Assembly (NCBI GenBank): GCA_003050565.1
Contig: PEBW01000006.1
Span: forward strand, 1 to 64,000
Origin: Brockia lithotrophica
GTDB lineage: Bacteria > Bacillota > Bacilli > Thermicanales > DSM-22653
DNA length: 64,000 nucleotides
Reading direction: 5' to 3'
Shown one piece after another: positions 1 to 64,000 of this stretch; within the stretch, counting starts at the first letter, position 1, and each line of letters begins with the position of its first letter. The notes below the pieces were generated by a model, which had not been told where the DNA came from, ran no database searches, and worked only from the letters and a program-made list of their open reading frames with translations. A program made the position numbers and the translations under genes.

Positions 1-33
<33 letters not shown>

Positions 34-75
34 ATTTGTCTTACTAGTATTTTGAGCCCCGGCCGTGCAAAAAAC

Positions 76-1377
76 TCAGTGGACTTCCCTCACCGCGCGT
101 AGGAACACCCTTCGTCTTTCCGTCCGCCAGATTCGCGCGGCCTCGTAAAAGACGACGTGCACTCCGCTCCACAAGGCGCCCAACATCCCGCTTGCCACAA
201 CCCCGCTCCAGGAAGCGGGGGAAAAGGCAAGGTCCGCAAAGAACGTCCCGCCGACCAGGACCGCAAACGCCCCGCCGAGTAATCCGCGGAGCCAAAGCCA
301 CGGGGAAAAACTCGCCGACAAATAGGCAGCGAAGGACAGAAAACTCAGGACGACGAACGCAGGCGCCGCAAACTCTACCGGAGGATCTAAAGAGGCGAAA
401 GCAAGCGCAAAGATCCGAGGAAATACCCACAGCCCACCGAGCGTCCCCCCGAACGTACCTAAAAGGAGGACGAGTTCCAGGTCTTTCTCCCTCCCCCGCC
501 AAACGACACACGCCGAAGTTGCAAACAGGACAAAAAAGAGGAATTCCGGCCGGCTCAGATCTTCCAAACGGGAAAGCACGGTAAGCCTAGGGAACTCCTC
601 CAGAGCCCCCTGCACGAGAACGTAGACGAGAGCGTCGGTCTCCCGTACGTCCCGGGACCAAAGGTCCGCGACGAGTTTGAAGAGGAGGAGGGACATTCCT
701 GCGAGAATCGCTCCGGACGTGTAGAGAAGGAGGCGAAAACGGCGAACGGCTTTCCACGTCGCGTTCGCTTCGCGCAAAAAATGGGTCCACCAAGACCGCG
801 CCGGATTCCAGAGGAAACGCGCCAAGACGAACGACGTCGTAACGGCGAGCAGCACAAGTCCCAAGGGCAAGGAGTACCTCTCGACGAGGGGGGCGTAGAC
901 ATCCCACTTAGGCCCCAATAGCTTCCCCAAGGTGAGGAAAAACATGACCCAGGCAAGGGCGCCGGCGTACGCGGCGGCGGCAAAGTGCCGAAAAGGGATC
1001 CCCATCGCCCCCGAGAGGTACCCCGTGAAGTGGCGCACGCCGGGAAGGAAATAGCCGACCGCGAGCAAGGGGAGGCCGAATTGGTCGATCCAGCGCATTC
1101 CACGTTCCACGCGCTCCGGGGAGAGCGCGATGTAGCTTCCGTACCGAAGGAGAAAGGGCTTGCCCAGCCCTCTCCCGATCCAGTAGGTGATGGTCATCCC
1201 GAGCGCCGTACCCGAAAAGCCGACGGCGGCCGCGAGACCGAAGTTCAGCTTTCCGTGGTGAGAGAGTACCCCTGCGAGAGCGAGCGTGAGGTCTCCGGGA
1301 AAGGGAAGGGCGACGTACTCGCCGAGAAGGCCGAAAAACAGGAAAACGTACCCGTACCGAGTAAACCATTCAAGCAC
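76..1377 (-). CDS. DedA-family membrane protein fused to a degenerate PAP2-like domain
   Basis: A 433-aa membrane protein. Residues 1-200 are a DedA/SNARE-associated (VTT) domain: the motif FGLLGEYVALPFPGD lies at 14-29 and the conserved GVRHFTGYLSGAMG at 113-126. DedA proteins are membrane proteins linked to polyprenyl-phosphate or phospholipid recycling and envelope homeostasis. Residues about 210-420 add several more membrane spans arranged like a PAP2 phosphatase, but the KxxxxxxRP, PSGH and SRxxxxxHxxxD signatures are not recognisable, so this half is probably not catalytic. I chose the GTG at 1377 because an AAAGGAGG ribosome binding site lies just upstream and the longer reading would overlap the preceding gene. 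It lies 128 bp downstream of the asparagine-synthetase-like gene on the same strand. The DedA call is firm; the PAP2 relation is inference. Confidence 0.85.
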   Translation of the reverse strand: MLEWFTRYGYVFLFFGLLGEYVALPFPGDLTLALAGVLSHHGKLNFGLAAAVGFSGTALGMTITYWIGRGLGKPFLLRYGSYIALSPERVERGMRWIDQFGLPLLAVGYFLPGVRHFTGYLSGAMGIPFRHFAAAAYAGALAWVMFFLTLGKLLGPKWDVYAPLVERYSLPLGLVLLAVTTSFVLARFLWNPARSWWTHFLREANATWKAVRRFRLLLYTSGAILAGMSLLLFKLVADLWSRDVRETDALVYVLVQGALEEFPRLTVLSRLEDLSRPEFLFFVLFATSACVVWRGREKDLELVLLLGTFGGTLGGLWVFPRIFALAFASLDPPVEFAAPAFVVLSFLSFAAYLSASFSPWLWLRGLLGGAFAVLVGGTFFADLAFSPASWSGVVASGMLGALWSGVHVVFYEAARIWRTERRRVFLRAVREVH

Positions 1378-1505
1378 CCGAACACGCCCTCCTTTCTCCA
1401 AGCCCTCTTGACCAAACAAAGGCGCACTTCGCAAAAGCGCGCCAGAAAAAAACTGGTGCGCGGGCGTGTGAATTTGCACTTCCTCTGCGAAAAACCGGGT
1501 ACGGA

Positions 1506-3341
1506 CTATTCGAAGGAGACGTCGAACATCTTCGCCCAAAGGATCACGTTCACCCAACGCCAGACGCGAAAGTCGAAGAGAACCTTATCTCGCCGAACCC
1601 GTTCCCATTCCCTGAGGAGGGCCTCGCGTCGGAAAAACGGAAAGCGCTCTTCGTCAATTCCCTCCAAAAGGAAAGACACCCAAGGAGAAAGATCCAACAA
1701 CCATCGGTGTTCCGGTGTTGCGAATCCGATCTTGTCCTTTCGATCGAGAATCTCGTCCGGGACGATCCCCCGCATCGCCTCGCGGAAGACCCACTTTGTC
1801 GTGCCGTCTCGGGCAATCAAGTACTCTTCGGGGAGGCGTAGGATATACTCTACAAATTCTTTATTTAAAAATGGGTTTCGTTTTTTAATACCAAAATACT
1901 CCGAATTTCTCGACTCGTATCGCAAAAGAGTCGGAAGACTTTTTACAAATAAGTTGTGTTGATTTTCTTCACGTACGTATTCTTTCTTGTAATTCCGAAG
2001 TACAACTTTTTGACTCAATTCAACGGGCGAAGCTCCGCGTTCTTCGAACCACCTAGAATTCAACCACGAACTCCCATTTAAACCTTTTTCTATTATAAAC
2101 GGAAAAAACTGGGGAAGAACGTAGACGAAGATATTCTTGCCCCCCGTTAGGGTACGGTAGTTCCGCAAAAGAAAGTCAAGCGCTTCGACTCGCTTCCCCT
2201 TGCGCCAGAGGGATGCGAGGCGCAAGGCGCGGAGGTAGAGGTACCCACCTAGAAGTTCGTCCGCACCTTGCCCGCTGAAAAGCACGGGTAGGCCCAAGGT
2301 TCGGGCCGCCCGAAATCCGCGAAACTGCGCGTATACGCTCGTACTTCCGAAAGGTTCTTCTTGCACGCGGACGAGGTCCTCGACGTCGGCGACGAGTTCG
2401 TCCGGGTGAATGCGAAACTTGTACATGTGCACCTCACCCGCCCGGGCGGCGACGTCGACAAACCGCTCCTCCCCGACCAACTCATCGTCCGCGACGAAGC
2501 TCACGGCGTAAACGTCGCGTCGCGGAAACAAGTGGCGGAGCCCCATAACAATGGCCGAAGAATCGATCCCGCCCGAAAGAAGGGCGCCCAACTGCTCTTC
2601 CCTCCCGCCGGCTTCGGCAAGAGCGCGGAAAAAGAGCTCGCGGACTCGTTCCTTGGCCGCGGGAAAAGGAACGCGCTCCGGCTCTTCGAGAGACGGCGAG
2701 ACGAAACGCTCGAGTCGGCCGTTTTCGGGGTTGTCTACAGAAGCAACGTACACAAAACCCGGTGGAACTCGGTAAATCCCCCGGAAAAACGTTTCTCCGG
2801 GAGTAGGGATTAGCCCCCAACGGAGGTAGATGTACAAGAGGTTCGGATTTCCACGCCGCCTAAGATCAGAAATTTCCAAAATCGGAAGAATCTTGGTGGC
2901 AAAAAAGAGGGCATCCGGTGCAGGAGCGTAGTAGAGAGTCTGAAGCCCGTAGGGATCGCCGCCAAGGTGGACGACCCGCTCCTCCAGGTCTACGAGCGCA
3001 AACGCAAACTTCCCCGAAAGGAGAGAAAGACCCTCTTTCCCGAGAGCCTTCCACACCGAAAGGAACAACCTCTCCTGCTCCCTTCCGCCGAAGGCCGAAG
3101 CAGAAAAAGGTTCAACTTTCACCTTTCTCCGAAGGGACTCCGCATTTTCGAGCTCGCCGAAAAACCACAAGAGGTACCTTCCCTCGTCCTCGCAGTAGGG
3201 CGGGCGATTCCCGGAGATGGGCGGCGAAAAGTTCACAGGAGTACCCGGTACCCTACGTCCCACAACACCCCAAAAGGGCACGGAAGAACTCTCTTCCCCT
3301 GCCCCGGCAGCAACCGCATCCCTTCGTTCGTGGGATGACAT
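1506..3341 (-). CDS. Asparagine-synthetase-like amide ligase lacking the N-terminal catalytic Cys
   Basis: A 611-aa protein with the two-domain layout of glutamine-hydrolysing asparagine synthetase (AsnB). The C-terminal synthetase domain has the PP-loop SGGIDSS at 256-262, the SGQGADE motif at 356-362 and a late DKIGFATP motif, so ATP-dependent carboxyl activation looks intact. The N-terminal glutaminase fold is recognisable (FFGELEN near 60-66, KFAFALVD at 111-118), but the chain does not begin Met-Cys; the first Cys is near residue 50. The glutaminase site therefore looks dead, as in beta-lactam synthetases. The start at 3341 has a GGGAGG site 7 nt upstream. The substrate is unknown: asparagine from free ammonia, or amidation of a sugar acid or peptide, are possible. 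The stretch around 1850-2110 is clearly more AT-rich than the rest of the gene. Confidence 0.85.
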   Translation of the reverse strand: MSSHERRDAVAAGAGEESSSVPFWGVVGRRVPGTPVNFSPPISGNRPPYCEDEGRYLLWFFGELENAESLRRKVKVEPFSASAFGGREQERLFLSVWKALGKEGLSLLSGKFAFALVDLEERVVHLGGDPYGLQTLYYAPAPDALFFATKILPILEISDLRRRGNPNLLYIYLRWGLIPTPGETFFRGIYRVPPGFVYVASVDNPENGRLERFVSPSLEEPERVPFPAAKERVRELFFRALAEAGGREEQLGALLSGGIDSSAIVMGLRHLFPRRDVYAVSFVADDELVGEERFVDVAARAGEVHMYKFRIHPDELVADVEDLVRVQEEPFGSTSVYAQFRGFRAARTLGLPVLFSGQGADELLGGYLYLRALRLASLWRKGKRVEALDFLLRNYRTLTGGKNIFVYVLPQFFPFIIEKGLNGSSWLNSRWFEERGASPVELSQKVVLRNYKKEYVREENQHNLFVKSLPTLLRYESRNSEYFGIKKRNPFLNKEFVEYILRLPEEYLIARDGTTKWVFREAMRGIVPDEILDRKDKIGFATPEHRWLLDLSPWVSFLLEGIDEERFPFFRREALLREWERVRRDKVLFDFRVWRWVNVILWAKMFDVSFE

Positions 3342-3438
3342 TTCCTTCCCTCCCAATCGGCAATCCACCGCACCGCGTCTCTGGAACTTCTCTTGTTTTT
3401 TGTGTATGTTCCTTCGTTTCTACCTCCCGCACGGACGT

Positions 3439-3444
3439 AGTATA
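3439..3444 (-). promoter_or_regulatory. Extended -10 promoter for the asparagine-synthetase-like gene
   Basis: On the minus strand TGGTATACT gives an extended -10 (TATACT) about 100 bp upstream of the start at 3341. No good -35 hexamer is present at the right distance. Weak evidence. Confidence 0.4.
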
Positions 3445-3481
3445 CCACGGAGGGATGTGAGGATGTGTGACGATGTTGGAA

Positions 3482-3529
3482 GAGGAAACGAATAGCCGGC
3501 CCAGGAAAGGGCCGGCTATTCGTTTCCTC
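3482..3529. terminator. Perfect 21-bp inverted repeat, terminator-like
   Basis: Bases 3482-3502 pair perfectly with 3509-3529 around a 6-nt loop. It lies 48 bp beyond the stop codon of the chemotaxis transducer gene and before the promoter of the next gene, as expected for a transcription terminator. There is no long T-tract, but the arms end in AT-rich sequence. Confidence 0.7.
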
Positions 3530-3576
3530 GGTTTACCGCTTATTGAGAAACGCACGATATCCGCCGCCTCCGCCTA

Positions 3577-4893
3577 TTACATCGCTACTACGGGTCGAAG
3601 GCGCTTCCCTTCTTCGGCGTCGGACCCGCCGAGGACAAAACGGTGAGCCTCTTCACCGAGCTTGCCGATCGCCTTGCGCATGTGCTCGAGGGCGGCGAGC
3701 ATTTCCTCCGCTTTTCCCGTCTGCTCCTCGGTGAGACCTGCGATGGCCTCCATTGCCCCCATGGATTTTGCGAGGGAAGCCTCGATCTCGCGAAACACCG
3801 TGATGAACTCTTGGGACTTGTCCTCCACGTCTTCGAGGGCCGCCCCCGCCGAGCGAACCTCGTCGGCCATGTCCTTCACCGTACCGGCGATGCGCACGAA
3901 CGCCTCTTCGGCTTCCGCAATCCCGGCAAACGTCTGAATGAGTTCTTCTACACCTCGGGTAATCGCCCCTACCACGTCGTCGGCTTGCCGACGGAGAAGG
4001 GCCAGGCGATCTCCGATTTCCTGGGCAGACCGCCCCGAAGCTTCGGCAAGCTTGCGAATTTCCTGGGCGACGACGGCAAACCCGCGACCCTGCTCGCCCG
4101 CCCGCGCCGCCTCGATCGCCGCATTCAGCGCGAGAAGGTTGGTCTGTTCGGCGAGGTCCGTGATGAAACGAACGATGTCGTCTACGGAAGCCATTTCCTG
4201 CCCTAGGCGATCGACCAGCGACGTCCAGCTTTGCACCTTCTCCTTGAGGCGCTCGAGTTCCCGCAGGACCCCGGCAATATCTTCCCGTCCGCCGGCGACC
4301 GCTTCTTCCACGCTTCGCGTCGCGCGTTCAACGCCGGCAAGTGCCTCCCGCATGTGCCCCACGGCGCGAAGCACCATCTCTCCCTCTTGGGCGGCGGACG
4401 CCAGACGTTCGCGATCGGACTTTGCGGCCATGGCAACCCCTTCCGCCTCGCGGGCGATGCTCTCCGAGGCCTCGGCATTTTCCCGCGACGCGTGCTCTAC
4501 CATCTCGCCAAGTTCTTCCGCTTCCCGCGTCCGCGCAAGTAGGTTTTCGATGATCTCCCGCAGGTTTTTTCGCATGTCCTCGAAAGCGACGGACAAAAGT
4601 CCGAGCTCATCCCGCGAGGCGTGTTGAAACGTGGCATCGAGGTTTCCCTGGGCGACCTCTTCCAACGCGGACACCGCGCGCTTCAGAGGATTGATCACAA
4701 GCCACTGGATGAAGACCTGGATCATGATCATCATCACGACGAGGTTGACCAACGTGTTGATGATCGTTTCCGCATAGCCGAGTCCGAGGCGAGAAATAAA
4801 CCCGTGCAGTTGGGACATGAGGAGAAACGTGAGGATAGCGCTTACAATTAGGCTCGCGAGGATGAAAAAAAAGACCTTGACCTCGAGACTCAT
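3577..4893 (-). CDS. Methyl-accepting chemotaxis protein without a sizeable external sensor domain
   Basis: A 438-aa transducer that relays signals to CheA/CheW. Two membrane spans (about 7-27 and 46-66) enclose only about 20 external residues, followed by a HAMP domain (about 67-118) and a long coiled-coil signalling domain with the highly conserved hairpin tip at 249-284 ([19 protein letters not shown]). With almost no external domain it probably senses a cytoplasmic or membrane state, or works through a partner. The frame is open to an ATG at 5040, but I prefer the ATG at 4893. It places the first membrane span near the N-terminus and has AAGGAAAGG upstream, and a sigma-D-like promoter overlaps the 5040 codon. 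No other chemotaxis genes are in the window. Confidence 0.9.
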
Positions 4894-5036
4894 GAGGCGA
4901 AAGCCCTTTCCTTCCGTCGCGGCACGCCTCGCAGTCGGCTCCAACACGGAACTCACCCTTCCCGACGATGATCTGGAGAAGTTGAGGCACGCAACCCTTA
5001 CCCTGGATCGCCCTTCCAACCCGCCTTTCCCTCTTT

Positions 5037-5064
5037 TCATCGGCAGTCTTCCCGGGACGATTTA
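5037..5064 (-). promoter_or_regulatory. Sigma-D (flagellar/chemotaxis) type promoter for the transducer gene
   Basis: On the minus strand TAAA (5061-5064) is followed after 16 nt by GCCGATGA (5037-5044). This is close to the motility sigma consensus TAAA-N15-GCCGATAT, with one extra spacer base and one mismatch in the core GCCGATA part. It fits a chemotaxis gene and argues against translation starting at the ATG inside the -10 element. Confidence 0.55.
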
Positions 5065-5106
5065 GGCATAAAGCCCCTTCTTCCTAGCACAAAACCGCGC
5101 ACAAAA

Positions 5107-5130
5107 CCGCCCGGGAAAGTCCCCGGGCGG
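5107..5130 (-). terminator. Terminator of gdhA
   Basis: A 9-bp GC-rich stem (CCGCCCGGG with CCCGGGCGG) and 6-nt loop, followed on the minus strand by TTTT, just downstream of the gdhA stop codon. Confidence 0.75.
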
Positions 5131-5158
5131 GAGGTGAAGTCTTCGGGATCTCCGTCGT

Positions 5159-6655
<1,497 letters not shown>

Positions 6656-6725
6656 TCATCCCCCGCCACGGTCCGTTCCCGTCGAGCACCCCGGCGGGAA
6701 GTCTCATCGGCGCCCACCTTCCCTC

Positions 6726-6755
6726 TTGACAAGCGTCCCTCCTTTTTTGTATAAC
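6726..6755 (+). promoter_or_regulatory. Consensus sigma-A promoter facing right, not in front of any CDS
   Basis: TTGACA (6726-6731), 18 nt, TATAAC (6750-6755) on the plus strand. The only thing downstream before a strong plus-strand terminator is a ~200-bp non-coding interval, so it probably drives the RNA listed next. Confidence 0.65.
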
Positions 6756-6761
6756 AGACTC

Positions 6762-6968
6762 AACCTTTGCTACTACAGTCAGACAAACGCGATAGGCGCG
6801 CGCGAAGAGGGCCACCACGGGGATTGCGGGAAGCCCGCTGCCTCTGGGTTGCGCGAGAGAAGCCCTGCCCTTTGGTGACCTTCCTCGGGCGCGCCGGCGC
6901 CCATGGGTACCACCTTCACCCATCTCCACCTACCGCCCAGTCCGGGGAACCCCGCTGGGCATTTTTTT
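6762..6968 (+). ncRNA. Candidate structured small RNA (unassigned, possibly 6S-like)
   Basis: About 205 nt lie between a near-consensus promoter and an intrinsic terminator, both on the plus strand, while flanking genes run the other way. The transcript can fold as a long rod. GGCGCGC (6796-6802) pairs with GCGCGCC (6889-6895). The segment at 6805-6818 pairs with about 6872-6885 over 14 positions with two mismatches and a G-U. Inner hairpins GCGGG-AAG-CCCGC (6826-6838) and GGGTT...AAGCCC follow. The size and rod shape recall 6S RNA, but I cannot match conserved 6S bases. SRP RNA, tmRNA and RNase P motifs are absent. No credible small ORF is seen. Confidence 0.45.
6935..6968 (+). terminator. 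Intrinsic terminator of the candidate small RNA
   Basis: GCCCAG (6935-6940) and CGGGG (6943-6947) pair with CCCCG (6950-6954) and CTGGGC (6955-6960), with a 2-nt bulge, followed by seven T residues on the plus strand. It lies two bases beyond the convergent kdpD stop codon. Confidence 0.8.
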
Positions 6969-6970
6969 GG

Positions 6971-8158
6971 CTACGGAGCTTCGCGTTCGCGTTCTTCCTC
7001 GGGAACGTCGGCGACGATGAGCACGTCCACGTACTTCGTCTTGCGCAGGATGTGCGTGGCAATCGATCCGAAGAGGATCTCCTTGAGACGCGAGCGCGAG
7101 CTCTCTCCTAGGATCACTTGCGTCACCCCGTGCTTTTTGACGAAGTCGACGATGACGTCTACGGGTTTTTTTCCCAAGCTGTATTCCACGTAAAATTTCG
7201 CGCCGAGGTCTTTGGCGATTTCCTCGATCTTTCGGAGTTTGCGCCTCTCCTCTTCCGCACGGCGACGGTTCGAGCGGGTGATCACGTGAAGGACGAGGAG
7301 GTCGCCCTTAAGCCGCTTGGCCACGCGCCAACCGCGGCGGATGAGGCGCTCGGCGTTCTTGTCGTTGTCCACCGCCACGAGAATTCGGTGGCATACAGGG
7401 GCGTGCTCTTCGTCCCCTTCTTCCCCGGTACGCCCCGTGAGCTGTTCCAAGCGCTCGTCGACGTCGTCGGCCAGTTCCCGCAAGGCGAGTTCGCGGAGGA
7501 TCGTGAGGTTTTCCGGGCGGAAGTAATTTCGCAGGGCTTGCTCGATCTTCCGCGGATCGGGGTACACCTGGCCCGCCTTGAGGCGTTCGATGAGCTTTTC
7601 CGGCGAGATGTCGACGATTTGTACCTCGTTGGCGACGTCGAGGATCCAGTCGGGAACGCGTTCGTTTACGGTAACGCCCGTAAGTTCCTCAACCGTGTTG
7701 TGCAGGCTCTCCAGGTGTTGGATGTTCATCGTCGTGAGGACGCTGATCCCCGCCTCGAGGATTTCGAGCACGTCCTCGTAGCGCTTGCGGTTCTTGCTCC
7801 CGGGGACGTTCGTGTGGGCGAGCTCGTCGACGACGACGAATTGCGGCCGCCGGCGAAGTACCCCTTCCACGTCCAGCTCGTAGAAGGTACGTCCTTTGTA
7901 TTCGATCGGCTTCAAGGGAAGTACGGGAAGGTTGCCGATCGCTTCCTCCGTCCCCTTGCGACCGTGGGTTTCCACGATGCCGACGACGATGTCGATCCCC
8001 TGACGGAGCATCTCGTTGGCCTCTCGGAGCATGGCCACCGTCTTTCCTACCCCGGGGGCGGCACCGAGAAAGATCTTCAGGTAGCCCCGGTTGCTCCTTT
8101 GAATTTCCTCGAGGATTTCCTGGGGCGAACGGCGCCGACCTCCGCTCTCGAACCCCAT
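6971..8158 (-). CDS. kdpD: Truncated KdpD: N-terminal KdpD domain plus USP domain, no histidine kinase
   Basis: A 395-aa protein covering only the cytoplasmic N-terminal half of the potassium sensor KdpD. The KdpD domain has the P-loop GAAPGVGKT at 32-40 and DELAHTN at 111-117. A universal-stress (USP) domain occupies about 257-385. The four membrane spans, GAF and histidine-kinase domains of full KdpD (about 900 aa) are absent, and no kdpE regulator is adjacent. Comparable short KdpD proteins occur in some cyanobacteria and Firmicutes. The USP domain of Staphylococcus KdpD binds c-di-AMP, so a post-translational or ligand-dependent role in Kdp control is plausible. The ATG at 8158 has a G-rich Shine-Dalgarno sequence. 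It is the last gene of the kdp operon, 238 bp after kdpC with a hairpin between. Confidence 0.85.
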   Translation of the reverse strand: MGFESGGRRRSPQEILEEIQRSNRGYLKIFLGAAPGVGKTVAMLREANEMLRQGIDIVVGIVETHGRKGTEEAIGNLPVLPLKPIEYKGRTFYELDVEGVLRRRPQFVVVDELAHTNVPGSKNRKRYEDVLEILEAGISVLTTMNIQHLESLHNTVEELTGVTVNERVPDWILDVANEVQIVDISPEKLIERLKAGQVYPDPRKIEQALRNYFRPENLTILRELALRELADDVDERLEQLTGRTGEEGDEEHAPVCHRILVAVDNDKNAERLIRRGWRVAKRLKGDLLVLHVITRSNRRRAEEERRKLRKIEEIAKDLGAKFYVEYSLGKKPVDVIVDFVKKHGVTQVILGESSRSRLKEILFGSIATHILRKTKYVDVLIVADVPEEEREREAP

Positions 8159-8262
8159 GCGCTTTCCCCCCCTTCTCCGAAAGGGACGTTCCTCGTTTAT
8201 CGTAGCGCGGAAACGCGAAGGTGTACAAAAGACGAGGAGGGAGGAAAGGTGCCGCAAACAAA

Positions 8263-8283
8263 GGCTCCGGCAGAGCCGGAGCC
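8263..8283 (-). terminator. Hairpin between kdpC and kdpD, attenuator-like
   Basis: A perfect 9-bp stem (GGCTCCGGC with GCCGGAGCC) and a 3-nt loop, followed on the minus strand by TTTGTTTG. It sits in the 238-bp gap between kdpC and the short kdpD and could partly terminate transcription, giving less kdpD than kdpABC. Confidence 0.6.
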
Positions 8284-8396
8284 CGAAAGTTGTTTCCCGA
8301 AAACGCCGCGATCCCCCGCAGACCCCGTATTCGGGCACCTACCGTACGCCCTGGGGCCGGCCGGAAATCCGGGGTTCAAGGGACCGAATGAGAAGC

Positions 8397-8978
8397 TCAA
8401 GGCGAAGAAGTCTCGGGTCTCGGGAGGCGGCCCAGACGTTCGGCGATTTCGGCGTTCAGAGAGAAGAGCTCTACGCGCGGTTCCCCCCAAATCCCGAAGC
8501 TTTTCCCCAACGTATGCCTGGCTACCATCTCCCGAAGTTCCGCCTCGGAAATTCCCGTCACGCGGGCGATGCGGGGGATTTGAAGCTCGGCGGCCGCAAC
8601 GGAAATGTGGGGATCGAGGCCCGATCCGGAAGCCGTCACGTAGTCCGCGGGGAGAGGACCCGAAACGCCTTCCTCGCGGCGGACTTCGGCGACCCGCCGG
8701 GCCAACTCTTCTTTGTACTTCGGACTCGCGACGGCGAGGTTCGTTCCCCCCGTGTTTAGAGGATCGTATCCTCCCGCGCTCGGCCGCGCGTGGAAGTACT
8801 CCGGCCAAGCGTACGGCTGACCGACGAGCGGCGAGCCGAGAACCACGCCGTCCCGCTCGACGAGGCTCCCTCTGGCTTGCCAAGGGAAGAGGAGCTCGGC
8901 GGCGCCCACGGTCACAAGGGGATAAACCAGTCCCGTGAGAAGGGCAAAGACGATTGCCGCCCGAAGGGCAGGAAGCAT
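8397..8978 (-). CDS. kdpC: Potassium-transporting ATPase subunit C
   Basis: A 193-aa membrane-anchored subunit of the KdpFABC potassium pump. One N-terminal membrane span (about 4-24) is followed by an extracytoplasmic domain with the family motifs GSPLVGQ, FHARPSA and ASGSGLDPHIS. The ATG at 8978 is preceded by AAAGGAGTGG; a longer reading to 9002 is less likely. It follows kdpB by 36 bp in the kdp operon. Confidence 0.93.
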   Translation of the reverse strand: MLPALRAAIVFALLTGLVYPLVTVGAAELLFPWQARGSLVERDGVVLGSPLVGQPYAWPEYFHARPSAGGYDPLNTGGTNLAVASPKYKEELARRVAEVRREEGVSGPLPADYVTASGSGLDPHISVAAAELQIPRIARVTGISEAELREMVARHTLGKSFGIWGEPRVELFSLNAEIAERLGRLPRPETSSP

Positions 8979-9014
8979 GGCGTACCACTCCTTTGCACGC
9001 AAAGGTCCGGTCCG

Positions 9015-11066
9015 CTAGCGGACGCCTAAGAACGTGAGGAACACGTCGATGAGCTTGATCCCGACAAAGGGTGCGATCACCCCGCCCAAACCGTAGATCA
9101 AGATGTTGCGGGCGAGGAGCTGATCGGCGGTAGCCGGTCGGAACCGAACGCCCCGGAGGGCCAAGGGGATGAGAACGGGGATGATGATCGCGTTGTAGAT
9201 CATCGTCGAGAGGATCGCTGTCCGGGGAGACGTGAGGTGAAGGACGTTCAACGCGTCGAGGGCAGGAATCCCGCTTACGACGATCGCCGGGAAGATCGTG
9301 AAGTACTTCGCGACGTCGTTTGCGACGGAAAAGGCGGTGAGCGCGCCGCGGGTTATGAGGAGCTGCTTCCCGATGGCGATCACGGTTAGGAGCTTGGTCG
9401 GGTCGCTGTCCAGATCCACCATGTTTGCCGCTTCTTTGGCCGCTTGGGTTCCCGAATTCATGGCGAGGCCTACATCCGCCTGGGCGAGGGCCGGCGCGTC
9501 GTTCGTCCCGTCGCCGGTCATCGCCACGAGCTTCCCCTGGCGCTGCTCGCGTTCGATGATGCGGATCTTGTCCTCCGGCCGCGCCTCGGCGACGAACTCG
9601 TCGACGCCCGCTTCTTGGGCGATCGTAGCCGCCGTGAGCGGGTTGTCGCCCGTGAGCATGATCGTCTTGATCCCCATGGCGCGGAGCTCCGCAAAGCGCT
9701 CCTTGAGCCCGGGCTTGACGGTGTCCTTGAGGTAGACGAGACCGAAGATTTCTCCGTTTACCGCCACGGCGAGCGGCGTTCCTCCCTCGCGCGCAATGCG
9801 TTCCGTCTTGGGGGCGAGATCCGGCGGCACCGGCAAACCCTTCTCCTCGGCTTCGCGACGGATCACGTCCACGGCCCCTTTGACGAACGCTTCGCCCGTG
9901 ACGAGGCGGAGGCCGGATTTTCGCGTCTCCGCCGAAAACTCGATCACCGACGCCCCCTCGAGGGATTGGGACTCTTCGGGCCAGACCACGCCTTTGCGCC
10001 GGGCAAGGTCGACGATCGAACGCCCTTCCGGTGTCTCGTCGCGTACGGAAGCGCGGTAGGCGGCCTCCGCAACTTCCCTCTCCGAGTGCGTCCCCACGGG
10101 TACGAACTCTGCGGCCATGCGATGGCCGTAAGTAATGGTGCCCGTCTTGTCGAGGACGATGACGTCGATGTCGCCGGCCGCTTCGATCGCCCGACCGCTC
10201 AGAGCGATCACGTTGGCCTGTGCCAGGCGGTCCATCCCCGCAATTCCGATCGCCGAGAGGAGCCCTCCGATTGTCGTAGGGATGAGCGCCACGAGGAGCG
10301 CGATGAGGTTCACGGCGTCAAAGGAGATTCCCAGGTAGCCGGCGACGGGAACGAAGGTGGCGACGACCAGGAGGAAGATGAGCGTGAGCGCGACGAGGAG
10401 AATGGTGAGCGCCACCTCGTTCGGCGTCTTTTTCCGCTTTGCCCCCTCGACGAGGGCGATCATTCGGTCGAGGAACGTCTCCCCCGGGTCGTGGGTGACG
10501 CGGACGACGATCCAGTCGGAAATCACGCGCGTACCTGCGGTTACGGAGGAAAAGTCGCCGCCCGCTTCCTTGATTACCGGTGCGGACTCTCCGGTGATCA
10601 CCGACTCGTCGATGGCGGCGAGTCCCTCGATGATTTCCCCGTCGGCGGGGATGATCTCCCCTTCCTCTACCCGGACGACGTCACCCTTTCGCAAGGCGGA
10701 GGCCGGAATCCATTCGACGTCTCCGTCCTTCTTCAGCCGGCGGGCCAAGGTCTCGCCGCGAGTCTTGCGGAGCGCCGCGGCCTGCGCTTTTCCGCGCCCT
10801 TCCGCGACGGCCTCGGCGAAGTTCGCAAAGAGGACGGTGAAGAGGAGGATGAGAAACATGGCGAAGTTGTACGCACGCCCGGCCTCGGAAGTGCCAAAGA
10901 GATCGGGCCAAAGCGTGAGGAGGAAGGTGAGAAAAGCGCCGACCTCTACAAGGAACATCACGGGGTTCTTCACCATCTGGCGGGGATCGAGCTTGACGAA
11001 GCTCATGCGGACGGCTTCCCTTAAGAGCTCCCGGCTGTAAGGTTGTGCCGATTTGCGTTCGACCAC
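9015..11066 (-). CDS. kdpB: Potassium-transporting P-type ATPase subunit B
   Basis: The 683-aa catalytic subunit of the KdpFABC high-affinity K+ pump in the cytoplasmic membrane. It has the actuator TGES loop at 158-161, the membrane LIPTTIGGLL segment at 261-270, the phosphorylation motif DKTGT with Asp306, and the later TGDGTNDAPALAQADVG hinge. It is full length for the family. The GTG start at 11066 is preceded by AAGGAGG at 8 nt. It lies 124 bp downstream of kdpA. Ser161 of TGES is the residue phosphorylated to inhibit E. coli KdpB, so that control is possible here. Confidence 0.97.
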   Translation of the reverse strand: MVERKSAQPYSRELLREAVRMSFVKLDPRQMVKNPVMFLVEVGAFLTFLLTLWPDLFGTSEAGRAYNFAMFLILLFTVLFANFAEAVAEGRGKAQAAALRKTRGETLARRLKKDGDVEWIPASALRKGDVVRVEEGEIIPADGEIIEGLAAIDESVITGESAPVIKEAGGDFSSVTAGTRVISDWIVVRVTHDPGETFLDRMIALVEGAKRKKTPNEVALTILLVALTLIFLLVVATFVPVAGYLGISFDAVNLIALLVALIPTTIGGLLSAIGIAGMDRLAQANVIALSGRAIEAAGDIDVIVLDKTGTITYGHRMAAEFVPVGTHSEREVAEAAYRASVRDETPEGRSIVDLARRKGVVWPEESQSLEGASVIEFSAETRKSGLRLVTGEAFVKGAVDVIRREAEEKGLPVPPDLAPKTERIAREGGTPLAVAVNGEIFGLVYLKDTVKPGLKERFAELRAMGIKTIMLTGDNPLTAATIAQEAGVDEFVAEARPEDKIRIIEREQRQGKLVAMTGDGTNDAPALAQADVGLAMNSGTQAAKEAANMVDLDSDPTKLLTVIAIGKQLLITRGALTAFSVANDVAKYFTIFPAIVVSGIPALDALNVLHLTSPRTAILSTMIYNAIIIPVLIPLALRGVRFRPATADQLLARNILIYGLGGVIAPFVGIKLIDVFLTFLGVR

Positions 11067-11190
11067 GACCTAAACCTCCTTCGCGCGCGCCTACCCCCGA
11101 GGGGGATACTTGCGGAGTTCGGAAGGCGTACTCGCGGAACTTGGGGATTTCGCCCTCCGGCGTCTCGCGATACCGGCGGCAAACCGGCTC

Positions 11191-12888
11191 TTAAGGAGCC
11201 ACGCCCTGCACGAGCATCGTGAAGTGTTCCGCCAAGGGCCCCAAGGCCAGGACGGGGAAGAACGTGAGACCCCCAACTACCCAGATCACAAAGACGACGA
11301 GGGAGGCGAAGAGCGGGGTGTCCACCTTGAGCGTCCCCGTGGACTCGGGAACCACGCGTTTTTGGCCCAACGACGCGGCGACAGCGACGAGCGCGAGGAG
11401 GGACACGAAACGGCCGAAGAGCATGACGAGCCCGATGGTGATGTTGTAAAAAGGCGTAGCGGCGTTCAGTCCCGCGAAGGCGGAACCGTTGTTGGCCGCC
11501 CCGGAGGCGTAAGCGTAGGCAACTTCGGAGATTCCGTGAAAGGAGGGATTGAGGATGGATTCCCTCGGCCCGGGAAGGGCAAGGGCCAGGGCCGTGGGAG
11601 AGAGGATGAGGAGCGGGTGCATGAGCAGGGCGATGACGAGGAGTTTCATCTCCTTGGGCTCGATCTTGCGGCCGAGGAACTCGGGCGTCCGTCCGACGAG
11701 GAGACCCGAGAGAAATGCGGTGAGGAGCACGTACATGAGGATGTTGAGAAACCCCGCCCCCACGCCGCCGAAGACGGTGTTGAGCATCATTTGGAAAAGC
11801 GGGATCATCCCTCCGAGCGGGGTGAGGGAGTCGTGCATGTTGTCCACGGACCCGGTCGTGGCCGCCGTCGTCACCGTGGTGAAGAGACTCGCTCCGACGA
11901 TGCCGAAACGCACCTCCTTGCCTTCGAAATTTCCGCCTTGAACCCCGAGTTCGCGGAGGGCCGGCGTCCCCCACGTCTCCGCCGCGTAGACGACGGCAAA
12001 ATGGGCGAGGAAGATCACAAGCACCCCCACATAGAGGAGCCAGGCGAGGCGCATCTTTCCCGTCGCCCGGCCGAAGGTCACGAGGAGCGAGGTAGGGACG
12101 AGCATCATGAGGAGCATGTGGACGAGGTTCGTGAGAGGCGTCGGGTTTTCGTACGGATGGGCGGCGTTTGCTCCGAAGTACCCGCCGCCGTTCGTCCCCA
12201 AGTGCTTGATCGCCTCGAGGGAGGCGACGGGGCCGCGGGCGATCACCTGTTGGCTTCCGTCGAGAGTCGTGGCGGTCACGCGCCCGAGCAAGGTTTGGGG
12301 CATGCCTTCGGCGACGTAGAGAAGTGCCGCGACAAAGGACACGGGGAGGAGGAAGCGCACCACGACGCGGGTAAAGTCGCGGTAGAAATTCCCGAGGGAG
12401 CGTTCCCCGCGGATTCCGCGGATGGCCGCGAGGGCGGCGACGATCCCCGTCGCAGCGGATACGGTCATGAGAAAGGTGATGCCGAGCATCTGCCCGAGGA
12501 TGCTCATCGCCGTTTCGCCGGAGTACGACTGCCAGTTCGTGTTCGTGATGAAGGAGGCCGCCGTGTTAAAGGCCAAATCCGGCGATTGGTTCGGGATCCC
12601 GTCGGGATTGAGGGGAAGGTACGCCTGTAGGCGGAAGACGACGTACCCGAGGAGCATCATGAAGAGGTTGGAAAACACGAGTGCCTTGGCGTAGGCGCGA
12701 AAGTCCATCTCCGCGTCGGGATCCACCCCCATGAGCCGGTAGAGCGGCCGCTCCAGAGGGAGAAACACGCGGCCTAGCGGGCCTTCCCCCGCCTCCATGA
12801 GGCGGTAGAGGTAGTTCCCCGTAGGGATCATGAGGGCCGTCACGAGGAGGACGAAAGACAAAACCTCCACAAAATCCGAAACGTTCAC
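11191..12888 (-). CDS. kdpA: Potassium-transporting ATPase subunit A (K+ channel-like)
   Basis: A 565-aa polytopic protein that forms the K+-selective pathway of the Kdp pump. The four pore-loop regions typical of KdpA are visible: FNTAASFITNTNWQ, LGTNGGGYFGANAAHP, TTGSVDNMHDSLTP and GAANNGSAFAGLNA. I chose the GTG at 12888 because GGGAGGG lies 7 nt upstream; the frame is open to 12933. It follows kdpF by 108 bp. Confidence 0.96.
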   Translation of the reverse strand: MNVSDFVEVLSFVLLVTALMIPTGNYLYRLMEAGEGPLGRVFLPLERPLYRLMGVDPDAEMDFRAYAKALVFSNLFMMLLGYVVFRLQAYLPLNPDGIPNQSPDLAFNTAASFITNTNWQSYSGETAMSILGQMLGITFLMTVSAATGIVAALAAIRGIRGERSLGNFYRDFTRVVVRFLLPVSFVAALLYVAEGMPQTLLGRVTATTLDGSQQVIARGPVASLEAIKHLGTNGGGYFGANAAHPYENPTPLTNLVHMLLMMLVPTSLLVTFGRATGKMRLAWLLYVGVLVIFLAHFAVVYAAETWGTPALRELGVQGGNFEGKEVRFGIVGASLFTTVTTAATTGSVDNMHDSLTPLGGMIPLFQMMLNTVFGGVGAGFLNILMYVLLTAFLSGLLVGRTPEFLGRKIEPKEMKLLVIALLMHPLLILSPTALALALPGPRESILNPSFHGISEVAYAYASGAANNGSAFAGLNAATPFYNITIGLVMLFGRFVSLLALVAVAASLGQKRVVPESTGTLKVDTPLFASLVVFVIWVVGGLTFFPVLALGPLAEHFTMLVQGVAP

Positions 12889-12996
12889 GTGTTTCCCTCC
12901 CTGTCCGCGCCCAAGAGGCGCGACTTCGCACAAACCCCGAACCCTCTGGAAGCATCCTGCCGGAAGTGCCCGGAAGTGCGGCGATCCTCAAGTCCG

Positions 12997-13074
12997 CTAA
13001 AAACGTTCTGCAAAAAGCAGTGCGTACGCGAGGTAGACGAAGAGGAGTACGGTCAACGCGAGGAGGAACGTCAC
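12997..13074 (-). CDS. kdpF: KdpF, 25-aa stabilising peptide of the Kdp pump
   Basis: A 25-aa single-span peptide (GTG start, hydrophobic core LLALTVLLFVYLAYALL, basic end AERF), typical of KdpF, which stabilises the KdpABC complex. AAGGAGGG lies 8 nt upstream of the GTG at 13074. Its start overlaps the stop of the preceding small ORF (GTGA), implying translational coupling. It is immediately upstream of kdpA. It is easily missed because of its size. Confidence 0.85.
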   Translation of the reverse strand: MTFLLALTVLLFVYLAYALLFAERF

Positions 13075-13181
13075 TCCCCGTTCCCTCCTTCGCCGCGGAG
13101 GATCCATTCGATCCCCGGAATCCAGAGCGCGAACGCGGCAAAACTTACCAAGGTGAGAAGGATCATCCACACGTCGCCCAT
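13071..13181 (-). CDS. 36-aa membrane peptide heading the kdp operon
   Basis: A 36-aa ORF with an excellent ribosome binding site (AAAGGAGG, 8 nt before the ATG at 13181). One hydrophobic span (WMILLTLVSFAAFALWI) is followed by a charged, Gly-rich tail. It overlaps kdpF by four bases. Being first in the operon and coupled to kdpF, it is probably a further small subunit or regulator of the Kdp pump; it could also be a second KdpF-like peptide. I do not recognise a named family. Confidence 0.7.
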   Translation of the reverse strand: MGDVWMILLTLVSFAAFALWIPGIEWILRGEGGNGE

Positions 13182-13721
13182 GCTTCGTTCCTCCTTTATA
13201 CCCCGTTCGCGCGGGGCGACCACGGATATACGCGTGCTCTGCGGTTTCCAAGCGCGCGGCGACGCGTTGCGAAATCCGCATCTTTCCGCCGTGCAAACCG
13301 CGGCCGAAAAGCCGGTCCACCTGGAGTTTGTCGACGCGGGCGAGGACGCGCCGGTCCTTATCGGATCGCCTGAGGCCAACCCATAGGAACGAGAACCGCC
13401 TTCCGGCCGTAGTATGCGCACGGGCAGACCGGAGGCGGGGAACGTTCGCACATAAAGCGCGGCCTTCGTTCTCCGACGGGCAGAGGAGGATGCGGGAAAG
13501 CCGCGAGAGACAAAAAAGAGACGGGACACCTCCTGCGCCCCGACACGCATCTCGCGTAGGACTGTGCGGACATACGCCATCTCGGAGACAATACGACCGG
13601 CCCGGCGGCCGGAAAAGAGACGCACGCGGTCGGCGCACGCCTCAAATACGGAGACATGAGGATATGCCTCCTAAAAGTTCGCGCTTATGTTTTTATACGG
13701 AACTTACTTTCTCTCCTCGTC
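13182..13721 (-). other. Long kdp leader, possibly containing a decayed or unrecognised ORF
   Basis: About 540 nt separate the probable kdp transcription start from the first coding ORF. A potential 99-aa ORF (13657 down to 13358) has AGGAGG 9 nt before its ATG but an unconvincing composition. Two other frames carry stretches with coding-like GC-rich third positions: about 13625-13490 in one frame and 13380-13200 in another. This could be a frameshifted gene remnant. The hallmark motifs of the ydaO-type c-di-AMP riboswitch were looked for and not found. Confidence 0.35.
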
Positions 13722-13728
13722 GGACGCA

Positions 13729-13757
13729 ATTGTACTCCGGAACACATGCGGCGTCAA
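13729..13757 (-). promoter_or_regulatory. Sigma-A promoter of the kdp operon
   Basis: On the minus strand TTGACG (13752-13757), 17 nt, TACAAT (13729-13734): nearly consensus. It lies about 90 bp after potD and about 540 bp before the first kdp ORF. Confidence 0.75.
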
Positions 13758-13846
13758 GGGGTGAGGCTACGTCTCGGCGGCACCGCTTCGCACCCGTGTC
13801 GACCCCGGAGCGCTCTCGGCTGCGGAAAGCCGTGGGATATGTAGCG

Positions 13847-14917
13847 TCACTTCCGGTGCATCTTGAACTCGAGAAAGAGCTCGTTGTAGCGGGCGACGGC
13901 ATCCCGGCCCAAGTCGAGGTAGACTTCGAGACGACGCAAGACGTCCTCCGGGGGATAGAAACGCTCGTCGGAGGTGACCTCTTCGGGAAGGAGGGCAAAG
14001 GCGCCGCGGTTTGGCGTTGCGAACCCCACGTACTCCGCGTTTTGGGCCGCGATCTCCGGGTCGAGGAAGAAGTCGATGAACTTGTACGCCCCTTCCACGT
14101 TGCGCGCCGTCTTGGGAATCACGAAGTTGTCGAACCAGATGTTCGAACCTTCTTTGGGGATTACGTACTCAAAGGACTCGTTGTGCTCAAGCACGCTCTT
14201 GGCGTCGCCCGACCAGATTACCCCTACGCTTGCCTCGTCCTGGGCCAGGAGCACGCGTATCTCGTCGCCCACGATTGCCTTCACGTTGGGGACGAGGGAG
14301 TCCAAAAGCGCCTTGGCTTCTTCGAGGTGGGCGGGATCCGAGTCGTTTAAAGAATAGCCCAGCGCCTGAAGCCCTATGCCGACCACTTCCCGCGGTCCGT
14401 CGACGAGAAGCACCTGACCTCGGAGTTCCGGCGACCAAAGGTCCCACCAGCTCTGAATCTCGATGGGAACCCGATCGGGTCGGTAGGCGATGCCGAGCGT
14501 CCCCCAAAAGTACGGGACGGAATACCGGTTCCCCGGATCGAAGGGGAGGTCGAGAAACCGGGGATCGATGTGCCGCAAATTGGGAAGACGGCTGTGGTCG
14601 ATGGGAAGGAGAAGACCTTCACGGATCAGGCGCTGGATCGCGTAGTCGCTGGGCACGGCGATGTCGTACGACGTCCCGCCCTGGCGCAGCTTCGCCAACA
14701 TCTCTTCGTTGGAATCGAACGTCTCGTACACGACGCGGATCCCCGTCTCCTCCTGAAAGCGTTCGAGGAGCGCGGGGTCGACGTAGTCCCCCCAGTTGTA
14801 CACGTGGAGGACGTTTTCCCCGTACGCGCGGTACTTCGCCGTAACGGCGGCGCGCGCGGAGAAGGCGAGGAAGAGGAGGATGCCTACAAAGACGAAAAAG
14901 CGAACGAGCGTCCGCAC
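13847..14917 (-). CDS. potD: Spermidine/putrescine ABC transporter substrate-binding protein
   Basis: A 356-aa extracellular solute-binding protein of the PotD/PotF family. An N-terminal hydrophobic segment (VRFFVFVGILLFLAFSARA) is a signal peptide or anchor; no Cys lipobox is seen. The mature part begins with the family pattern LHVYNWGDYVDPALLERF and contains YDIAVPSDYAIQRL and VPYFWGTLGIAY. The GTG at 14917 has GAAGGGAAG upstream. It is last in potABCD, 72 bp after potC. Confidence 0.93.
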   Translation of the reverse strand: MRTLVRFFVFVGILLFLAFSARAAVTAKYRAYGENVLHVYNWGDYVDPALLERFQEETGIRVVYETFDSNEEMLAKLRQGGTSYDIAVPSDYAIQRLIREGLLLPIDHSRLPNLRHIDPRFLDLPFDPGNRYSVPYFWGTLGIAYRPDRVPIEIQSWWDLWSPELRGQVLLVDGPREVVGIGLQALGYSLNDSDPAHLEEAKALLDSLVPNVKAIVGDEIRVLLAQDEASVGVIWSGDAKSVLEHNESFEYVIPKEGSNIWFDNFVIPKTARNVEGAYKFIDFFLDPEIAAQNAEYVGFATPNRGAFALLPEEVTSDERFYPPEDVLRRLEVYLDLGRDAVARYNELFLEFKMHRK

Positions 14918-14989
14918 AGCTTCACTTCCCTTCGCGCGCTTCTGCAAAAAGCGCGAAGTCCGGCATGCCGCAAGGGGCAAATACGCGGG

Positions 14990-15820
14990 CTAGCGGCGGA
15001 CCTCAGTCCGGGGCCGCATCTCCCGACGTTGGATCCAGTAGTAGCCGAAGGCAAAGGCGAAGCTCAAGAGGAAGAGAAGGGCGGAAAGGGCATTGAGCTC
15101 CAGGGAAACTCCGCGGCGGGCACGCGAGTAGATTTCCACGGGTAAGGTGGAAAAACCGCCTCCCGTGACGAAAAAGGTTACGGCGAAGTCGTCAAAGGAG
15201 TACGTGAGGGCCATGAAAAAGCCGGCGAGAATTCCGGGGGTGATGTAGGGAAGGATCACGCGGAAGAGGACGTCGCGGTGGGATGCCCCGAGGTCGTAAG
15301 CGGCGTCGAGAAGCGTCTTGGGCATCTTCTCCACCTGAGGGAGAACCATGAGGACGACGATCGGAACGCTGAACGCCACGTGCGCCAAGAGCACCGACCC
15401 CTCTCCGAGGGCGATCCCCGCCAGCGTGAAGAGGAGGAGAAAGGAAATTCCGATCTGCACGTCCGGACTCACGAGGAGCACGTTGTTCAGGAGGAGAAGC
15501 GCCTCCCGCCGACGCCGCGCTTCCGACATGCCGATGAGGAGGGCGCCGGCCGTCCCTACGCCCGTCGCCAAGATGCTCGAGGCGAGTGCGATCACGAGCG
15601 TGTTCAGGGCGATCACGAAGAGCCTCTCGTCGTGCAAGAGTTCGCGGTACCAGTCGAGCGAAAATCCCTCCCAGGCGTACATCGTGTCCCCGGCGTTGAA
15701 GGAAAACGCGATCAAGTAAACGATCGGCGCGTAGAGGAGGAAAAACACGAAGACGAGGTACGCCTTCCCAAGACGTCCCCCCATTTGCTCCCACATTCGT
15801 CGAACTCGTCCTCCGTCCAC
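14990..15820 (-). CDS. potC: Spermidine/putrescine ABC transporter permease PotC
   Basis: A 276-aa inner-membrane permease with six predicted spans and the conserved EAA loop (DAAYDLGASHRDVLFRVILP) that contacts the ATPase. Pairs with PotB to form the channel. The GTG at 15820 has GGGGAGGTGA upstream; a second in-frame ATG eight codons later is possible. It follows potB by 66 bp. Confidence 0.93.
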   Translation of the reverse strand: MDGGRVRRMWEQMGGRLGKAYLVFVFFLLYAPIVYLIAFSFNAGDTMYAWEGFSLDWYRELLHDERLFVIALNTLVIALASSILATGVGTAGALLIGMSEARRRREALLLLNNVLLVSPDVQIGISFLLLFTLAGIALGEGSVLLAHVAFSVPIVVLMVLPQVEKMPKTLLDAAYDLGASHRDVLFRVILPYITPGILAGFFMALTYSFDDFAVTFFVTGGGFSTLPVEIYSRARRGVSLELNALSALLFLLSFAFAFGYYWIQRREMRPRTEVRR

Positions 15821-15886
15821 CGCGGAAGCTCACCTCCCCTCGGTTGCGCGCACATGCTTTGGGCTTCCGCCTCTCGTCGCCGAAAG

Positions 15887-16702
15887 CTACTCGCTCCCGA
15901 CGGGAGCGGCGAAGAAACTCCGCCGGGCGAAGATCACGGAAACGCTCATGAGAAGGAGAAGGACGACGGCGATGGCCGAACCCATCCCCCAGTCGCCCGT
16001 CACGAGAAAGTGCTGTTCGATGGCCGTCCCCAAGGTGATCACGCGGTTTCCTGCGATGAGCCGCGTAATCATGAAGAGGGATAAGGCGGGGATGAAGGTC
16101 GCCTGAACGCCCGCACGCACGCCCGGAAGACTTAGGGGCCAGATCACCCGCCGGACGACCTGAACGGGGGAAGCGCCCAAGTCGCGGGCGGCGTCGACGA
16201 GCTCTGCGGGAATGGCGCGAATGGCGTTATAGATGGGCAGGATCATGAAGGGAATGAAGATGTACACGGAAACGAGGACGAAACCGAGGTCGGTAAACAA
16301 AAGGGGTACGGGACCCACGCCGACGGTGGAGAAGAGGGCGTTGATGGGCCCGTGCTCGGAGAAGATCCCGAGAAAGGCGTAGGCTTTGAGGAGGAGGTTC
16401 ACCCAAGAAGGGAGGATGAGGGCGACGAGCCAGAAGTCGCGCGACGCGAGACGAACGAGAGCGAGGGCGGCGGGATAGGCCACGACAAGGGAGAGAAGGG
16501 TGATCCAAAAAGCGTACCACAGGGAGTCTCCGGCCATCCGGAGATAGACCGGGGAAAAGAAGCGGAGGAAGTTCTCGAACGTCCACTTTCCGTGGACGTC
16601 GTGAAGGCTTTGGTAGAGGACGAGGAGGATCGGAAGGACGACGAAGGCGGCGAGCCAAATCCCGTAGGTCGCCCAAAGGAGGACCCGAATCTTACCGAGC
16701 AA
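15887..16702 (-). CDS. potB: Spermidine/putrescine ABC transporter permease PotB
   Basis: A 271-aa permease with about six membrane spans and an EAA loop ([20 protein letters not shown]). I chose a TTG start at 16702 because AGGAAGGGGGG precedes it and it overlaps the potA stop by 11 bp. Starting at the ATG at 16783 would overlap potA by 92 bp. Translationally coupled to potA. Confidence 0.92.
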
Positions 16703-17816
16703 GGGCGGTGGCCCCCCCTTCCTCGGCGAGCCCGTCTGCAGGTGCGGGCGACTCCGGGAAGAACTCTGAGGGTTCGTGCACACGGGGCATTACGTGAATG
16801 GCATCGGGATCGAAGCGAAGCCCTACGAGCGTTCCTTCTGCGACGCGGCGCGTAGAGTGGATGAGCCAGCGTCCCCCGAGGTCGTCGACGCCTACCATCT
16901 CGTAGTGCACGCCGCGGAAGAGTTCCGAGACGATGCGGACGTCGAGAAGACCCTCCCCCGCCGGCACGATTTCGAGATCTTCGGGACGAAGCACGACGTC
17001 CACGGGAGCCTCGCGCGGAAACCCGCGGTCCACACACGTAAAGACGCGGCCCTGAAAGGCGACGCGGTAGTCTTCGAGCATGACGCCCTCGAAGAGGTTC
17101 GACTCGCCGATGAACCGGGCCACGAAACGGTTGGCCGGCTCGTCGTAGATCTGTTTGGGCGTCCCGATCTGCTGGATCTTGCCTTCGTTTAGGACGACCA
17201 CGGTGTCGGACATGGCCAGCGCCTCTTCTTGGTCGTGGGTGACGAAAACGAACGTGATCCCTAACTTGCGCTGGAGGTTGCGGAGCTCGTACTGCATTTC
17301 CGCCCGAAGCTTGCGGTCCAGGGCGGAAAGGGGCTCGTCGAGAAGGAGGATCTCCGGTTCGTTCACGATCGCCCGCGCGATGGCCACGCGCTGCTTCTGG
17401 CCGCCGGAAAGTTCGTGGACGTGGCGGCGTTCAAAGCCGCGAAGGTTTACGAAGCGCAGGGCTTCGAGGACCTTCTCGCGCACCACCGACTCCTTTTCTC
17501 CCCGCACGCGCAAGCCGAACGCGACGTTTTCAAAGACGTCGAGGTGGGGGAAGAGGGCGTAGTCTTGAAACACGGTGTTTACCTTCCGGCGGTTCGGAGG
17601 CAAGTCCGTGATGCGCCGCCGCCGGAAATAGATCTCGCCGCGCTGCGGACGGACGAATCCCGCGATGAGCCGGAGGATCGTGGTCTTGCCACAACCCGAA
17701 GGACCGAGGAGTGTGGTGAACTTCCCTTCCACGAGATCGAGGGAAAAGTCCGTAAGCACCGGGGGGTCGTCGCCGTACTGCACCGTCACGCTCTCGAGAC
17801 GAACGATGGGCTCCAT
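16692..17816 (-). CDS. potA: Spermidine/putrescine ABC transporter ATP-binding protein
   Basis: A 374-aa ATPase energising polyamine uptake. Walker A GPSGCGKT at 38-45, signature LSGGQ at 136-140, Walker B ending at Asp160, and a C-terminal TOBE-type regulatory domain (about 240-350), as in PotA. First gene of the pot operon, directly after the operon promoter. Confidence 0.95.
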
Positions 17817-17866
17817 CGTCCCATCCCCACCCCTCGCCGGTTTTCCTTCGTCGCCGATTCGAGCCT

Positions 17867-17894
17867 ATTATACTCGCTCCCCCTCGAAGTGCAA
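17867..17894 (-). promoter_or_regulatory. Sigma-A promoter of the pot operon
   Basis: TTGCAC (17889-17894), 16 nt, TATAAT (17867-17872) on the minus strand, about 50 bp before potA. Confidence 0.7.
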
Positions 17895-17934
17895 GGAAAT
17901 CCTCGATCGGGCGATGGAGGAACTTGCGGAACAC

Positions 17935-17996
17935 AAAAAAATTCCGGCCCACCCCTTCGCCCCGCCCGAACGCGGGCGGCGGATGAGGTCGGCCGG
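17935..17996 (-). terminator. Terminator of the cdaA-cdaR-glmM operon
   Basis: Outer arms CCGGCC (17944-17949) and GGCCGG (17991-17996) enclose an inner hairpin (17962-17968 with 17973-17979). Seven T residues follow on the minus strand (17935-17941), just after the glmM stop. Confidence 0.65.
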
Positions 17997-18023
17997 GAAG
18001 AAAGAAAGGCGAGGCGGAAGGAC

Positions 18024-19376
18024 TCACTCCACGAGGCTCCCTCCCATTTCTCGGGCGATCGCTTCGGCGATGCGGCGGGCGAGGGCTTCCGCGAGAGACC
18101 GCTCTTCGGCTTCTACCATCACGCGGAGAAGGGGCTCCGTCCCCGAAGGGCGCACGACGATCCTGCCCTTCCCCGCAAGCGTTTCTTGAGCCTCGGCGAT
18201 CGCCGCGCGGATTCCTTCGCGGGTGTCCCATCCTTCTTTCGACGCGACGCGGACGTTCACGAGGATGTTGGGATACGCTGGCCACGTGAAGGCGAGGTCG
18301 CGGAGCGCGGCTTTCCGCGCCTGAAGCACCTGGAGAAGCGCAAGCGCCGTGAGAAGCCCGTCCCCGGTCGTGTGCCGCGCAAGAAGGATGATGTGGCCGG
18401 AAGGCTCGCCGCCGAGGGCGTAGCCCCGCTCCCGCATCCGCTCGAGGATGTAGCGGTCGCCGACGGCGACGCGCTCCACGCGAATGTCCTTCGCAGCCAG
18501 GTGCTGGACGAGACCTTCGTTTGTCATCACCGTTCCGACGAGCGTGTTCTGGGGAAGGGCACCGCGCGCCTGGAGATCCTCTGCCAAAATCCCCAAGATG
18601 CGGTCGCCGTCCACGATCTCCCCTCGGGAATCGACGGCGATGAGGCGGTCGGCGTCGCCGTCGAAGGCAAGGCCGAGGTCGGCGCCTTCGCGGACGACCG
18701 CCTCCGCGAGCTTTTCCGGCTTCGTAGAACCGCAACCGGCGTTGATGTTCGTCCCGTCCGGGCGGCAGCAGATCGACACGACCTCCGCACCGAGATCGAC
18801 AAAGAGTCGCTCCGCCACCGGCGAGGCAGCCCCGTTGGCGCAGTCGAGGACGATCTTTCTGCCGGAAAGGTCGACGGGAGCGGTCTGCTTCAAAAAGGCG
18901 AGGTACTTCTGCACACCCTCCGGGTAGTCTACGAGTCGACCGATTCCGGCCCCTATGGGACGAGGCAAACGATCTTCGCCCTCGAGGTGCGCTTCTATGG
19001 CGTCCTCCACTGCGTCGGAGAGCTTGAAACCGTCGGGCCCGAAAAACTTGATCCCGTTGTCTTCCATAGGGTTGTGGGAAGCGGAGATCACCGCTCCTGC
19101 ATCCGCTCCCAGGGCGCGGGTCATGTACGCCACACCGGGTGTCGTAAAGACACCGAGACGTACGACTTCCGCCCCGACCGAGAGAAAGCCCGCAACCAAG
19201 GCGCACTCGAGGAGCGTCCCCGAAATCCGCGGATCGCGGCCTACGACGATCTGCGGCGCACCTTCGCCTTTGCGCAAGAGGTGCCCCGCGGCACGCCCCA
19301 CGCGGTAGGCGAGTTCAGGGGTGAGTTCCTTGTTGGCAATGCCGCGGATCCCGTCCGTTCCAAAGTACCGCCCCAC
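18024..19376 (-). CDS. glmM: Phosphoglucosamine mutase
   Basis: A 450-aa enzyme converting glucosamine-6-phosphate to glucosamine-1-phosphate on the way to UDP-GlcNAc. The active-site motif SASHNP lies at 98-103 with the phosphorylated Ser100, the metal loop is DGDADR, and the C-terminal phosphate site is RPSGTEP. The GTG at 19376 (VGRYFGTDGIRG) has GGGAGGT 7 nt upstream. It follows cdaR by about 100 bp, the classic Firmicute order. GlmM is known to bind and inhibit CdaA in Bacillus and Lactococcus. Confidence 0.96.
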   Translation of the reverse strand: MGRYFGTDGIRGIANKELTPELAYRVGRAAGHLLRKGEGAPQIVVGRDPRISGTLLECALVAGFLSVGAEVVRLGVFTTPGVAYMTRALGADAGAVISASHNPMEDNGIKFFGPDGFKLSDAVEDAIEAHLEGEDRLPRPIGAGIGRLVDYPEGVQKYLAFLKQTAPVDLSGRKIVLDCANGAASPVAERLFVDLGAEVVSICCRPDGTNINAGCGSTKPEKLAEAVVREGADLGLAFDGDADRLIAVDSRGEIVDGDRILGILAEDLQARGALPQNTLVGTVMTNEGLVQHLAAKDIRVERVAVGDRYILERMRERGYALGGEPSGHIILLARHTTGDGLLTALALLQVLQARKAALRDLAFTWPAYPNILVNVRVASKEGWDTREGIRAAIAEAQETLAGKGRIVVRPSGTEPLLRVMVEAEERSLAEALARRIAEAIAREMGGSLVE

Positions 19377-19479
19377 TCCGTTGACCTCCCTTGCGGAATC
19401 TCTTTTAGAATTCAGAGTACGTCGCTTTCCGTTGGGGTCGTCTCTTGCTTCACACCGTTCCTTCACCTCCCTCGGCGCC

Positions 19480-20757
19480 TCAGGGTACCGGGGTAGGGTT
19501 ACTCGAAGAAGAGGCACCGGTCCTCCCGGAAGTGAGGATCACACCAATCCGATCGGGGACCACCTGTACGGCGGTGACCCACATCGCGTTCCCGAGGTCT
19601 ACGCGGACGGGAACCTCGTGCACGGCTCCGTCCGCGGGAACCCCGGCAAGGGAGACGTACGCACGGATCGACCCTGGAGAAAGGTTGTCCAAAACGGAGG
19701 GAGCCCCGCGGATCGTCGCCACGACCTTTCCATCGAACCCTTCGCCCCAGCGAAACTCCGCGCCCTCCGGAACATCCTGCGTTTCTACCGGGAGCTCGAG
19801 CTTGCGTTCCTCTGCGGGGACCAGGCGAACGGTGACCGTGGCGGTTTGCGGAACCACGCGCTGGATTCCTGCGGGAAGGAGAATTTGCAGCGAACGGCTT
19901 ACGCTGTCCTGGGCCCCCGAAACGTCCACCGGCGGGAGCACGAGTTCCGAAACCCCGCGCACGGCTTGTTCGCTCCCCAGGATGCGGACGCGCTGAGGGG
20001 TTACGCTTACGTCGGCCACCGCGAGTCCTTCCCGAGGCGACCCGCGAATTTGCGGGCGAAGCGGGACTTCGCCGTATGCCTCCGCAAAACCGACTCGAAT
20101 TTTCACCTGATTGGGAAGGAGCACCACGGGAAGGCTCTTCCCTTGGGCGTCGTAAGCCGAAAGGTTCGCCGTGTACGTAAACTCTGGAGGTTTCACCGCG
20201 TCGAGGGTGAGAAACGCCTTGACGATCGCCACACGAGCGACGAGGCTTTCCGCACCACGGACGACCACGCGCGAAGGATCCGGCTGTACATCTAACACGT
20301 ACGGCTTGGCGTCCCCCAGGATTTCTACGCTCACCGGAAATTCCTGCTCGACGACCTTTTCCAAGACGACTTCCACGCGCTCGGGGACCACCTTCCCCTC
20401 GACGCCTACGGGGACTCCTTCGAGGACGAGGGTGACCTCGTGCCGACCCGGGCCGAGCCCCTGAAGTGGCGCAACGACACGCAGACTCTCCTGCAACACC
20501 CCAGACACCGCTACGCGCGGCCCGCGGAGGACGACGTCGGCCTTTGTAGGAATGGAGAGGATGGCCACGGAAGGGTCGTGAAGTTCGGGATGGATGTCGA
20601 GGCCGCGAAACTCCCGCTCAATCGTCTCGGTAACGGGAGGGACGGCCACCCGTTCACCACCGGGAGGTGTTTCGCTGCGCAGGATGAGCCAGAGCATGAA
20701 GGCGAGAAGAACGGAGAGGACGCGGACGAAAAGGTTATTCTCGAGCAAGCGCTCCAC
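19480..20757 (-). CDS. cdaR: CdaR, YbbR-domain regulator of the diadenylate cyclase
   Basis: A 425-aa membrane-anchored protein with one N-terminal span (about 8-26) and an extracytoplasmic region of repeated YbbR domains (about 50-400, four repeats by eye). Binds and modulates CdaA across the membrane. Its start overlaps the cdaA stop by 23 bp, so the two are coupled. A Ser/Pro-rich tail ends the protein. Confidence 0.92.
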   Translation of the reverse strand: MERLLENNLFVRVLSVLLAFMLWLILRSETPPGGERVAVPPVTETIEREFRGLDIHPELHDPSVAILSIPTKADVVLRGPRVAVSGVLQESLRVVAPLQGLGPGRHEVTLVLEGVPVGVEGKVVPERVEVVLEKVVEQEFPVSVEILGDAKPYVLDVQPDPSRVVVRGAESLVARVAIVKAFLTLDAVKPPEFTYTANLSAYDAQGKSLPVVLLPNQVKIRVGFAEAYGEVPLRPQIRGSPREGLAVADVSVTPQRVRILGSEQAVRGVSELVLPPVDVSGAQDSVSRSLQILLPAGIQRVVPQTATVTVRLVPAEERKLELPVETQDVPEGAEFRWGEGFDGKVVATIRGAPSVLDNLSPGSIRAYVSLAGVPADGAVHEVPVRVDLGNAMWVTAVQVVPDRIGVILTSGRTGASSSSNPTPVP

Positions 20758-21574
20758 GGAGGAACCCCCTCTTCAACCCCGAAGATCGGGGACGCCGTTC
20801 GCGCAGCCACTCCTGGATTCGCTCGCGGAGCTGTTCTTCTCCGAACCCTTCCTCCAAAAGTCCCTGGTAGGCGAGGGAGATGTTGCCCGTTTCTTCGGAA
20901 ACGACGAGCACAAGGGCGTCGCTCAGTTCCGATACCCCCACGGCGGCGCGGTGCCGCGTGCCCAACCCCCGGCGGAGATCGCGCCGGTCGCTGAGGGGAA
21001 AGTAGCATCCGGCGGCGACGATTTCGTCCCCGCGGACGATTACCGCCCCGTCGTGCAAGGGGGTGTTGGGAATGAAGATCTGGATGAGGAGCGGCTCCGA
21101 TAGGCGCGCGCCGATCGCCGTACCCGTGTCCGCATAGCTCTTGAGGCTCACGTGACCCTCGAGGGCGATGAGTGCCCCGATGCGTCGCTTGGCCATGTAC
21201 GATGCCGCAGAAGCCAAGGTCTCGGCGATGTGCTCCTCCGCCCGACGTGCGCCCTCCCTCGAGGGTTGTAAGAGGCGACCGCTTCCGAGCTCTTCGAGCG
21301 CCCGGCGGAGCTCCGGCTGGAAGATGATGAGGATGGCAAACACTCCGAGGCTAAAGGCCTGCGACATGAGCCATTGAAGTGCCCGGAGGTGGAGGAAAGA
21401 GCTCACAAGCCAAACGGCTACGATGATGAGATACCCTTTCAAAAGTTGAACGGCCTTCGTCCCCCGGAGGAGGACGATGAGGTAGTAAAAGACGACGGAG
21501 ACGAGGGCGATGTCGAGGATGTCCGCGGCGTACCGCCAAAAGACCTCCCAAAAGTTGTCCACCCGGCGCTTCAC
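20735..21574 (-). CDS. cdaA: Diadenylate cyclase CdaA, c-di-AMP synthase
   Basis: A 279-aa membrane enzyme that makes c-di-AMP from two ATP. Three N-terminal spans are followed by the DAC domain with the catalytic DGA at 175-177 and RHR at 207-209. c-di-AMP controls potassium, osmolyte and wall homeostasis. I chose the GTG at 21574, which gives a length close to Bacillus CdaA (273 aa); the reading frame is open further to 21730 but that part is not CdaA-like. First gene of cdaA-cdaR-glmM. Confidence 0.94.
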   Translation of the reverse strand: MKRRVDNFWEVFWRYAADILDIALVSVVFYYLIVLLRGTKAVQLLKGYLIIVAVWLVSSFLHLRALQWLMSQAFSLGVFAILIIFQPELRRALEELGSGRLLQPSREGARRAEEHIAETLASAASYMAKRRIGALIALEGHVSLKSYADTGTAIGARLSEPLLIQIFIPNTPLHDGAVIVRGDEIVAAGCYFPLSDRRDLRRGLGTRHRAAVGVSELSDALVLVVSEETGNISLAYQGLLEEGFGEEQLRERIQEWLRERRPRSSGLKRGFLRGALARE

Positions 21575-21734
21575 CGCCTTTTTTCTGCCCCGGCGACCCC
21601 CAGCGCTTCGCACCCAGATTAGCACATTTCGCCTCCGGGAAAAAGCTGCGCCCCGGGAACGTCCGACCTGAGTCCCTTCGGCCAACGTGGGCCACTCCTG
21701 CAAAAGCCGGGCAAACGAACCCGAAAACACAAAA

Positions 21735-21754
21735 GGAGCCGCCTTTGCGGCTCC
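21735..21754 (-). terminator. Terminator of the Arg-Pro-Gly tRNA array
   Basis: Perfect 8-bp stem GGAGCCGC/GCGGCTCC with a 4-nt loop, followed on the minus strand by TTTTGTGTTTT, directly after tRNA-Gly. Confidence 0.85.
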
Positions 21755-21768
21755 GGATTTTCCTCATT

Positions 21769-21842
21769 TGGAGCGGGCGACGGGAATCGAACCCGCATCG
21801 CCAGCTTGGAAGGCTGGAGTTCTGCCATTGAACTACGCCCGC
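21769..21842 (-). tRNA. tRNA-Gly(TCC)
   Basis: A 74-nt cloverleaf with acceptor GCGGGCG/CGCCCGC, anticodon TCC, T-loop GGTTCGATTCC and encoded CCA. Last of three tRNAs transcribed together. Confidence 0.96.
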
Positions 21843-21848
21843 CCGTGC

Positions 21849-21925
21849 TGGTCGGGATTGCAGGATTTGAACCTGCGACCTCTTGGTCCCAAACCAAGCG
21901 CTCTGCCAAGCTGAGCTAAATCCCG
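21849..21925 (-). tRNA. tRNA-Pro(TGG)
   Basis: A 77-nt cloverleaf with acceptor CGGGATT/AATCCCG, anticodon TGG and encoded CCA. Middle of the three-tRNA array. Confidence 0.96.
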
Positions 21926-21928
21926 AAG

Positions 21929-22005
21929 TGGCGCGCCCGGAGGGACTCGAACCCCCAACCTTCTGATCCGTAGTCAGATGCTCTATCCAATTGAGCTACG
22001 GGCGC
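21929..22005 (-). tRNA. tRNA-Arg(ACG)
   Basis: A 77-nt cloverleaf with acceptor GCGCCCG/CGGGCGC, anticodon ACG (A34 is normally edited to inosine by TadA) and encoded CCA. First of the array. Confidence 0.96.
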
Positions 22006-22029
22006 ACGACTCCACGGCCAGCAAAGAGA

Positions 22030-22059
22030 ATCTTACCTCAGAACCCTCCTCTCTGTCAA
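22030..22059 (-). promoter_or_regulatory. Promoter of the Arg-Pro-Gly tRNA array
   Basis: TTGACA (22054-22059), 18 nt, TAAGAT (22030-22035) on the minus strand, about 25 bp before tRNA-Arg. A short imperfect hairpin (22061-22080) lies just upstream. Confidence 0.7.
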
Positions 22060-22132
22060 CGGATCTGCGTACCGCAGACCTCGGCGTTTCGGGGGGTCGC
22101 GCGGCAAGTCCTTCGGACGATCAAGCCGAGCC

Positions 22133-23245
22133 TTACCCCTCGTATCCAATCGCTTCGCGCACGGCATGTGCGACCTCGTGAAGGGTGGAGGGAGGGAGTT
22201 TGGGCCAAATGGGAAGGGAGAGGACCTCGGAAGCTGCCCGCTCCGCCTCGGGAAACTCGCCCGAAGGAGTGGCGTATACGGGAAGGCGGTGCAAGGGCAC
22301 GGGGTAGTACACCATCGTGGCAATCCCCCGGTCGGCAAGGAAACGCCGTACGGCGTCTCGCTTCCCGCCTAAGACGCGGATGGTGTACTGGTGAAATACG
22401 TACCCCTCTTGTACGTCGGGGATCACAATACCCGGAATCCCTTCGAGGAGGGCGTTGTAGCGGCGGGCCACCAACCTCCTAGCCGCATTCCACCGGTCGA
22501 TGTGGGGGAGCTTGATGCGAAGAATCGCCGCCTGAAGGGCGTCGAGGCGAGAATTGTATCCGATCATCTCGTTCACGTACTTCCTTCGGGAACCGTGTGC
22601 GCGAAGCATGCGCACGCGCTCTGCCACTTCGTCGTCGTCGGTGGCCACAAGACCTCCGTCGCCGTAAGCCCCCAAATTTTTGCTGGGGAAAAAGGAAAAA
22701 GCACCTACGTCACCCAACGTCCCCGCTTTCTTGCCGCCGACTACTGCCCCAAAGGCTTGCGCCGTGTCCTCGATCACCTTAAGGCCGTGCGCGCGGGCGA
22801 TTGCCAAGATCGCGTCCATGTCCGCCGGACGACCGTACAGGTGCACGGGAAGAATGGCACGCGTTCGCGGAGTGATGGCCTCTTCGATGCGATTCGGGTC
22901 GAGGTTGAAGCTCTCGGGGTCGATGTCCACAAACACGGGCGTCGCACCGACGAGGTGGATCGCTTCTGCCGTGGCGAAGAAAGTAAAGGGCGTGGTGATC
23001 ACCTCGTCTCCGGGGCCGATGCCCAAAGCACGCAGGGAAAGCACCAGAGCATCCGTCCCCGAGTTCACTCCGATTGCATGCTTAACGCCGAGGTACTCCG
23101 CCACCTCCCGTTCGAACGCCTCCACCTCGGGGCCAAGGATAAACTGGCCCGAGCGAAGCACCCGGACGATGGCCGCCTGAAGTTCCTCCCAGAGCTCCTC
23201 GACTTCCGGCGCCAGATCAAGAATGGGGATCTTCGAATGTGCCAC
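22133..23245 (-). CDS. DegT/DnrJ/EryC1-family UDP-sugar 3-aminotransferase (WbpE-like)
   Basis: A 370-aa PLP-dependent aminotransferase. The PLP-binding Lys is K189 in [15 protein letters not shown]. The family and neighbours point to WbpE/WlbC, which aminates UDP-2-acetamido-3-keto-glucuronic acid with glutamate to give the 3-amino sugar. Last gene of the glycan operon; its start overlaps the acetyltransferase stop by 29 bp. The role is inferred from the complete wbpA/B/D/E/I set. Confidence 0.88.
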
Positions 23246-23882
23246 GATCTTCCACCTTCCTCACCGTAGTTTCGTCCACGCGGTCGTAGCGCCGGCCGCA
23301 CGAACATACCGCACGACCCGAATCGTCAAAGGAAAGGGGAAGCCCGCATTCGCATACCCACCCGGAAACCCGAGCGGGTACCCCGAGGACGAGGGCGTAC
23401 GGGGGTACATCCCGGGTGACGACCGCTCCCGCACCCACCATGGCCCATTCCCCTATCGTCACGCCGCACACGATGGTCGCATTTGCTCCGATGGATGCTC
23501 CCCGGCGCACGACCGTACGCACGTAGTCCTCCGAGGTGTTGCGAGGAAAGCTCGCCCGTGGCGTCTTGACGTTCGTAAACACGGCGCTTGGCCCGACGAA
23601 AACCTCGTCTTCCAAAACGACTCCCTCGTACACCGAGACGTTGTTTTGGATCTTGCACCCGGCCCCGATGACGGCACCCCGGGCAACGAAGACGTTTTGC
23701 CCCAAATTGCAGCGCGGACCGATCCGCGCACCCGCCATGACGTGGGAAAAGTGCCAAATCCGAGTGCCCTCGCCGATCTCTGCCCCCGGATCGACGACCG
23801 CCGTCTCGTGGACGTACGCCTTCCCTTCCCAAACGCGAAGCCCCGAAGAAACCGGAGGTTCTGCCGTTCCCCCGTCGCGCAA
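23217..23882 (-). CDS. Hexapeptide-repeat N-acetyltransferase (WbpD-like) with a C-terminal zinc-ribbon tail
   Basis: About 221 aa. A left-handed beta-helix of hexapeptide repeats ([41 protein letters not shown]) matches WbpD/WlbB, which acetylates the 3-amino group of UDP-GlcNAc(3NH2)A with acetyl-CoA. The C-terminus carries two Cys pairs (CEC and CSC, about 14 residues apart), a possible metal-binding tail that many but not all homologues share. The start is uncertain. The TTG at 23882 has AAAGGGGGGG upstream; ATG codons at 23933 and 23939 are alternatives. The gene must begin near the end of the preceding gene (24019). Confidence 0.85.
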
Positions 23883-24018
23883 AAAGACCCCCCCTTTGTC
23901 GAATCCACTGGTCGTGCCGGGAGCAACCCCCATCCGCATCCCTGCCGCGGCGAAACCGGACCTCCCACCCGTTCGGCCGTTTTGCCTTCTTCGAACAACT
24001 CGAAGAGCTCTCGGAAGG

Positions 24019-24960
24019 CTATGCCGTTCCCGCGAGAAAAGGGTGGATGTACGGTGGAGAGGGCGAAACAACGGGGAGTTCGCGGATTGCCGCCGTGAGA
24101 CGTACGGAAGCCTCGGCTTCTCGGATGCCAAAGCCATTGCCCGCAAGCGTCCGACGATACACCTCGGTGTGAAGTTCTGGCGGGACGCGGGAAAAATCGA
24201 TCTCTTCGCCGTTCACGGCAATCGATCGGTATGTCGTCCTCCCCTCTCGCCGGTAGGCCTCGGGGACGTAGGCGGCATCGAGCGAGAGAAACCACCGCAC
24301 ACGCGCCCTCTCGAGCTCGAGGAAGCCCGCAACGGCGGTATCGTCCCGACGATGAACTTCGAGGTGAACGGGGCCTCCAAAGTACCAAAGGAGGAGGTCG
24401 AAGAAGTGGATCCCGATGTGCATCGCCAGGCCGCCGCTCTTTTCGCTTTGTCCCTTCCAGGTTTTGAGGTACGAGGGGTCGCGACCCGTGACGTACGTAA
24501 GGGTGACCTCGTGGACGCGATCGTCCGCGCGCAGGCGCTCGCGCAAGCGGGCGAGCTCGGGGTGCACCCTAAGCTGGAAAACCGTGTACACCCGACGTCC
24601 TGTTCCCTGCTCCCGCCGTTTGAGATCTTCGAGGTCCTCGACGCGCACGGCCAGCGGCTTTTCGCAAAGTGCGTGGGCGCCCACACGAATGGCGAGGCGA
24701 ATGTGTTCCGCGTGAAGGTGGTTGGGGCTGGCGATGCTTACGTAATCCACGCCCTCGCCGCGCTCGTACAAAGATCGAAGGTAAGCTTCGAACTCCCCTT
24801 CCTCTCGGAATACCCGGGCGTCCGGGAAAAAGGTGTGCACGCGTTCCGAAGCATCCACGGGGTCGAGCGCCGCGACGAGGAGGTTCCCCGTATCGCGGAT
24901 GGCCGCGAGGTGCCGCGGAGCGATGTAGCCCCCGGCGCCGATGAGAGCAAAACGCTTCAT
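24019..24960 (-). CDS. Gfo/Idh/MocA-family UDP-sugar 3-dehydrogenase (WbpB-like)
   Basis: A 313-aa NAD(P)-dependent oxidoreductase with an N-terminal Rossmann motif ([10 protein letters not shown] at 8-17) and the catalytic EKP motif with Lys101. Size and context match WbpB/WlbA, which oxidises C3 of UDP-GlcNAcA. The ATG at 24960 has GGGGAGAG upstream. Placed 107 bp after the wbpA-like gene. Confidence 0.9.
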
Positions 24961-25067
24961 GCTTTCGTCTCTCCCCGAAGAGGGAATTTTCTCCCGGACG
25001 ACGGTGTTGGCGAACCACCGCACGGTGGAAAACATGCGAACATCGCAGGGCGGATTCAACCGGCTTC

Positions 25068-26390
25068 TCACAAAAGAACGACGTTTTCCGAAGGCGAACG
25101 CCGGTACACGCCCCGCGTATCCAGAATCTTGCGCGCGTGTCTGCGCACAAACTCGTAGTCGACGGACGTGTGATCCGTGGTCAGAACGACGAGGTCGTGT
25201 TCCCGAAGGACCTCTTCCGTGAGCGGAACGCTTTGGAGGGCAATCCCTTCCCAAGAGAGTTCCGGAACAAACGGGTCGTGATAGGCCACCTGAGCGCCCT
25301 CCCTCCTGAGGAGGCGGAGTACGTCGAGGGCGGGACTTTCCCGCAAGTCCGTAACGTCTTTTTTGTAGGCAACACCTAAAAGGAGAACGCGAGCGGCAGA
25401 AGGAGCGAGGCGCATGTCGTTCAAGATCCTCCGTACCTTCTCGAGGACGAACTCGGGCATCTTGCGGTTGATCTCACCCGCCAGCGCGATGAAGTGCGTA
25501 TTGAAGTTGAACTCCTTCGCCTTCCACTCCAGGTAGTGGGGGTCGATCGGAATGCAGTGACCGCCGACCCCGGGGCCCGGGTAAAACGGCATGATCCCAA
25601 AGGGCTTGGTAAACGCCGCGTCCAATACCTCCCACACGTTTAGTCCCATGCGGTCGCAGAGCAGGGCGAGTTCGTTCACGAGGGCGATGTTTACGGCGCG
25701 GAACGTGTTCTCGTACACCTTGACGAGCTCCGCCGCCTTCGCACTCGAGACGGGTACGACTTGTTCGATCACCTGGGCGTAAAAGGCCGAAGCAACCTCC
25801 AACGACGCCGGGCCGACGCCGCCGACGACCTTGGACGTGTTTTTCGTATTAAAGTTCTTGTTCCCGGGGTCTACGCGTTCCGGTGAGTGCGCGAGGAAGA
25901 AATCCTCTTCCACGCGAAGGCCGGATCCGCGTTCCAAGATGGGGAGCATGACCTCCTCGGTCGTACCCGGATACGTCGTAGATTCGAGGCTCACGAGTTG
26001 CCCCGGGCGGAGACGCGAAGAAAGTTCGCGCGTAACCCCCTCTACGTACTGCAAGTCCGGCACGAGATTTCGAGTCAGAGGAGTGGGGACGGCGATCACG
26101 ATCACGTCCATCTCGGGAACACGCGAAAAGTCCACGCGGGCTTCCAACCGCCCTTCTTGGACAACCTCTGCGAGTTTTTCCGTCGGAACGTCGTCGATGT
26201 AGCTCCTCCCCGAGTTCACGAGGTCGACGCGTTTAGGGTTGCGTTCCACCCCCAAGACACGGAACCCTACGCGAGCGATTTCCACGGCCAACGGAAGCCC
26301 TACGTATCCCAGACCCACGACGCCGACGACAGCATCTCGATTGTGAATTTTCCGAAGGAGATCTTCCTTCGCGCGGTGCGAATTCCCCAT
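25068..26390 (-). CDS. UDP-N-acetylglucosamine 6-dehydrogenase (WbpA-like)
   Basis: A 440-aa UDP-sugar dehydrogenase that oxidises UDP-GlcNAc to UDP-GlcNAcA with two NAD+. Rossmann motif GLGYVG at 26-31 and catalytic Cys279 in GVGGHCIPIDPHYL. The ATG at 26390 has GGGAGGAAGG upstream; upstream in-frame starts to 26423 are less likely. First committed step of the diacetamido-uronic acid pathway. Confidence 0.92.
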   Translation of the reverse strand: MGNSHRAKEDLLRKIHNRDAVVGVVGLGYVGLPLAVEIARVGFRVLGVERNPKRVDLVNSGRSYIDDVPTEKLAEVVQEGRLEARVDFSRVPEMDVIVIAVPTPLTRNLVPDLQYVEGVTRELSSRLRPGQLVSLESTTYPGTTEEVMLPILERGSGLRVEEDFFLAHSPERVDPGNKNFNTKNTSKVVGGVGPASLEVASAFYAQVIEQVVPVSSAKAAELVKVYENTFRAVNIALVNELALLCDRMGLNVWEVLDAAFTKPFGIMPFYPGPGVGGHCIPIDPHYLEWKAKEFNFNTHFIALAGEINRKMPEFVLEKVRRILNDMRLAPSAARVLLLGVAYKKDVTDLRESPALDVLRLLRREGAQVAYHDPFVPELSWEGIALQSVPLTEEVLREHDLVVLTTDHTSVDYEFVRRHARKILDTRGVYRRSPSENVVLL

Positions 26391-26492
26391 AAACCTTCCT
26401 CCCATGCGGAGTAATTTCTCCACCTACCCGCCGATCCTCTCACGAATCCACTCCAGAAAGCGAGGGTACCCATCGAGGTACACCGCCACCCG

Positions 26493-28457
26493 TCACGTAC
26501 CCCCGCTTGCGCTCCGGGAAGGCCATACGAACTCCTGGGCCGGGGATGCGACCGCACCGTTCGCAGAGAAAAACGAACCCTCCGTTCTCCGTTTTTCCTG
26601 CCCGTTTTCCGCCTTTCCCGCATCTTCACCGGAAAACGAGGCGGGGTGGTACGTCGGTACGAGTTCGCGCAAGGCCTTGCGGATTGCGTCTCCGCTCCCC
26701 GTCCGGGCCGCTTCGAAGAGCTCGTGTAGCTTTTCCTCGAAATTTGGCGGAACGTCTGTATTCCGGGCAACAAAGATCTTTTCGTGTTTTGTCGCGCGCG
26801 TACCTTCTTCTGCCGTGAGGAGTTCCTCAAACAGCTTTTCTCCCGGGCGTTTCCCGGTAAATACGATGTCGATGTCCACGTGGGGCTCCAGACCGGAAAG
26901 GCGGATGAGGTCGTGCGCCAAGTCCAGGATGCGGACCGGCTCTCCCATGTCGAGTACGTATACGGCGCCATTTTCGCCCAGGCCCCCCGCCTGCAGGACG
27001 AGTTGGGCCGCCTCGGGAATGGTCATGAAGTACCGAACCATATCCGGGTGCGTGATCGTCACCGGACCGCCCCGCCGGATTTGCTCCTTGAAGAGCGGAA
27101 TCACGCTTCCTCTGCTCCCCAATACGTTGCCGAAGCGTACGGAAACAAACACCTGCCCGGGCCGAGCGCGGGACGCCGCCCAGGTTACGACGTACTCCGC
27201 AACGCGCTTGCTCGCCCCCATGATCGAAGTCGGGTTGACAGCCTTATCCGTAGAGATGTTTACAAACCTCTCGACGCCAAAACTCAGGGCAACCTCTACG
27301 AGGTTCTTCGTACCTCCGACGTTGTTGAAGATCGCCTCGTCGGGGTTGAGTTCCATGAGCGGTACGTGCTTGTGGGCCGCCGCGTGAAAGACCACCTGCG
27401 GCTGGAAGCGTTCAAAGAGAGAGATTAGCTTGTCCTTCCGACGTACGTCCGCAACGATCGTCGCCCATCGGGCAGAGGGAAACTCCCGCTCCAAACGCCT
27501 CTCCAACTCGTACAGGCTGTTTTCGCCCCGCCCCACGAGGACGAGGAATTTGGGGCGGAACGGAAGCACTTGCCGAACGATCTCGCTGCCTATGGAACCC
27601 CCGGCACCTGTGACCAGGATCACCTTGTCTTCGAGGTATCCGGCAATTTCTTCCACCTGAAGACGAACGGGATCGCGGCGGAGGAGGTCTTCTACGTCCA
27701 CCTCACGGATCTGGGTCACGCTCACACGGTCCGCGAGGATGTCGTAGATCCCGGGGATGATGCGGTAGCGTACACCCACCTTGCGGGCGAGGTCCACAAC
27801 CCGGCGTACCACCGTACCGGGAGCAGACGGGATTGCGATGAGCACTTCTTCCGCAGACGTATGCCTGACGACGCGGGGAAGGTCGCCTAGCTTCCCCAAA
27901 ACGCGAAGTCCGAGGTACCTTTGCCCGGCCTTATTCGGATCGTCGTCGAGAAAGCCCACAGGCATAAGACCGGTTTCCGGATGCCGAAGCATCTCCCGCG
28001 CGATCATCGTCCCGGCTTCTCCGGCTCCTACGATGAGGACGCGGCGTTCTCTCCCCGAAAGCGCTCGCCGACCGCTTCGTTCTTCGGCAAGACGAACAAA
28101 AACGCGCAAGCCTCCCAGAAAAAGAAGGGCGAGAACTCCGTGGATGAGGGGGATGCTCCGGGGAATTCCGAGATCGGGATGCCCGACGCCGACAAGGAGA
28201 AGGAGAAACCCCGTCCCCAGGCCAGTGGCTCGGAATACCGCAAAGGCGTCCCGTAAACTCGTTTTGTTCCAAGCCTGCTGCGGTAACCCGAGGGCCGCAA
28301 TTACGAGCCCGCCTACGACCGCTCCGAGAAGCGCGTAGAGGAGCATGGGACGGGCGTAAAGGGGAAGGGGATCTTCCAGACGTAGCCAAAAGCTGAGAAG
28401 CGCAGCCGCGCTCCACGCCAAAAGATCGAGCGCAAACTTCAGAAAACTCCGGGGCAT
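26493..28457 (-). CDS. Membrane-bound UDP-GlcNAc 4,6-dehydratase (WbpM/PglF/CapD type)
   Basis: A 654-aa protein with four N-terminal membrane spans (about 8-125), a first Rossmann-like domain (VGAGEAG at 143-149) and the SDR dehydratase domain (TGAGGSIGSE at 283-292). The catalytic segment ISTDKAVNPTSIMGASKR has Met413 in place of the usual Tyr and Lys417, as in the WbpM/PglF subgroup. Likely makes a 4-keto-6-deoxy UDP-HexNAc, the substrate of the aminotransferase two genes upstream (29242-30399). The ATG at 28457 has AAGGTGAAG upstream. Confidence 0.92.
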   Translation of the reverse strand: MPRSFLKFALDLLAWSAAALLSFWLRLEDPLPLYARPMLLYALLGAVVGGLVIAALGLPQQAWNKTSLRDAFAVFRATGLGTGFLLLLVGVGHPDLGIPRSIPLIHGVLALLFLGGLRVFVRLAEERSGRRALSGRERRVLIVGAGEAGTMIAREMLRHPETGLMPVGFLDDDPNKAGQRYLGLRVLGKLGDLPRVVRHTSAEEVLIAIPSAPGTVVRRVVDLARKVGVRYRIIPGIYDILADRVSVTQIREVDVEDLLRRDPVRLQVEEIAGYLEDKVILVTGAGGSIGSEIVRQVLPFRPKFLVLVGRGENSLYELERRLEREFPSARWATIVADVRRKDKLISLFERFQPQVVFHAAAHKHVPLMELNPDEAIFNNVGGTKNLVEVALSFGVERFVNISTDKAVNPTSIMGASKRVAEYVVTWAASRARPGQVFVSVRFGNVLGSRGSVIPLFKEQIRRGGPVTITHPDMVRYFMTIPEAAQLVLQAGGLGENGAVYVLDMGEPVRILDLAHDLIRLSGLEPHVDIDIVFTGKRPGEKLFEELLTAEEGTRATKHEKIFVARNTDVPPNFEEKLHELFEAARTGSGDAIRKALRELVPTYHPASFSGEDAGKAENGQEKRRTEGSFFSANGAVASPAQEFVWPSRSASGGT

Positions 28458-28537
28458 TGCGCCTTCACCTTGCTTTCGCCCTCGGGCTAAGAAGTCATTC
28501 CTCATCCGTGTTTTGGCGCGCAAGTTCCCCATTTAGC

Positions 28538-29209
28538 TTACCCCAAATTGGAACGCCTGTCATCAGGGGGGCCGGCGGAGGAGCCCGACTGCCCGATTTC
28601 CCCCGCGTTCGAGGGCCGAAGCAAGGCCAAAAAAGTTTGCAGAATTACCGCAAAGTCGCTCCACACCGTAGCGCGCCGTGCGTACTCCAAATTCAAGCGG
28701 ATCTTTTCCGGCATGACGACCTCAACGTAAGTCCTTTCGGGATCCGGAGATTGGGCGAGGAGTTCGTTTTCGTGGCGAAAGCGAATTGAGGCGGGATCGG
28801 TGATGCCCGGAACGAGTTCCAGGACGCGCCGCTGTTCTTCGGTGTATAGGGCGACGTATTGGGGAACTTCCGGGCGCGGCCCCACGAGGCTCATCTCGCC
28901 TTTGAGCACGTTCCAAAGCTGAGGGAGTTCGTCGAGCTTGGTCTTCCGGAGCCAGTACCCTACGCGCGTGACCCGCGGGTCTCTTCCCACGGTAAGGAGG
29001 CCCCCTTTCTGCTCCGCGTCGACGACCATCGTACGGAACTTCCACATCGCAAACGGACGCCCGCGGTACCCGATGCGCCGTTGCCGGAAAAACACGGGAC
29101 CCCCGTCATCGAACTTAATCGCCAACGCGATTCCGAGAAACACGGGGAAAAGGAGGAGAAGGCCCAGCGCGCTCCAAAAGAGGTCAAAAAGGCGTTTCGA
29201 ACGCCGCAC
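28538..29209 (-). CDS. Undecaprenyl-phosphate sugar phosphotransferase (PglC/EpsL/WcaJ type)
   Basis: A 223-aa bacterial sugar transferase. One N-terminal membrane segment (about 9-31) and the family motifs KFRTM, KTKLDELPQLWNVLKG and MSLVGPRPEVP. Transfers a sugar-1-phosphate to undecaprenyl phosphate to start a glycan chain. The short form resembles PglC rather than the five-span WcaJ. The GTG start at 29209 has GGGAGGCGG upstream. Followed by the dehydratase gene 80 bp on. Confidence 0.92.
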   Translation of the reverse strand: MRRSKRLFDLFWSALGLLLLFPVFLGIALAIKFDDGGPVFFRQRRIGYRGRPFAMWKFRTMVVDAEQKGGLLTVGRDPRVTRVGYWLRKTKLDELPQLWNVLKGEMSLVGPRPEVPQYVALYTEEQRRVLELVPGITDPASIRFRHENELLAQSPDPERTYVEVVMPEKIRLNLEYARRATVWSDFAVILQTFLALLRPSNAGEIGQSGSSAGPPDDRRSNLG

Positions 29210-29241
29210 GCCACCGCCTCCCGTCGGAAAATCGGATGGAC

Positions 29242-30399
29242 TTACCGACGAAACTCCCGAACTACGTCCAACACCGCCTCGATGACGTCCTCTACGTCGC
29301 GGTCGCCGAGACCGGGATGAAGGGGAAGGCTAATGCTCCGGAGGTAGTTTTCGTAGGAAACCGGAAAATCTTCCGGACGGTACCCGTACTTCTCGCGGTA
29401 GTACGGGTGGAGATGGATCGGGATGAAATGCACGGAAGTCCCGATATTGCGCCGTTTGAGCTCCTCGATAAAGCGAGATCGATCGATCGTCAAGGCGGAA
29501 AGGTTGAGTCGGAGAACGTAGAGATGCCACGCGTGTTCTACGTCCGGTCGCTCCACGGGCACGACGAGCTCTTCACGTTCGGAAAAGACCGCCGTATACC
29601 GCGCGGCAATTTCCCGCCTGCGCCTGTGAAACTCTGGAAGTTTTTTCAACTGGTGCAGCCCCAGAGAGGCCTGAATGTCCGTCATGTTGTACTTAAAACC
29701 GGGGACCGTCACTTCGTAGTACCAGGATCCCTCCTTTCCGTACCGCTTCCAAGCATCCCGCGTCATCCCGTGCAAGGCGAAGATGGAAGCCCTCTCCAGG
29801 AAGTCCGGCGCGCCCGTGAGCATCCCTCCCTCTGCAGTCGTGAGGTTCTTGGTCGCGTAAAAACTAAAGGCCACGGGGTTAGGGCCCGATCCGATCATCC
29901 GCCCGCGATAACGAGCCGGGAGGGCATGGGCCGCATCCTCGATGAGGGCAAGCCCGTGCTTTTGCGCGATCTCCCGAATGGGGTCGAGGTCCGCCGGGTG
30001 CCCGGCAAAATGTACGGGTAAAATGGCGCGCGTTCGCGGCGTAAGGGCTGCTTCGATGCGCGACGGATCGATATTTAGCGTATCGGGTTCTACATCGACG
30101 AGGACGGGACGCGCGCCAACGTGCTCGATCACATTTGCCGTTGCCGCAAAGGTGTGGGGAGTGGTGACCACCTCGTCCCCGGGTCCGATGCCCAAGGTGA
30201 CGAGGGCCGTGTGAAGAGCCGCCGTGCAGGAATTCAACGCGAGGGCTCCGGGTGCCCCCAAGAATTCTTGGAATCTACGCTCGAACTCCTTGGTTTTCGG
30301 CCCCGTGGTGATCCACTCGGATCGCAGCGTGTCGATTACCTCCCGGATTTCTTCTTCGCCGATCATCGGAGGGGAAAAGGGAAGAAACGAATCGCGCAT
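29242..30399 (-). CDS. DegT-family UDP-4-keto-sugar aminotransferase (PglE/ArnB-like)
   Basis: A 385-aa PLP enzyme of the same fold as the WbpE-like gene but a different subgroup: the PLP Lys lies in FSFYATKNLTTAEGGM, as in ArnB/PseC/PglE enzymes acting on 4-keto sugars. With the 4,6-dehydratase it would give a UDP-4-amino-6-deoxy-HexNAc. No acetyltransferase of PglD type is seen nearby, so the amino group may stay free or be acetylated by an enzyme encoded elsewhere. The ATG at 30399 has AAGGGGG upstream. Confidence 0.9.
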   Translation of the reverse strand: MRDSFLPFSPPMIGEEEIREVIDTLRSEWITTGPKTKEFERRFQEFLGAPGALALNSCTAALHTALVTLGIGPGDEVVTTPHTFAATANVIEHVGARPVLVDVEPDTLNIDPSRIEAALTPRTRAILPVHFAGHPADLDPIREIAQKHGLALIEDAAHALPARYRGRMIGSGPNPVAFSFYATKNLTTAEGGMLTGAPDFLERASIFALHGMTRDAWKRYGKEGSWYYEVTVPGFKYNMTDIQASLGLHQLKKLPEFHRRRREIAARYTAVFSEREELVVPVERPDVEHAWHLYVLRLNLSALTIDRSRFIEELKRRNIGTSVHFIPIHLHPYYREKYGYRPEDFPVSYENYLRSISLPLHPGLGDRDVEDVIEAVLDVVREFRR

Positions 30400-30488
30400 G
30401 GCGAAAATCCCCCTTACTTTTACATCCTCGTGCGATTTCACGGGGTCTTGCAAGAAAAGTACAGCCGAGTTCTGCCGCCGAAGAAGGA

Positions 30489-31724
30489 TTATTGTGGGGA
30501 GAAAAGCGCCCCCCGTAAAATTTCTTCCAGCTGTTCCGCGAGCCTTGGAAAACTGTGGTGTTCTTCCACGTAAGCGCGACCGCGCCTCCCCATGGCCTCC
30601 CGCTCCTCCCGAGGAAGAGAAGCGAGAGCATGGACCGCCTGCGCCAAGGCTTCCGGACTTGCGTCCGAAACCGTGATCCCCGAGTGCGACTCTTGAACGG
30701 GATTGTAGGGAGAATTTACGGCAAAGATCACCGGACGCCCCATCGCCATGTAATCGTACAGCTTATTTGGGCTTGCGCCGAATCGAAACACGGGGGCTTC
30801 CTTGAGAAGGAGGAGAAACGCATCCGCCTCGGCCAAAACACGAAAGACCTCGCGCTTCGGGACGGGATCGCGAAACTCCACATTGTGGAGTCCCATCTCC
30901 CGGGCCCTCTGCATCAGCCTTTCCTTTTCCGGACCGTCTCCTACGAGGACAAAGCGGATCGCCTTCCCGTTTCCCCCTTTTTGAAGAAGGTGCGCTGCGT
31001 CGAGGACGCGATCCAGATCGTTGGCCAATCCATGACTTCCCGCGTACATCACGGTAAAGGTCTCCCGTTCCGACAAAGGGAGGAAAGGAGGGACACCCGT
31101 AAGATCGATTCCGTTGGGAAGCCAAAAGATCTTCTCCCGCGTTGCCCCTTGGCGCACCATGTGCTCGTATGCGAGGGGAAGAATGGAAAGGATGCGCGTC
31201 GCCCTTCGGTAGAGGTATCGCTCAGCCCACCGCATCCAGAGGATGAACGGGTGGAGCGGAGAAACATCCCCCAAATCGATGAGGGAGTCCGGCCAAAGAT
31301 CTCGAACCTCGAGCACGAAGGGAACGCGGTACCTCCGGGAAAGTCGTTCCGCGGCAAGACCGGTGAAGGGATGGGGAATCGAACCCAACACGACATCTGG
31401 ATCGCCCAAAATTTCCGGACGGCTTCGACGTATGGCAGAAAGCCCGAAAGCCGCCATGTTCCAAACGCGCGCGGCGGAATTTCCCCGGTACGCAGGGGTA
31501 CGGAGCCAAAGGAACGGAACGCCCTCGATCACCTCGTAGCGCCACGATTCCCCCGGCTGCAACCGCGTATCCTTTCGCAAGGAGTGATGAAAACTCGTGG
31601 CGACGATGCTTACGCGATGTCCGCGACGAATGAGTTCCCGCGCAAGGCTGAAATGTCGCGTAAAGCCAGGCTGATCGGGAGCACCGGCGTATTGGTTAAT
31701 AACCCAGATGTTCATCGAACGCAA
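30489..31724 (-). CDS. GT4-family glycosyltransferase (WbuB-like)
   Basis: A 411-aa GT-B glycosyltransferase. The N-terminal part starts MNIWVINQYAGAPDQPG and contains EVRDLWPDS, features of WbuB-type enzymes that transfer amino-deoxyhexoses to a lipid-linked acceptor. The donor-site region includes the GDGPEK motif and a Glu-rich acidic loop. A TTG at 31724 with GGAGGAAGA upstream is preferred to the ATG three codons later. In the glycan operon between the epimerase and the second aminotransferase. Confidence 0.88.
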   Translation of the reverse strand: MRSMNIWVINQYAGAPDQPGFTRHFSLARELIRRGHRVSIVATSFHHSLRKDTRLQPGESWRYEVIEGVPFLWLRTPAYRGNSAARVWNMAAFGLSAIRRSRPEILGDPDVVLGSIPHPFTGLAAERLSRRYRVPFVLEVRDLWPDSLIDLGDVSPLHPFILWMRWAERYLYRRATRILSILPLAYEHMVRQGATREKIFWLPNGIDLTGVPPFLPLSERETFTVMYAGSHGLANDLDRVLDAAHLLQKGGNGKAIRFVLVGDGPEKERLMQRAREMGLHNVEFRDPVPKREVFRVLAEADAFLLLLKEAPVFRFGASPNKLYDYMAMGRPVIFAVNSPYNPVQESHSGITVSDASPEALAQAVHALASLPREEREAMGRRGRAYVEEHHSFPRLAEQLEEILRGALFSPQ

Positions 31725-31756
31725 GGATGGTTCTTCCTCCGTAAAGAGGTTTATGC

Positions 31757-32917
31757 TTACCCGTACCGCCGAAGGAGCTCCCGTACGACCTTGTGGGAAG
31801 CGTCTCCTTTACCGTACGGGAAGGCCTCGCTTCCGCGACTCTGATAAGCCTCCACGAGACACGCGTACAAACCCTCTACGGTCAACGGCGGACAGAGTCG
31901 ATTCCATCCGAGTTCGACAAGTTCGGTCCACTCCGTCTCCTCCCGTAGTGTAGCGCACGGTACGCGGTAAAAGAAAGCCTCTTTTTGTACGCCGCCGGAA
32001 TCTGTGGCGATGAAACGGGCATTCCGCTCCAAAACGATCATTTCTCCGTATCCTACAGGTCGGATCCACCGGATATTTCCCCGGTCTACCGTACCCGAAG
32101 CGTCCAACTCGGCAAAAAAAGACCCGTCGATCACCCGGCGAACGTCCTGAGGAAGAGCTCCTTGCCGGGATAACGTTTCTAAGGCTTTGCGCGTTCGGGG
32201 ATGGACCGGCCAAATGACGGGCATGAGCTCTGCAAAGCGGAGGAATCCCCGTACGATGGTCAACAGACGTTCCGGGTGATCCGTATTTTCCGCGCGATGA
32301 ACGGTGACCAATGCGTACGCGGACGGTCGGAGGGCGTACGACGCAAGAAGGCTTTCCCGCCCGCGCGAACCCTCAGCAAACCATAGGGCCGCATCGTACA
32401 TCACATCGCCTACGAGGTGCACACGTTCTCCCGAGATACCTTCCCGCCGCAAATTTTCTACGGCTTGTTCCGTAGGGGCAAAGAGGAGGTCGGAAACGTG
32501 GTCCGTGAGGACGCGGTTGATCTCTTCGGGCATGCGTCGGTTAAAGGAACGGAGCCCTGCTTCGACGTGAGCCACGGGGATGTGAAGCTTTGCCGCAGCG
32601 AGGGCCCCCGCCAAGGTGCTGTCGGTATCTCCGTACACAAGGACGACGTCAGGGCGCTCGCGAAAAAGTACGCCCTCTATGGCCTCCACCATGCGACCCG
32701 TGTTTTGTCCATGAGTTCCGCCGCCGATCCCCAGATGATAGTCGGGCCGGGGAAGTTCTAATTCGCGGAAAAAAACGTCGGACATGTAGGGGTCAAAATG
32801 TTGACCCGTGTGGACGAGAATCTCTTGCACGTTTTCGCCGAATCGTCGAAGTTCACGAGAAACAACGGAAGCTTTGATGAACTGGGGACGAGCGCCGACA
32901 ACGGTGAGGATCTTCAT
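31757..32917 (-). CDS. UDP-N-acetylglucosamine/diacetamido-uronate 2-epimerase (WbpI/WecB family)
   Basis: A 386-aa non-hydrolysing 2-epimerase: MKILTVVGARPQFIKA start, VYGDTDST, HVEAGLRS and the late TDSGGVQKEA motif. In this context it is best read as WbpI, which converts UDP-GlcNAc3NAcA to UDP-ManNAc3NAcA. Plain UDP-GlcNAc 2-epimerase activity (WecB/MnaA) is the alternative. Follows the CpsB-like phosphatase by 186 bp, with a hairpin between. Confidence 0.9.
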   Translation of the reverse strand: MKILTVVGARPQFIKASVVSRELRRFGENVQEILVHTGQHFDPYMSDVFFRELELPRPDYHLGIGGGTHGQNTGRMVEAIEGVLFRERPDVVLVYGDTDSTLAGALAAAKLHIPVAHVEAGLRSFNRRMPEEINRVLTDHVSDLLFAPTEQAVENLRREGISGERVHLVGDVMYDAALWFAEGSRGRESLLASYALRPSAYALVTVHRAENTDHPERLLTIVRGFLRFAELMPVIWPVHPRTRKALETLSRQGALPQDVRRVIDGSFFAELDASGTVDRGNIRWIRPVGYGEMIVLERNARFIATDSGGVQKEAFFYRVPCATLREETEWTELVELGWNRLCPPLTVEGLYACLVEAYQSRGSEAFPYGKGDASHKVVRELLRRYG

Positions 32918-33011
32918 TGGACGTTCCCCTTCCCCTTCTACTCGTGCACGCCGAGAGAAAGGTGATTACATCGCTCCCGACCGCGACGTACGTAAGTCTA
33001 CCACAAGAACG

Positions 33012-33040
33012 AAGGGCGGGACCAAAAAACGCCCGCCCTT
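33012..33040 (-). terminator. Hairpin between the phosphatase and epimerase genes
   Basis: AAGGGCGGG (33012-33020) pairs with CCCGCCCTT (33032-33040); the loop is T/A-rich. Followed on the minus strand by CGTTCTTG. Could be a partial terminator separating the regulatory module from the sugar genes. Confidence 0.5.
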
Positions 33041-33103
33041 TACCCCACACATCCGTACCAGAACCCCAAAGCCCGTGCCGGAGGTCCGTGGTGGTCTCCC
33101 GTG

Positions 33104-33910
33104 CTATTGGTTGTAGCCGAACAAGTTCTTGAGACGCGCGAAGAATACACCCTTCTTTCCTACCGGCGGGAAAGGTTCCCCTTCTTCGGCGGAAATTTCC
33201 CGGCCGTCAAGGATCCCTTCTGCGCGCGAGTGAATGGCTAAAACCTCCTCCGTCCCGAGGATGCCTTCAAGAATGCGATAAGCTTCCCTGAGGTAAAATC
33301 CCCTACGGCCAGAAGCTCTGTGAGCATCGGATGCTACGAGGTGGACCCATCCGTTTTCCGCGAGCCGTACGGCGAAAGTCCGCACGTCCTCCCCGAAAGC
33401 TCCGGCAAAGCTACCGGCCGTAACTTGCAGAACCGCCCCCCTTTCGACCAGGGTGAAGAGGCGTTGGGGGTGTTCGCGAAAGAGGGCGTATCGCTCCACG
33501 TGGGCAAGTACCGGCACAATTCCTCGGATGCGAAGTTCGTAAATCCATCGGTCTACATCCGGCGGAACATGGCGGGGCAGCTCGAGAAGAAGGTAACGTC
33601 CCTTTCTTCCGTCGAGAAACAAGATTTCATCGTTGGCGAGCGCCGAAAAAAGTTCCGAGCTCAGATGCACCTCTTGAGCAGCACGGACCTGGAGGGGAAT
33701 TCCCCGCTCCGAGAGAAGGAAACGAGCCCGTTTCTCCGCCTCCAGTACCTTTTCGGCAGGATTTACGTATACCCCGTTGAGGTGATGAGGGGTACCGACA
33801 ATCGTTTGAATCCCTTCTCGTACGGCCGTTTCTGCCATGCAAAAGAATTCTTCTTCGTCCTGTGCCCCATCGTCGAGACCGGGAAGCCAGTGGACATGGA
33901 GGTCGATCAC
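33104..33910 (-). CDS. CpsB/YwqE-type tyrosine-protein phosphatase (PHP domain)
   Basis: A 268-aa metal-dependent phosphatase of the PHP fold. The metal-binding motif HVHWLPGLDDGA is at the N-terminus (5-16), with HxxR and ASDAHR later. Such enzymes dephosphorylate the tyrosine cluster of the CapB/CpsD kinase encoded 40 bp upstream, setting polymer length or output. The C-terminal 30 residues are a basic tail. Confidence 0.92.
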   Translation of the reverse strand: MIDLHVHWLPGLDDGAQDEEEFFCMAETAVREGIQTIVGTPHHLNGVYVNPAEKVLEAEKRARFLLSERGIPLQVRAAQEVHLSSELFSALANDEILFLDGRKGRYLLLELPRHVPPDVDRWIYELRIRGIVPVLAHVERYALFREHPQRLFTLVERGAVLQVTAGSFAGAFGEDVRTFAVRLAENGWVHLVASDAHRASGRRGFYLREAYRILEGILGTEEVLAIHSRAEGILDGREISAEEGEPFPPVGKKGVFFARLKNLFGYNQ

Positions 33911-33950
33911 GCAAAACCCACCTACCTAAAATCCGAAAGACATTTCATTA

Positions 33951-34658
33951 TTAATACCCATAACCTCCATAATATGAATTTACCTCATAATTTGCTACTG
34001 AATTAAATACAACCCCATAAATATGTGTATTTGTCAAACGCAAAAGTTGAACAGCCTTCTTCACGAGATCGCGGCGAGCAAATTTCCAACGCACGACAAG
34101 AAGGGCCCCGTCAACGGAAGGAGCGAGAAGACGCGCGTCGCTCATGAACAAAACCGGCGGCGTATCCAAAAAGACGAGGTCAAACCGGTTGGAAAGTTGC
34201 TCGACGAGCTGATGCATGATTTGCGAGCCCAAAAGTTCTCCCGGATTGGGAGGTACGGGACCCGAGGGCAAAAAAGAAAGGCCCGGAATACGCAACTCTT
34301 GAATTGCCGAAGAAAGTGAATGCGCGCCGACAAGGACGTTGGTCAATCCCACGCGATTGGACGTACGCAGGTACTTGTGCAACGTGGGGCGCCGCAGATC
34401 GGCGTCCACGAGAAGAACTTTCTTTCCGGCTTGCGCAAAGACTACTCCTAAATTAGCCGAAACGAGACTCTTCCCTTCCCCAGGGACGGAACTCGTGACG
34501 AGGAGCGAGCGATAGGGGCGCGCCGCAGCTGCAAATTGAAGGTTGGTGCGTAAACTTCGAAAGGCTTCGGCCTCCGGTGACGTCGGGTCGTCCCAACTCA
34601 CAAGTTGAGCTTGGCGTTCGTCTTTAGCTGCCCGGATCCGGGAAATTCTACCGATCAT
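33951..34658 (-). CDS. CapB/CpsD/YwqD bacterial tyrosine kinase (copy 1)
   Basis: A 235-aa BY-kinase. Walker A SSVPGEGKS at 56-64, Walker A' LLVDADLRRPT at 82-92, Walker B FLDTPP, and a Tyr-rich C-terminus (NSYYGGYGY) for autophosphorylation. Controls polysaccharide assembly with the CapA-type activator encoded just upstream; the two genes overlap by four bases. Confidence 0.93.
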   Translation of the reverse strand: MIGRISRIRAAKDERQAQLVSWDDPTSPEAEAFRSLRTNLQFAAAARPYRSLLVTSSVPGEGKSLVSANLGVVFAQAGKKVLLVDADLRRPTLHKYLRTSNRVGLTNVLVGAHSLSSAIQELRIPGLSFLPSGPVPPNPGELLGSQIMHQLVEQLSNRFDLVFLDTPPVLFMSDARLLAPSVDGALLVVRWKFARRDLVKKAVQLLRLTNTHIYGVVFNSVANYEVNSYYGGYGY

Positions 34659-35443
34659 ACTTCCAACCGCCCTTCCTGAGGAGGAGATCCCGAGGTCGTA
34701 GCTCCAGCCTTTTCTCTATCCTTCTGGGAAATCGTCGACGTCGGGGAAACCCGCGATCGTTTTCTGCGCATTCCCGAGGAAATAATCCCTACTTCTCCCA
34801 GGACGGGAAGCCCCAGAATTTCTTCTATTTGTTTTTCATCGCGAAATGTAGTGTCGAGCGCTTCCAAAAGAAACGCGAATAAAACTCCTGCAAAAAGCCC
34901 AACGACACCCCCGATGAAAGTATTCAAAGGTACTTTAGGCCGTACGGGGGAAGATGGCGGGTATGCTTCTGCAAGAATTTCTACATTGTCTACACGTAAA
35001 ATTTTTGGAATTTCCTGTTGAAATACTCTGGCGATCGCATTTGCTAAAACCGCCGCCCGTTCGGGCGATGTATCCTCCACTGTTACAGACAGTACCTGTG
35101 ATTGTTTCACGGTACTTACTTTTACATTTTTGCTAAGTTCACCTACGCCCTTAGTATATCCTGTGATCTGAACAACTTTTTCTAAGATACGCGGGCTCTT
35201 CAAAACTTCTTTATAAGTTTCTATAAGATTTAAACTTATTTGTAAATCGGAATATGTTAATGGAGCATTTTCGTTTTGTTTTGGATTAACGATAAGTTGT
35301 GTAGACGCAGAATACACGGGCGTAATAAAGTAAACACTAAAAACATAAGCAACAAGAGTGCCCGTTAGTGTAAGCAAAAGAATCCAAGCCAGACGTTTAC
35401 GTAAAACTCCCACGACATCTTGTAGGCTGAGTTCCTCCGGCAA
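34655..35443 (-). CDS. CapA/YwqC-type chain-length regulator and kinase activator (Wzz family)
   Basis: A 262-aa membrane protein with two spans (about 18-40 and 172-194) bracketing an extracytoplasmic Wzz domain. The cytoplasmic C-terminal tail normally activates the BY-kinase. The tail after the second span is longer than usual and Ser/Thr-rich. First gene of the leftward glycan operon. The 35000-35350 part is notably AT-rich. Confidence 0.9.
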   Translation of the reverse strand: MPEELSLQDVVGVLRKRLAWILLLTLTGTLVAYVFSVYFITPVYSASTQLIVNPKQNENAPLTYSDLQISLNLIETYKEVLKSPRILEKVVQITGYTKGVGELSKNVKVSTVKQSQVLSVTVEDTSPERAAVLANAIARVFQQEIPKILRVDNVEILAEAYPPSSPVRPKVPLNTFIGGVVGLFAGVLFAFLLEALDTTFRDEKQIEEILGLPVLGEVGIISSGMRRKRSRVSPTSTISQKDREKAGATTSGSPPQEGRLEV

Positions 35444-35658
35444 GGAGGTTCCCCCTTTCGCGACCTCGTCAGGTGATTTCTCACGGGATGACGACGGTCG
35501 GTGGACGAGGCGCCCCGTGAAGTACCGTTGCTCAATCCCGCTTATTCAAGCATACGACAAAAAGAGGCGCGCCCGCAAGCGACAGCGTCGAAACCCCGCG
35601 AATTTGATACCAGCGCCGCAAACCGTTGGCAAATGCCGTTCTTGTTGTTCCTAGGAAA

Positions 35659-35687
35659 TTTATACTACGTTGTTCGTAAATTGTTAA
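35659..35687 (-). promoter_or_regulatory. Promoter of the glycan operon
   Basis: TTAACA (35682-35687), 17 nt, TATAAA (35659-35664) on the minus strand in an AT-rich 265-bp gap, about 215 bp before the CapA-like gene. Confidence 0.6.
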
Positions 35688-35708
35688 TAATACTTAATTT
35701 TTGATAAA

Positions 35709-36428
35709 TTATGTATTAATATGAGAATAGTAGTATCCACTATCATAGTGACGGTTTTCCTTGGTACTTCCATTGAATACGCAGCCTAAAATCTTTACAT
35801 TCGATTTTTCTAATAATTTTACTGATTTTTTCGCATATTCCTTACGCGTATGCCTCCCACGGACGACCAAAACCGCTCCGTCTACACGCGAGGAAACGAT
35901 CACACCGTCTGCCACGAGGAGAAGCGGAGGAGTGTCGAACAACACAAAATCAAAGCGAGTCGAAACTTCCGCACACAGTGCGTCCATCGGTTCCGAAGCC
36001 AAAAGCTCCGCGGGATTAGGAGGAGTGGGACCGGCAGGAAGCAGAAAGAGGTTGGTTACAGGGGTCGGAAGGACGGCCTCGGACAGAGGTACCATCCCCA
36101 CAAGGAGTGTGGAAAGTCCGTGGGTCTGGCGAGTCTTAAAGTACTTATGAAGAGATGGCTTCCGTAGGTCCGAATCGACAAGGAGCACCCGCTTTCCGGA
36201 CTGCGCCACGGCGACTGCCAGATTGGCCGCCACAAAGCTCTTTCCTTCTTTGGGCAAGGAACTTACAATAGCTGCGGTGCGAAGGGGGGCGTCCACACCC
36301 CGAAAGAAGAGGTTTGTGCGGAGGATGCGAAACGACTCCGCTTCCTCGGACTCGGGAACGTGATGCGTGACCAGCATGTTCCACAACTCCTCGCGTTTGT
36401 CCCTTTTCCTTGCGTGCCAAAGTCCCAT
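35709..36428 (-). CDS. CapB/CpsD-type bacterial tyrosine kinase (copy 2)
   Basis: A 239-aa paralogue of the kinase at 33951-34658: Walker A SSLPKEGKS at 56-64, Walker A' LLVDSDLRKPS at 82-92, DTPP Walker B, and a C-terminal Tyr cluster (HYDSGYYY). It has its own promoter and no activator gene upstream, so it probably uses the neighbouring CapA protein. The ATG at 36428 has AAAGGAG upstream. The last 60 codons are AT-rich compared with the rest. Confidence 0.92.
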   Translation of the reverse strand: MGLWHARKRDKREELWNMLVTHHVPESEEAESFRILRTNLFFRGVDAPLRTAAIVSSLPKEGKSFVAANLAVAVAQSGKRVLLVDSDLRKPSLHKYFKTRQTHGLSTLLVGMVPLSEAVLPTPVTNLFLLPAGPTPPNPAELLASEPMDALCAEVSTRFDFVLFDTPPLLLVADGVIVSSRVDGAVLVVRGRHTRKEYAKKSVKLLEKSNVKILGCVFNGSTKENRHYDSGYYYSHINT

Positions 36429-36501
36429 GTGGTCTCCTTTCCCTCCTGAAAGTCTTAGAATGGATGAGGGGCCTTGGGACACTTCGCTACACGCCCCTCC
36501 T

Positions 36502-36530
36502 AGTATAAGAACCCACGACTAGGAAGTCCA
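36502..36530 (-). promoter_or_regulatory. Promoter of the second tyrosine kinase gene
   Basis: TGGACT (36525-36530), 17 nt, TATACT (36502-36507) on the minus strand in the divergent gap before the plus-strand glycosyltransferase. Confidence 0.5.
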
Positions 36531-36571
36531 GGCGAAAAGGGCGCTGGACGACGAAGGGAGCTTCTACGCCG

Positions 36572-37693
36572 GTGAAAATCGCCTTCCTCGCCGCACAGAG
36601 TTCCGTCCACACGGTCCGCTGGGTGAACGCATTGGCAGAGCGAGGTTACGAAATCCACCTCTTCACGGTTCATCCGGGGCGAGAACCGCTACACCCGGCG
36701 GTTCACGTACATGAAATCCTCGGGTTGTTTTCCAAACCGTCTCTTTCATACTTCTTTTCTGCTCCTAACCTCAGAAAAAAAATTTCCGAGGTGAAGCCCG
36801 ATATCCTGCATGCCCACTACGCAACGGGATACGGAACTCTGGGACGTTTATCCCGCTTTCGGCCATTCCTTTTGTCCGTGTGGGGCTCCGACGTTTACGA
36901 ATACCCTTTCTCCTCGCCGCTTCACAGATACATCGTTACACGAAACCTTCGGGCGGCCGACCTCGTCTTATCCACAAGCCAAGCCATGGCCCAGCAAACC
37001 CTCAAGCTCGAACCGAACGTTCGTGGGATTGAGATCACGCCCTTTGGCGTCGACGTCGCCCAATTTCGCCCACATCCGGAACACAAAAACCCCCAGTTGT
37101 TTACCGTCGGAACGGTGAAGTCCCTCGCCCCGCAGTACGGCGTAGATCTCCTCCTTCACGCCTTTGCCTTGGCGCATAGACACCTCGTAGAAAACGCACC
37201 GAATATCGGGCGCTCGCTCCGCCTGCTCATTGTAGGCGACGGGCCGGATCGAAAACGCCTGGAATCCTTAAGTAGGCGTCTAAAAATCGACAAAATCACC
37301 ACATTCGTGGGTGCCGTACCCCACAAGGAAGTTCCCAGGTACTTAAACCAATTGGACGTTTACGTCGCCCTCAGTCGGTACGAAAGCTTTGGAGTGGCCG
37401 TGCTCGAAGCCCAAGCTTGTGGAATCCCCGTAATCGTCTCCGAAGTGGGAGGACTTCCTGAGGTTGTCTCCCACGAATCTACGGGATTCGTCGTCCCCAA
37501 AGAAAACCCGTGGTCTGCAGCCGAAAAGATAATTCTTTTTGCTTTAAATAGAGAATTATTAAGTAAGATGGGGGAAAATTCTAGAAAATTTGTGGCTAAT
37601 AGTTTTTCCTGGGAAAAAAGCCTAAAAAAAATGGAAAACATATACGAAGTTGTATACAAAAACAAAAATAAATATAAAAACCCCCGTGTGTAA
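36572..37693 (+). CDS. GT4-family glycosyltransferase, divergent from the glycan operon
   Basis: A 373-aa GT-B glycosyltransferase (MKIAFLAAQSSVHTVRWVNALAERGYE start; LLIVGDGPDRKRLE; ESFGVAVLEAQACGIPVI with the EX7E-type donor motif). The GTG start at 36572 has GAAGGGAG upstream. Only sugar gene on the plus strand. The last ~150 bp (Lys/Asn/Phe-rich end) are strikingly AT-rich compared with the first 900, which suggests a recombination junction or drift at the locus edge. Acceptor and donor unknown. Confidence 0.9.
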   Translation: MKIAFLAAQSSVHTVRWVNALAERGYEIHLFTVHPGREPLHPAVHVHEILGLFSKPSLSYFFSAPNLRKKISEVKPDILHAHYATGYGTLGRLSRFRPFLLSVWGSDVYEYPFSSPLHRYIVTRNLRAADLVLSTSQAMAQQTLKLEPNVRGIEITPFGVDVAQFRPHPEHKNPQLFTVGTVKSLAPQYGVDLLLHAFALAHRHLVENAPNIGRSLRLLIVGDGPDRKRLESLSRRLKIDKITTFVGAVPHKEVPRYLNQLDVYVALSRYESFGVAVLEAQACGIPVIVSEVGGLPEVVSHESTGFVVPKENPWSAAEKIILFALNRELLSKMGENSRKFVANSFSWEKSLKKMENIYEVVYKNKNKYKNPRV

Positions 37694-37702
37694 CCGGAGG
37701 TT
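37679..37702 (-). terminator. Terminator of the six-tRNA array
   Basis: AACCTCCG pairs with CGGGGGTT (one G-U), 8-nt loop, followed on the minus strand by TTTTTATATTT. It overlaps the 3' end of the convergent glycosyltransferase gene and may serve both. Confidence 0.7.
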
Positions 37703-37984
37703 CGTGTTTTCTGCTCGATGCAAAACAAAGACAATCGGCGAATGTGGGACGTCCTCGTTCTATACCACACCGCAGGCGGACATTGCGCCGCGCTGCAATC
37801 CACCTTCTTTTACGTTTCTTGACCATTTTAGCAAAAAATTTACCTTCCCTGACCGTTGACCTTCACCGGAACATCCGCTACACCTGACACAAGGAAGGCA
37901 CGTCCGCGTGTTAGGGTGTCCCGAAAGCCTCTACGGTCCTTTTCCAGAAGGGGAAACATCCTGGAATCCGCATCGTTATTGGGA
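37703..37984. other. Gap between glycosyltransferase and tRNA-Lys, nothing recognised
   Basis: About 280 bp with mixed composition, including an AT-rich patch near 37810-37860. No ORF with a ribosome binding site, no repeat and no RNA signature seen. Confidence 0.6.
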
Positions 37985-38060
37985 TGGTGAGCCGGGCGGG
38001 AATCGAACCCGCGACACCCGGATTAAAAGTCCGGTGCTCTACCGGCTGAGCTACCGGCTC
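37985..38060 (-). tRNA. tRNA-Lys(TTT)
   Basis: A 76-nt cloverleaf with acceptor GAGCCGG/CCGGCTC, anticodon TTT, discriminator A and encoded CCA. Last of six. Confidence 0.95.
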
Positions 38061-38068
38061 ACGACAAA

Positions 38069-38143
38069 TGGCTGGGGTGGTAGGATTCGAACCTACGGAT
38101 CGCGGATCCAAAGTCCGCTGCCTTACCACTTGGCTACACCCCA
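38069..38143 (-). tRNA. tRNA-Gln(TTG)
   Basis: A 75-nt cloverleaf with acceptor TGGGGTG/CACCCCA, anticodon TTG, encoded CCA. Confidence 0.95.
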
Positions 38144-38155
38144 ACGGCAAAGCCC

Positions 38156-38241
38156 TGGTGGAGGGGGAGGGATTCGAACCCCCGAACCCAAGAGGGAGCA
38201 GATTTACAGTCTGCCGCGTTTGACCGCTTCGCTACCCCTCC
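38156..38241 (-). tRNA. tRNA-Tyr(GTA)
   Basis: An 86-nt tRNA with the long variable arm of bacterial tRNA-Tyr, anticodon GTA, encoded CCA. Confidence 0.95.
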
Positions 38242-38244
38242 GCC

Positions 38245-38319
38245 TGGTGGACGATGACGGATTCGAACCGCCGACCCCCTGCTTGTAAGGCAGGTGCTCT
38301 CCCACTGAGCTAATCGTCC
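38245..38319 (-). tRNA. tRNA-Val(TAC)
   Basis: A 75-nt cloverleaf with acceptor GGACGAT/ATCGTCC, anticodon TAC, encoded CCA. Confidence 0.95.
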
Positions 38320-38321
38320 GT

Positions 38322-38396
38322 TGGTGACCCCTAGGGGAATCGAACCCCTGCTACCACCTTGAAAGGGTGGTGTCTTAACCACTCGACCAAGGGGCC
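38322..38396 (-). tRNA. tRNA-Glu(TTC)
   Basis: A 75-nt cloverleaf with acceptor GGCCCCT/AGGGGTC (one G-U), anticodon TTC, encoded CCA. Confidence 0.95.
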
Positions 38397-38401
38397 GTGG
38401 G

Positions 38402-38476
38402 TGGTGCTCCCGGCAGGGATCGAACCTGCGGCCTCATCCTTACCAAGGATGCGCTCTGCCACTGAGCTACAGGAGC
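38402..38476 (-). tRNA. tRNA-Thr(GGT)
   Basis: A 75-nt cloverleaf with anticodon GGT and encoded CCA; first of the six-tRNA array. Confidence 0.95.
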
Positions 38477-38494
38477 AGGCCAAACGCGCAATTC

Positions 38495-38523
38495 ATTATA
38501 GCAACCCCCGCGAGAAAAGGCAA
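38495..38523 (-). promoter_or_regulatory. Promoter of the six-tRNA array
   Basis: TTGCCT (38518-38523), 17 nt, TATAAT (38495-38500) on the minus strand, about 20 bp before tRNA-Thr. The same -35/-10 pair and spacing recur before rpsJ. Confidence 0.75.
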
Positions 38524-38658
38524 GGTACAAAACGCAAAAAAGCCTCGCTTTTCCTCAACCCGGCGAGTCTGGAAGGAGCGCGCTCGGGGCTCACACCCGG
38601 ATGGAATCCGGCGGGCGAGCACCCAAGCGCAAAAATGGCGTCGGGCCAGAAAGAGAAC

Positions 38659-38874
38659 TTACAGAGACCGCAAAAAGCGCCGCACTTCCCGCGGGGGAGC
38701 CACCCGACTGTACAGGCGCAAGAGAAGGGCATAGCGTTCCTCGAGGACGTTTCGTAGCAGACCTTCCAAACGCCGGTCTTCGAGGTCAGCAAGGAGGTCT
38801 TCCAACTCCTTGCGCAGGATGTACTCGAGTTCTACCTGTTCGTGCGGCGTTAGGAGCATGCCCAACTTTGCCAA
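38659..38874 (-). CDS. Small charged helical protein, 71 aa, function unknown
   Basis: A 71-aa protein rich in Leu, Glu and Arg (LTPHEQVELEYILRKELEDLLADLEDRR...), predicted to be nearly all helical, perhaps a dimeric helical hairpin. No membrane span or motif. I chose the TTG at 38874 because AGAGGGGGG precedes it by 6 nt; an ATG lies five codons later. I believe similar small proteins occur in other Bacilli, but I cannot name a family. It sits between the tRNA array and an OsmC gene. Confidence 0.6.
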   Translation of the reverse strand: MAKLGMLLTPHEQVELEYILRKELEDLLADLEDRRLEGLLRNVLEERYALLLRLYSRVAPPREVRRFLRSL

Positions 38875-39273
38875 CGCCGTCCCCCCCTCTCTACACGTAT
38901 AGGGTTGTTCGACTCCTGACGAAACCACTCGTCCGTGAAAAACCAACCTTCTTCCTGAAGGGATGCGGCCTCGAACGGCGCAGAGCGAGGTCGATTCGGA
39001 AATTGTTGCCGGAGCTTTCGCACCCCGAGAGCCAAAAGCGGCGATCCGGTCGCAGGGTGACCGCCCGCAAAACAAAGAGGAACCACTTAGGCAGTTCGAA
39101 AAAACACCACAGGCTGCGTACCTTGAAGACAGTTTCTCAGGAAGCGAAAATGGGCCCGCATGCGGGAGTCTGCGGGCCCTGTCCAAAAAAGGAAAATCGG
39201 CTACCTCTCCCCACATTTTTCCACGACATGCGCAAGGTGCAACCCGGCAACCCTAACCCTTGAACCTCCGCCT
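38875..39273. other. 399-bp gap with one strong hairpin
   Basis: No supported ORF. The main feature is a perfect 9-bp inverted repeat (39152-39160 with 39171-39179) about 95 bp after the OsmC stop codon, listed separately. Confidence 0.6.
39152..39179 (-). terminator. Hairpin downstream of the OsmC gene
   Basis: GGGCCCGCA pairs with TGCGGGCCC across a 10-nt loop; ATTTTCG follows on the minus strand. Confidence 0.55.
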
Positions 39274-39759
39274 TCACCCTTCCGATGTGCACCGATGAGG
39301 TTTCGTCCCGTACGTATACGTCTGGCCGTTGACTTCAAACGTCACCACGATAGGGGCGGCAATCGAAGCGGAGGCCGAACAGTACTTCTCTACGGAAAGC
39401 CCAACCGCCCGCCTCACCTTGTCCTCAGGAAGGTTTGTGCCCGCAAAGCGGTAATGAAGGTGGATTTTGGTAAAGCTCCGCGGATGATCTTCCGCCCGTT
39501 CGGCCTCCACCTGAATCGAGAGCCCTTCGAGGGGCACGCGCATCCGCTGCAAGATGAGCACGATGTCCATCCCCGTACACCCGGCAAGTCCGTGAAGCAA
39601 AAGCTCCATGGGGCGCGGACCTTGGTCCGTTCCCCCGTGATCGCGATCCGCGTCGATCACGACGGAATGACCGCTCGGTCCCGTAGAACGAAAGCGGAGG
39701 TTCCCTTCCCAAAGCGTTTCGACGTGCACAAGGTATTCCCCCTTTGCGCCGGTGTTCAC
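39274..39759 (-). CDS. OsmC/Ohr-family peroxidase-like protein (YhfA-like branch)
   Basis: A 161-aa OsmC-fold protein. The conserved first Cys lies in GLAGCTGMDIVLIL, and a second Cys in VEKYCSASASI, the two thiols used by OsmC/Ohr enzymes to reduce organic hydroperoxides. The PRPMELLLHGLAGC segment is typical of the YhfA-like branch, whose substrate is unclear. The GTG start at 39759 has GGGTAGGG upstream. A single-gene unit. Confidence 0.88.
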   Translation of the reverse strand: MNTGAKGEYLVHVETLWEGNLRFRSTGPSGHSVVIDADRDHGGTDQGPRPMELLLHGLAGCTGMDIVLILQRMRVPLEGLSIQVEAERAEDHPRSFTKIHLHYRFAGTNLPEDKVRRAVGLSVEKYCSASASIAAPIVVTFEVNGQTYTYGTKPHRCTSEG

Positions 39760-39873
39760 AGGTTACCCTACCCAGTATACATCTTTCCGCAAACCGGCGG
39801 TAAAAGGGGCTCGCGGGAAGTTCTCGGGTGCGCTCGTCTCCGGGAATCGCGTGAGAAAGAGATGTGGTGAAGA

Positions 39874-40758
39874 ATGCAGACGGTTTTCCTCGGATTCCAA
39901 AAGGGCCTAGCTGTCCTGGGAATCGTATTTCTCGCCACGGTAGGGTCGCCCACAGAACCCCGACAAACCGTACCCTTGGCCGACGCTTTCGAAGGATTTC
40001 CCTCCCGGGAAAGCAAGGAATCCCATCCGTTCTTCGCCGTGCCTGGAAAGAAACGGTCGATCGCCGTAGGGGTATACGTACCCCACTGGACGGCGTACGA
40101 GGCCCTGAGAATTGGTTGGGAGAAAGCGGGAAAACCGCCGCTCACCGTCCTTCTCGACCTCCGAATGTGGGAAAGGGAAGGGCAAAGTCGCCTCCCTTCC
40201 GCTCCGCACCTTCGCCTTCCCGAACGAGAAGTTTCCTGGCCCCCGTCCTGGGAAATAGGTCTTGCCTGGGAGTCGCCCCTTCAGGAAGACGAAGGGGGCG
40301 GCAAACCTCCGTCTCCTCACCCGGGCTTCCGGGCAAATAAACTTTTTTTCCCGGCCCATGAGGAGAGGACGGGTGACCGCCGCCGGGAAGAAGGCCTTGC
40401 CAGACGGCTGCAAAACGAGCGCGACGAGGTCGCGCGGCTCTTCGGCCGCGCGCCGGAAGAGGTCTCGTACCTCTGGCTCCCCGAACTTCCGCACAGGCAA
40501 GAAGACGTTGCCGCCTTAAGCGAAATCTGCCGGCGGGAAGGAATGCGCCTCGTTGTGGGGCAAAAGACACTCACCCCTCACGTCGAGGGACGAGAAACAG
40601 AAAGTGTGTACGGGGGAGGCCTCGTCGTCCTGAAGTGGACCGAAGGAACAACTTCCGACTGGATTGCGGAGGAGTTGCAAGATCTTCAAATTCGGTGGAA
40701 CGTCGTCCCCTTTAAGACCTTGGTTTACGGCGAGAACACTCGCGTCGCACCGAAGTAG
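39874..40758 (+). CDS. Secreted NodB-like (polysaccharide deacetylase fold) protein without catalytic residues
   Basis: A 294-aa protein with an N-terminal hydrophobic signal or anchor (about 5-24). By eye the rest follows the order of a NodB deacetylase: KRSIAVGVYVPHW where the catalytic FDD should be, SWEIGLAWESPL where GHEIGNHTxxH should be, EVARLFGRAPEEVSYLW for the xGxxPxxFRPP region, and GGLVVLKWTEGT for the late GxIxLLHD. All metal and catalytic Asp/His residues are replaced, so it is probably a binding or structural pseudoenzyme. It is 179 bp upstream of gerD on the same strand, suggesting a spore-related role. The family assignment is inference. Confidence 0.6.
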   Translation: MQTVFLGFQKGLAVLGIVFLATVGSPTEPRQTVPLADAFEGFPSRESKESHPFFAVPGKKRSIAVGVYVPHWTAYEALRIGWEKAGKPPLTVLLDLRMWEREGQSRLPSAPHLRLPEREVSWPPSWEIGLAWESPLQEDEGGGKPPSPHPGFRANKLFFPAHEERTGDRRREEGLARRLQNERDEVARLFGRAPEEVSYLWLPELPHRQEDVAALSEICRREGMRLVVGQKTLTPHVEGRETESVYGGGLVVLKWTEGTTSDWIAEELQDLQIRWNVVPFKTLVYGENTRVAPK

Positions 40759-40937
40759 GGGAAGAAGGAGGGGATCACGGGGCTGAAAAAAGACCGCCGA
40801 GGACGGCTCCCTTCCCCAAAACTGGCGGCGTGGGAGAGCACATACCCCGTTCGTACCTCACCCAGTCTACAGGTGTGCGCGCTGCCTCGCAAAAAACAGC
40901 AAATTTTGCCGGGCGTTGGGAAAAGGGGGGAAAGGCG

Positions 40938-41630
40938 ATGAAACGCCGACGCGTTTGGCGCAGGTGGATCAAGCGCTTGCGGCTTTGGGGCGTACTTGCG
41001 GTCGTCTTGGTCGTTGTCGTGGGAAGCATGGGGGGATGTGCCTCCGAAGGGCAATCTACCGGGGCAAACCGGGGAAGCGAATACTCCTCTCTCAAGGAGA
41101 TGGTACGGGACATCCTTCAAACGGAGGAAGGGAAGAACGCCCTCCGCGAAGCGCTCGAAGACCCCGAGGTGAGGAAGTCCCTGTACGTTCAGGAAGCGGA
41201 AGCAAAGGCGACCATCCGAGAAACGCTTCTTTCTCCCGAAGGGGCGCAGCTTTTGCAAGATACCTTCCACGACCCTGCCTTCGTGGCGGAATACGCCAAA
41301 GCGACTGCTCAGGAACACGCCAAGCTTTTGAAAGATCTCATGAAGGATCCGGACTATCAGAAGCTCGTCCTCGCAACGCTCAAAAGTCCGGAATTCTCCC
41401 AACACCTCGTGCACACGCTTCGGTCCACGGATTTCCGCACGGTGGTTAAAGAAACCGCTAATGAAGTCCTCGAAGGCCCGCTCTTTCAGGAACGGGTCGC
41501 AAAACTCGTGAAGAGCCAAGTCGAGCAACAGGCAAAGCCCCAAGGCCAGAAGGAAGGGGACAAAGAACAAAAAGAGCAAAAGGAAAAGACAGGATCCGAG
41601 GGGCAGGGGGAAGAAGGGGAAGGACGATAA
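40938..41630 (+). CDS. gerD: Spore germination lipoprotein GerD
   Basis: A 230-aa lipoprotein. Basic N-terminus, hydrophobic stretch and lipobox SMGGC give a lipidated Cys34; the middle (about 45-190) is the alpha-helical GerD core that clusters nutrient germinant receptors in the spore inner membrane; the C-terminus is a Gln/Glu/Lys-rich tail of variable length. Start ATG at 40938 with AAAGGGGGG upstream. It converges with salA, exactly as in Bacillus subtilis. Confidence 0.88.
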   Translation: MKRRRVWRRWIKRLRLWGVLAVVLVVVVGSMGGCASEGQSTGANRGSEYSSLKEMVRDILQTEEGKNALREALEDPEVRKSLYVQEAEAKATIRETLLSPEGAQLLQDTFHDPAFVAEYAKATAQEHAKLLKDLMKDPDYQKLVLATLKSPEFSQHLVHTLRSTDFRTVVKETANEVLEGPLFQERVAKLVKSQVEQQAKPQGQKEGDKEQKEQKEKTGSEGQGEEGEGR

Positions 41631-41637
41631 GAAAAAG

Positions 41638-41660
41638 CGCCCGGAAGTCCTCACCGGGCG
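41638..41660 (-). terminator. Terminator between salA and gerD
   Basis: A 7-bp stem CGCCCGG/CCGGGCG with a 9-nt loop, followed on the minus strand by CTTTTTCTT. Terminates salA; may also help end gerD. Confidence 0.75.
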
Positions 41661-41669
41661 ACATCTCCC

Positions 41670-42779
41670 TCAGCGAACGGCTTCCGGGCGCGGCTCAAGG
41701 CCGAGCTTTTCCATGACCTTTTCCGCAAGAGACGCGTAAACCTTCCCCACGGGGTGATCCGCCGGGTAGAGGCCCGAAGCGATTTCTCCCGTCACGGGAT
41801 CTTCAATCCCCGGAGAATCTCCCGCAAGGGGGATCTGCGCCAGGAGTTCCGTTCGAAAATGGGCGGCAAGATCGCGCCCGCCGCCCTCACCAAACGGATA
41901 CACGCGCGTGCCGTCGGGACATTCGACATAGGACATGTTTTCCACGACCCCCAGGATCGAACGGTTAAGGCGCAAAGTCATCGCCCCGGCACGGGCGGCG
42001 ACGTGCGTCGCCGTAGGATGCGGTGTGGTTACGAGGATGTCCATCGCCCAGCTCACGCGCCGGCTGATGTCCATGGGAATATCCCCAGTACCGGGAGGAA
42101 GATCGAAGAGAAGGACGTCGAGATCCTCGTCCCAGTGGACTTCCTTAAAAAACGTGTCGAGCATCTTCCCGAGCATAGGACCGCGCCAGATCACCGGGGT
42201 GTTGTGGGGGACAAAAAACCCCATGGAAATCACGCTCATCCCGAAGCTGTACAGGGGAACGATGAGCTTTTCGAGAACTGTGGGCTGACGGCGAATCCCG
42301 AGAATCTCGGGTATGCTGTAGCCGTAGATGTCCGCGTCGATGAGGCCCACCTTGAGCCCAGAGCGGGCGAGAGCGTAGGCGAGATTGGCCGTGACCGTGG
42401 ACTTCCCTACGCCTCCCTTACCCGATGAAACCGTGAGGTAAACGGTCTTTTCCGACCCGGGAGGACGGTCCGGCGCGAGCGTCACAAGACCCTTGGCGCT
42501 TTGAAGTTTGGCGGAGAGGGCTTGCCGTTCCGCCTCGGTCATCGCCGTAAGGCGTACGTAAACTTTCTTTGCCCCTGCGGCGAGGATGGCCTCTTTTGCC
42601 CGTTCGGAAATCACGCTCTGAAGCGGACAGTTCGGCACGGTGAGGGCGATTACGACGCGAACCGTATCTCCTTCGATTTCGATGTCCTTGACCATATCGA
42701 GATCGACGATGCTTTGACGAAGCTCAGGGTCTTCTACGGTGCGCAGCGCCTCGCGCACCTCTTCTGCTGTAAGGGCCAC
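41670..42779 (-). CDS. salA: Mrp/SalA-type P-loop ATPase, iron-sulfur carrier family
   Basis: A 369-aa Mrp/NBP35 protein. Residues 1-85 form a MIP18 (DUF59) domain; the deviant Walker A SSGKGGVGKST lies at 118-128 and the ATPase domain follows. Mrp proteins carry or insert Fe-S clusters; SalA in Bacillus also represses scoC. The C-terminal CxxC expected of Fe-S binding Mrp proteins is absent. Start GTG at 42779 with AAGGAAGG upstream; other starts further up are possible. Position after cwlD matches Bacillus. Confidence 0.9.
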   Translation of the reverse strand: MALTAEEVREALRTVEDPELRQSIVDLDMVKDIEIEGDTVRVVIALTVPNCPLQSVISERAKEAILAAGAKKVYVRLTAMTEAERQALSAKLQSAKGLVTLAPDRPPGSEKTVYLTVSSGKGGVGKSTVTANLAYALARSGLKVGLIDADIYGYSIPEILGIRRQPTVLEKLIVPLYSFGMSVISMGFFVPHNTPVIWRGPMLGKMLDTFFKEVHWDEDLDVLLFDLPPGTGDIPMDISRRVSWAMDILVTTPHPTATHVAARAGAMTLRLNRSILGVVENMSYVECPDGTRVYPFGEGGGRDLAAHFRTELLAQIPLAGDSPGIEDPVTGEIASGLYPADHPVGKVYASLAEKVMEKLGLEPRPEAVR

Positions 42780-42886
42780 AGAATGCACCTTCCTTTCCCG
42801 CTCTTTCCCCGCCCCGCGTATTCGTGCCTCAGCGCACATGGAAGGAAGACAGCAAAAAGAAGAGGGCCTCTTTTGCCCTGGCTTTC

Positions 42887-42892
42887 ATTATA
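42887..42892 (-). promoter_or_regulatory. -10 element upstream of salA
   Basis: A perfect TATAAT on the minus strand about 110 bp before the salA start; no matching -35 hexamer at 16-18 nt, so this is tentative. Confidence 0.35.
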
Positions 42893-42999
42893 GACCAGTT
42901 CCAGAGGAAAGCGCTACCGCAGAACGGTGAACTTCTCTTGAACGCCCCGTCCTTCAGAGACTTGGGGGGGATCGGAATTCGAAAATTGTACCTTCCCGG

Positions 43000-43800
43000 T
43001 CAATCCCGAAATTTTCCCTGCGCGGGTACGGAAGAGGGTGGGGGACAGGGCTCGTTCCCCTCTGCATAGCGCGCAATCCCGTCGTAGATGGCGAGGGCTA
43101 TACGCCTTTGATGTATTGGGGTGAGAAGGAGGCGAGCCTCCTCGGGGTGGGAAAGAAAACCGGCTTCGATCAGGATCGTGGGAACCCGTGCGACCCGCAG
43201 GAGGTAGAGGTCGTCGCGCTTCTTGGGAAGCCGCGGCGTTCCCAAGTGTTCGGCTAGGGCACGCTGCACGTGCCAGGCCAGGCAGGCGCTCTCCGGCGGA
43301 TCCTCGCCGTAAAACACCTGTGCCCCCCACCACTTGGGAGAAAGAACGCTGTTGAGGTGGATGCTCACCGCAAGGTCCACGTCCGGGGCGTTCATGATCT
43401 GGGCGCGAACGCGCATGTCGCGCTCTTTTCTTCGTCCCCTTCCCTCGCCTGCGAGGTCGTAATCCCCTTCCCGCGTGAGCCGTGCGTATGCCCCCGCTCC
43501 CTGCAAGTAATCCCGCAAGTAACGGGCAATGGCCAAAACCGTGTCGTCCTCGACGATCTCTCCGCCGAGACCGATGGCTCCTCCATCGATGCCGCCGTGC
43601 CCGGGATCGAGGACGACGAGCTTCCCGGCAAGAGATCCGCGCGAAGATGGGGTCGATGTTGGGGCAAACCACCATCCAGCTTCCCACGGGGCGACGCGCA
43701 GGACGAGAATTGCCGCGGTTCCCAGAACAATCCCCGCAAGGAAGACGAGCGCCCTTGCCCGCTCCGTGCGAGCTGCAAACCGTTCGCGCCGAACCCCCAT
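43000..43800 (-). CDS. cwlD: N-acetylmuramoyl-L-alanine amidase CwlD (spore cortex)
   Basis: A 266-aa Amidase_3 protein. N-terminal membrane anchor (about 17-36), then zinc-binding DPGHGGIDGG with His68, the second zinc His in SIHLNS, and the catalytic Glu in IEAGFLSHPEE. CwlD removes the peptide side chain so that muramic-delta-lactam can form in spore cortex. The ATG at 43800 has GGGAGGG upstream. It follows the ribosomal operon terminator. Confidence 0.92.
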   Translation of the reverse strand: MGVRRERFAARTERARALVFLAGIVLGTAAILVLRVAPWEAGWWFAPTSTPSSRGSLAGKLVVLDPGHGGIDGGAIGLGGEIVEDDTVLAIARYLRDYLQGAGAYARLTREGDYDLAGEGRGRRKERDMRVRAQIMNAPDVDLAVSIHLNSVLSPKWWGAQVFYGEDPPESACLAWHVQRALAEHLGTPRLPKKRDDLYLLRVARVPTILIEAGFLSHPEEARLLLTPIHQRRIALAIYDGIARYAEGNEPCPPPSSVPAQGKFRD

Positions 43801-43871
43801 CGATTGAAGCCCTCCCGTATTTCGGAAGCCGCCACGGTCGTCCTTCGCTCCAACGTATGCGCCGAAGCGAA

Positions 43872-43910
43872 AGAAGAAAACCGCCTGCCGGTTGCAGGCG
43901 GTTTTCTTCT
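43872..43910. terminator. Terminator ending the ribosomal protein superoperon
   Basis: A perfect 17-bp stem (43872-43888 with 43894-43910) and a 5-nt loop; the lower stem is A-rich on one side and T-rich on the other, so it works as a U-tract on either strand. It lies 28 bp past rpsI. Confidence 0.88.
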
Positions 43911-43937
43911 CGGAGGTCGCACGGGCCGGACGACCCT

Positions 43938-44330
43938 TCAACGTTTCGAAAACTGGGGCGCCCGCCGCGCCTTTTTGAGCCCGTACTTCTTCCGCTCCTT
44001 CATCCGTGGATCGCGGCGCAAGAGGCCGGCTTTCTTGAGAACGGCGCGGAATTCGGGATTGAGGCGGAGGAGCGCCCGCGCAATTCCGTGGCGAATCGCC
44101 TCCAGTTGACCGGTAACCCCACCTCCGCGCACGTTCGCATACACGTCGTACTGGCCGAGAGCCCCCGCGCGTTCAAGCGGTTCCTGTACGATCAGGCGGT
44201 GAGCGAGGAGGCTGTAGCGCTTCTCAAAAGGTTCTCCGTTCACGATGATCTTCCCGTCGCCGGGGACGAGGCGTACACGTGCCACCGCCTCTTTGCGACG
44301 GCCGGTTCCCGCGTACTGCAGAGTGGTCAC
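43938..44330 (-). CDS. rpsI: 30S ribosomal protein S9
   Basis: A 130-aa S9. The N-terminal [16 protein letters not shown] and the terminal RRAPQFSKR are diagnostic; the basic tail reaches the ribosomal P site and contacts the anticodon of P-site tRNA. Overlaps rplM by four bases (translational coupling). Last gene of the superoperon, followed by a strong terminator. Confidence 0.97.
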
Positions 44331-44827
44331 TTCGTTTCACCCCCATCGCGCGGTGCGTTTCCCCTTCCCGTTGGCCAAAACTTCCCCAACGGCCAGGGTT
44401 CCGGCCTTTGGGCGACGTGCGGATGATCGGGACCCGCATATACGTAAAGCTTTTTCATGAGCCGACGCCCCAGGCGGTTTTTGGGAAGCATGCGCCGGAC
44501 GGCGAGCTCGAGCAACCGCTCGGGGCGCTTTTCCCAAAGCTGACGGGCCGTATACGTGCGCAGCCCTCCGGGATAGCGGGAGTGAAAGTGGTACAGCTTC
44601 TTTTCCCACTTTTCCCCGGTGAGTTCTACCTTGTCGGCGTTTACGACGACGACAAAGTCGCCTACGTCGAGATGCGGGGAGAAGATGGCCTTGTGCTTTC
44701 CCCGCAGGATCCGGGCGATCTCTGCCGCAATTCGACCCAAAGGCTGGCCCGCAGCGTCGACGACGTACCACTTGCGCTGCGCCAGCGCTTCTTCTGCCGT
44801 AGGCATGAAGGTCCTCTGGACCTGCAT
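44327..44827 (-). CDS. rplM: 50S ribosomal protein L13
   Basis: A 166-aa L13, an early-assembly 23S rRNA binder. Conserved [17 protein letters not shown] and the [21 protein letters not shown] segment. The C-terminus is about 20 residues longer than the usual 145, with a Pro/Gly-rich tail overlapping the rpsI start. GGAGGACG precedes the ATG. Confidence 0.97.
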
Positions 44828-44856
44828 CGCGTTCGTCCTCCTTTACCCGAACCATC

Positions 44857-45651
44857 TTAGCGGATGTCTTCGGGGAAGTCAAACAGCTGAACTGCGGGCG
44901 GGTCCGGCAGGAGATGTGGGGGATAGAAGACGTGGAAAAGCCACAAGCCCTCTGGCGGGGCCGTGGGCCCCGCCTCTTCGCGTCGACCGGAAGCAAGAAG
45001 ACGGGCAACGTCCTCCGGAGAACGGCGGTTGCGCCCTACTTCCAAGAGGGTCCCCGCGAGGATGCGCACCATGTGGTAGAGAAAACCGTCGCCTTCTACG
45101 AGGAAAAAGACGTCGAAACCTCGGGCGAAAACCTCAGCACGAAACAGGGTTCGAATCGTAGTCCGGGCGGAAGAGCCGAGGTTGCGAAAGGCGCGAAAGT
45201 CGTGCGTTCCCACAAGGTAGTGCGCCGCTTCGGTCATCCGCTCGACGTCCAGTTTTCCGGGGACGTGTGCGGAAAAAGCGCGGAGGAAGGGAAGGCGTAT
45301 TGGCCGTGTGTCGAATCGGTACACGTAGCGCTTGCGCACGGCATCTTTCCGGGCGTGAAACGTGGGAGGAACGGCGTGGGCCTCCCACACCCGAACGTCA
45401 GGCGGAAGGCGGGTATTCAAGGCGTAAGGGATGTTCTCGACGGGGATGTTGGGATCTACGTCGCAGTGCACGACCTGACCTACGGCGTGAACGCCGGAAT
45501 CGGTCCGACCTGCGGAAACCACGGGGATTGGACGACCGTACGTCTTGAGGAGCGCGGTTTCGAGCTCGTCCTGAACCGTGCGTCCCTGCTTCTGGCGCTC
45601 AAAGCCAAAGAACTTGGTTCCCTCGTAAGCGACCCGGAGCGCCACACGCAC
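44857..45651 (-). CDS. truA: tRNA pseudouridine(38-40) synthase TruA
   Basis: A 264-aa pseudouridine synthase modifying U38-U40 of the tRNA anticodon arm. Catalytic Asp51 in AGRTDSGVHA; KRYVYR and GDGFLYHMVRILAGTLLEVG motifs. In Bacillus three ECF-transporter genes (ecfA1, ecfA2, ecfT) lie between rplQ and truA; here they are absent and a terminator-like hairpin and 200-bp gap separate them. Confidence 0.95.
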   Translation of the reverse strand: MRVALRVAYEGTKFFGFERQKQGRTVQDELETALLKTYGRPIPVVSAGRTDSGVHAVGQVVHCDVDPNIPVENIPYALNTRLPPDVRVWEAHAVPPTFHARKDAVRKRYVYRFDTRPIRLPFLRAFSAHVPGKLDVERMTEAAHYLVGTHDFRAFRNLGSSARTTIRTLFRAEVFARGFDVFFLVEGDGFLYHMVRILAGTLLEVGRNRRSPEDVARLLASGRREEAGPTAPPEGLWLFHVFYPPHLLPDPPAVQLFDFPEDIR

Positions 45652-45755
45652 GGATGGTCACCTCCGAGGTGTGCACCGCCTCTGCCCGTCCGAAGGTACG
45701 GAAACCGAAAATGGGACGAGGCGGGAACTGCGACCCCATGCGAAAAAGCGAAAAC

Positions 45756-45775
45756 GCCGCGTCCGACAGCGCGGC
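45756..45775 (-). terminator. Terminator after rplQ
   Basis: A 6-bp GCCGCG/CGCGGC stem with an 8-nt loop, followed on the minus strand by GTTTTCGCTTTTT. It lies in the rplQ-truA gap and may end or attenuate the alpha operon. Confidence 0.6.
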
Positions 45776-45851
45776 ACTTGTCCTCGCGAGAACACCCGCT
45801 CTCCCCTACCCCCTGACACCCGCGGCGCCCCACGCCGTATCGCGCAAGATC

Positions 45852-46226
45852 CTACTCCTCCACCCACTCGATTACAGCCATGGGAGCGGCATCTCCGCGG
45901 CGCGGCCCGAGCTTGAGCAGGCGAGTATATCCCCCTGCGCGGGTGCGGTACCGAGGGGCGATCTCCTCGAAGAGCTTCCGCAGCGCATCCCGCGACCGGG
46001 GATCGTCGGGATTTTCTCGTTCCTTGCGGACGATGCGGGCCGCCTGTCGCCGGGCGTGAAGGGACCCGTTTTTGGCCCACGTCACGAGCTTGTCGGCCAA
46101 CTTCCGCACTTCCTTGGCCCGAGTTTCGGTCGTCACGATCCGTTCGTAGAGGATGAGATCGGTCACGAGACTGCGGAGCATCGCCAGGCGCGCCGAGGTC
46201 GGACGCCGGAGTTTCCGGTAGGACAT
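45852..46226 (-). CDS. rplQ: 50S ribosomal protein L17
   Basis: A 124-aa L17 lying near the peptide exit tunnel. N-terminal [20 protein letters not shown] and central [19 protein letters not shown] are characteristic. The ATG at 46226 with GGAGGGAA is preferred to the upstream start at 46244. It follows rpoA by 33 bp. Confidence 0.96.
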
Positions 46227-46259
46227 GAGAGATTCCCTCCTCACTGGAAAGCCGCGACC

Positions 46260-47204
46260 TCAGTCTTCCTTCCGGAAATCGAGGCCGAGCTCGGAAAGTT
46301 TGGTTCGGATTTCTTCGAGCGACTTCTTGCCCAAATTGCGGATCTTCATCATATCCTCTTCCGTGCGCGAGATGAGTTCCTGGACGGTGTTGATCCCCGC
46401 CCGCTTCAAGCTGTTGTAGGAGCGCACGGAGAGGTCCAGGTCCTCGATGGGCATCTCGTAAAGGCGATCCAAAGGATCGGCAGAACGCTCCACGAGGACG
46501 GACCCCGGATCCCCTCCCCCGGTAAGGACCGTAAAAAGCGAGAGGTGGTCCATGAGAATTCGCGCCGCATAGCCAACCGCTTCGTCCGGTCGTACGGTTC
46601 GATCCGTCCACACCTCGAGGATGAGGCGGTCGTAGTTCGTGATCTGACCTACACGCGTATCCTCGACCGTGTAGTTCACGCGCACGACGGGAGAGTAGAG
46701 GGCATCGACGGGGATTACCCCGATCGGAGCGTCCTCGCGCTTGTTGTTTTCCGCCCCTACGTACCCACGACCGCGCCGAGCCGTCATCCGCATGTAAAGA
46801 CGCGCCCCATCCGTGAGGGTGGCGATGTGTTGTTCGGGGTTCAAGACTTCCACGTCGCTGTCTGCGCGAATGTCCCCCGCGGTAACCGTGCCCTCGCCTT
46901 CCGCCTCAATCTCGAGGATTTTTTCCTCGTCGGAATGGATCCGAAGGGCCACGCGCTTGAGGTTGAGGACAATCTCCGTGACGTCCTCGAGGACGCCCTC
47001 GATCGTGGAGAATTCGTGAAGAACGCCGTCAATGTACACAGAGGTAATTGCCGCGCCTGGAATCGACGAGAGGAGCACGCGACGGAGGGAATTCCCCAAT
47101 GTCGTGCCGAAGCCGCGTTCGAGCGGTTCGACGACAAACTTCCCGTAGCTTCCGTCGGGTGAAATCTCCGCCACTTCCACACGGGGTTTTTCCATCTCGA
47201 TCAT
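46260..47204 (-). CDS. rpoA: RNA polymerase alpha subunit
   Basis: The 314-aa alpha subunit. The N-terminal domain (about 1-230) dimerises and nucleates polymerase assembly ([21 protein letters not shown] motif); the C-terminal domain (about 245-310) binds UP elements and activators ([16 protein letters not shown]). Placed between rpsK and rplQ as in all Bacilli. GAGGGGGAAG lies upstream of the ATG. Confidence 0.98.
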
Positions 47205-47299
47205 AGCGTGCGTCTTCCCCCTCTCGGGCGTGCTGCGTCGGGCATAGACTCAGCTTCACCCAATCCGCGCTTTCGTAAACATTCTTGCGAATTCTCCGG

Positions 47300-47698
47300 T
47301 TACACCCGACGCCGCTTGGGGGGACGGCAACCGTTGTGGGGGATCGGAGTGACGTCGCGAATCACGGTCACCTCGAGGCCAGCAGCCTGGAGCGTACGGA
47401 TCGCCGCCTCGCGGCCAGACCCGGGACCTTTGACGCGGACTTCCACTTCGCGCATCCCGTGCTCGATCGCCGCGCGCGCCGCTTGTTCTGCGGCCAACTG
47501 TGCGGCAAAGGGCGTACCCTTTCGCGTTCCCTTAAAACCCGCCGTACCCCCGCTCGCCCAAGCGACGGTGTTGCCTTGCGGATCCGTGATCGTGACGATC
47601 GTGTTGTTGAACGTGGAATTGATGTGGGCGATTCCCTTGAGGACGTTTTTCCGCTCGCGGCGCTTCACGCGCGTCGTCGTACGCTTCTTCGTCGCCAA
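47300..47698 (-). CDS. rpsK: 30S ribosomal protein S11
   Basis: A 132-aa S11 of the 30S platform. Conserved [36 protein letters not shown] and a C-terminal [14 protein letters not shown]. Its Asn in the NG motif near the C-terminus is often isomerised in other bacteria. Fifteen bp after rpsM. Confidence 0.98.
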
Positions 47699-47713
47699 AC
47701 GAGATCCCCCCCT

Positions 47714-48094
47714 TTACTTCTTCGTGGCCTTCTTCTTCCCGGCGACCGTCCGCCGCGGTCCCTTCCGCGTACGTGCATTCGTGCGCGTACGCTGACCGCG
47801 AACGGGAAGGTTGCGGCGGTGGCGGTTACCCCGGTAGCTCCCGATTTCGATCAGTCGGCGAATGTTCATCGCCACTTCGCGGCGGAGGTCTCCTTCTACC
47901 TTGAAGTTCCGCTCGATGTACGTGCGGATCCTTCCTACTTCGTCTTCCGTAAGATCGCGCACACGCTTGTTCGGATCGACGCCCGTCTCCTGCAAGATCT
48001 TTTCGCTGAGCGAACGCCCGATCCCGTAGATGTACGTGAGCGCGATGACGACCCGCTTGTCGCGGGGGATGTCGACCCCGGCAATTCGCGCCAT
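47714..48094 (-). CDS. rpsM: 30S ribosomal protein S13
   Basis: A 126-aa S13 of the 30S head, contacting tRNA and bridging to the 50S. N-terminal [15 protein letters not shown] and [15 protein letters not shown]-terminal [15 protein letters not shown] followed by a Lys-rich tail. Follows rpmJ by 12 bp. Confidence 0.98.
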
Positions 48095-48106
48095 TGAACT
48101 CCCTCC

Positions 48107-48220
48107 TCAACCTTGCCGCTGCTTGTGCTTGGGGTTGGAACAGATCACCATGACCTTCCCGTGGCGGCGAATGACCTTGCACTTCTCACACACCGGTTTT
48201 ATTGAGGGACGGACTTTCAC
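48107..48220 (-). CDS. rpmJ: 50S ribosomal protein L36, zinc-binding type
   Basis: A 37-aa L36 beginning with GTG at 48220, with AAGGAGG 8 nt upstream. The zinc ligands C11, C14, C27 and the His in NPKHKQRQG (C+ form) are present, so this is the zinc-containing version. First gene after an unusual 298-bp gap downstream of infA. Confidence 0.95.
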
Positions 48221-48385
48221 GAAAATCGCCTCCTTCTCGTGTGCGGATGTCCTCGGCTGTACGGATTCCCTCTTCGCCTCTTTGGAGCGGGCGCCCGACG
48301 CCGGAACGGCTTCTTCCTCTTCCCCGCAGATCGGCACGACGCCGCGCGGAACGGTGGTGCGAATTCGCACGTGCGAGGGGACGAC

Positions 48386-48414
48386 GTTCTACCCTGCGCA
48401 AAGTTCCTGTACAA
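48386..48414 (-). promoter_or_regulatory. Promoter-like module 1 upstream of rpmJ
   Basis: TTGTAC (48409-48414), 17 nt, TAGAAC (48386-48391) on the minus strand, about 165 bp before rpmJ. Part of a duplicated segment. Confidence 0.5.
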
Positions 48415-48480
48415 GTTCGGCGAACCCGGGGTACCGTCTATGGCTGGCGGGCTCTAGCCTGTGCAAAGTTCCTGTGCAAG
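48395..48480 (-). repeat. Pair of 21-bp direct repeats between infA and rpmJ
   Basis: The sequences at 48395-48415 and 48460-48480 are 19/21 identical, 65 bp apart. Each is the upstream part of a promoter-like module (next two entries), so an ancestral promoter segment seems duplicated. Confidence 0.75.
48451..48479 (-). promoter_or_regulatory. Promoter-like module 2 upstream of rpmJ
   Basis: TTGCAC (48474-48479), 17 nt, TAGAGC (48451-48456) on the minus strand; the second copy of the duplicated segment. Confidence 0.45.
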
Positions 48481-48518
48481 GCACGGCCTACAACCATCTC
48501 ACCGTCGAAGAAGGCCCT

Positions 48519-48734
48519 TCACTTGTGGCGGTAGGTGATCCGGCCGCGCGTGAGGTCGTACGGCGAAAGTTCGACCGTCACGCGGTCCCCGGGGAGGATC
48601 CGAATGTAGTGCATGCGGATCTTCCCGGAGGCGTGGGCGAGGACCGTATGCCCGTTGATCAATTGTACGCGAAACATCGCGTTGGGCAAAGCTTCGACGA
48701 CGGTACCTTCCATTTCGATGACATCCTTGCCCAC
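48519..48734 (-). CDS. infA: Translation initiation factor IF-1
   Basis: A 71-aa IF-1 (OB fold) binding the 30S A site during initiation. Conserved [38 protein letters not shown] and [21 protein letters not shown] start at 48734 with AAGGAGGG upstream. Confidence 0.97.
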
Positions 48735-48801
48735 CTTCTCTCCCTCCTTCCCCGCTGGCGTTCCCGTTCGTGACGAAGGACGAGCAGTGCGGAGGAAAAC
48801 G

Positions 48802-50246
<1,445 letters not shown>

Positions 50247-50251
50247 CTACC

Positions 50252-51547
50252 CTAGCGCAAAAATCCTTCGTAGTGCCTTCGCACGAGCTGGCTCTCGATG
50301 GTCTTCATCGTCTCCAGCGCCACCCCGATGAGGATGAGGAGGGACGTCCCCCCGATGCGGACGGAGCGTGGCAGGCCGAAGACGTCCGTGAAAAACACGG
50401 GAAGGACGGCCACAAGGGCGAGGAAGAGCCCGCCGAAAAGGGTGATCCGGTTGATCACCCGCGTAAGGTAGACCTCCGTGGCCTTCCCCGGACGCACACC
50501 GGGAATGAATCCCCCTTGCTTCTGCAGGTTTTCCGCAAGCTGCTGGGGGTTGAGCTGCACGTACGTGTAGAAGTAGGTGAAGGCGACGATGAGCGTGACG
50601 TAGAGGAAAAGACCCAAAGGCGCGTCAAAGGCGAACATTCGGGCGACGGCTTGGACGAACCCGCTGTCGGGGAAAAAGGAAGCCACGATCGAGGGGACCA
50701 TAAGGATCGAAACGGCAAAGATGACGGGGATCACCCCCGCCGAGTTTACCCGGAGGGGGATGTGCGTCATTTGCCCCCCGTATACCCGCCTCCCCACGAC
50801 GCGCTTTGCGTACTGTACGGGGATGCGCCGGATTCCCTCCTGGACGAAGATCACGCCCGCGAAGAGGACGACGACGAGAAGGAGGAGGAAGAGCGTACCC
50901 ATCACAACGAGAAAGGGACTCGCCTTCCCCTCTTCCGTGAAGAACTTGGAAACGTAGATCTCCTCGAGCGTCGACGGGATGGATGCGGCGATCCCCGCAA
51001 AAATGAGGAGGGAAATCCCGTTTCCGATCCCCTTTTCCGTGATCTGCTCGCCGAGCCACATGAGAAACATCGTACCCGCCGTCAGGGTGAGAGCGGTGAG
51101 GAAGTAGCTCCAGAGACCCGGCTCCCGAAGGAGGTGGTACTGGCTCTGTAGCGTCATCGTGAACCCAATGGCCTGGAGAAAGGCAAGGGCTACCGTGAGG
51201 TAGCGGGTGACCTGCGCAAGCTTGCGCCGCCCCACCTCCCCCTCTTTCGCCCACTCGCTGAAGGCGGGGATCACGTCCATGGAGAGGAGCTGAACGATGA
51301 TCGACGCCGTGATGTAGGGCATCACGCCCAAGGCGAAAAGGGAGAAGTTCGACAGTGCCCGACCGGAAAAGGCGTCGAAAAGTCCGAAGAGGGCACTCGA
51401 CGCCAGACCGCGTTGCAGCGCGGCGACGTCGATGCCCGGAACGGGAATGTAGCTGCCGATGCGAAAGACGACGAAGGCGAAGAGGGTGTAGAGAAGTCGC
51501 CGCCGGAGGTCCGGAACGCGGAAGGCGTTCGCCAGCGTGCGGAACAC
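50252..51547 (-). CDS. secY: Preprotein translocase subunit SecY
   Basis: The 431-aa SecY, the ten-span channel of the Sec translocon in the cytoplasmic membrane. N-terminal RRLLYTLFAFVVFRIGSYIPVPGID, plug and pore-ring segments, and GVRPGKATEVYLTRVINRITLFGG. Starts one base after the rplO stop codon, so translation is probably coupled. Confidence 0.98.
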   Translation of the reverse strand: MFRTLANAFRVPDLRRRLLYTLFAFVVFRIGSYIPVPGIDVAALQRGLASSALFGLFDAFSGRALSNFSLFALGVMPYITASIIVQLLSMDVIPAFSEWAKEGEVGRRKLAQVTRYLTVALAFLQAIGFTMTLQSQYHLLREPGLWSYFLTALTLTAGTMFLMWLGEQITEKGIGNGISLLIFAGIAASIPSTLEEIYVSKFFTEEGKASPFLVVMGTLFLLLLVVVLFAGVIFVQEGIRRIPVQYAKRVVGRRVYGGQMTHIPLRVNSAGVIPVIFAVSILMVPSIVASFFPDSGFVQAVARMFAFDAPLGLFLYVTLIVAFTYFYTYVQLNPQQLAENLQKQGGFIPGVRPGKATEVYLTRVINRITLFGGLFLALVAVLPVFFTDVFGLPRSVRIGGTSLLILIGVALETMKTIESQLVRRHYEGFLR

Positions 51548-51991
51548 TCAGATCACCTCGACGCGACCGCCGGCCGCCTCGATTTTCTCCACCGCTCCGC
51601 GGGAAAATTTGTGCGCCCGAACCGTGAGTGCAACTTCGAGCTCGCCGTCCCCAAGAACTTTGAGCCCGTCGCCCAGCTTCTTCACGATCCCCCGGGCGAG
51701 GAGCTCTTCGGGACCCACAACGGACCCCGGAGGAAAGACGTTGAGCTCGCCTACGTTCACGTACGCGTATTCCTTTTTAAACGGCGAATTTGTAAACCCC
51801 CGCTTGGGCAGGCGAAGGACGAGGGGGTTTTGCCCGCCCTCGAACCCGGGGCGTACGCCGCCGCCGGAACGGGCCTTCTGGCCCTTGTGGCCGCGGCCGG
51901 ACGTCTTCCCGTGTCCACTTGCCGTCCCACGACCGACGCGCTTCTTCCGCTTTTTCGACCCCGGCGTTGGCCGAAGCTCGTGCAGCTTCAT
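51548..51991 (-). CDS. rplO: 50S ribosomal protein L15
   Basis: A 147-aa L15, a late-assembly protein with a long Gly/Arg-rich N-terminal extension ([39 protein letters not shown]). Overlaps rpmD by four bases and abuts secY. Confidence 0.97.
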
Positions 51992-52197
51992 CGCGCTTCC
52001 TCCTTTTCGCCCGCCTCATCGGGAAGCTCTTCGACGTCCACGAGGTGGGCGACCTTGGCGATCATCCCCCGGATCGACGGATGATCTTCGTGGACGACGG
52101 ACTGCCGAATCTTCCGAAGACCGAGCGATCGAACGGTAGCCCGCTGTTCTTCCGTCCGGCCGATGAGGCTCCGCTTGAGGGTGATCTTCAGCCGCAT
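51988..52197 (-). CDS. rpmD: 50S ribosomal protein L30
   Basis: A 69-aa L30. Conserved [24 protein letters not shown] core followed by an acidic C-terminal extension ([17 protein letters not shown]) slightly longer than the usual 60 aa. Twelve bp after rpsE. Confidence 0.96.
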
Positions 52198-52209
52198 GGC
52201 GATTCCTCC

Positions 52210-52728
52210 TCAGCCGAGGATTTCCTCCGGACGCTTGCCCCGAAGCCGTGCCACCTGCTCCACGGTCTTGAGTTGCTTGAGGGCCTCGAGCGTCGCGTAT
52301 ACGACGTTGATCGGATTGTTCGAACCCAAGGACTTCGTAAGGACGTCTTTGACGCCCGCAAGTTCCAGTACGGCGCGCACCGGGCCTCCGGCGATGACCC
52401 CCGTACCCGGCGCGGCAGGCTTGAGCAAGACCTTGGAGGCGGCGAACTCTCCCACGATCTCGTGGGGGATCGTCGTGCCGCGAAGGGGCACAGTGATGAG
52501 CTCTTTCTTGGCCTTTTCTACACCCTTGCGGATGGCATCGGGTACCTCCGTCGCCTTGCCGAGCGCTGCCCCTACGTGGCCCTCCCCATCTCCGACGACC
52601 ACGAGGACCGAAAAGTGAAAGCGCCGTCCACCCTCCACCACTTTAGCCGTGCGGCGAATCATGACGACGCGCTCTTCGAGCTTGAGCGCCTCTGGATCGA
52701 GGCGTTCTTCGCGGGGGCGGCGTGCCAT
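52210..52728 (-). CDS. rpsE: 30S ribosomal protein S5
   Basis: A 172-aa S5 of the 30S body, involved in decoding accuracy and mRNA entry. Double-stranded RNA-binding domain with [23 protein letters not shown], then the C-terminal domain with [19 protein letters not shown]. Start ATG at 52728 with AAAGGAGGG upstream. Confidence 0.97.
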
Positions 52729-52753
52729 GGTCACCCTCCTTTCAGATTCGGCG

Positions 52754-53122
52754 TCAGAATTCCAAACCCGCTTCGCGCGCGGCGTCCGCCAAAGCCTGAA
52801 TGCGCCCGTGGTACGGGTAGCCGCCACGATCGAAGACGACGCGCGTGATCCCTTTCTCGAGCGCGCGGCGGGCGATGACCTCGCCGACGCGACGCGACGC
52901 TTCCACGTCCTTCGTAGACGAGAGGCCACTGCGGATTTCCGGTTCGAGGGAGGACGCCGCCACGAGCGTATGCCCCCGCGTATCGTCGATGATCTGCGCG
53001 TAGATGTAGCGGAGCGAACGGTATACGGAAAGCCGTGGCCGTTCCGGAGTGCCTACGACCTTCTTGCGAAGGCGGCGGTGGCGGACTTTGCGCAGTTCAT
53101 TGCGCGACTCCCGTTTGATCAC
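52754..53122 (-). CDS. rplR: 50S ribosomal protein L18
   Basis: A 122-aa L18 that binds 5S rRNA. Conserved [44 protein letters not shown] and [13 protein letters not shown]. Fifteen bp after rplF. Confidence 0.97.
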
Positions 53123-53136
53123 GGCCGGTCACCCCC

Positions 53137-53691
53137 TCACTTCTTCTTGCCGCCGGCCTTACCAGCCTTACCAGCCTTGAGATGCACTTCTTCGCCTTCG
53201 TAGCGAATTCCTTTTCCTTTGTACGGTTCGGGCGGACGGGCGGCGCGAACGTTCGCGGCCACGAGGCCGACCTTTTGCTTGTCGATGCCGCGCACGACGA
53301 TCTTTGTCGGCTGAGGAACGTCGAATTCGATTCCCTCCGGAGGATCAAACTCGACGGGGTGGGAATAGCCCAAACTCAGCACGAGCTTCTTCCCCTGCTT
53401 TTGTGCGCGGTACCCGACGCCGACGATGTCCAGACGCACCTCGAAGCCCTTGGTTACGCCTTCCACGAGGTTTGCGAGGAGCGCGCGCGTCGTTCCGTGC
53501 ATCGCCCGCTGGAACTTTTCGTCGCCCTTGCGCCGCACGACGAGGGAACCGTCCTCCACGGCTACTTCGACTTCGGGATGTACTTCGAGCTCGAGGGTAC
53601 CCTTAGGGCCCTTTACGCTTACCCGCCTCCCCTCGAGCGAAACGCTCACGCCCGGAGGGATGGGGATCGGCTTTCGGCCGATGCGAGACAT
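53137..53691 (-). CDS. rplF: 50S ribosomal protein L6
   Basis: A 184-aa L6 near the sarcin-ricin loop and factor-binding site. [15 protein letters not shown] start and C-terminal signature [30 protein letters not shown] tail ends the protein. Confidence 0.97.
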
Positions 53692-53715
53692 CTCTTGCCC
53701 CCCTTTCCCGCGACC

Positions 53716-54111
53716 TCACCAGATGTACGCGATGACTTCGCCGCCGACGCGCGCCTTGCGCGCCTCCTTGTCCGTCATGACCCCCCGCGAGGTGGAGAGA
53801 ACGGCGATCCCGAGTCCGCCCAAAACGCGGGGAATTTCGTCCGCCCCTACGTACACGCGCAAGCCCGGTTTGGAGATACGCCTTAGCCCTGTGATCACCC
53901 GCTCGCCCCCAGGGCCGTACTTCAAGTAGATCCGCAGGGTCGCCTTCGGCCCGTTTTGAACGACCTCGAAGTCGCGAATGTACCCTTCGCGCTTGAGAAT
54001 TTCCAGAATCGCCCGCTTCATCTTGGAAGCGGGTACCTCCACGCGATCCTTCCGCACCTGGTTGGCGTTGCGGATGCGCGTGAGCATATCGGCAATGGGG
54101 TCCGTCATCAT
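53716..54111 (-). CDS. rpsH: 30S ribosomal protein S8
   Basis: A 131-aa S8 that organises the central domain of 16S rRNA and, in some bacteria, represses its own operon. [16 protein letters not shown] start and [20 protein letters not shown] signature. Two consecutive ATG codons; the first (54111) has GGGAGGG upstream. Confidence 0.97.
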
Positions 54112-54139
54112 GGCGCTCCCTCCCTTCCCGACCACCCGC

Positions 54140-54325
54140 TCACCAGCTCGCCTTCTTGAGCCCCGGGATCTGCCCTCTGTGGGCGAGCTCCCGCAGGCAA
54201 ATGCGGCAGAGGCCGAACTTCCGGTATACGGCACGGGCACGACCGCACCGCTTGCAACGGGTGTACTTGCGCACCTTGTACTTCGGTTCGCGCTGCGCTT
54301 TTACGACCAAAGCCTTGCGCGCCAC
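54140..54325 (-). CDS. rpsZ: 30S ribosomal protein S14, zinc-binding type Z
   Basis: A 61-aa short S14 with two CxxC pairs (CKRC and CRIC) that bind zinc; the usual form in Gram-positive bacteria under zinc-replete conditions. Between rplE and rpsH as expected. Also called rpsN. Confidence 0.97.
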
Positions 54326-54420
54326 GTCTCTCCCTCCTTTGACGTGTGGTAGGTTTTGGTTCCCGTTCCCCGCAAGTCGGAGAATCTCCGATCTTTCCCT
54401 AGGGGCCGCCTGCGGCCGCC

Positions 54421-54987
54421 TCAGATCCGAGCGAAGGGCATGCCCAGCTCCTTGAGGAGGGCGTAGGCCTCTTCGTCGGTCTTCGCCGTGGTGATGATCG
54501 AGATTTCCATGCCGCGGATCTTTTCTACCTTGTCGTAGTCCACCTCGGGAAAGACGAGCTGCTCTCTGAGACCCAACGTGTAGTTCCCGCGCCCGTCAAA
54601 ACCCCGCGGACTTACGCCACGGAAGTCGCGGACGCGCGGAAGAGCGAGGTGGAAGAGCTTGTCGAGGAAGTAGTACATGCGATTTCCCCGCAGGGTCACC
54701 TTGACCCCAACGGGCATGCCTTTGCGAATCCGAAAGCTCGCCACGCTCTTGCGCGCCCGCGTGACGATCGGCCGCTGGCCCGTAATCGCGGCGATCTCCT
54801 CGACCGTGGAATCGATGAGCTTGGGCTGATGCGCCCCTTCGCCTACGCCTACGTTGATCACGACCTTTTCCAGACGCGGGACCTGCATGGGGTTCTTGTA
54901 GCCGAACTGCGCCATGAGGGCGGGAACGACTTCCTGGAGGTACTTTTCCTTGAGGCGCGGCACGGGCTTGGCACTTGTCTCGGACAC
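54421..54987 (-). CDS. rplE: 50S ribosomal protein L5
   Basis: A 188-aa L5 binding 5S rRNA and contacting P-site tRNA. Conserved [40 protein letters not shown] and [20 protein letters not shown]. The GTG at 54987 has GAGGGGGTGA; a second GTG three codons upstream is possible. Confidence 0.97.
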
Positions 54988-55000
54988 GCCGCTCACCCCC

Positions 55001-55312
55001 TCAATCCAAGATGGCGCCGGAGCGCTTCGCGTACCTGACCTTGCGGCCGTCTTCGAGGACCTTGTACCCGACGCGGGTCGGCTTCCCCGTCTTGGGGTCG
55101 ACGGGAAGCACGTTGGAAGCGTGGATCGGAGCTTCGACTTCGAAGATCCCCCCGCGCGGGTTTTTCGGCGATGGGCGCATGTGCTTTTTCACGACGTTCA
55201 CGCCCTCTACGAGCACGCGGTTCTTCTTGGGGTATACGGCGAGGACGCGCCCGCGCTTCCCTTTGTCCTTCCCGGAAATGACGATGACCTCGTCGCCTTT
55301 CTTCACGTGCAT
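55001..55312 (-). CDS. rplX: 50S ribosomal protein L24
   Basis: A 103-aa L24 with an N-terminal KOW motif ([20 protein letters not shown]), an early assembly initiator near the tunnel exit. Twelve bp after rplN. Confidence 0.97.
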
Positions 55313-55324
55313 GGCAGAAACCTC

Positions 55325-55693
55325 CTACACCACTTCCGGCGCAAGGGAGATGATCCGCGTGAAGTCCTTCTCGCGGAGCTCCCGCGCGACGGGGCCGAAA
55401 ATGCGCGTGCCCCGCGGGCTCTTGTCGTCGCGAATGATCACCGCGGCGTTGTCGTCGAAGCGGATGTACGAACCGTCGGGCCTCCGAATTCCCTTCCGCG
55501 TACGGACGACCACCGCCTTTACGACGTCGCCCTTTTGGACAACGCCTCCGGGCGTGGCGCTCTTCACCGAAGCGACGATGATGTCGCCGATGTTCGCATA
55601 CTTCGGATTGCCGTGGCCGAGGACGCGGATGCACATGATCTCCTTGGCTCCCGTGTTGTCGGCCACGACGAGTCGAGTCTGGGGACGAATCAC
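55325..55693 (-). CDS. rplN: 50S ribosomal protein L14
   Basis: A 122-aa L14, part of intersubunit bridges and the docking site of Rsf[20 protein letters not shown] start and the [20 protein letters not shown] signature near the C-terminus. Confidence 0.98.
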
Positions 55694-55706
55694 CTCGGAT
55701 CACCTC

Positions 55707-56051
55707 TCACTCTGCGGCAGGCTCCGGCGCCTCTTCCGCCTGGTGCTTGTCGACCACGCGGAGTTCGCCGCCCTTGGGCCGTTCCACGATTTCGAGGAGG
55801 CGAAAGTGCTTGCGTCGCGAGAGCGGACGGGTTTCCACGATGCGCACCCGGTCCCCGACGCGCGCTTCGCTGCGCTCGTCATGGACGAGGTATTTTTTGG
55901 ATCGGACGATCGCCTTTTTGTAGATCGGGTGGTGAACGACGCGGTCTACGCGAACGGTGATCGTCTTCTCCATCTTTGCGGAAACGACGACCCCTTCGAG
56001 CACACGCCGCCGTCCCCGTTCCTTCGTCGACTCCTTGCGGTCCTCGGTCAC
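55707..56051 (-). CDS. rpsQ: 30S ribosomal protein S17
   Basis: A 114-aa S17 (OB fold) binding 16S rRNA helix 11. Conserved [24 protein letters not shown] and [10 protein letters not shown]. Longer than the usual 85-90 aa because of an N-terminal charged extension and a C-terminal Ala/Glu/Pro tail. GTG at 56051 with GAGGGGGTGA upstream. Confidence 0.96.
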
Positions 56052-56068
56052 GCCCTTCACCCCCTCGT

Positions 56069-56269
56069 TTACCGCTTGAGGCCCAGCTCGCGCTCGCGGA
56101 GGATCGTCTTCGCGCGCGCGATGTCCTTTTTTACTTCCTTCAGGCGGTGAGGCTTGTCGAGCTGGCCCATCGCCTGCTGAAAGCGAAGACGGAAGAGCTC
56201 TTCCTTGAGTTCCCGAATCTTTGCGGCAATTTCCTCATCTGTGAGCTTTCGCAGGTCCTGAGGCTTCAT
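56069..56269 (-). CDS. rpmC: 50S ribosomal protein L29
   Basis: A 66-aa L29 at the tunnel exit, near SRP and trigger-factor docking sites. [23 protein letters not shown] and [18 protein letters not shown] are typical. The ATG at 56269 has GAGGTGAGG upstream. Confidence 0.97.
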
Positions 56270-56279
56270 GCTCCTCACC

Positions 56280-56690
56280 TCACCCTTCTCGCCGTACGAT
56301 CTTCGTGCGGATGGGGAGCTTATACCGCGCCAGGCGCAAGGCTTCCAGGGCGACCTCTTCGTCTACCCCGCTCACCTCGAAGAGGACGCGGTCGGGTTTC
56401 ACCACGGCCACCCAACCCTCTACGCTCCCTTTCCCTCCGCCCATTCGCACCTCAAGGGGCTTTTTCGTGTACGGCTTATCCGGAAAGATGCGGATGATCA
56501 CCTTGCCGCCGCGGCGCATGTGCCGGGTGATGGCGATACGCGCGGCCTCGATTTGCCGGTCCGTAACCCAGCCGGGTTCGAGGGCGACGAGGCCGAAATC
56601 GCCGAACACGACGCGGTTCCCGCGCGTCGCGCGCCCCTTCGTGCGGCCGCGGTGTTGCTTGCGCCACTTCGTCCTGCGCGGCATGAGCAT
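56280..56690 (-). CDS. rplP: 50S ribosomal protein L16
   Basis: A 136-aa L16 next to the A-site tRNA elbow and peptidyl-transferase centre. [16 protein letters not shown] start and [23 protein letters not shown] segment. Slightly shorter at the C-terminus than the usual 144 aa. The ATG at 56690 has GAGGAGTGA upstream. Confidence 0.96.
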
Positions 56691-56695
56691 GGCGG

Positions 56696-57352
56696 TCACT
56701 CCTCTTTGGTCTTTCCCTTTTTCGGCAACACGTCCCCGCGGTAAATCCAAACCTTTACGCCGATCACGCCGTAGGTCGTAAACGCCTCTGCGCGGGCAAA
56801 GTCGATGTCCGCCCGCAAGGTGTGCAGGGGAACCTTCCCCTCCAGGTACCCTTCCGTACGGGCAATTTCCGCACCGCCGAGGCGACCGGAAACCTGGACG
56901 CGCACCCCTTTCGCGCCGGCGCGCATCACCCTCTGGATCGCCTGCTTCATGGCCCGGCGGAAGGAAACCCGCTGTTCCAGCTGCCGGGCGATGCTCTCGG
57001 CGACGAGCTTGGCCTCGAGGTCCGGTTTCTTCACCTCGACGACGTTCACGTGCACCTTCTTCCCCGTGAGCGCCTGAAGCGCCTCGCGCAGGTGCTCGAT
57101 CTCCTGACCGCCGCGCCCGATCACCATTCCGGGTTTCGCCGTATGCACGGTGACGTTCACGCGGTTTGCCGCCCGTTCAATCTCCACCCGAGCGAGTGCC
57201 GCGCCCCGCAGGCGTTCCTCGAGGAAGGAACGGATCTTGAGGTCCTCGTGGAGGAGCTCCTGGAATTCCTTCTTACCCCTGGCGTACCACTTCGTCTCCC
57301 AGTCGCGGATGATGCCAAGACGAAGTCCCACCGGGCTCACCTTTTGCCCCAC
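56696..57352 (-). CDS. rpsC: 30S ribosomal protein S3
   Basis: A 218-aa S3 at the mRNA entry channel. [24 protein letters not shown] start, KH-domain loop [15 protein letters not shown], and [12 protein letters not shown]-like segment ([18 protein letters not shown]). Overlaps rplV by 16 bp. Confidence 0.98.
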
Positions 57353-57732
57353 GGTTTCCCCTCCCTTTCCGCGAGCACGACCGTCAAGTGGCTCGTTCGC
57401 TTGATGATCCGCGCGGCACGCCCCATCGCCCGCGCACGCCAGCGCTTGAGCCTCGGACCCTCGTCGACGTAGATCTCCTTTACGTAGAGCTTCTCTACGT
57501 CCATCTCGTGGTTGTTTTCCGCATTGGCCATCGCCGAGCGGATCGTCTTCTCCACGATCTTCGCTCCTCGCTTCGGAGTAAACCGGAGGATGGCCAGGGC
57601 GTGAAGCGCCTGCTTCCCGCGCACGAGGTCGGCGACGAGGCGGAGCTTCCGCGGGGCGATCCGGACGTGGCGGGCGATCGCCCGCGCGACCTTTTCCTCC
57701 TTGGCCTTGATTTCCGCCTTCACGGCGTGCAC
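57337..57732 (-). CDS. rplV: 50S ribosomal protein L22
   Basis: A 131-aa L22 whose beta-hairpin lines the exit tunnel near macrolide sites. [17 protein letters not shown] and the C-terminal [19 protein letters not shown] are typical. The N-terminus carries about 18 extra charged residues ([17 protein letters not shown]). Confidence 0.96.
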
Positions 57733-57741
57733 CTCCTCTCT

Positions 57742-58023
57742 TCAGCGCCGCTGCGTCTTCTTGTCATCTCCGGCGTGACCGCGGAACGTCCGCGTCGGGA
57801 CGAATTCGCCAAGCTTATGCCCAACCATCTCTTCTGTCACGTAGACGGGGACGTGTTTTCGCCCGTCGTACACGGCAAACGTGTGCCCTACGAATTCCGG
57901 CAAAATCGTGGAGCGACGCGACCACGTCTTGATCACGCGCTTTTCGCCCGTTTCGTTGAGCTTGCGAACCTTCTCGAGCAAGTGGTCGTCGACAAAGGGA
58001 CCTTTTTTCAGGCTGCGCCCCAC
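57742..58023 (-). CDS. rpsS: 30S ribosomal protein S19
   Basis: A 93-aa S19 of the 30S head. [18 protein letters not shown] start and [16 protein letters not shown] signature. GTG at 58023 with AAGGAGGG upstream; the frame is open much further up, but without homology. Confidence 0.97.
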
Positions 58024-58094
58024 GGTCGTCCCTCCTTCCTGACGGGATTCCGCGCAGATTCCCCGAACGGGGTACGCCCGAGCCCAACCAACCC

Positions 58095-58934
58095 TCAGCG
58101 CTTCTTCCGCTTCCGCCGTTCGAGGATAAAGCGGCTCGAAGGTTTGCGGGGGTTGCGCGTCTTCTTCCCGAGCGTGGGCTTCCCCCATGGGCTCTTCGGC
58201 GAAGGCATCCCGATGGGCGCCTTCCCTTCTCCCCCGCCGTGGGGGTGGTCCACAGGGTTCATCGCCGAACCGCGCACGTGCGGGCGGCGCCCGAGCCAAC
58301 GGCTGCGCCCCGCCTTACCGAGGACGAGGAGCTCGTGCTCGACGTTGCCCACCTGTCCGATCGTCGCCCGACACGACTTGTGAATCTTGCGCACCTCCCC
58401 GGACGTAAGGCGCAGGATCACGTAGTCGCCTTCGCGCCCGAGGATTTGGGCGGAAGCTCCGGCGGCGCGGGCGATCTGGCCGCCCTTTCCGGGCTTGAGC
58501 TCGATGTTGTGGACCACGGTACCGACGGGGATGTTTTCCAGAGGAAGGGCGTTCCCCACGCGAATCTCCGCGTTCGGGCCGCTCATCACCGTGTCGCCCA
58601 CCCGAAGGCCTTCCGGGGCGAGGATGTAGCGCTTCTCCCCGTCCGCGTAGTGGATGAGCGCGATGCGCGCCGTGCGGTTGGGGTCGTACTCGATCGCCGC
58701 GACCTTCCCCGGAACACCGTCCTTGTTCCGCCGAAAGTCGACGATCCGGTACATCCGCTTGTGGCCACCGCCGCGGAAGCGCACGGTGACGCGTCCCAGG
58801 TTGTTGCGCCCCGCCTTGCTCTTGAGGGGCTCGACGAGGGACTTTTCCGGTTCCGACTTCGTAATCTCCTCAAACGTGTATACCGTCATCCCCCGGCGGC
58901 CCGGAGAAGTCGGGCGGTAATGCCGGATCCCCAT
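58095..58934 (-). CDS. rplB: 50S ribosomal protein L2
   Basis: A 279-aa L2, needed for subunit joining and peptidyl transfer. [18 protein letters not shown] start and the C-terminal signature [17 protein letters not shown] containing the conserved His linked to activity. Follows rplW by 22 bp. Confidence 0.98.
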
Positions 58935-58956
58935 CTCGTTCCCTCCCTATATGGGC

Positions 58957-59253
58957 TCACGCCTGCACGCCTTCGAAGAAATCGGGGGTCTTGGAGTCGG
59001 GCGTGAGCTTCACGATCGCCTTTTTCCAAGACTTCGTTCGCCCCACGGAGCGGCCTTGGCGCTTCAGCTTTCCGCGCACGGACATCGTGTTCACCTTTTC
59101 CACCTTGACGCCAAAGATCGCCTCTACGGCCTTGCGGATCTCCGGCTTCGTCGCCCGCGGATCCACCTCGAAGACGTACTTACGCTCCCGCATGAGGTCG
59201 GTGGTCTTCTCCGTGATCACCGGGCGAAGAATGATGTCGTGCGGATCCCTCAT
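58957..59253 (-). CDS. rplW: 50S ribosomal protein L23
   Basis: A 98-aa L23, the main docking site for trigger factor and SRP at the tunnel exit. [20 protein letters not shown] start, [21 protein letters not shown] core. ATG at 59253 overlaps the rplD stop (ATGA). Confidence 0.97.
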
Positions 59254-59876
59254 CGCGCAAAGACCTCCTCCAACTTCCGGATCGCGTCCACCGTCGCCAC
59301 GAGGGCGTCGTGGTTCAAAATGTCGTAGGTGTTCGTGCGATCCCACGTGACGACCTTCACACCCGGCAGATTGCGGGCGGAAAGCTCGACATTCGCGTCC
59401 TCTTCCCCGAGAACGACGAGCACCTTGGGAGGGAGCTGGAGGTTGCGAAAGATCCGCACCATCTCCTTCGTCCGAGGCCGCTCGAGGGAGAGGCGGTCGA
59501 GAGCCCAGAGCTTCGACTCGCGCACGCGCAGAGAAAGCGCCGAGGCAAAGGCGAGGCGTCGAAGCTTTTTGGGGAGGCTGAAGCCGTACTCACGCGGCTT
59601 AGGCCCGTGGGTGACGCCGCCGCCTACCCACAGAGGCGAGCGGATGCTCCCGTGGCGCGCGCGCCCCGTGCCTTTCTGCCGCCAGGGCTTCCGCCCGCCC
59701 CCGCGCACCTCCCCCCGCGTCTTCGTCGCGTGCGTACCCTGCCTCTCGGAAGCGAGTTTGAGAACGACCGCCCGGTGGAGCGCGTCGGCGTGCGGCTCGA
59801 TGCCGAAGAGTTTTTCGCTCAAGGTGAGTTCTCCGATGACGTTTCCTTCCTGGTCGTACAGCGGGACGGTCGGCAT
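59250..59876 (-). CDS. rplD: 50S ribosomal protein L4
   Basis: A 208-aa L4; a long loop lines the exit tunnel ([24 protein letters not shown]). In E. coli L4 autoregulates the S10 operon; that leader structure is not expected in Firmicutes. Twenty-eight bp after rplC. Confidence 0.97.
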
Positions 59877-59904
59877 CGTCCTCCTCCTTTCCCGTTCCCG
59901 TCAC

Positions 59905-60543
59905 CTAGGCGCGGATGAGCTTGCGTGCGGCGTTCCGGATGATCACGAGACCCCCCCGCGGGCCGGGAACCGAGCCGCGAACGAGCAGGACGTGTTCCTC
60001 CGGAATCACGCGCACGATTTCCAGATTCTGGGCGGTGACGCGCTCGTTCCCCATCCGCCCCATGTGCGGCATGCCCTTGAGCACGCGATAGGGACCGACG
60101 GCACCGATGGATCCGTGCGTGCGGTGAAACCCGGAGCCGTGGGACATCCGACCGCGGGCGAAGCCGTGCCGCTTGATCGGCCCTTGCGTCCCCTTCCCCT
60201 TGCTCGTACCCGTGACGTCGACGAGTTCGCCCGGCGCGAAGATGTCTACGTCGACGGTCTGACCGACTTCGTAGCGGTCGAGGTCGACGTCGCGGATCTC
60301 CCGGAGATAACGCACCGGGGGGACTCCCGCCTTCTTGAGATGGCCGAGAAGGGGGCGGGTGAGGCGCCGCTCCTTTTGTACGCCAAAGCCGAGCTGTACG
60401 GCCACGTAGCCGTCCTTTTCCCGCGTCTTCTTCTGCACGACGTAGTTCGGGCCTGCGAGAATCACGGTCACGGGGATGAGCGTTCCGTCTTCCGCGAAGA
60501 CGTGCGTCATGCCGATCTTCCGCCCGAGAAGGCCCTTGCGCAC
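59905..60543 (-). CDS. rplC: 50S ribosomal protein L3
   Basis: A 212-aa L3 reaching into the peptidyl-transferase centre. [15 protein letters not shown] start and [20 protein letters not shown] signature with the Gln/Gly-rich loop. GTG at 60543 with GAGGAGGTG upstream; 13 bp after rpsJ. Confidence 0.97.
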
Positions 60544-60556
60544 TCTCCCCACCTCC

Positions 60557-60865
60557 TCACAGCTTGATCTCGATGTCCACGCCCGCGGGAAGGTCAAGGC
60601 GCATGAGCGCTTCTACCGTCTGCGGGGTAGGTTCGTGGATGTCGATGAGCCGCTTGTGCGTTTTCATCTCAAACTGCTCGCGCGAGTCCTTGTACTTGTG
60701 GGGCGCCCGGATCACCGTGTACAACGACCGTTCCGTAGGCAAGGGAATCGGTCCGGAAACCCTTGCCCCCGTACGCCGAGCCGTCTCCACGATCTTCGCC
60801 GCGGATTGGTCGAGTACGCGAAAGTCAAACGCCCGCAGGCGAATGCGGATCCGCTGCTTGGCCAT
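60557..60865 (-). CDS. rpsJ: 30S ribosomal protein S10 / NusE
   Basis: A 102-aa S10, also the NusE antitermination factor that pairs with NusB and Nus[21 protein letters not shown] start and [33 protein letters not shown] end. First gene of the S10 operon, with AAGGAGG before the ATG and a consensus promoter about 120 bp upstream. Confidence 0.98.
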
Positions 60866-60982
60866 CTTGGGTTCCTCCTTCCTGCCCAAAACCCGCGTCT
60901 GAAAGACGAAATCGATCGCTCGCATGACAATGGCTTCGGGCGTGTCGCCACCCCGACAAACTTCTCGAGCCAACGGCTTTAG

Positions 60983-61011
60983 ATTATATCGCGAGGGGAG
61001 GGGAAAGGCAA
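60983..61011 (-). promoter_or_regulatory. Promoter of the S10 ribosomal operon
   Basis: TTGCCT (61006-61011), 17 nt, TATAAT (60983-60988) on the minus strand, directly after the tuf terminator. Same hexamers as the tRNA-Thr array promoter at 38495-38523. Confidence 0.8.
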
Positions 61012-61018
61012 GGCAGAA

Positions 61019-61049
61019 AAACGCCCGCGGCGCAGGGCCGCGGGCGTTT
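61019..61049 (-). terminator. Terminator of tuf
   Basis: A perfect 12-bp stem (61019-61030 with 61038-61049), 7-nt loop, with five T residues ending the minus-strand transcript. Separates the str operon from S10. Confidence 0.88.
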
Positions 61050-61068
61050 CGGACCCGCCGGCAGGGAA

Positions 61069-62259
<1,191 letters not shown>

Positions 62260-62344
62260 CCTGCTTCCTCCTTTGACGGACTCGCGGAGCGCGAGTGCGT
62301 AGTTGTGAAAGTGGCAAACGGCAAAAGGGACTTCTTGTATGAGG

Positions 62345-64000
62345 TCAAGCGCCTTTGCTGCGCTCGATCACCGCTTTGGCGATGCCCGCGGGGACCTCCT
62401 CGTAGTGCGAAAACTGCATGATGTACGTGCCGCGCCCTTGGGTGCGGGAACGGAGGTCGGTGGCGTAACCGAACATCTCCGCGAGCGGGACGTACGCGCG
62501 GATCACCTGCACGTTCCCCCGTCGCTCCATCCCCTCCACGCGCCCGCGGCGTGCGTTGAGGTCGCCGATCACATCCCCCAGGTAATCTTCGGGAACGCTC
62601 ACCTCGAGCTTCATGATCGGCTCGAGAAGGACGGGACGCGCCTGCTTGGCGGCCTCCTTGAGGGCAAGGGAAGCGGCGATCTTGAAGGCCATCTCCGAAG
62701 AGTCCACTTCGTGGTAGCTCCCGTCGAAGAGGACGGCCTTCACATCCGTGAGGGGATAGCCGGCGAGTACGCCGTTTTGGAGCGCCTCCCGCAGGCCCGC
62801 TTCGACGGCGGGGATGTATTCCTTGGGAATTACGCCGCCGACGATGCGATTTTCGAAGACGAAGCCCTCTCCCCGTTCCAAGGGGAAGAACTCGATCCAG
62901 ACGTGACCGTACTGCCCGCGGCCACCCGTCTGGCGGATGTACTTTCCTTCCGCCTTGACCGGTACGGTAAACGTCTCCCGGTAGGCGACCTGCGGCGCCC
63001 CTACGTTGGCCTCCACCTTGAACTCGCGCCTCATGCGGTCGACAAGGACGTCCAGGTGGAGCTCGCCCATGCCGGCGATGATCGTCTGGCCCGTCTCCTG
63101 GTCCGTCCACGTGCGAAAGGTCGGATCTTCCTCCGAGAGCCGCTGGAGCGCGAGGGCGAGTTTGTCTTGGTCCGCCTTGGACTTAGGTTCGATGGCCACG
63201 CTGATCACCGGTTCGGGGAAGGTCATCGCCTCGAGGACGATGGGCGCCTTCTCGTCGCACAAGGTATCGCCGGTCATCGTGTCCTTGAGGCCGACGACGG
63301 CCACGATCTCCCCCGCCGGCACCTCGTCGACTTCCTCGCGGTGGTTGGCGTGCATCCGAAGAATTCGGCCGATGCGCTCCCGGTGGCCCTTGCGTGGGTT
63401 GAGCAGGTAGGTCCCGCTTCGGAGGACCCCGGAGTAAATCCGGAGGTACGTGAGCCTACCGATGTACGGGTCGCTCATGATCTTAAAGGCGAGGGCCGCC
63501 AGAGGTTCGTCGTCCGAAGCGCGCCGTTCGAGGGGTTCTCCCGTATCCGGGTCGGTGCCCTTTACCGGGGGGATGTCCACCGGCGAGGGAAGGTAGTCGA
63601 CGACGGCGTCCATGAGGAACTGCACGCCCTTGTTTCGGTAGCTCGAACCCGCCAGCACGGGAACGATCTTGAAGTCGAGCGTTCCGCGGCGAAGCGCCCG
63701 GCGGATCTCCTCGGGCGTAATCTCCTCGCCCTCGAGGTACTTCTCCATGAGGGCGTCGTCGAGCTCCGCCGCCGCCTCGAGGAGGTGCGTGCGCCAGCGT
63801 TCGGCAACCTCGCGGTACTCCTCGGGAATCGACTGCGCTTCCGTGCGCGTGCCGAGATCGTCCAGGTAAAAGTAGGCCTGCATGGTCACGAGGTCGATGA
63901 GCCCGCGAAACTCCGACTCCGCGCCGATCGGCACCTGGATCGGTACAGGGTGGGCTCCGAGCCGCTTCCGGATCTCCTCGACGACGGCGAAGAAATCCGC
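62345..64000 (-). CDS. fusA: Elongation factor G, N-terminal part cut by the window edge
   Basis: 551 codons plus stop of EF-G; the reading frame runs open to base 64000, so the start and the G1-G3 GTPase motifs lie outside. Visible are the end of the G domain, domain II ([16 protein letters not shown]), domain III ([25 protein letters not shown]), domain IV ([28 protein letters not shown]) and domain V ([12 protein letters not shown]). Catalyses translocation. Upstream of tuf as in the str operon. Confidence 0.98.

Follow-up and report, generated by a model that had tools for sequence, protein, structure and literature searches.

The window, i.e. the whole stretch of 64,000 nt analysed here, is DNA of the thermophilic, hydrogen-consuming bacterium Brockia lithotrophica and carries, between two metabolic operons with gdhA and a short kdpD gene, an interval with its own promoter and terminator. 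The following features were assigned:

5159-6535, minus strand: gdhA (Glu/Leu/Phe/Val dehydrogenase), divergent neighbour upstream of the RNA
6726-6755, plus strand: sigma-A type promoter with TTGACA (6726-6731), an 18-nt spacer and TATAAC (6750-6755), kept in the sister species G001
6762-6968, plus strand: predicted non-coding RNA gene of about 207 nt, its start placed 7 nt past the -10 box by inference
6762-6788, plus strand: 5' tail AACCUUUGCUACUACAGUCAGACAAAC, 27 nt, weakly structured, 100% conserved
6789-6900, plus strand: rod, a long imperfect hairpin with 1x1 mismatches at regular spacing
6789-6817 with 6873-6900, plus strand: lower rod, conserved
6818-6872, plus strand: rod tip, variable with indels
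6903-6923, plus strand: 6-bp hairpin AUGGGU-ACCACCUUC-ACCCAU with a C-rich loop at 6909-6917
6908-6922, plus strand: candidate seed in the hairpin
6924-6934, plus strand: C-rich linker CUCCACCUACC, predicted unpaired
6935-6968, plus strand: intrinsic terminator, stem at 6935-6960 followed by A and seven U, 100% conserved
6971-8158, minus strand: short KdpD (KdpD sensor plus Usp domain), convergent neighbour downstream of the RNA

As described in the initial annotation, the TTGACA-18-TATAAC promoter and the seven-T terminator are both located on the plus strand, and the two neighbouring genes run on the opposite strand. The terminator serves the plus strand only. With at most one mismatch allowed, 12 near-consensus promoters were counted in 542 kb of the Brockia genome; a terminator 90-340 nt downstream was found for one of them, namely that at 6726-6755. 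Promoters of this quality were absent from 20 first-order random 64-kb sequences with the same dinucleotide make-up. The stock promoter scan demands T at the final position of the -10 box, hence the TATAAC promoter escaped it.

In the sister species the gene is kept at the same genomic place and in the same convergent arrangement with kdpD. Two blocks are identical between both species. One spans 52 nt (6741-6792), beginning halfway through the promoter spacer and ending at the rod base; the other comprises the final 95 nt of the RNA (6874-6968). The rod tip differs by several indels. For the neighbouring genes, except for gdhA, where an apparent frameshift in G001 makes the value too high, the divergence at fourfold sites was 28-34%, about 30% overall. 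Conservation of the RNA gene in this relative is thus far above that expected from the local neutral rate, and the combination of identical blocks with a variable rod tip argues against a recently copied segment. The gdhA gene of G001 (L121:5371-6748, minus strand) aligns in two frames; the apparent frameshift lies near codon 175 and is either real or an assembly error.

Protein-coding sequence was considered for both strands. The antisense open reading frame at 6585-6923 was rejected, as its frame is interrupted by stops in G001, and on the plus strand the longer frames that cover the conserved 3' part continue through the terminator. Since the identity also reaches through synonymous positions, and in view of the antisense stops, coding does not explain the conservation. 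The identical blocks include the predicted unpaired positions of tail, loop and linker, which suits sequence-specific pairing.

Folding of the RNA gave -88.1 kcal/mol (z -2.2) for B. lithotrophica (G000) and -76.2 kcal/mol (z -3.0) for the copy in G001. For both copies the same succession of tail, rod, small hairpin, linker and terminator was predicted. The interval had been described at first as folding into a long rod with inner hairpins. Such a rod is present at 6789-6900, but it does not comprise the whole RNA, as the 27-nt tail lies before it, and the hairpin, the C-rich linker and the terminator follow. In its conserved part small mismatches, mostly 1x1, occur in both species. Where rod pairs could be aligned between G000 and G001, three differ but still pair, two of them by a change from GU to AU and one from AU to GC, and one further pair is lost; the two-sided change from AU to GC is found at 6817/6873, and this covariation rests on two sequences, too few for a strong test. 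Loop (6909-6917) and linker (6924-6934) were predicted to be unpaired at 37 and 65 °C; for the 5' tail the prediction was weak structure at 37 °C and an open conformation at 65 °C. With conserved blocks, a common fold and no reading frame to explain them, it is near certain that 6762-6968 represents a genuine non-coding RNA gene.

A covariance-model search with Rfam, as proposed in the initial annotation, matched no family at gathering thresholds, 6S RNA included; permissive thresholds yielded a single weak hit, to BSR0739 (RF02613), with 24.9 bits compared to a gathering score of 191 bits. BSR0739 is a Brucella sRNA, and the likeness lies mostly in GC-rich helices and the terminator, so that a chance match driven by composition is most likely. 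Bacterial SRP RNA and RNase P RNA are also highly structured stable RNAs, the former rod-shaped, but their covariance models had no match at this locus. Matches were found elsewhere in the genome, for SRP RNA at C4:13093-13169 (partial, below the family cut-off) and for RNase P RNA at C2:324064-324439.

Furthermore, no homologues were found in plasmids and phages. A comparison of the 94-nt 3' block with 399 genomes of the phylum yielded three short matches besides the own locus; the best of them, 38 nt long, resembles coding sequence and fits chance. A search of the family and of a class sample with the covariance model R1 gave matches in G000 and G001 only. These results suggest an RNA that is new, uncatalogued and restricted to one genus. 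The claim of a stand-alone unit for an uncatalogued structured RNA could hence be maintained, with promoter and terminator confirmed and conserved in G001.

Regarding the function, we cautiously favour a trans-acting regulatory sRNA, distinct from 6S RNA, which would work by base-pairing with mRNAs. Of the readings originally offered, that of a new regulatory RNA is the one which survives. Own promoter and terminator, non-coding character and a conserved C-rich loop and linker predicted to be unpaired are all features of this class and were found here. Against a trans-acting role stands the occurrence of the RNA in two species only. Comparable genes are known from Bacillus subtilis and Staphylococcus: RoxS/RsaE, FsrA and CsfG are likewise stand-alone sRNA genes of Firmicutes and contain C-rich regions. 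The C-rich loop and linker of the Brockia RNA recall those of RoxS and FsrA, two sRNAs which use such regions to act on mRNA targets (PMC8216469). In contrast to these sRNAs, the Brockia RNA combines a 5' tail with a long GC-rich rod, is confined to a single genus and is not related to them by any Rfam match, where a family exists. Moreover, its C-rich parts have no general preference for Shine-Dalgarno sequences beyond that given by composition.

Anatomy, conservation and the shared predicted fold were observed in both genomes; from these we infer how transcription, pairing and the direction of regulation might look. Judging from the sequence, sigma-A RNA polymerase would transcribe the RNA from the strong promoter and stop at its own terminator. 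The most likely role of the GC-rich rod is to stabilise the RNA at the high growth temperature and to separate two pairing surfaces, the 5' tail on one side and the C-rich hairpin loop with the linker on the 3' side. Through the 3' surface the RNA could pair with a few mRNAs at purine-rich Shine-Dalgarno regions and thereby block their translation.

One candidate target was identified for the hairpin:

G000:C2:287267-287488 = L217:1501-1722, minus strand: gene of a 74-aa protein

The protein has 67-74 aa and the motif LAWQKQVIGEEF, is present in five of five family genomes and could not be assigned to Pfam or NCBIfam; a Spo0E-like gene adjoins its gene. The segment UACCACCUUCACCCA of the RNA would cover the ribosome-binding site, with 14 contiguous pairs predicted at the Shine-Dalgarno sequence in G000 and 15 in G001, including one GU. 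The predicted pairing energies of -30.9 and -31.9 kcal/mol were the best of 154 ortholog pairs, followed by -23.9 kcal/mol, in a ranking that covers sampled stretches (these 154 pairs) and genome-wide pattern searches. Shuffled hairpins never reached the score of this site in 38,500 trials, and shuffles retaining parts of the anti-Shine-Dalgarno core did so in 0 and 1 of 38,250. By chance, about 0.04 conserved sites of such strength are expected in 1,600 genes; correction for the three tested surfaces raises this to about 0.1, for a site that was picked because it matched. Pairing with this mRNA needs the 6-bp hairpin to be opened. In G002-G004, which do not have the RNA, the orthologs of the gene possess equally strong Shine-Dalgarno sequences, but only -12.6 to -15.1 kcal/mol were predicted with the hairpin. 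Related genera thus retain the target gene without the RNA and without the complementarity. The site is a good lead and suggestive; that the 74-aa gene is a real target seems possible, though somewhat less likely than not. If it holds, the pair would illustrate the joint origin of an sRNA confined to one genus and of the site it targets. With this, a well-delimited, uncatalogued putative sRNA gene and one explicit candidate target are added to a deep-branching thermophilic lineage of the Bacilli.

Other targets were examined as well. Complementarity of the C-rich parts to the Shine-Dalgarno sequences of 382 start regions was not above that of shuffles with the same composition, and genome-wide seed counts did not exceed the reversed-pattern control. 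For the linker seed GGTRGGTGGRG no excess over the control was detected; among the matches compared, a single pair of orthologous sites lay outside the RNA gene, and no start codon was found downstream of it. An exact 11-nt complement of the linker (GGTAGGTGGAG) is located at 26418-26428 on the minus strand, close upstream of a gene that resembles those of nucleotide-sugar dehydrogenases. The only exact GGTAGGTGGAG site in G001 is that in the RNA gene itself. The neighbouring gdhA was rejected as a target, as its complementarity of 9 bp ranks ninth among the 154 gene pairs and is no better than many others. For the 5' tail, veg was considered and rejected as not significant, with about 3.9 such sites expected. 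The veg homologue (L203:2355-2720, minus strand) has two tandem near-perfect promoters upstream, TTGACA-17-TATAAT and TTGACA-17-TATACT.

The missing general complementarity to Shine-Dalgarno sequences would also fit an RNA that binds a protein or serves as a scaffold (e.g. for RNA polymerase, the ribosome or an RNA chaperone), with rod and 3' domain being functional and no pairing with mRNAs. The long regular rod with its conserved 1x1 mismatches points in this direction, and so does the 95-nt 3' domain, whose full identity, terminator included, exceeds the needs of a seed alone. However, the rod tip is free to vary in sequence and length, known RNP families gave no match, and the single strong conserved mRNA match would have to be a coincidence. 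We consider this function somewhat unlikely.

In the relatives the place of the RNA is taken by a protein gene. Judged by KdpD, the closest named relatives are Hydrogenibacillus and Ca. Carbobacillus. Their gap between kdpD and gdhA contains a gene for a protein of 104-116 aa on the same strand as the RNA; this gene has a TTGA-type/TATAAC promoter and a terminator of its own:

L031:5248-5562, minus strand: gap protein gene, product ending in ...PYYG
L032:5180-5530, minus strand: gap protein gene, product ending in ...PYYG
L034:5208-5651, minus strand: gap protein gene, product ending in ...PYYG

No Pfam or NCBIfam family was found for the gap protein. Two paralogues are present in the family genomes G002-G004, and this genus has only a distant one (C1:226831-227112). 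It is conceivable, though rather doubtful, that the structured RNA replaced the small protein gene at this locus and acquired a dedicated mRNA target via loop-to-Shine-Dalgarno pairing. If true, a young riboregulator and its co-evolving target would both be traceable.

The convergent arrangement, which is found with the RNA in G001 and with the protein gene in Hydrogenibacillus and Carbobacillus, could also indicate a cis-acting antisense unit controlling read-through of the kdp operon. The stop codon of kdpD is located 3 nt beyond the last U of the RNA, no kdp terminator was seen on the minus strand in a search by eye only, and read-through transcripts of kdp would be complementary to the RNA over its full length. 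Full-length pairing, however, needs no identity between species, and yet the unpaired parts are fully identical; such a cis-acting unit is therefore distinctly improbable.

A relic or artefact, i.e. a promoter and a terminator remaining from the small protein gene known from the relatives, with no functional RNA, would be compatible with the position and the promoter type of that gene. It is very improbable, because 100% identity over 95 nt at 30% fourfold divergence has a chance of about 1e-15, and the identical blocks beside a variable rod tip speak against it as well.

The possibility raised initially of a divergent 6S RNA, or of a second 6S paralogue sequestering sigma-A RNA polymerase, is the least probable of all, since length, rod-like fold and stand-alone gene are shared with 6S RNA (RF00013), but the large conserved central bubble is lacking, the 6S model gave no match at the locus even at E up to 10, and the strongest conservation lies outside the rod tip, in tail, lower rod, hairpin, linker and terminator. 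Two 6S RNAs occur in some of the Bacilli compared. In both G000 and G001 a canonical 6S gene was found elsewhere, that of B. lithotrophica at C5:110758-110944 with 56.4 bits.
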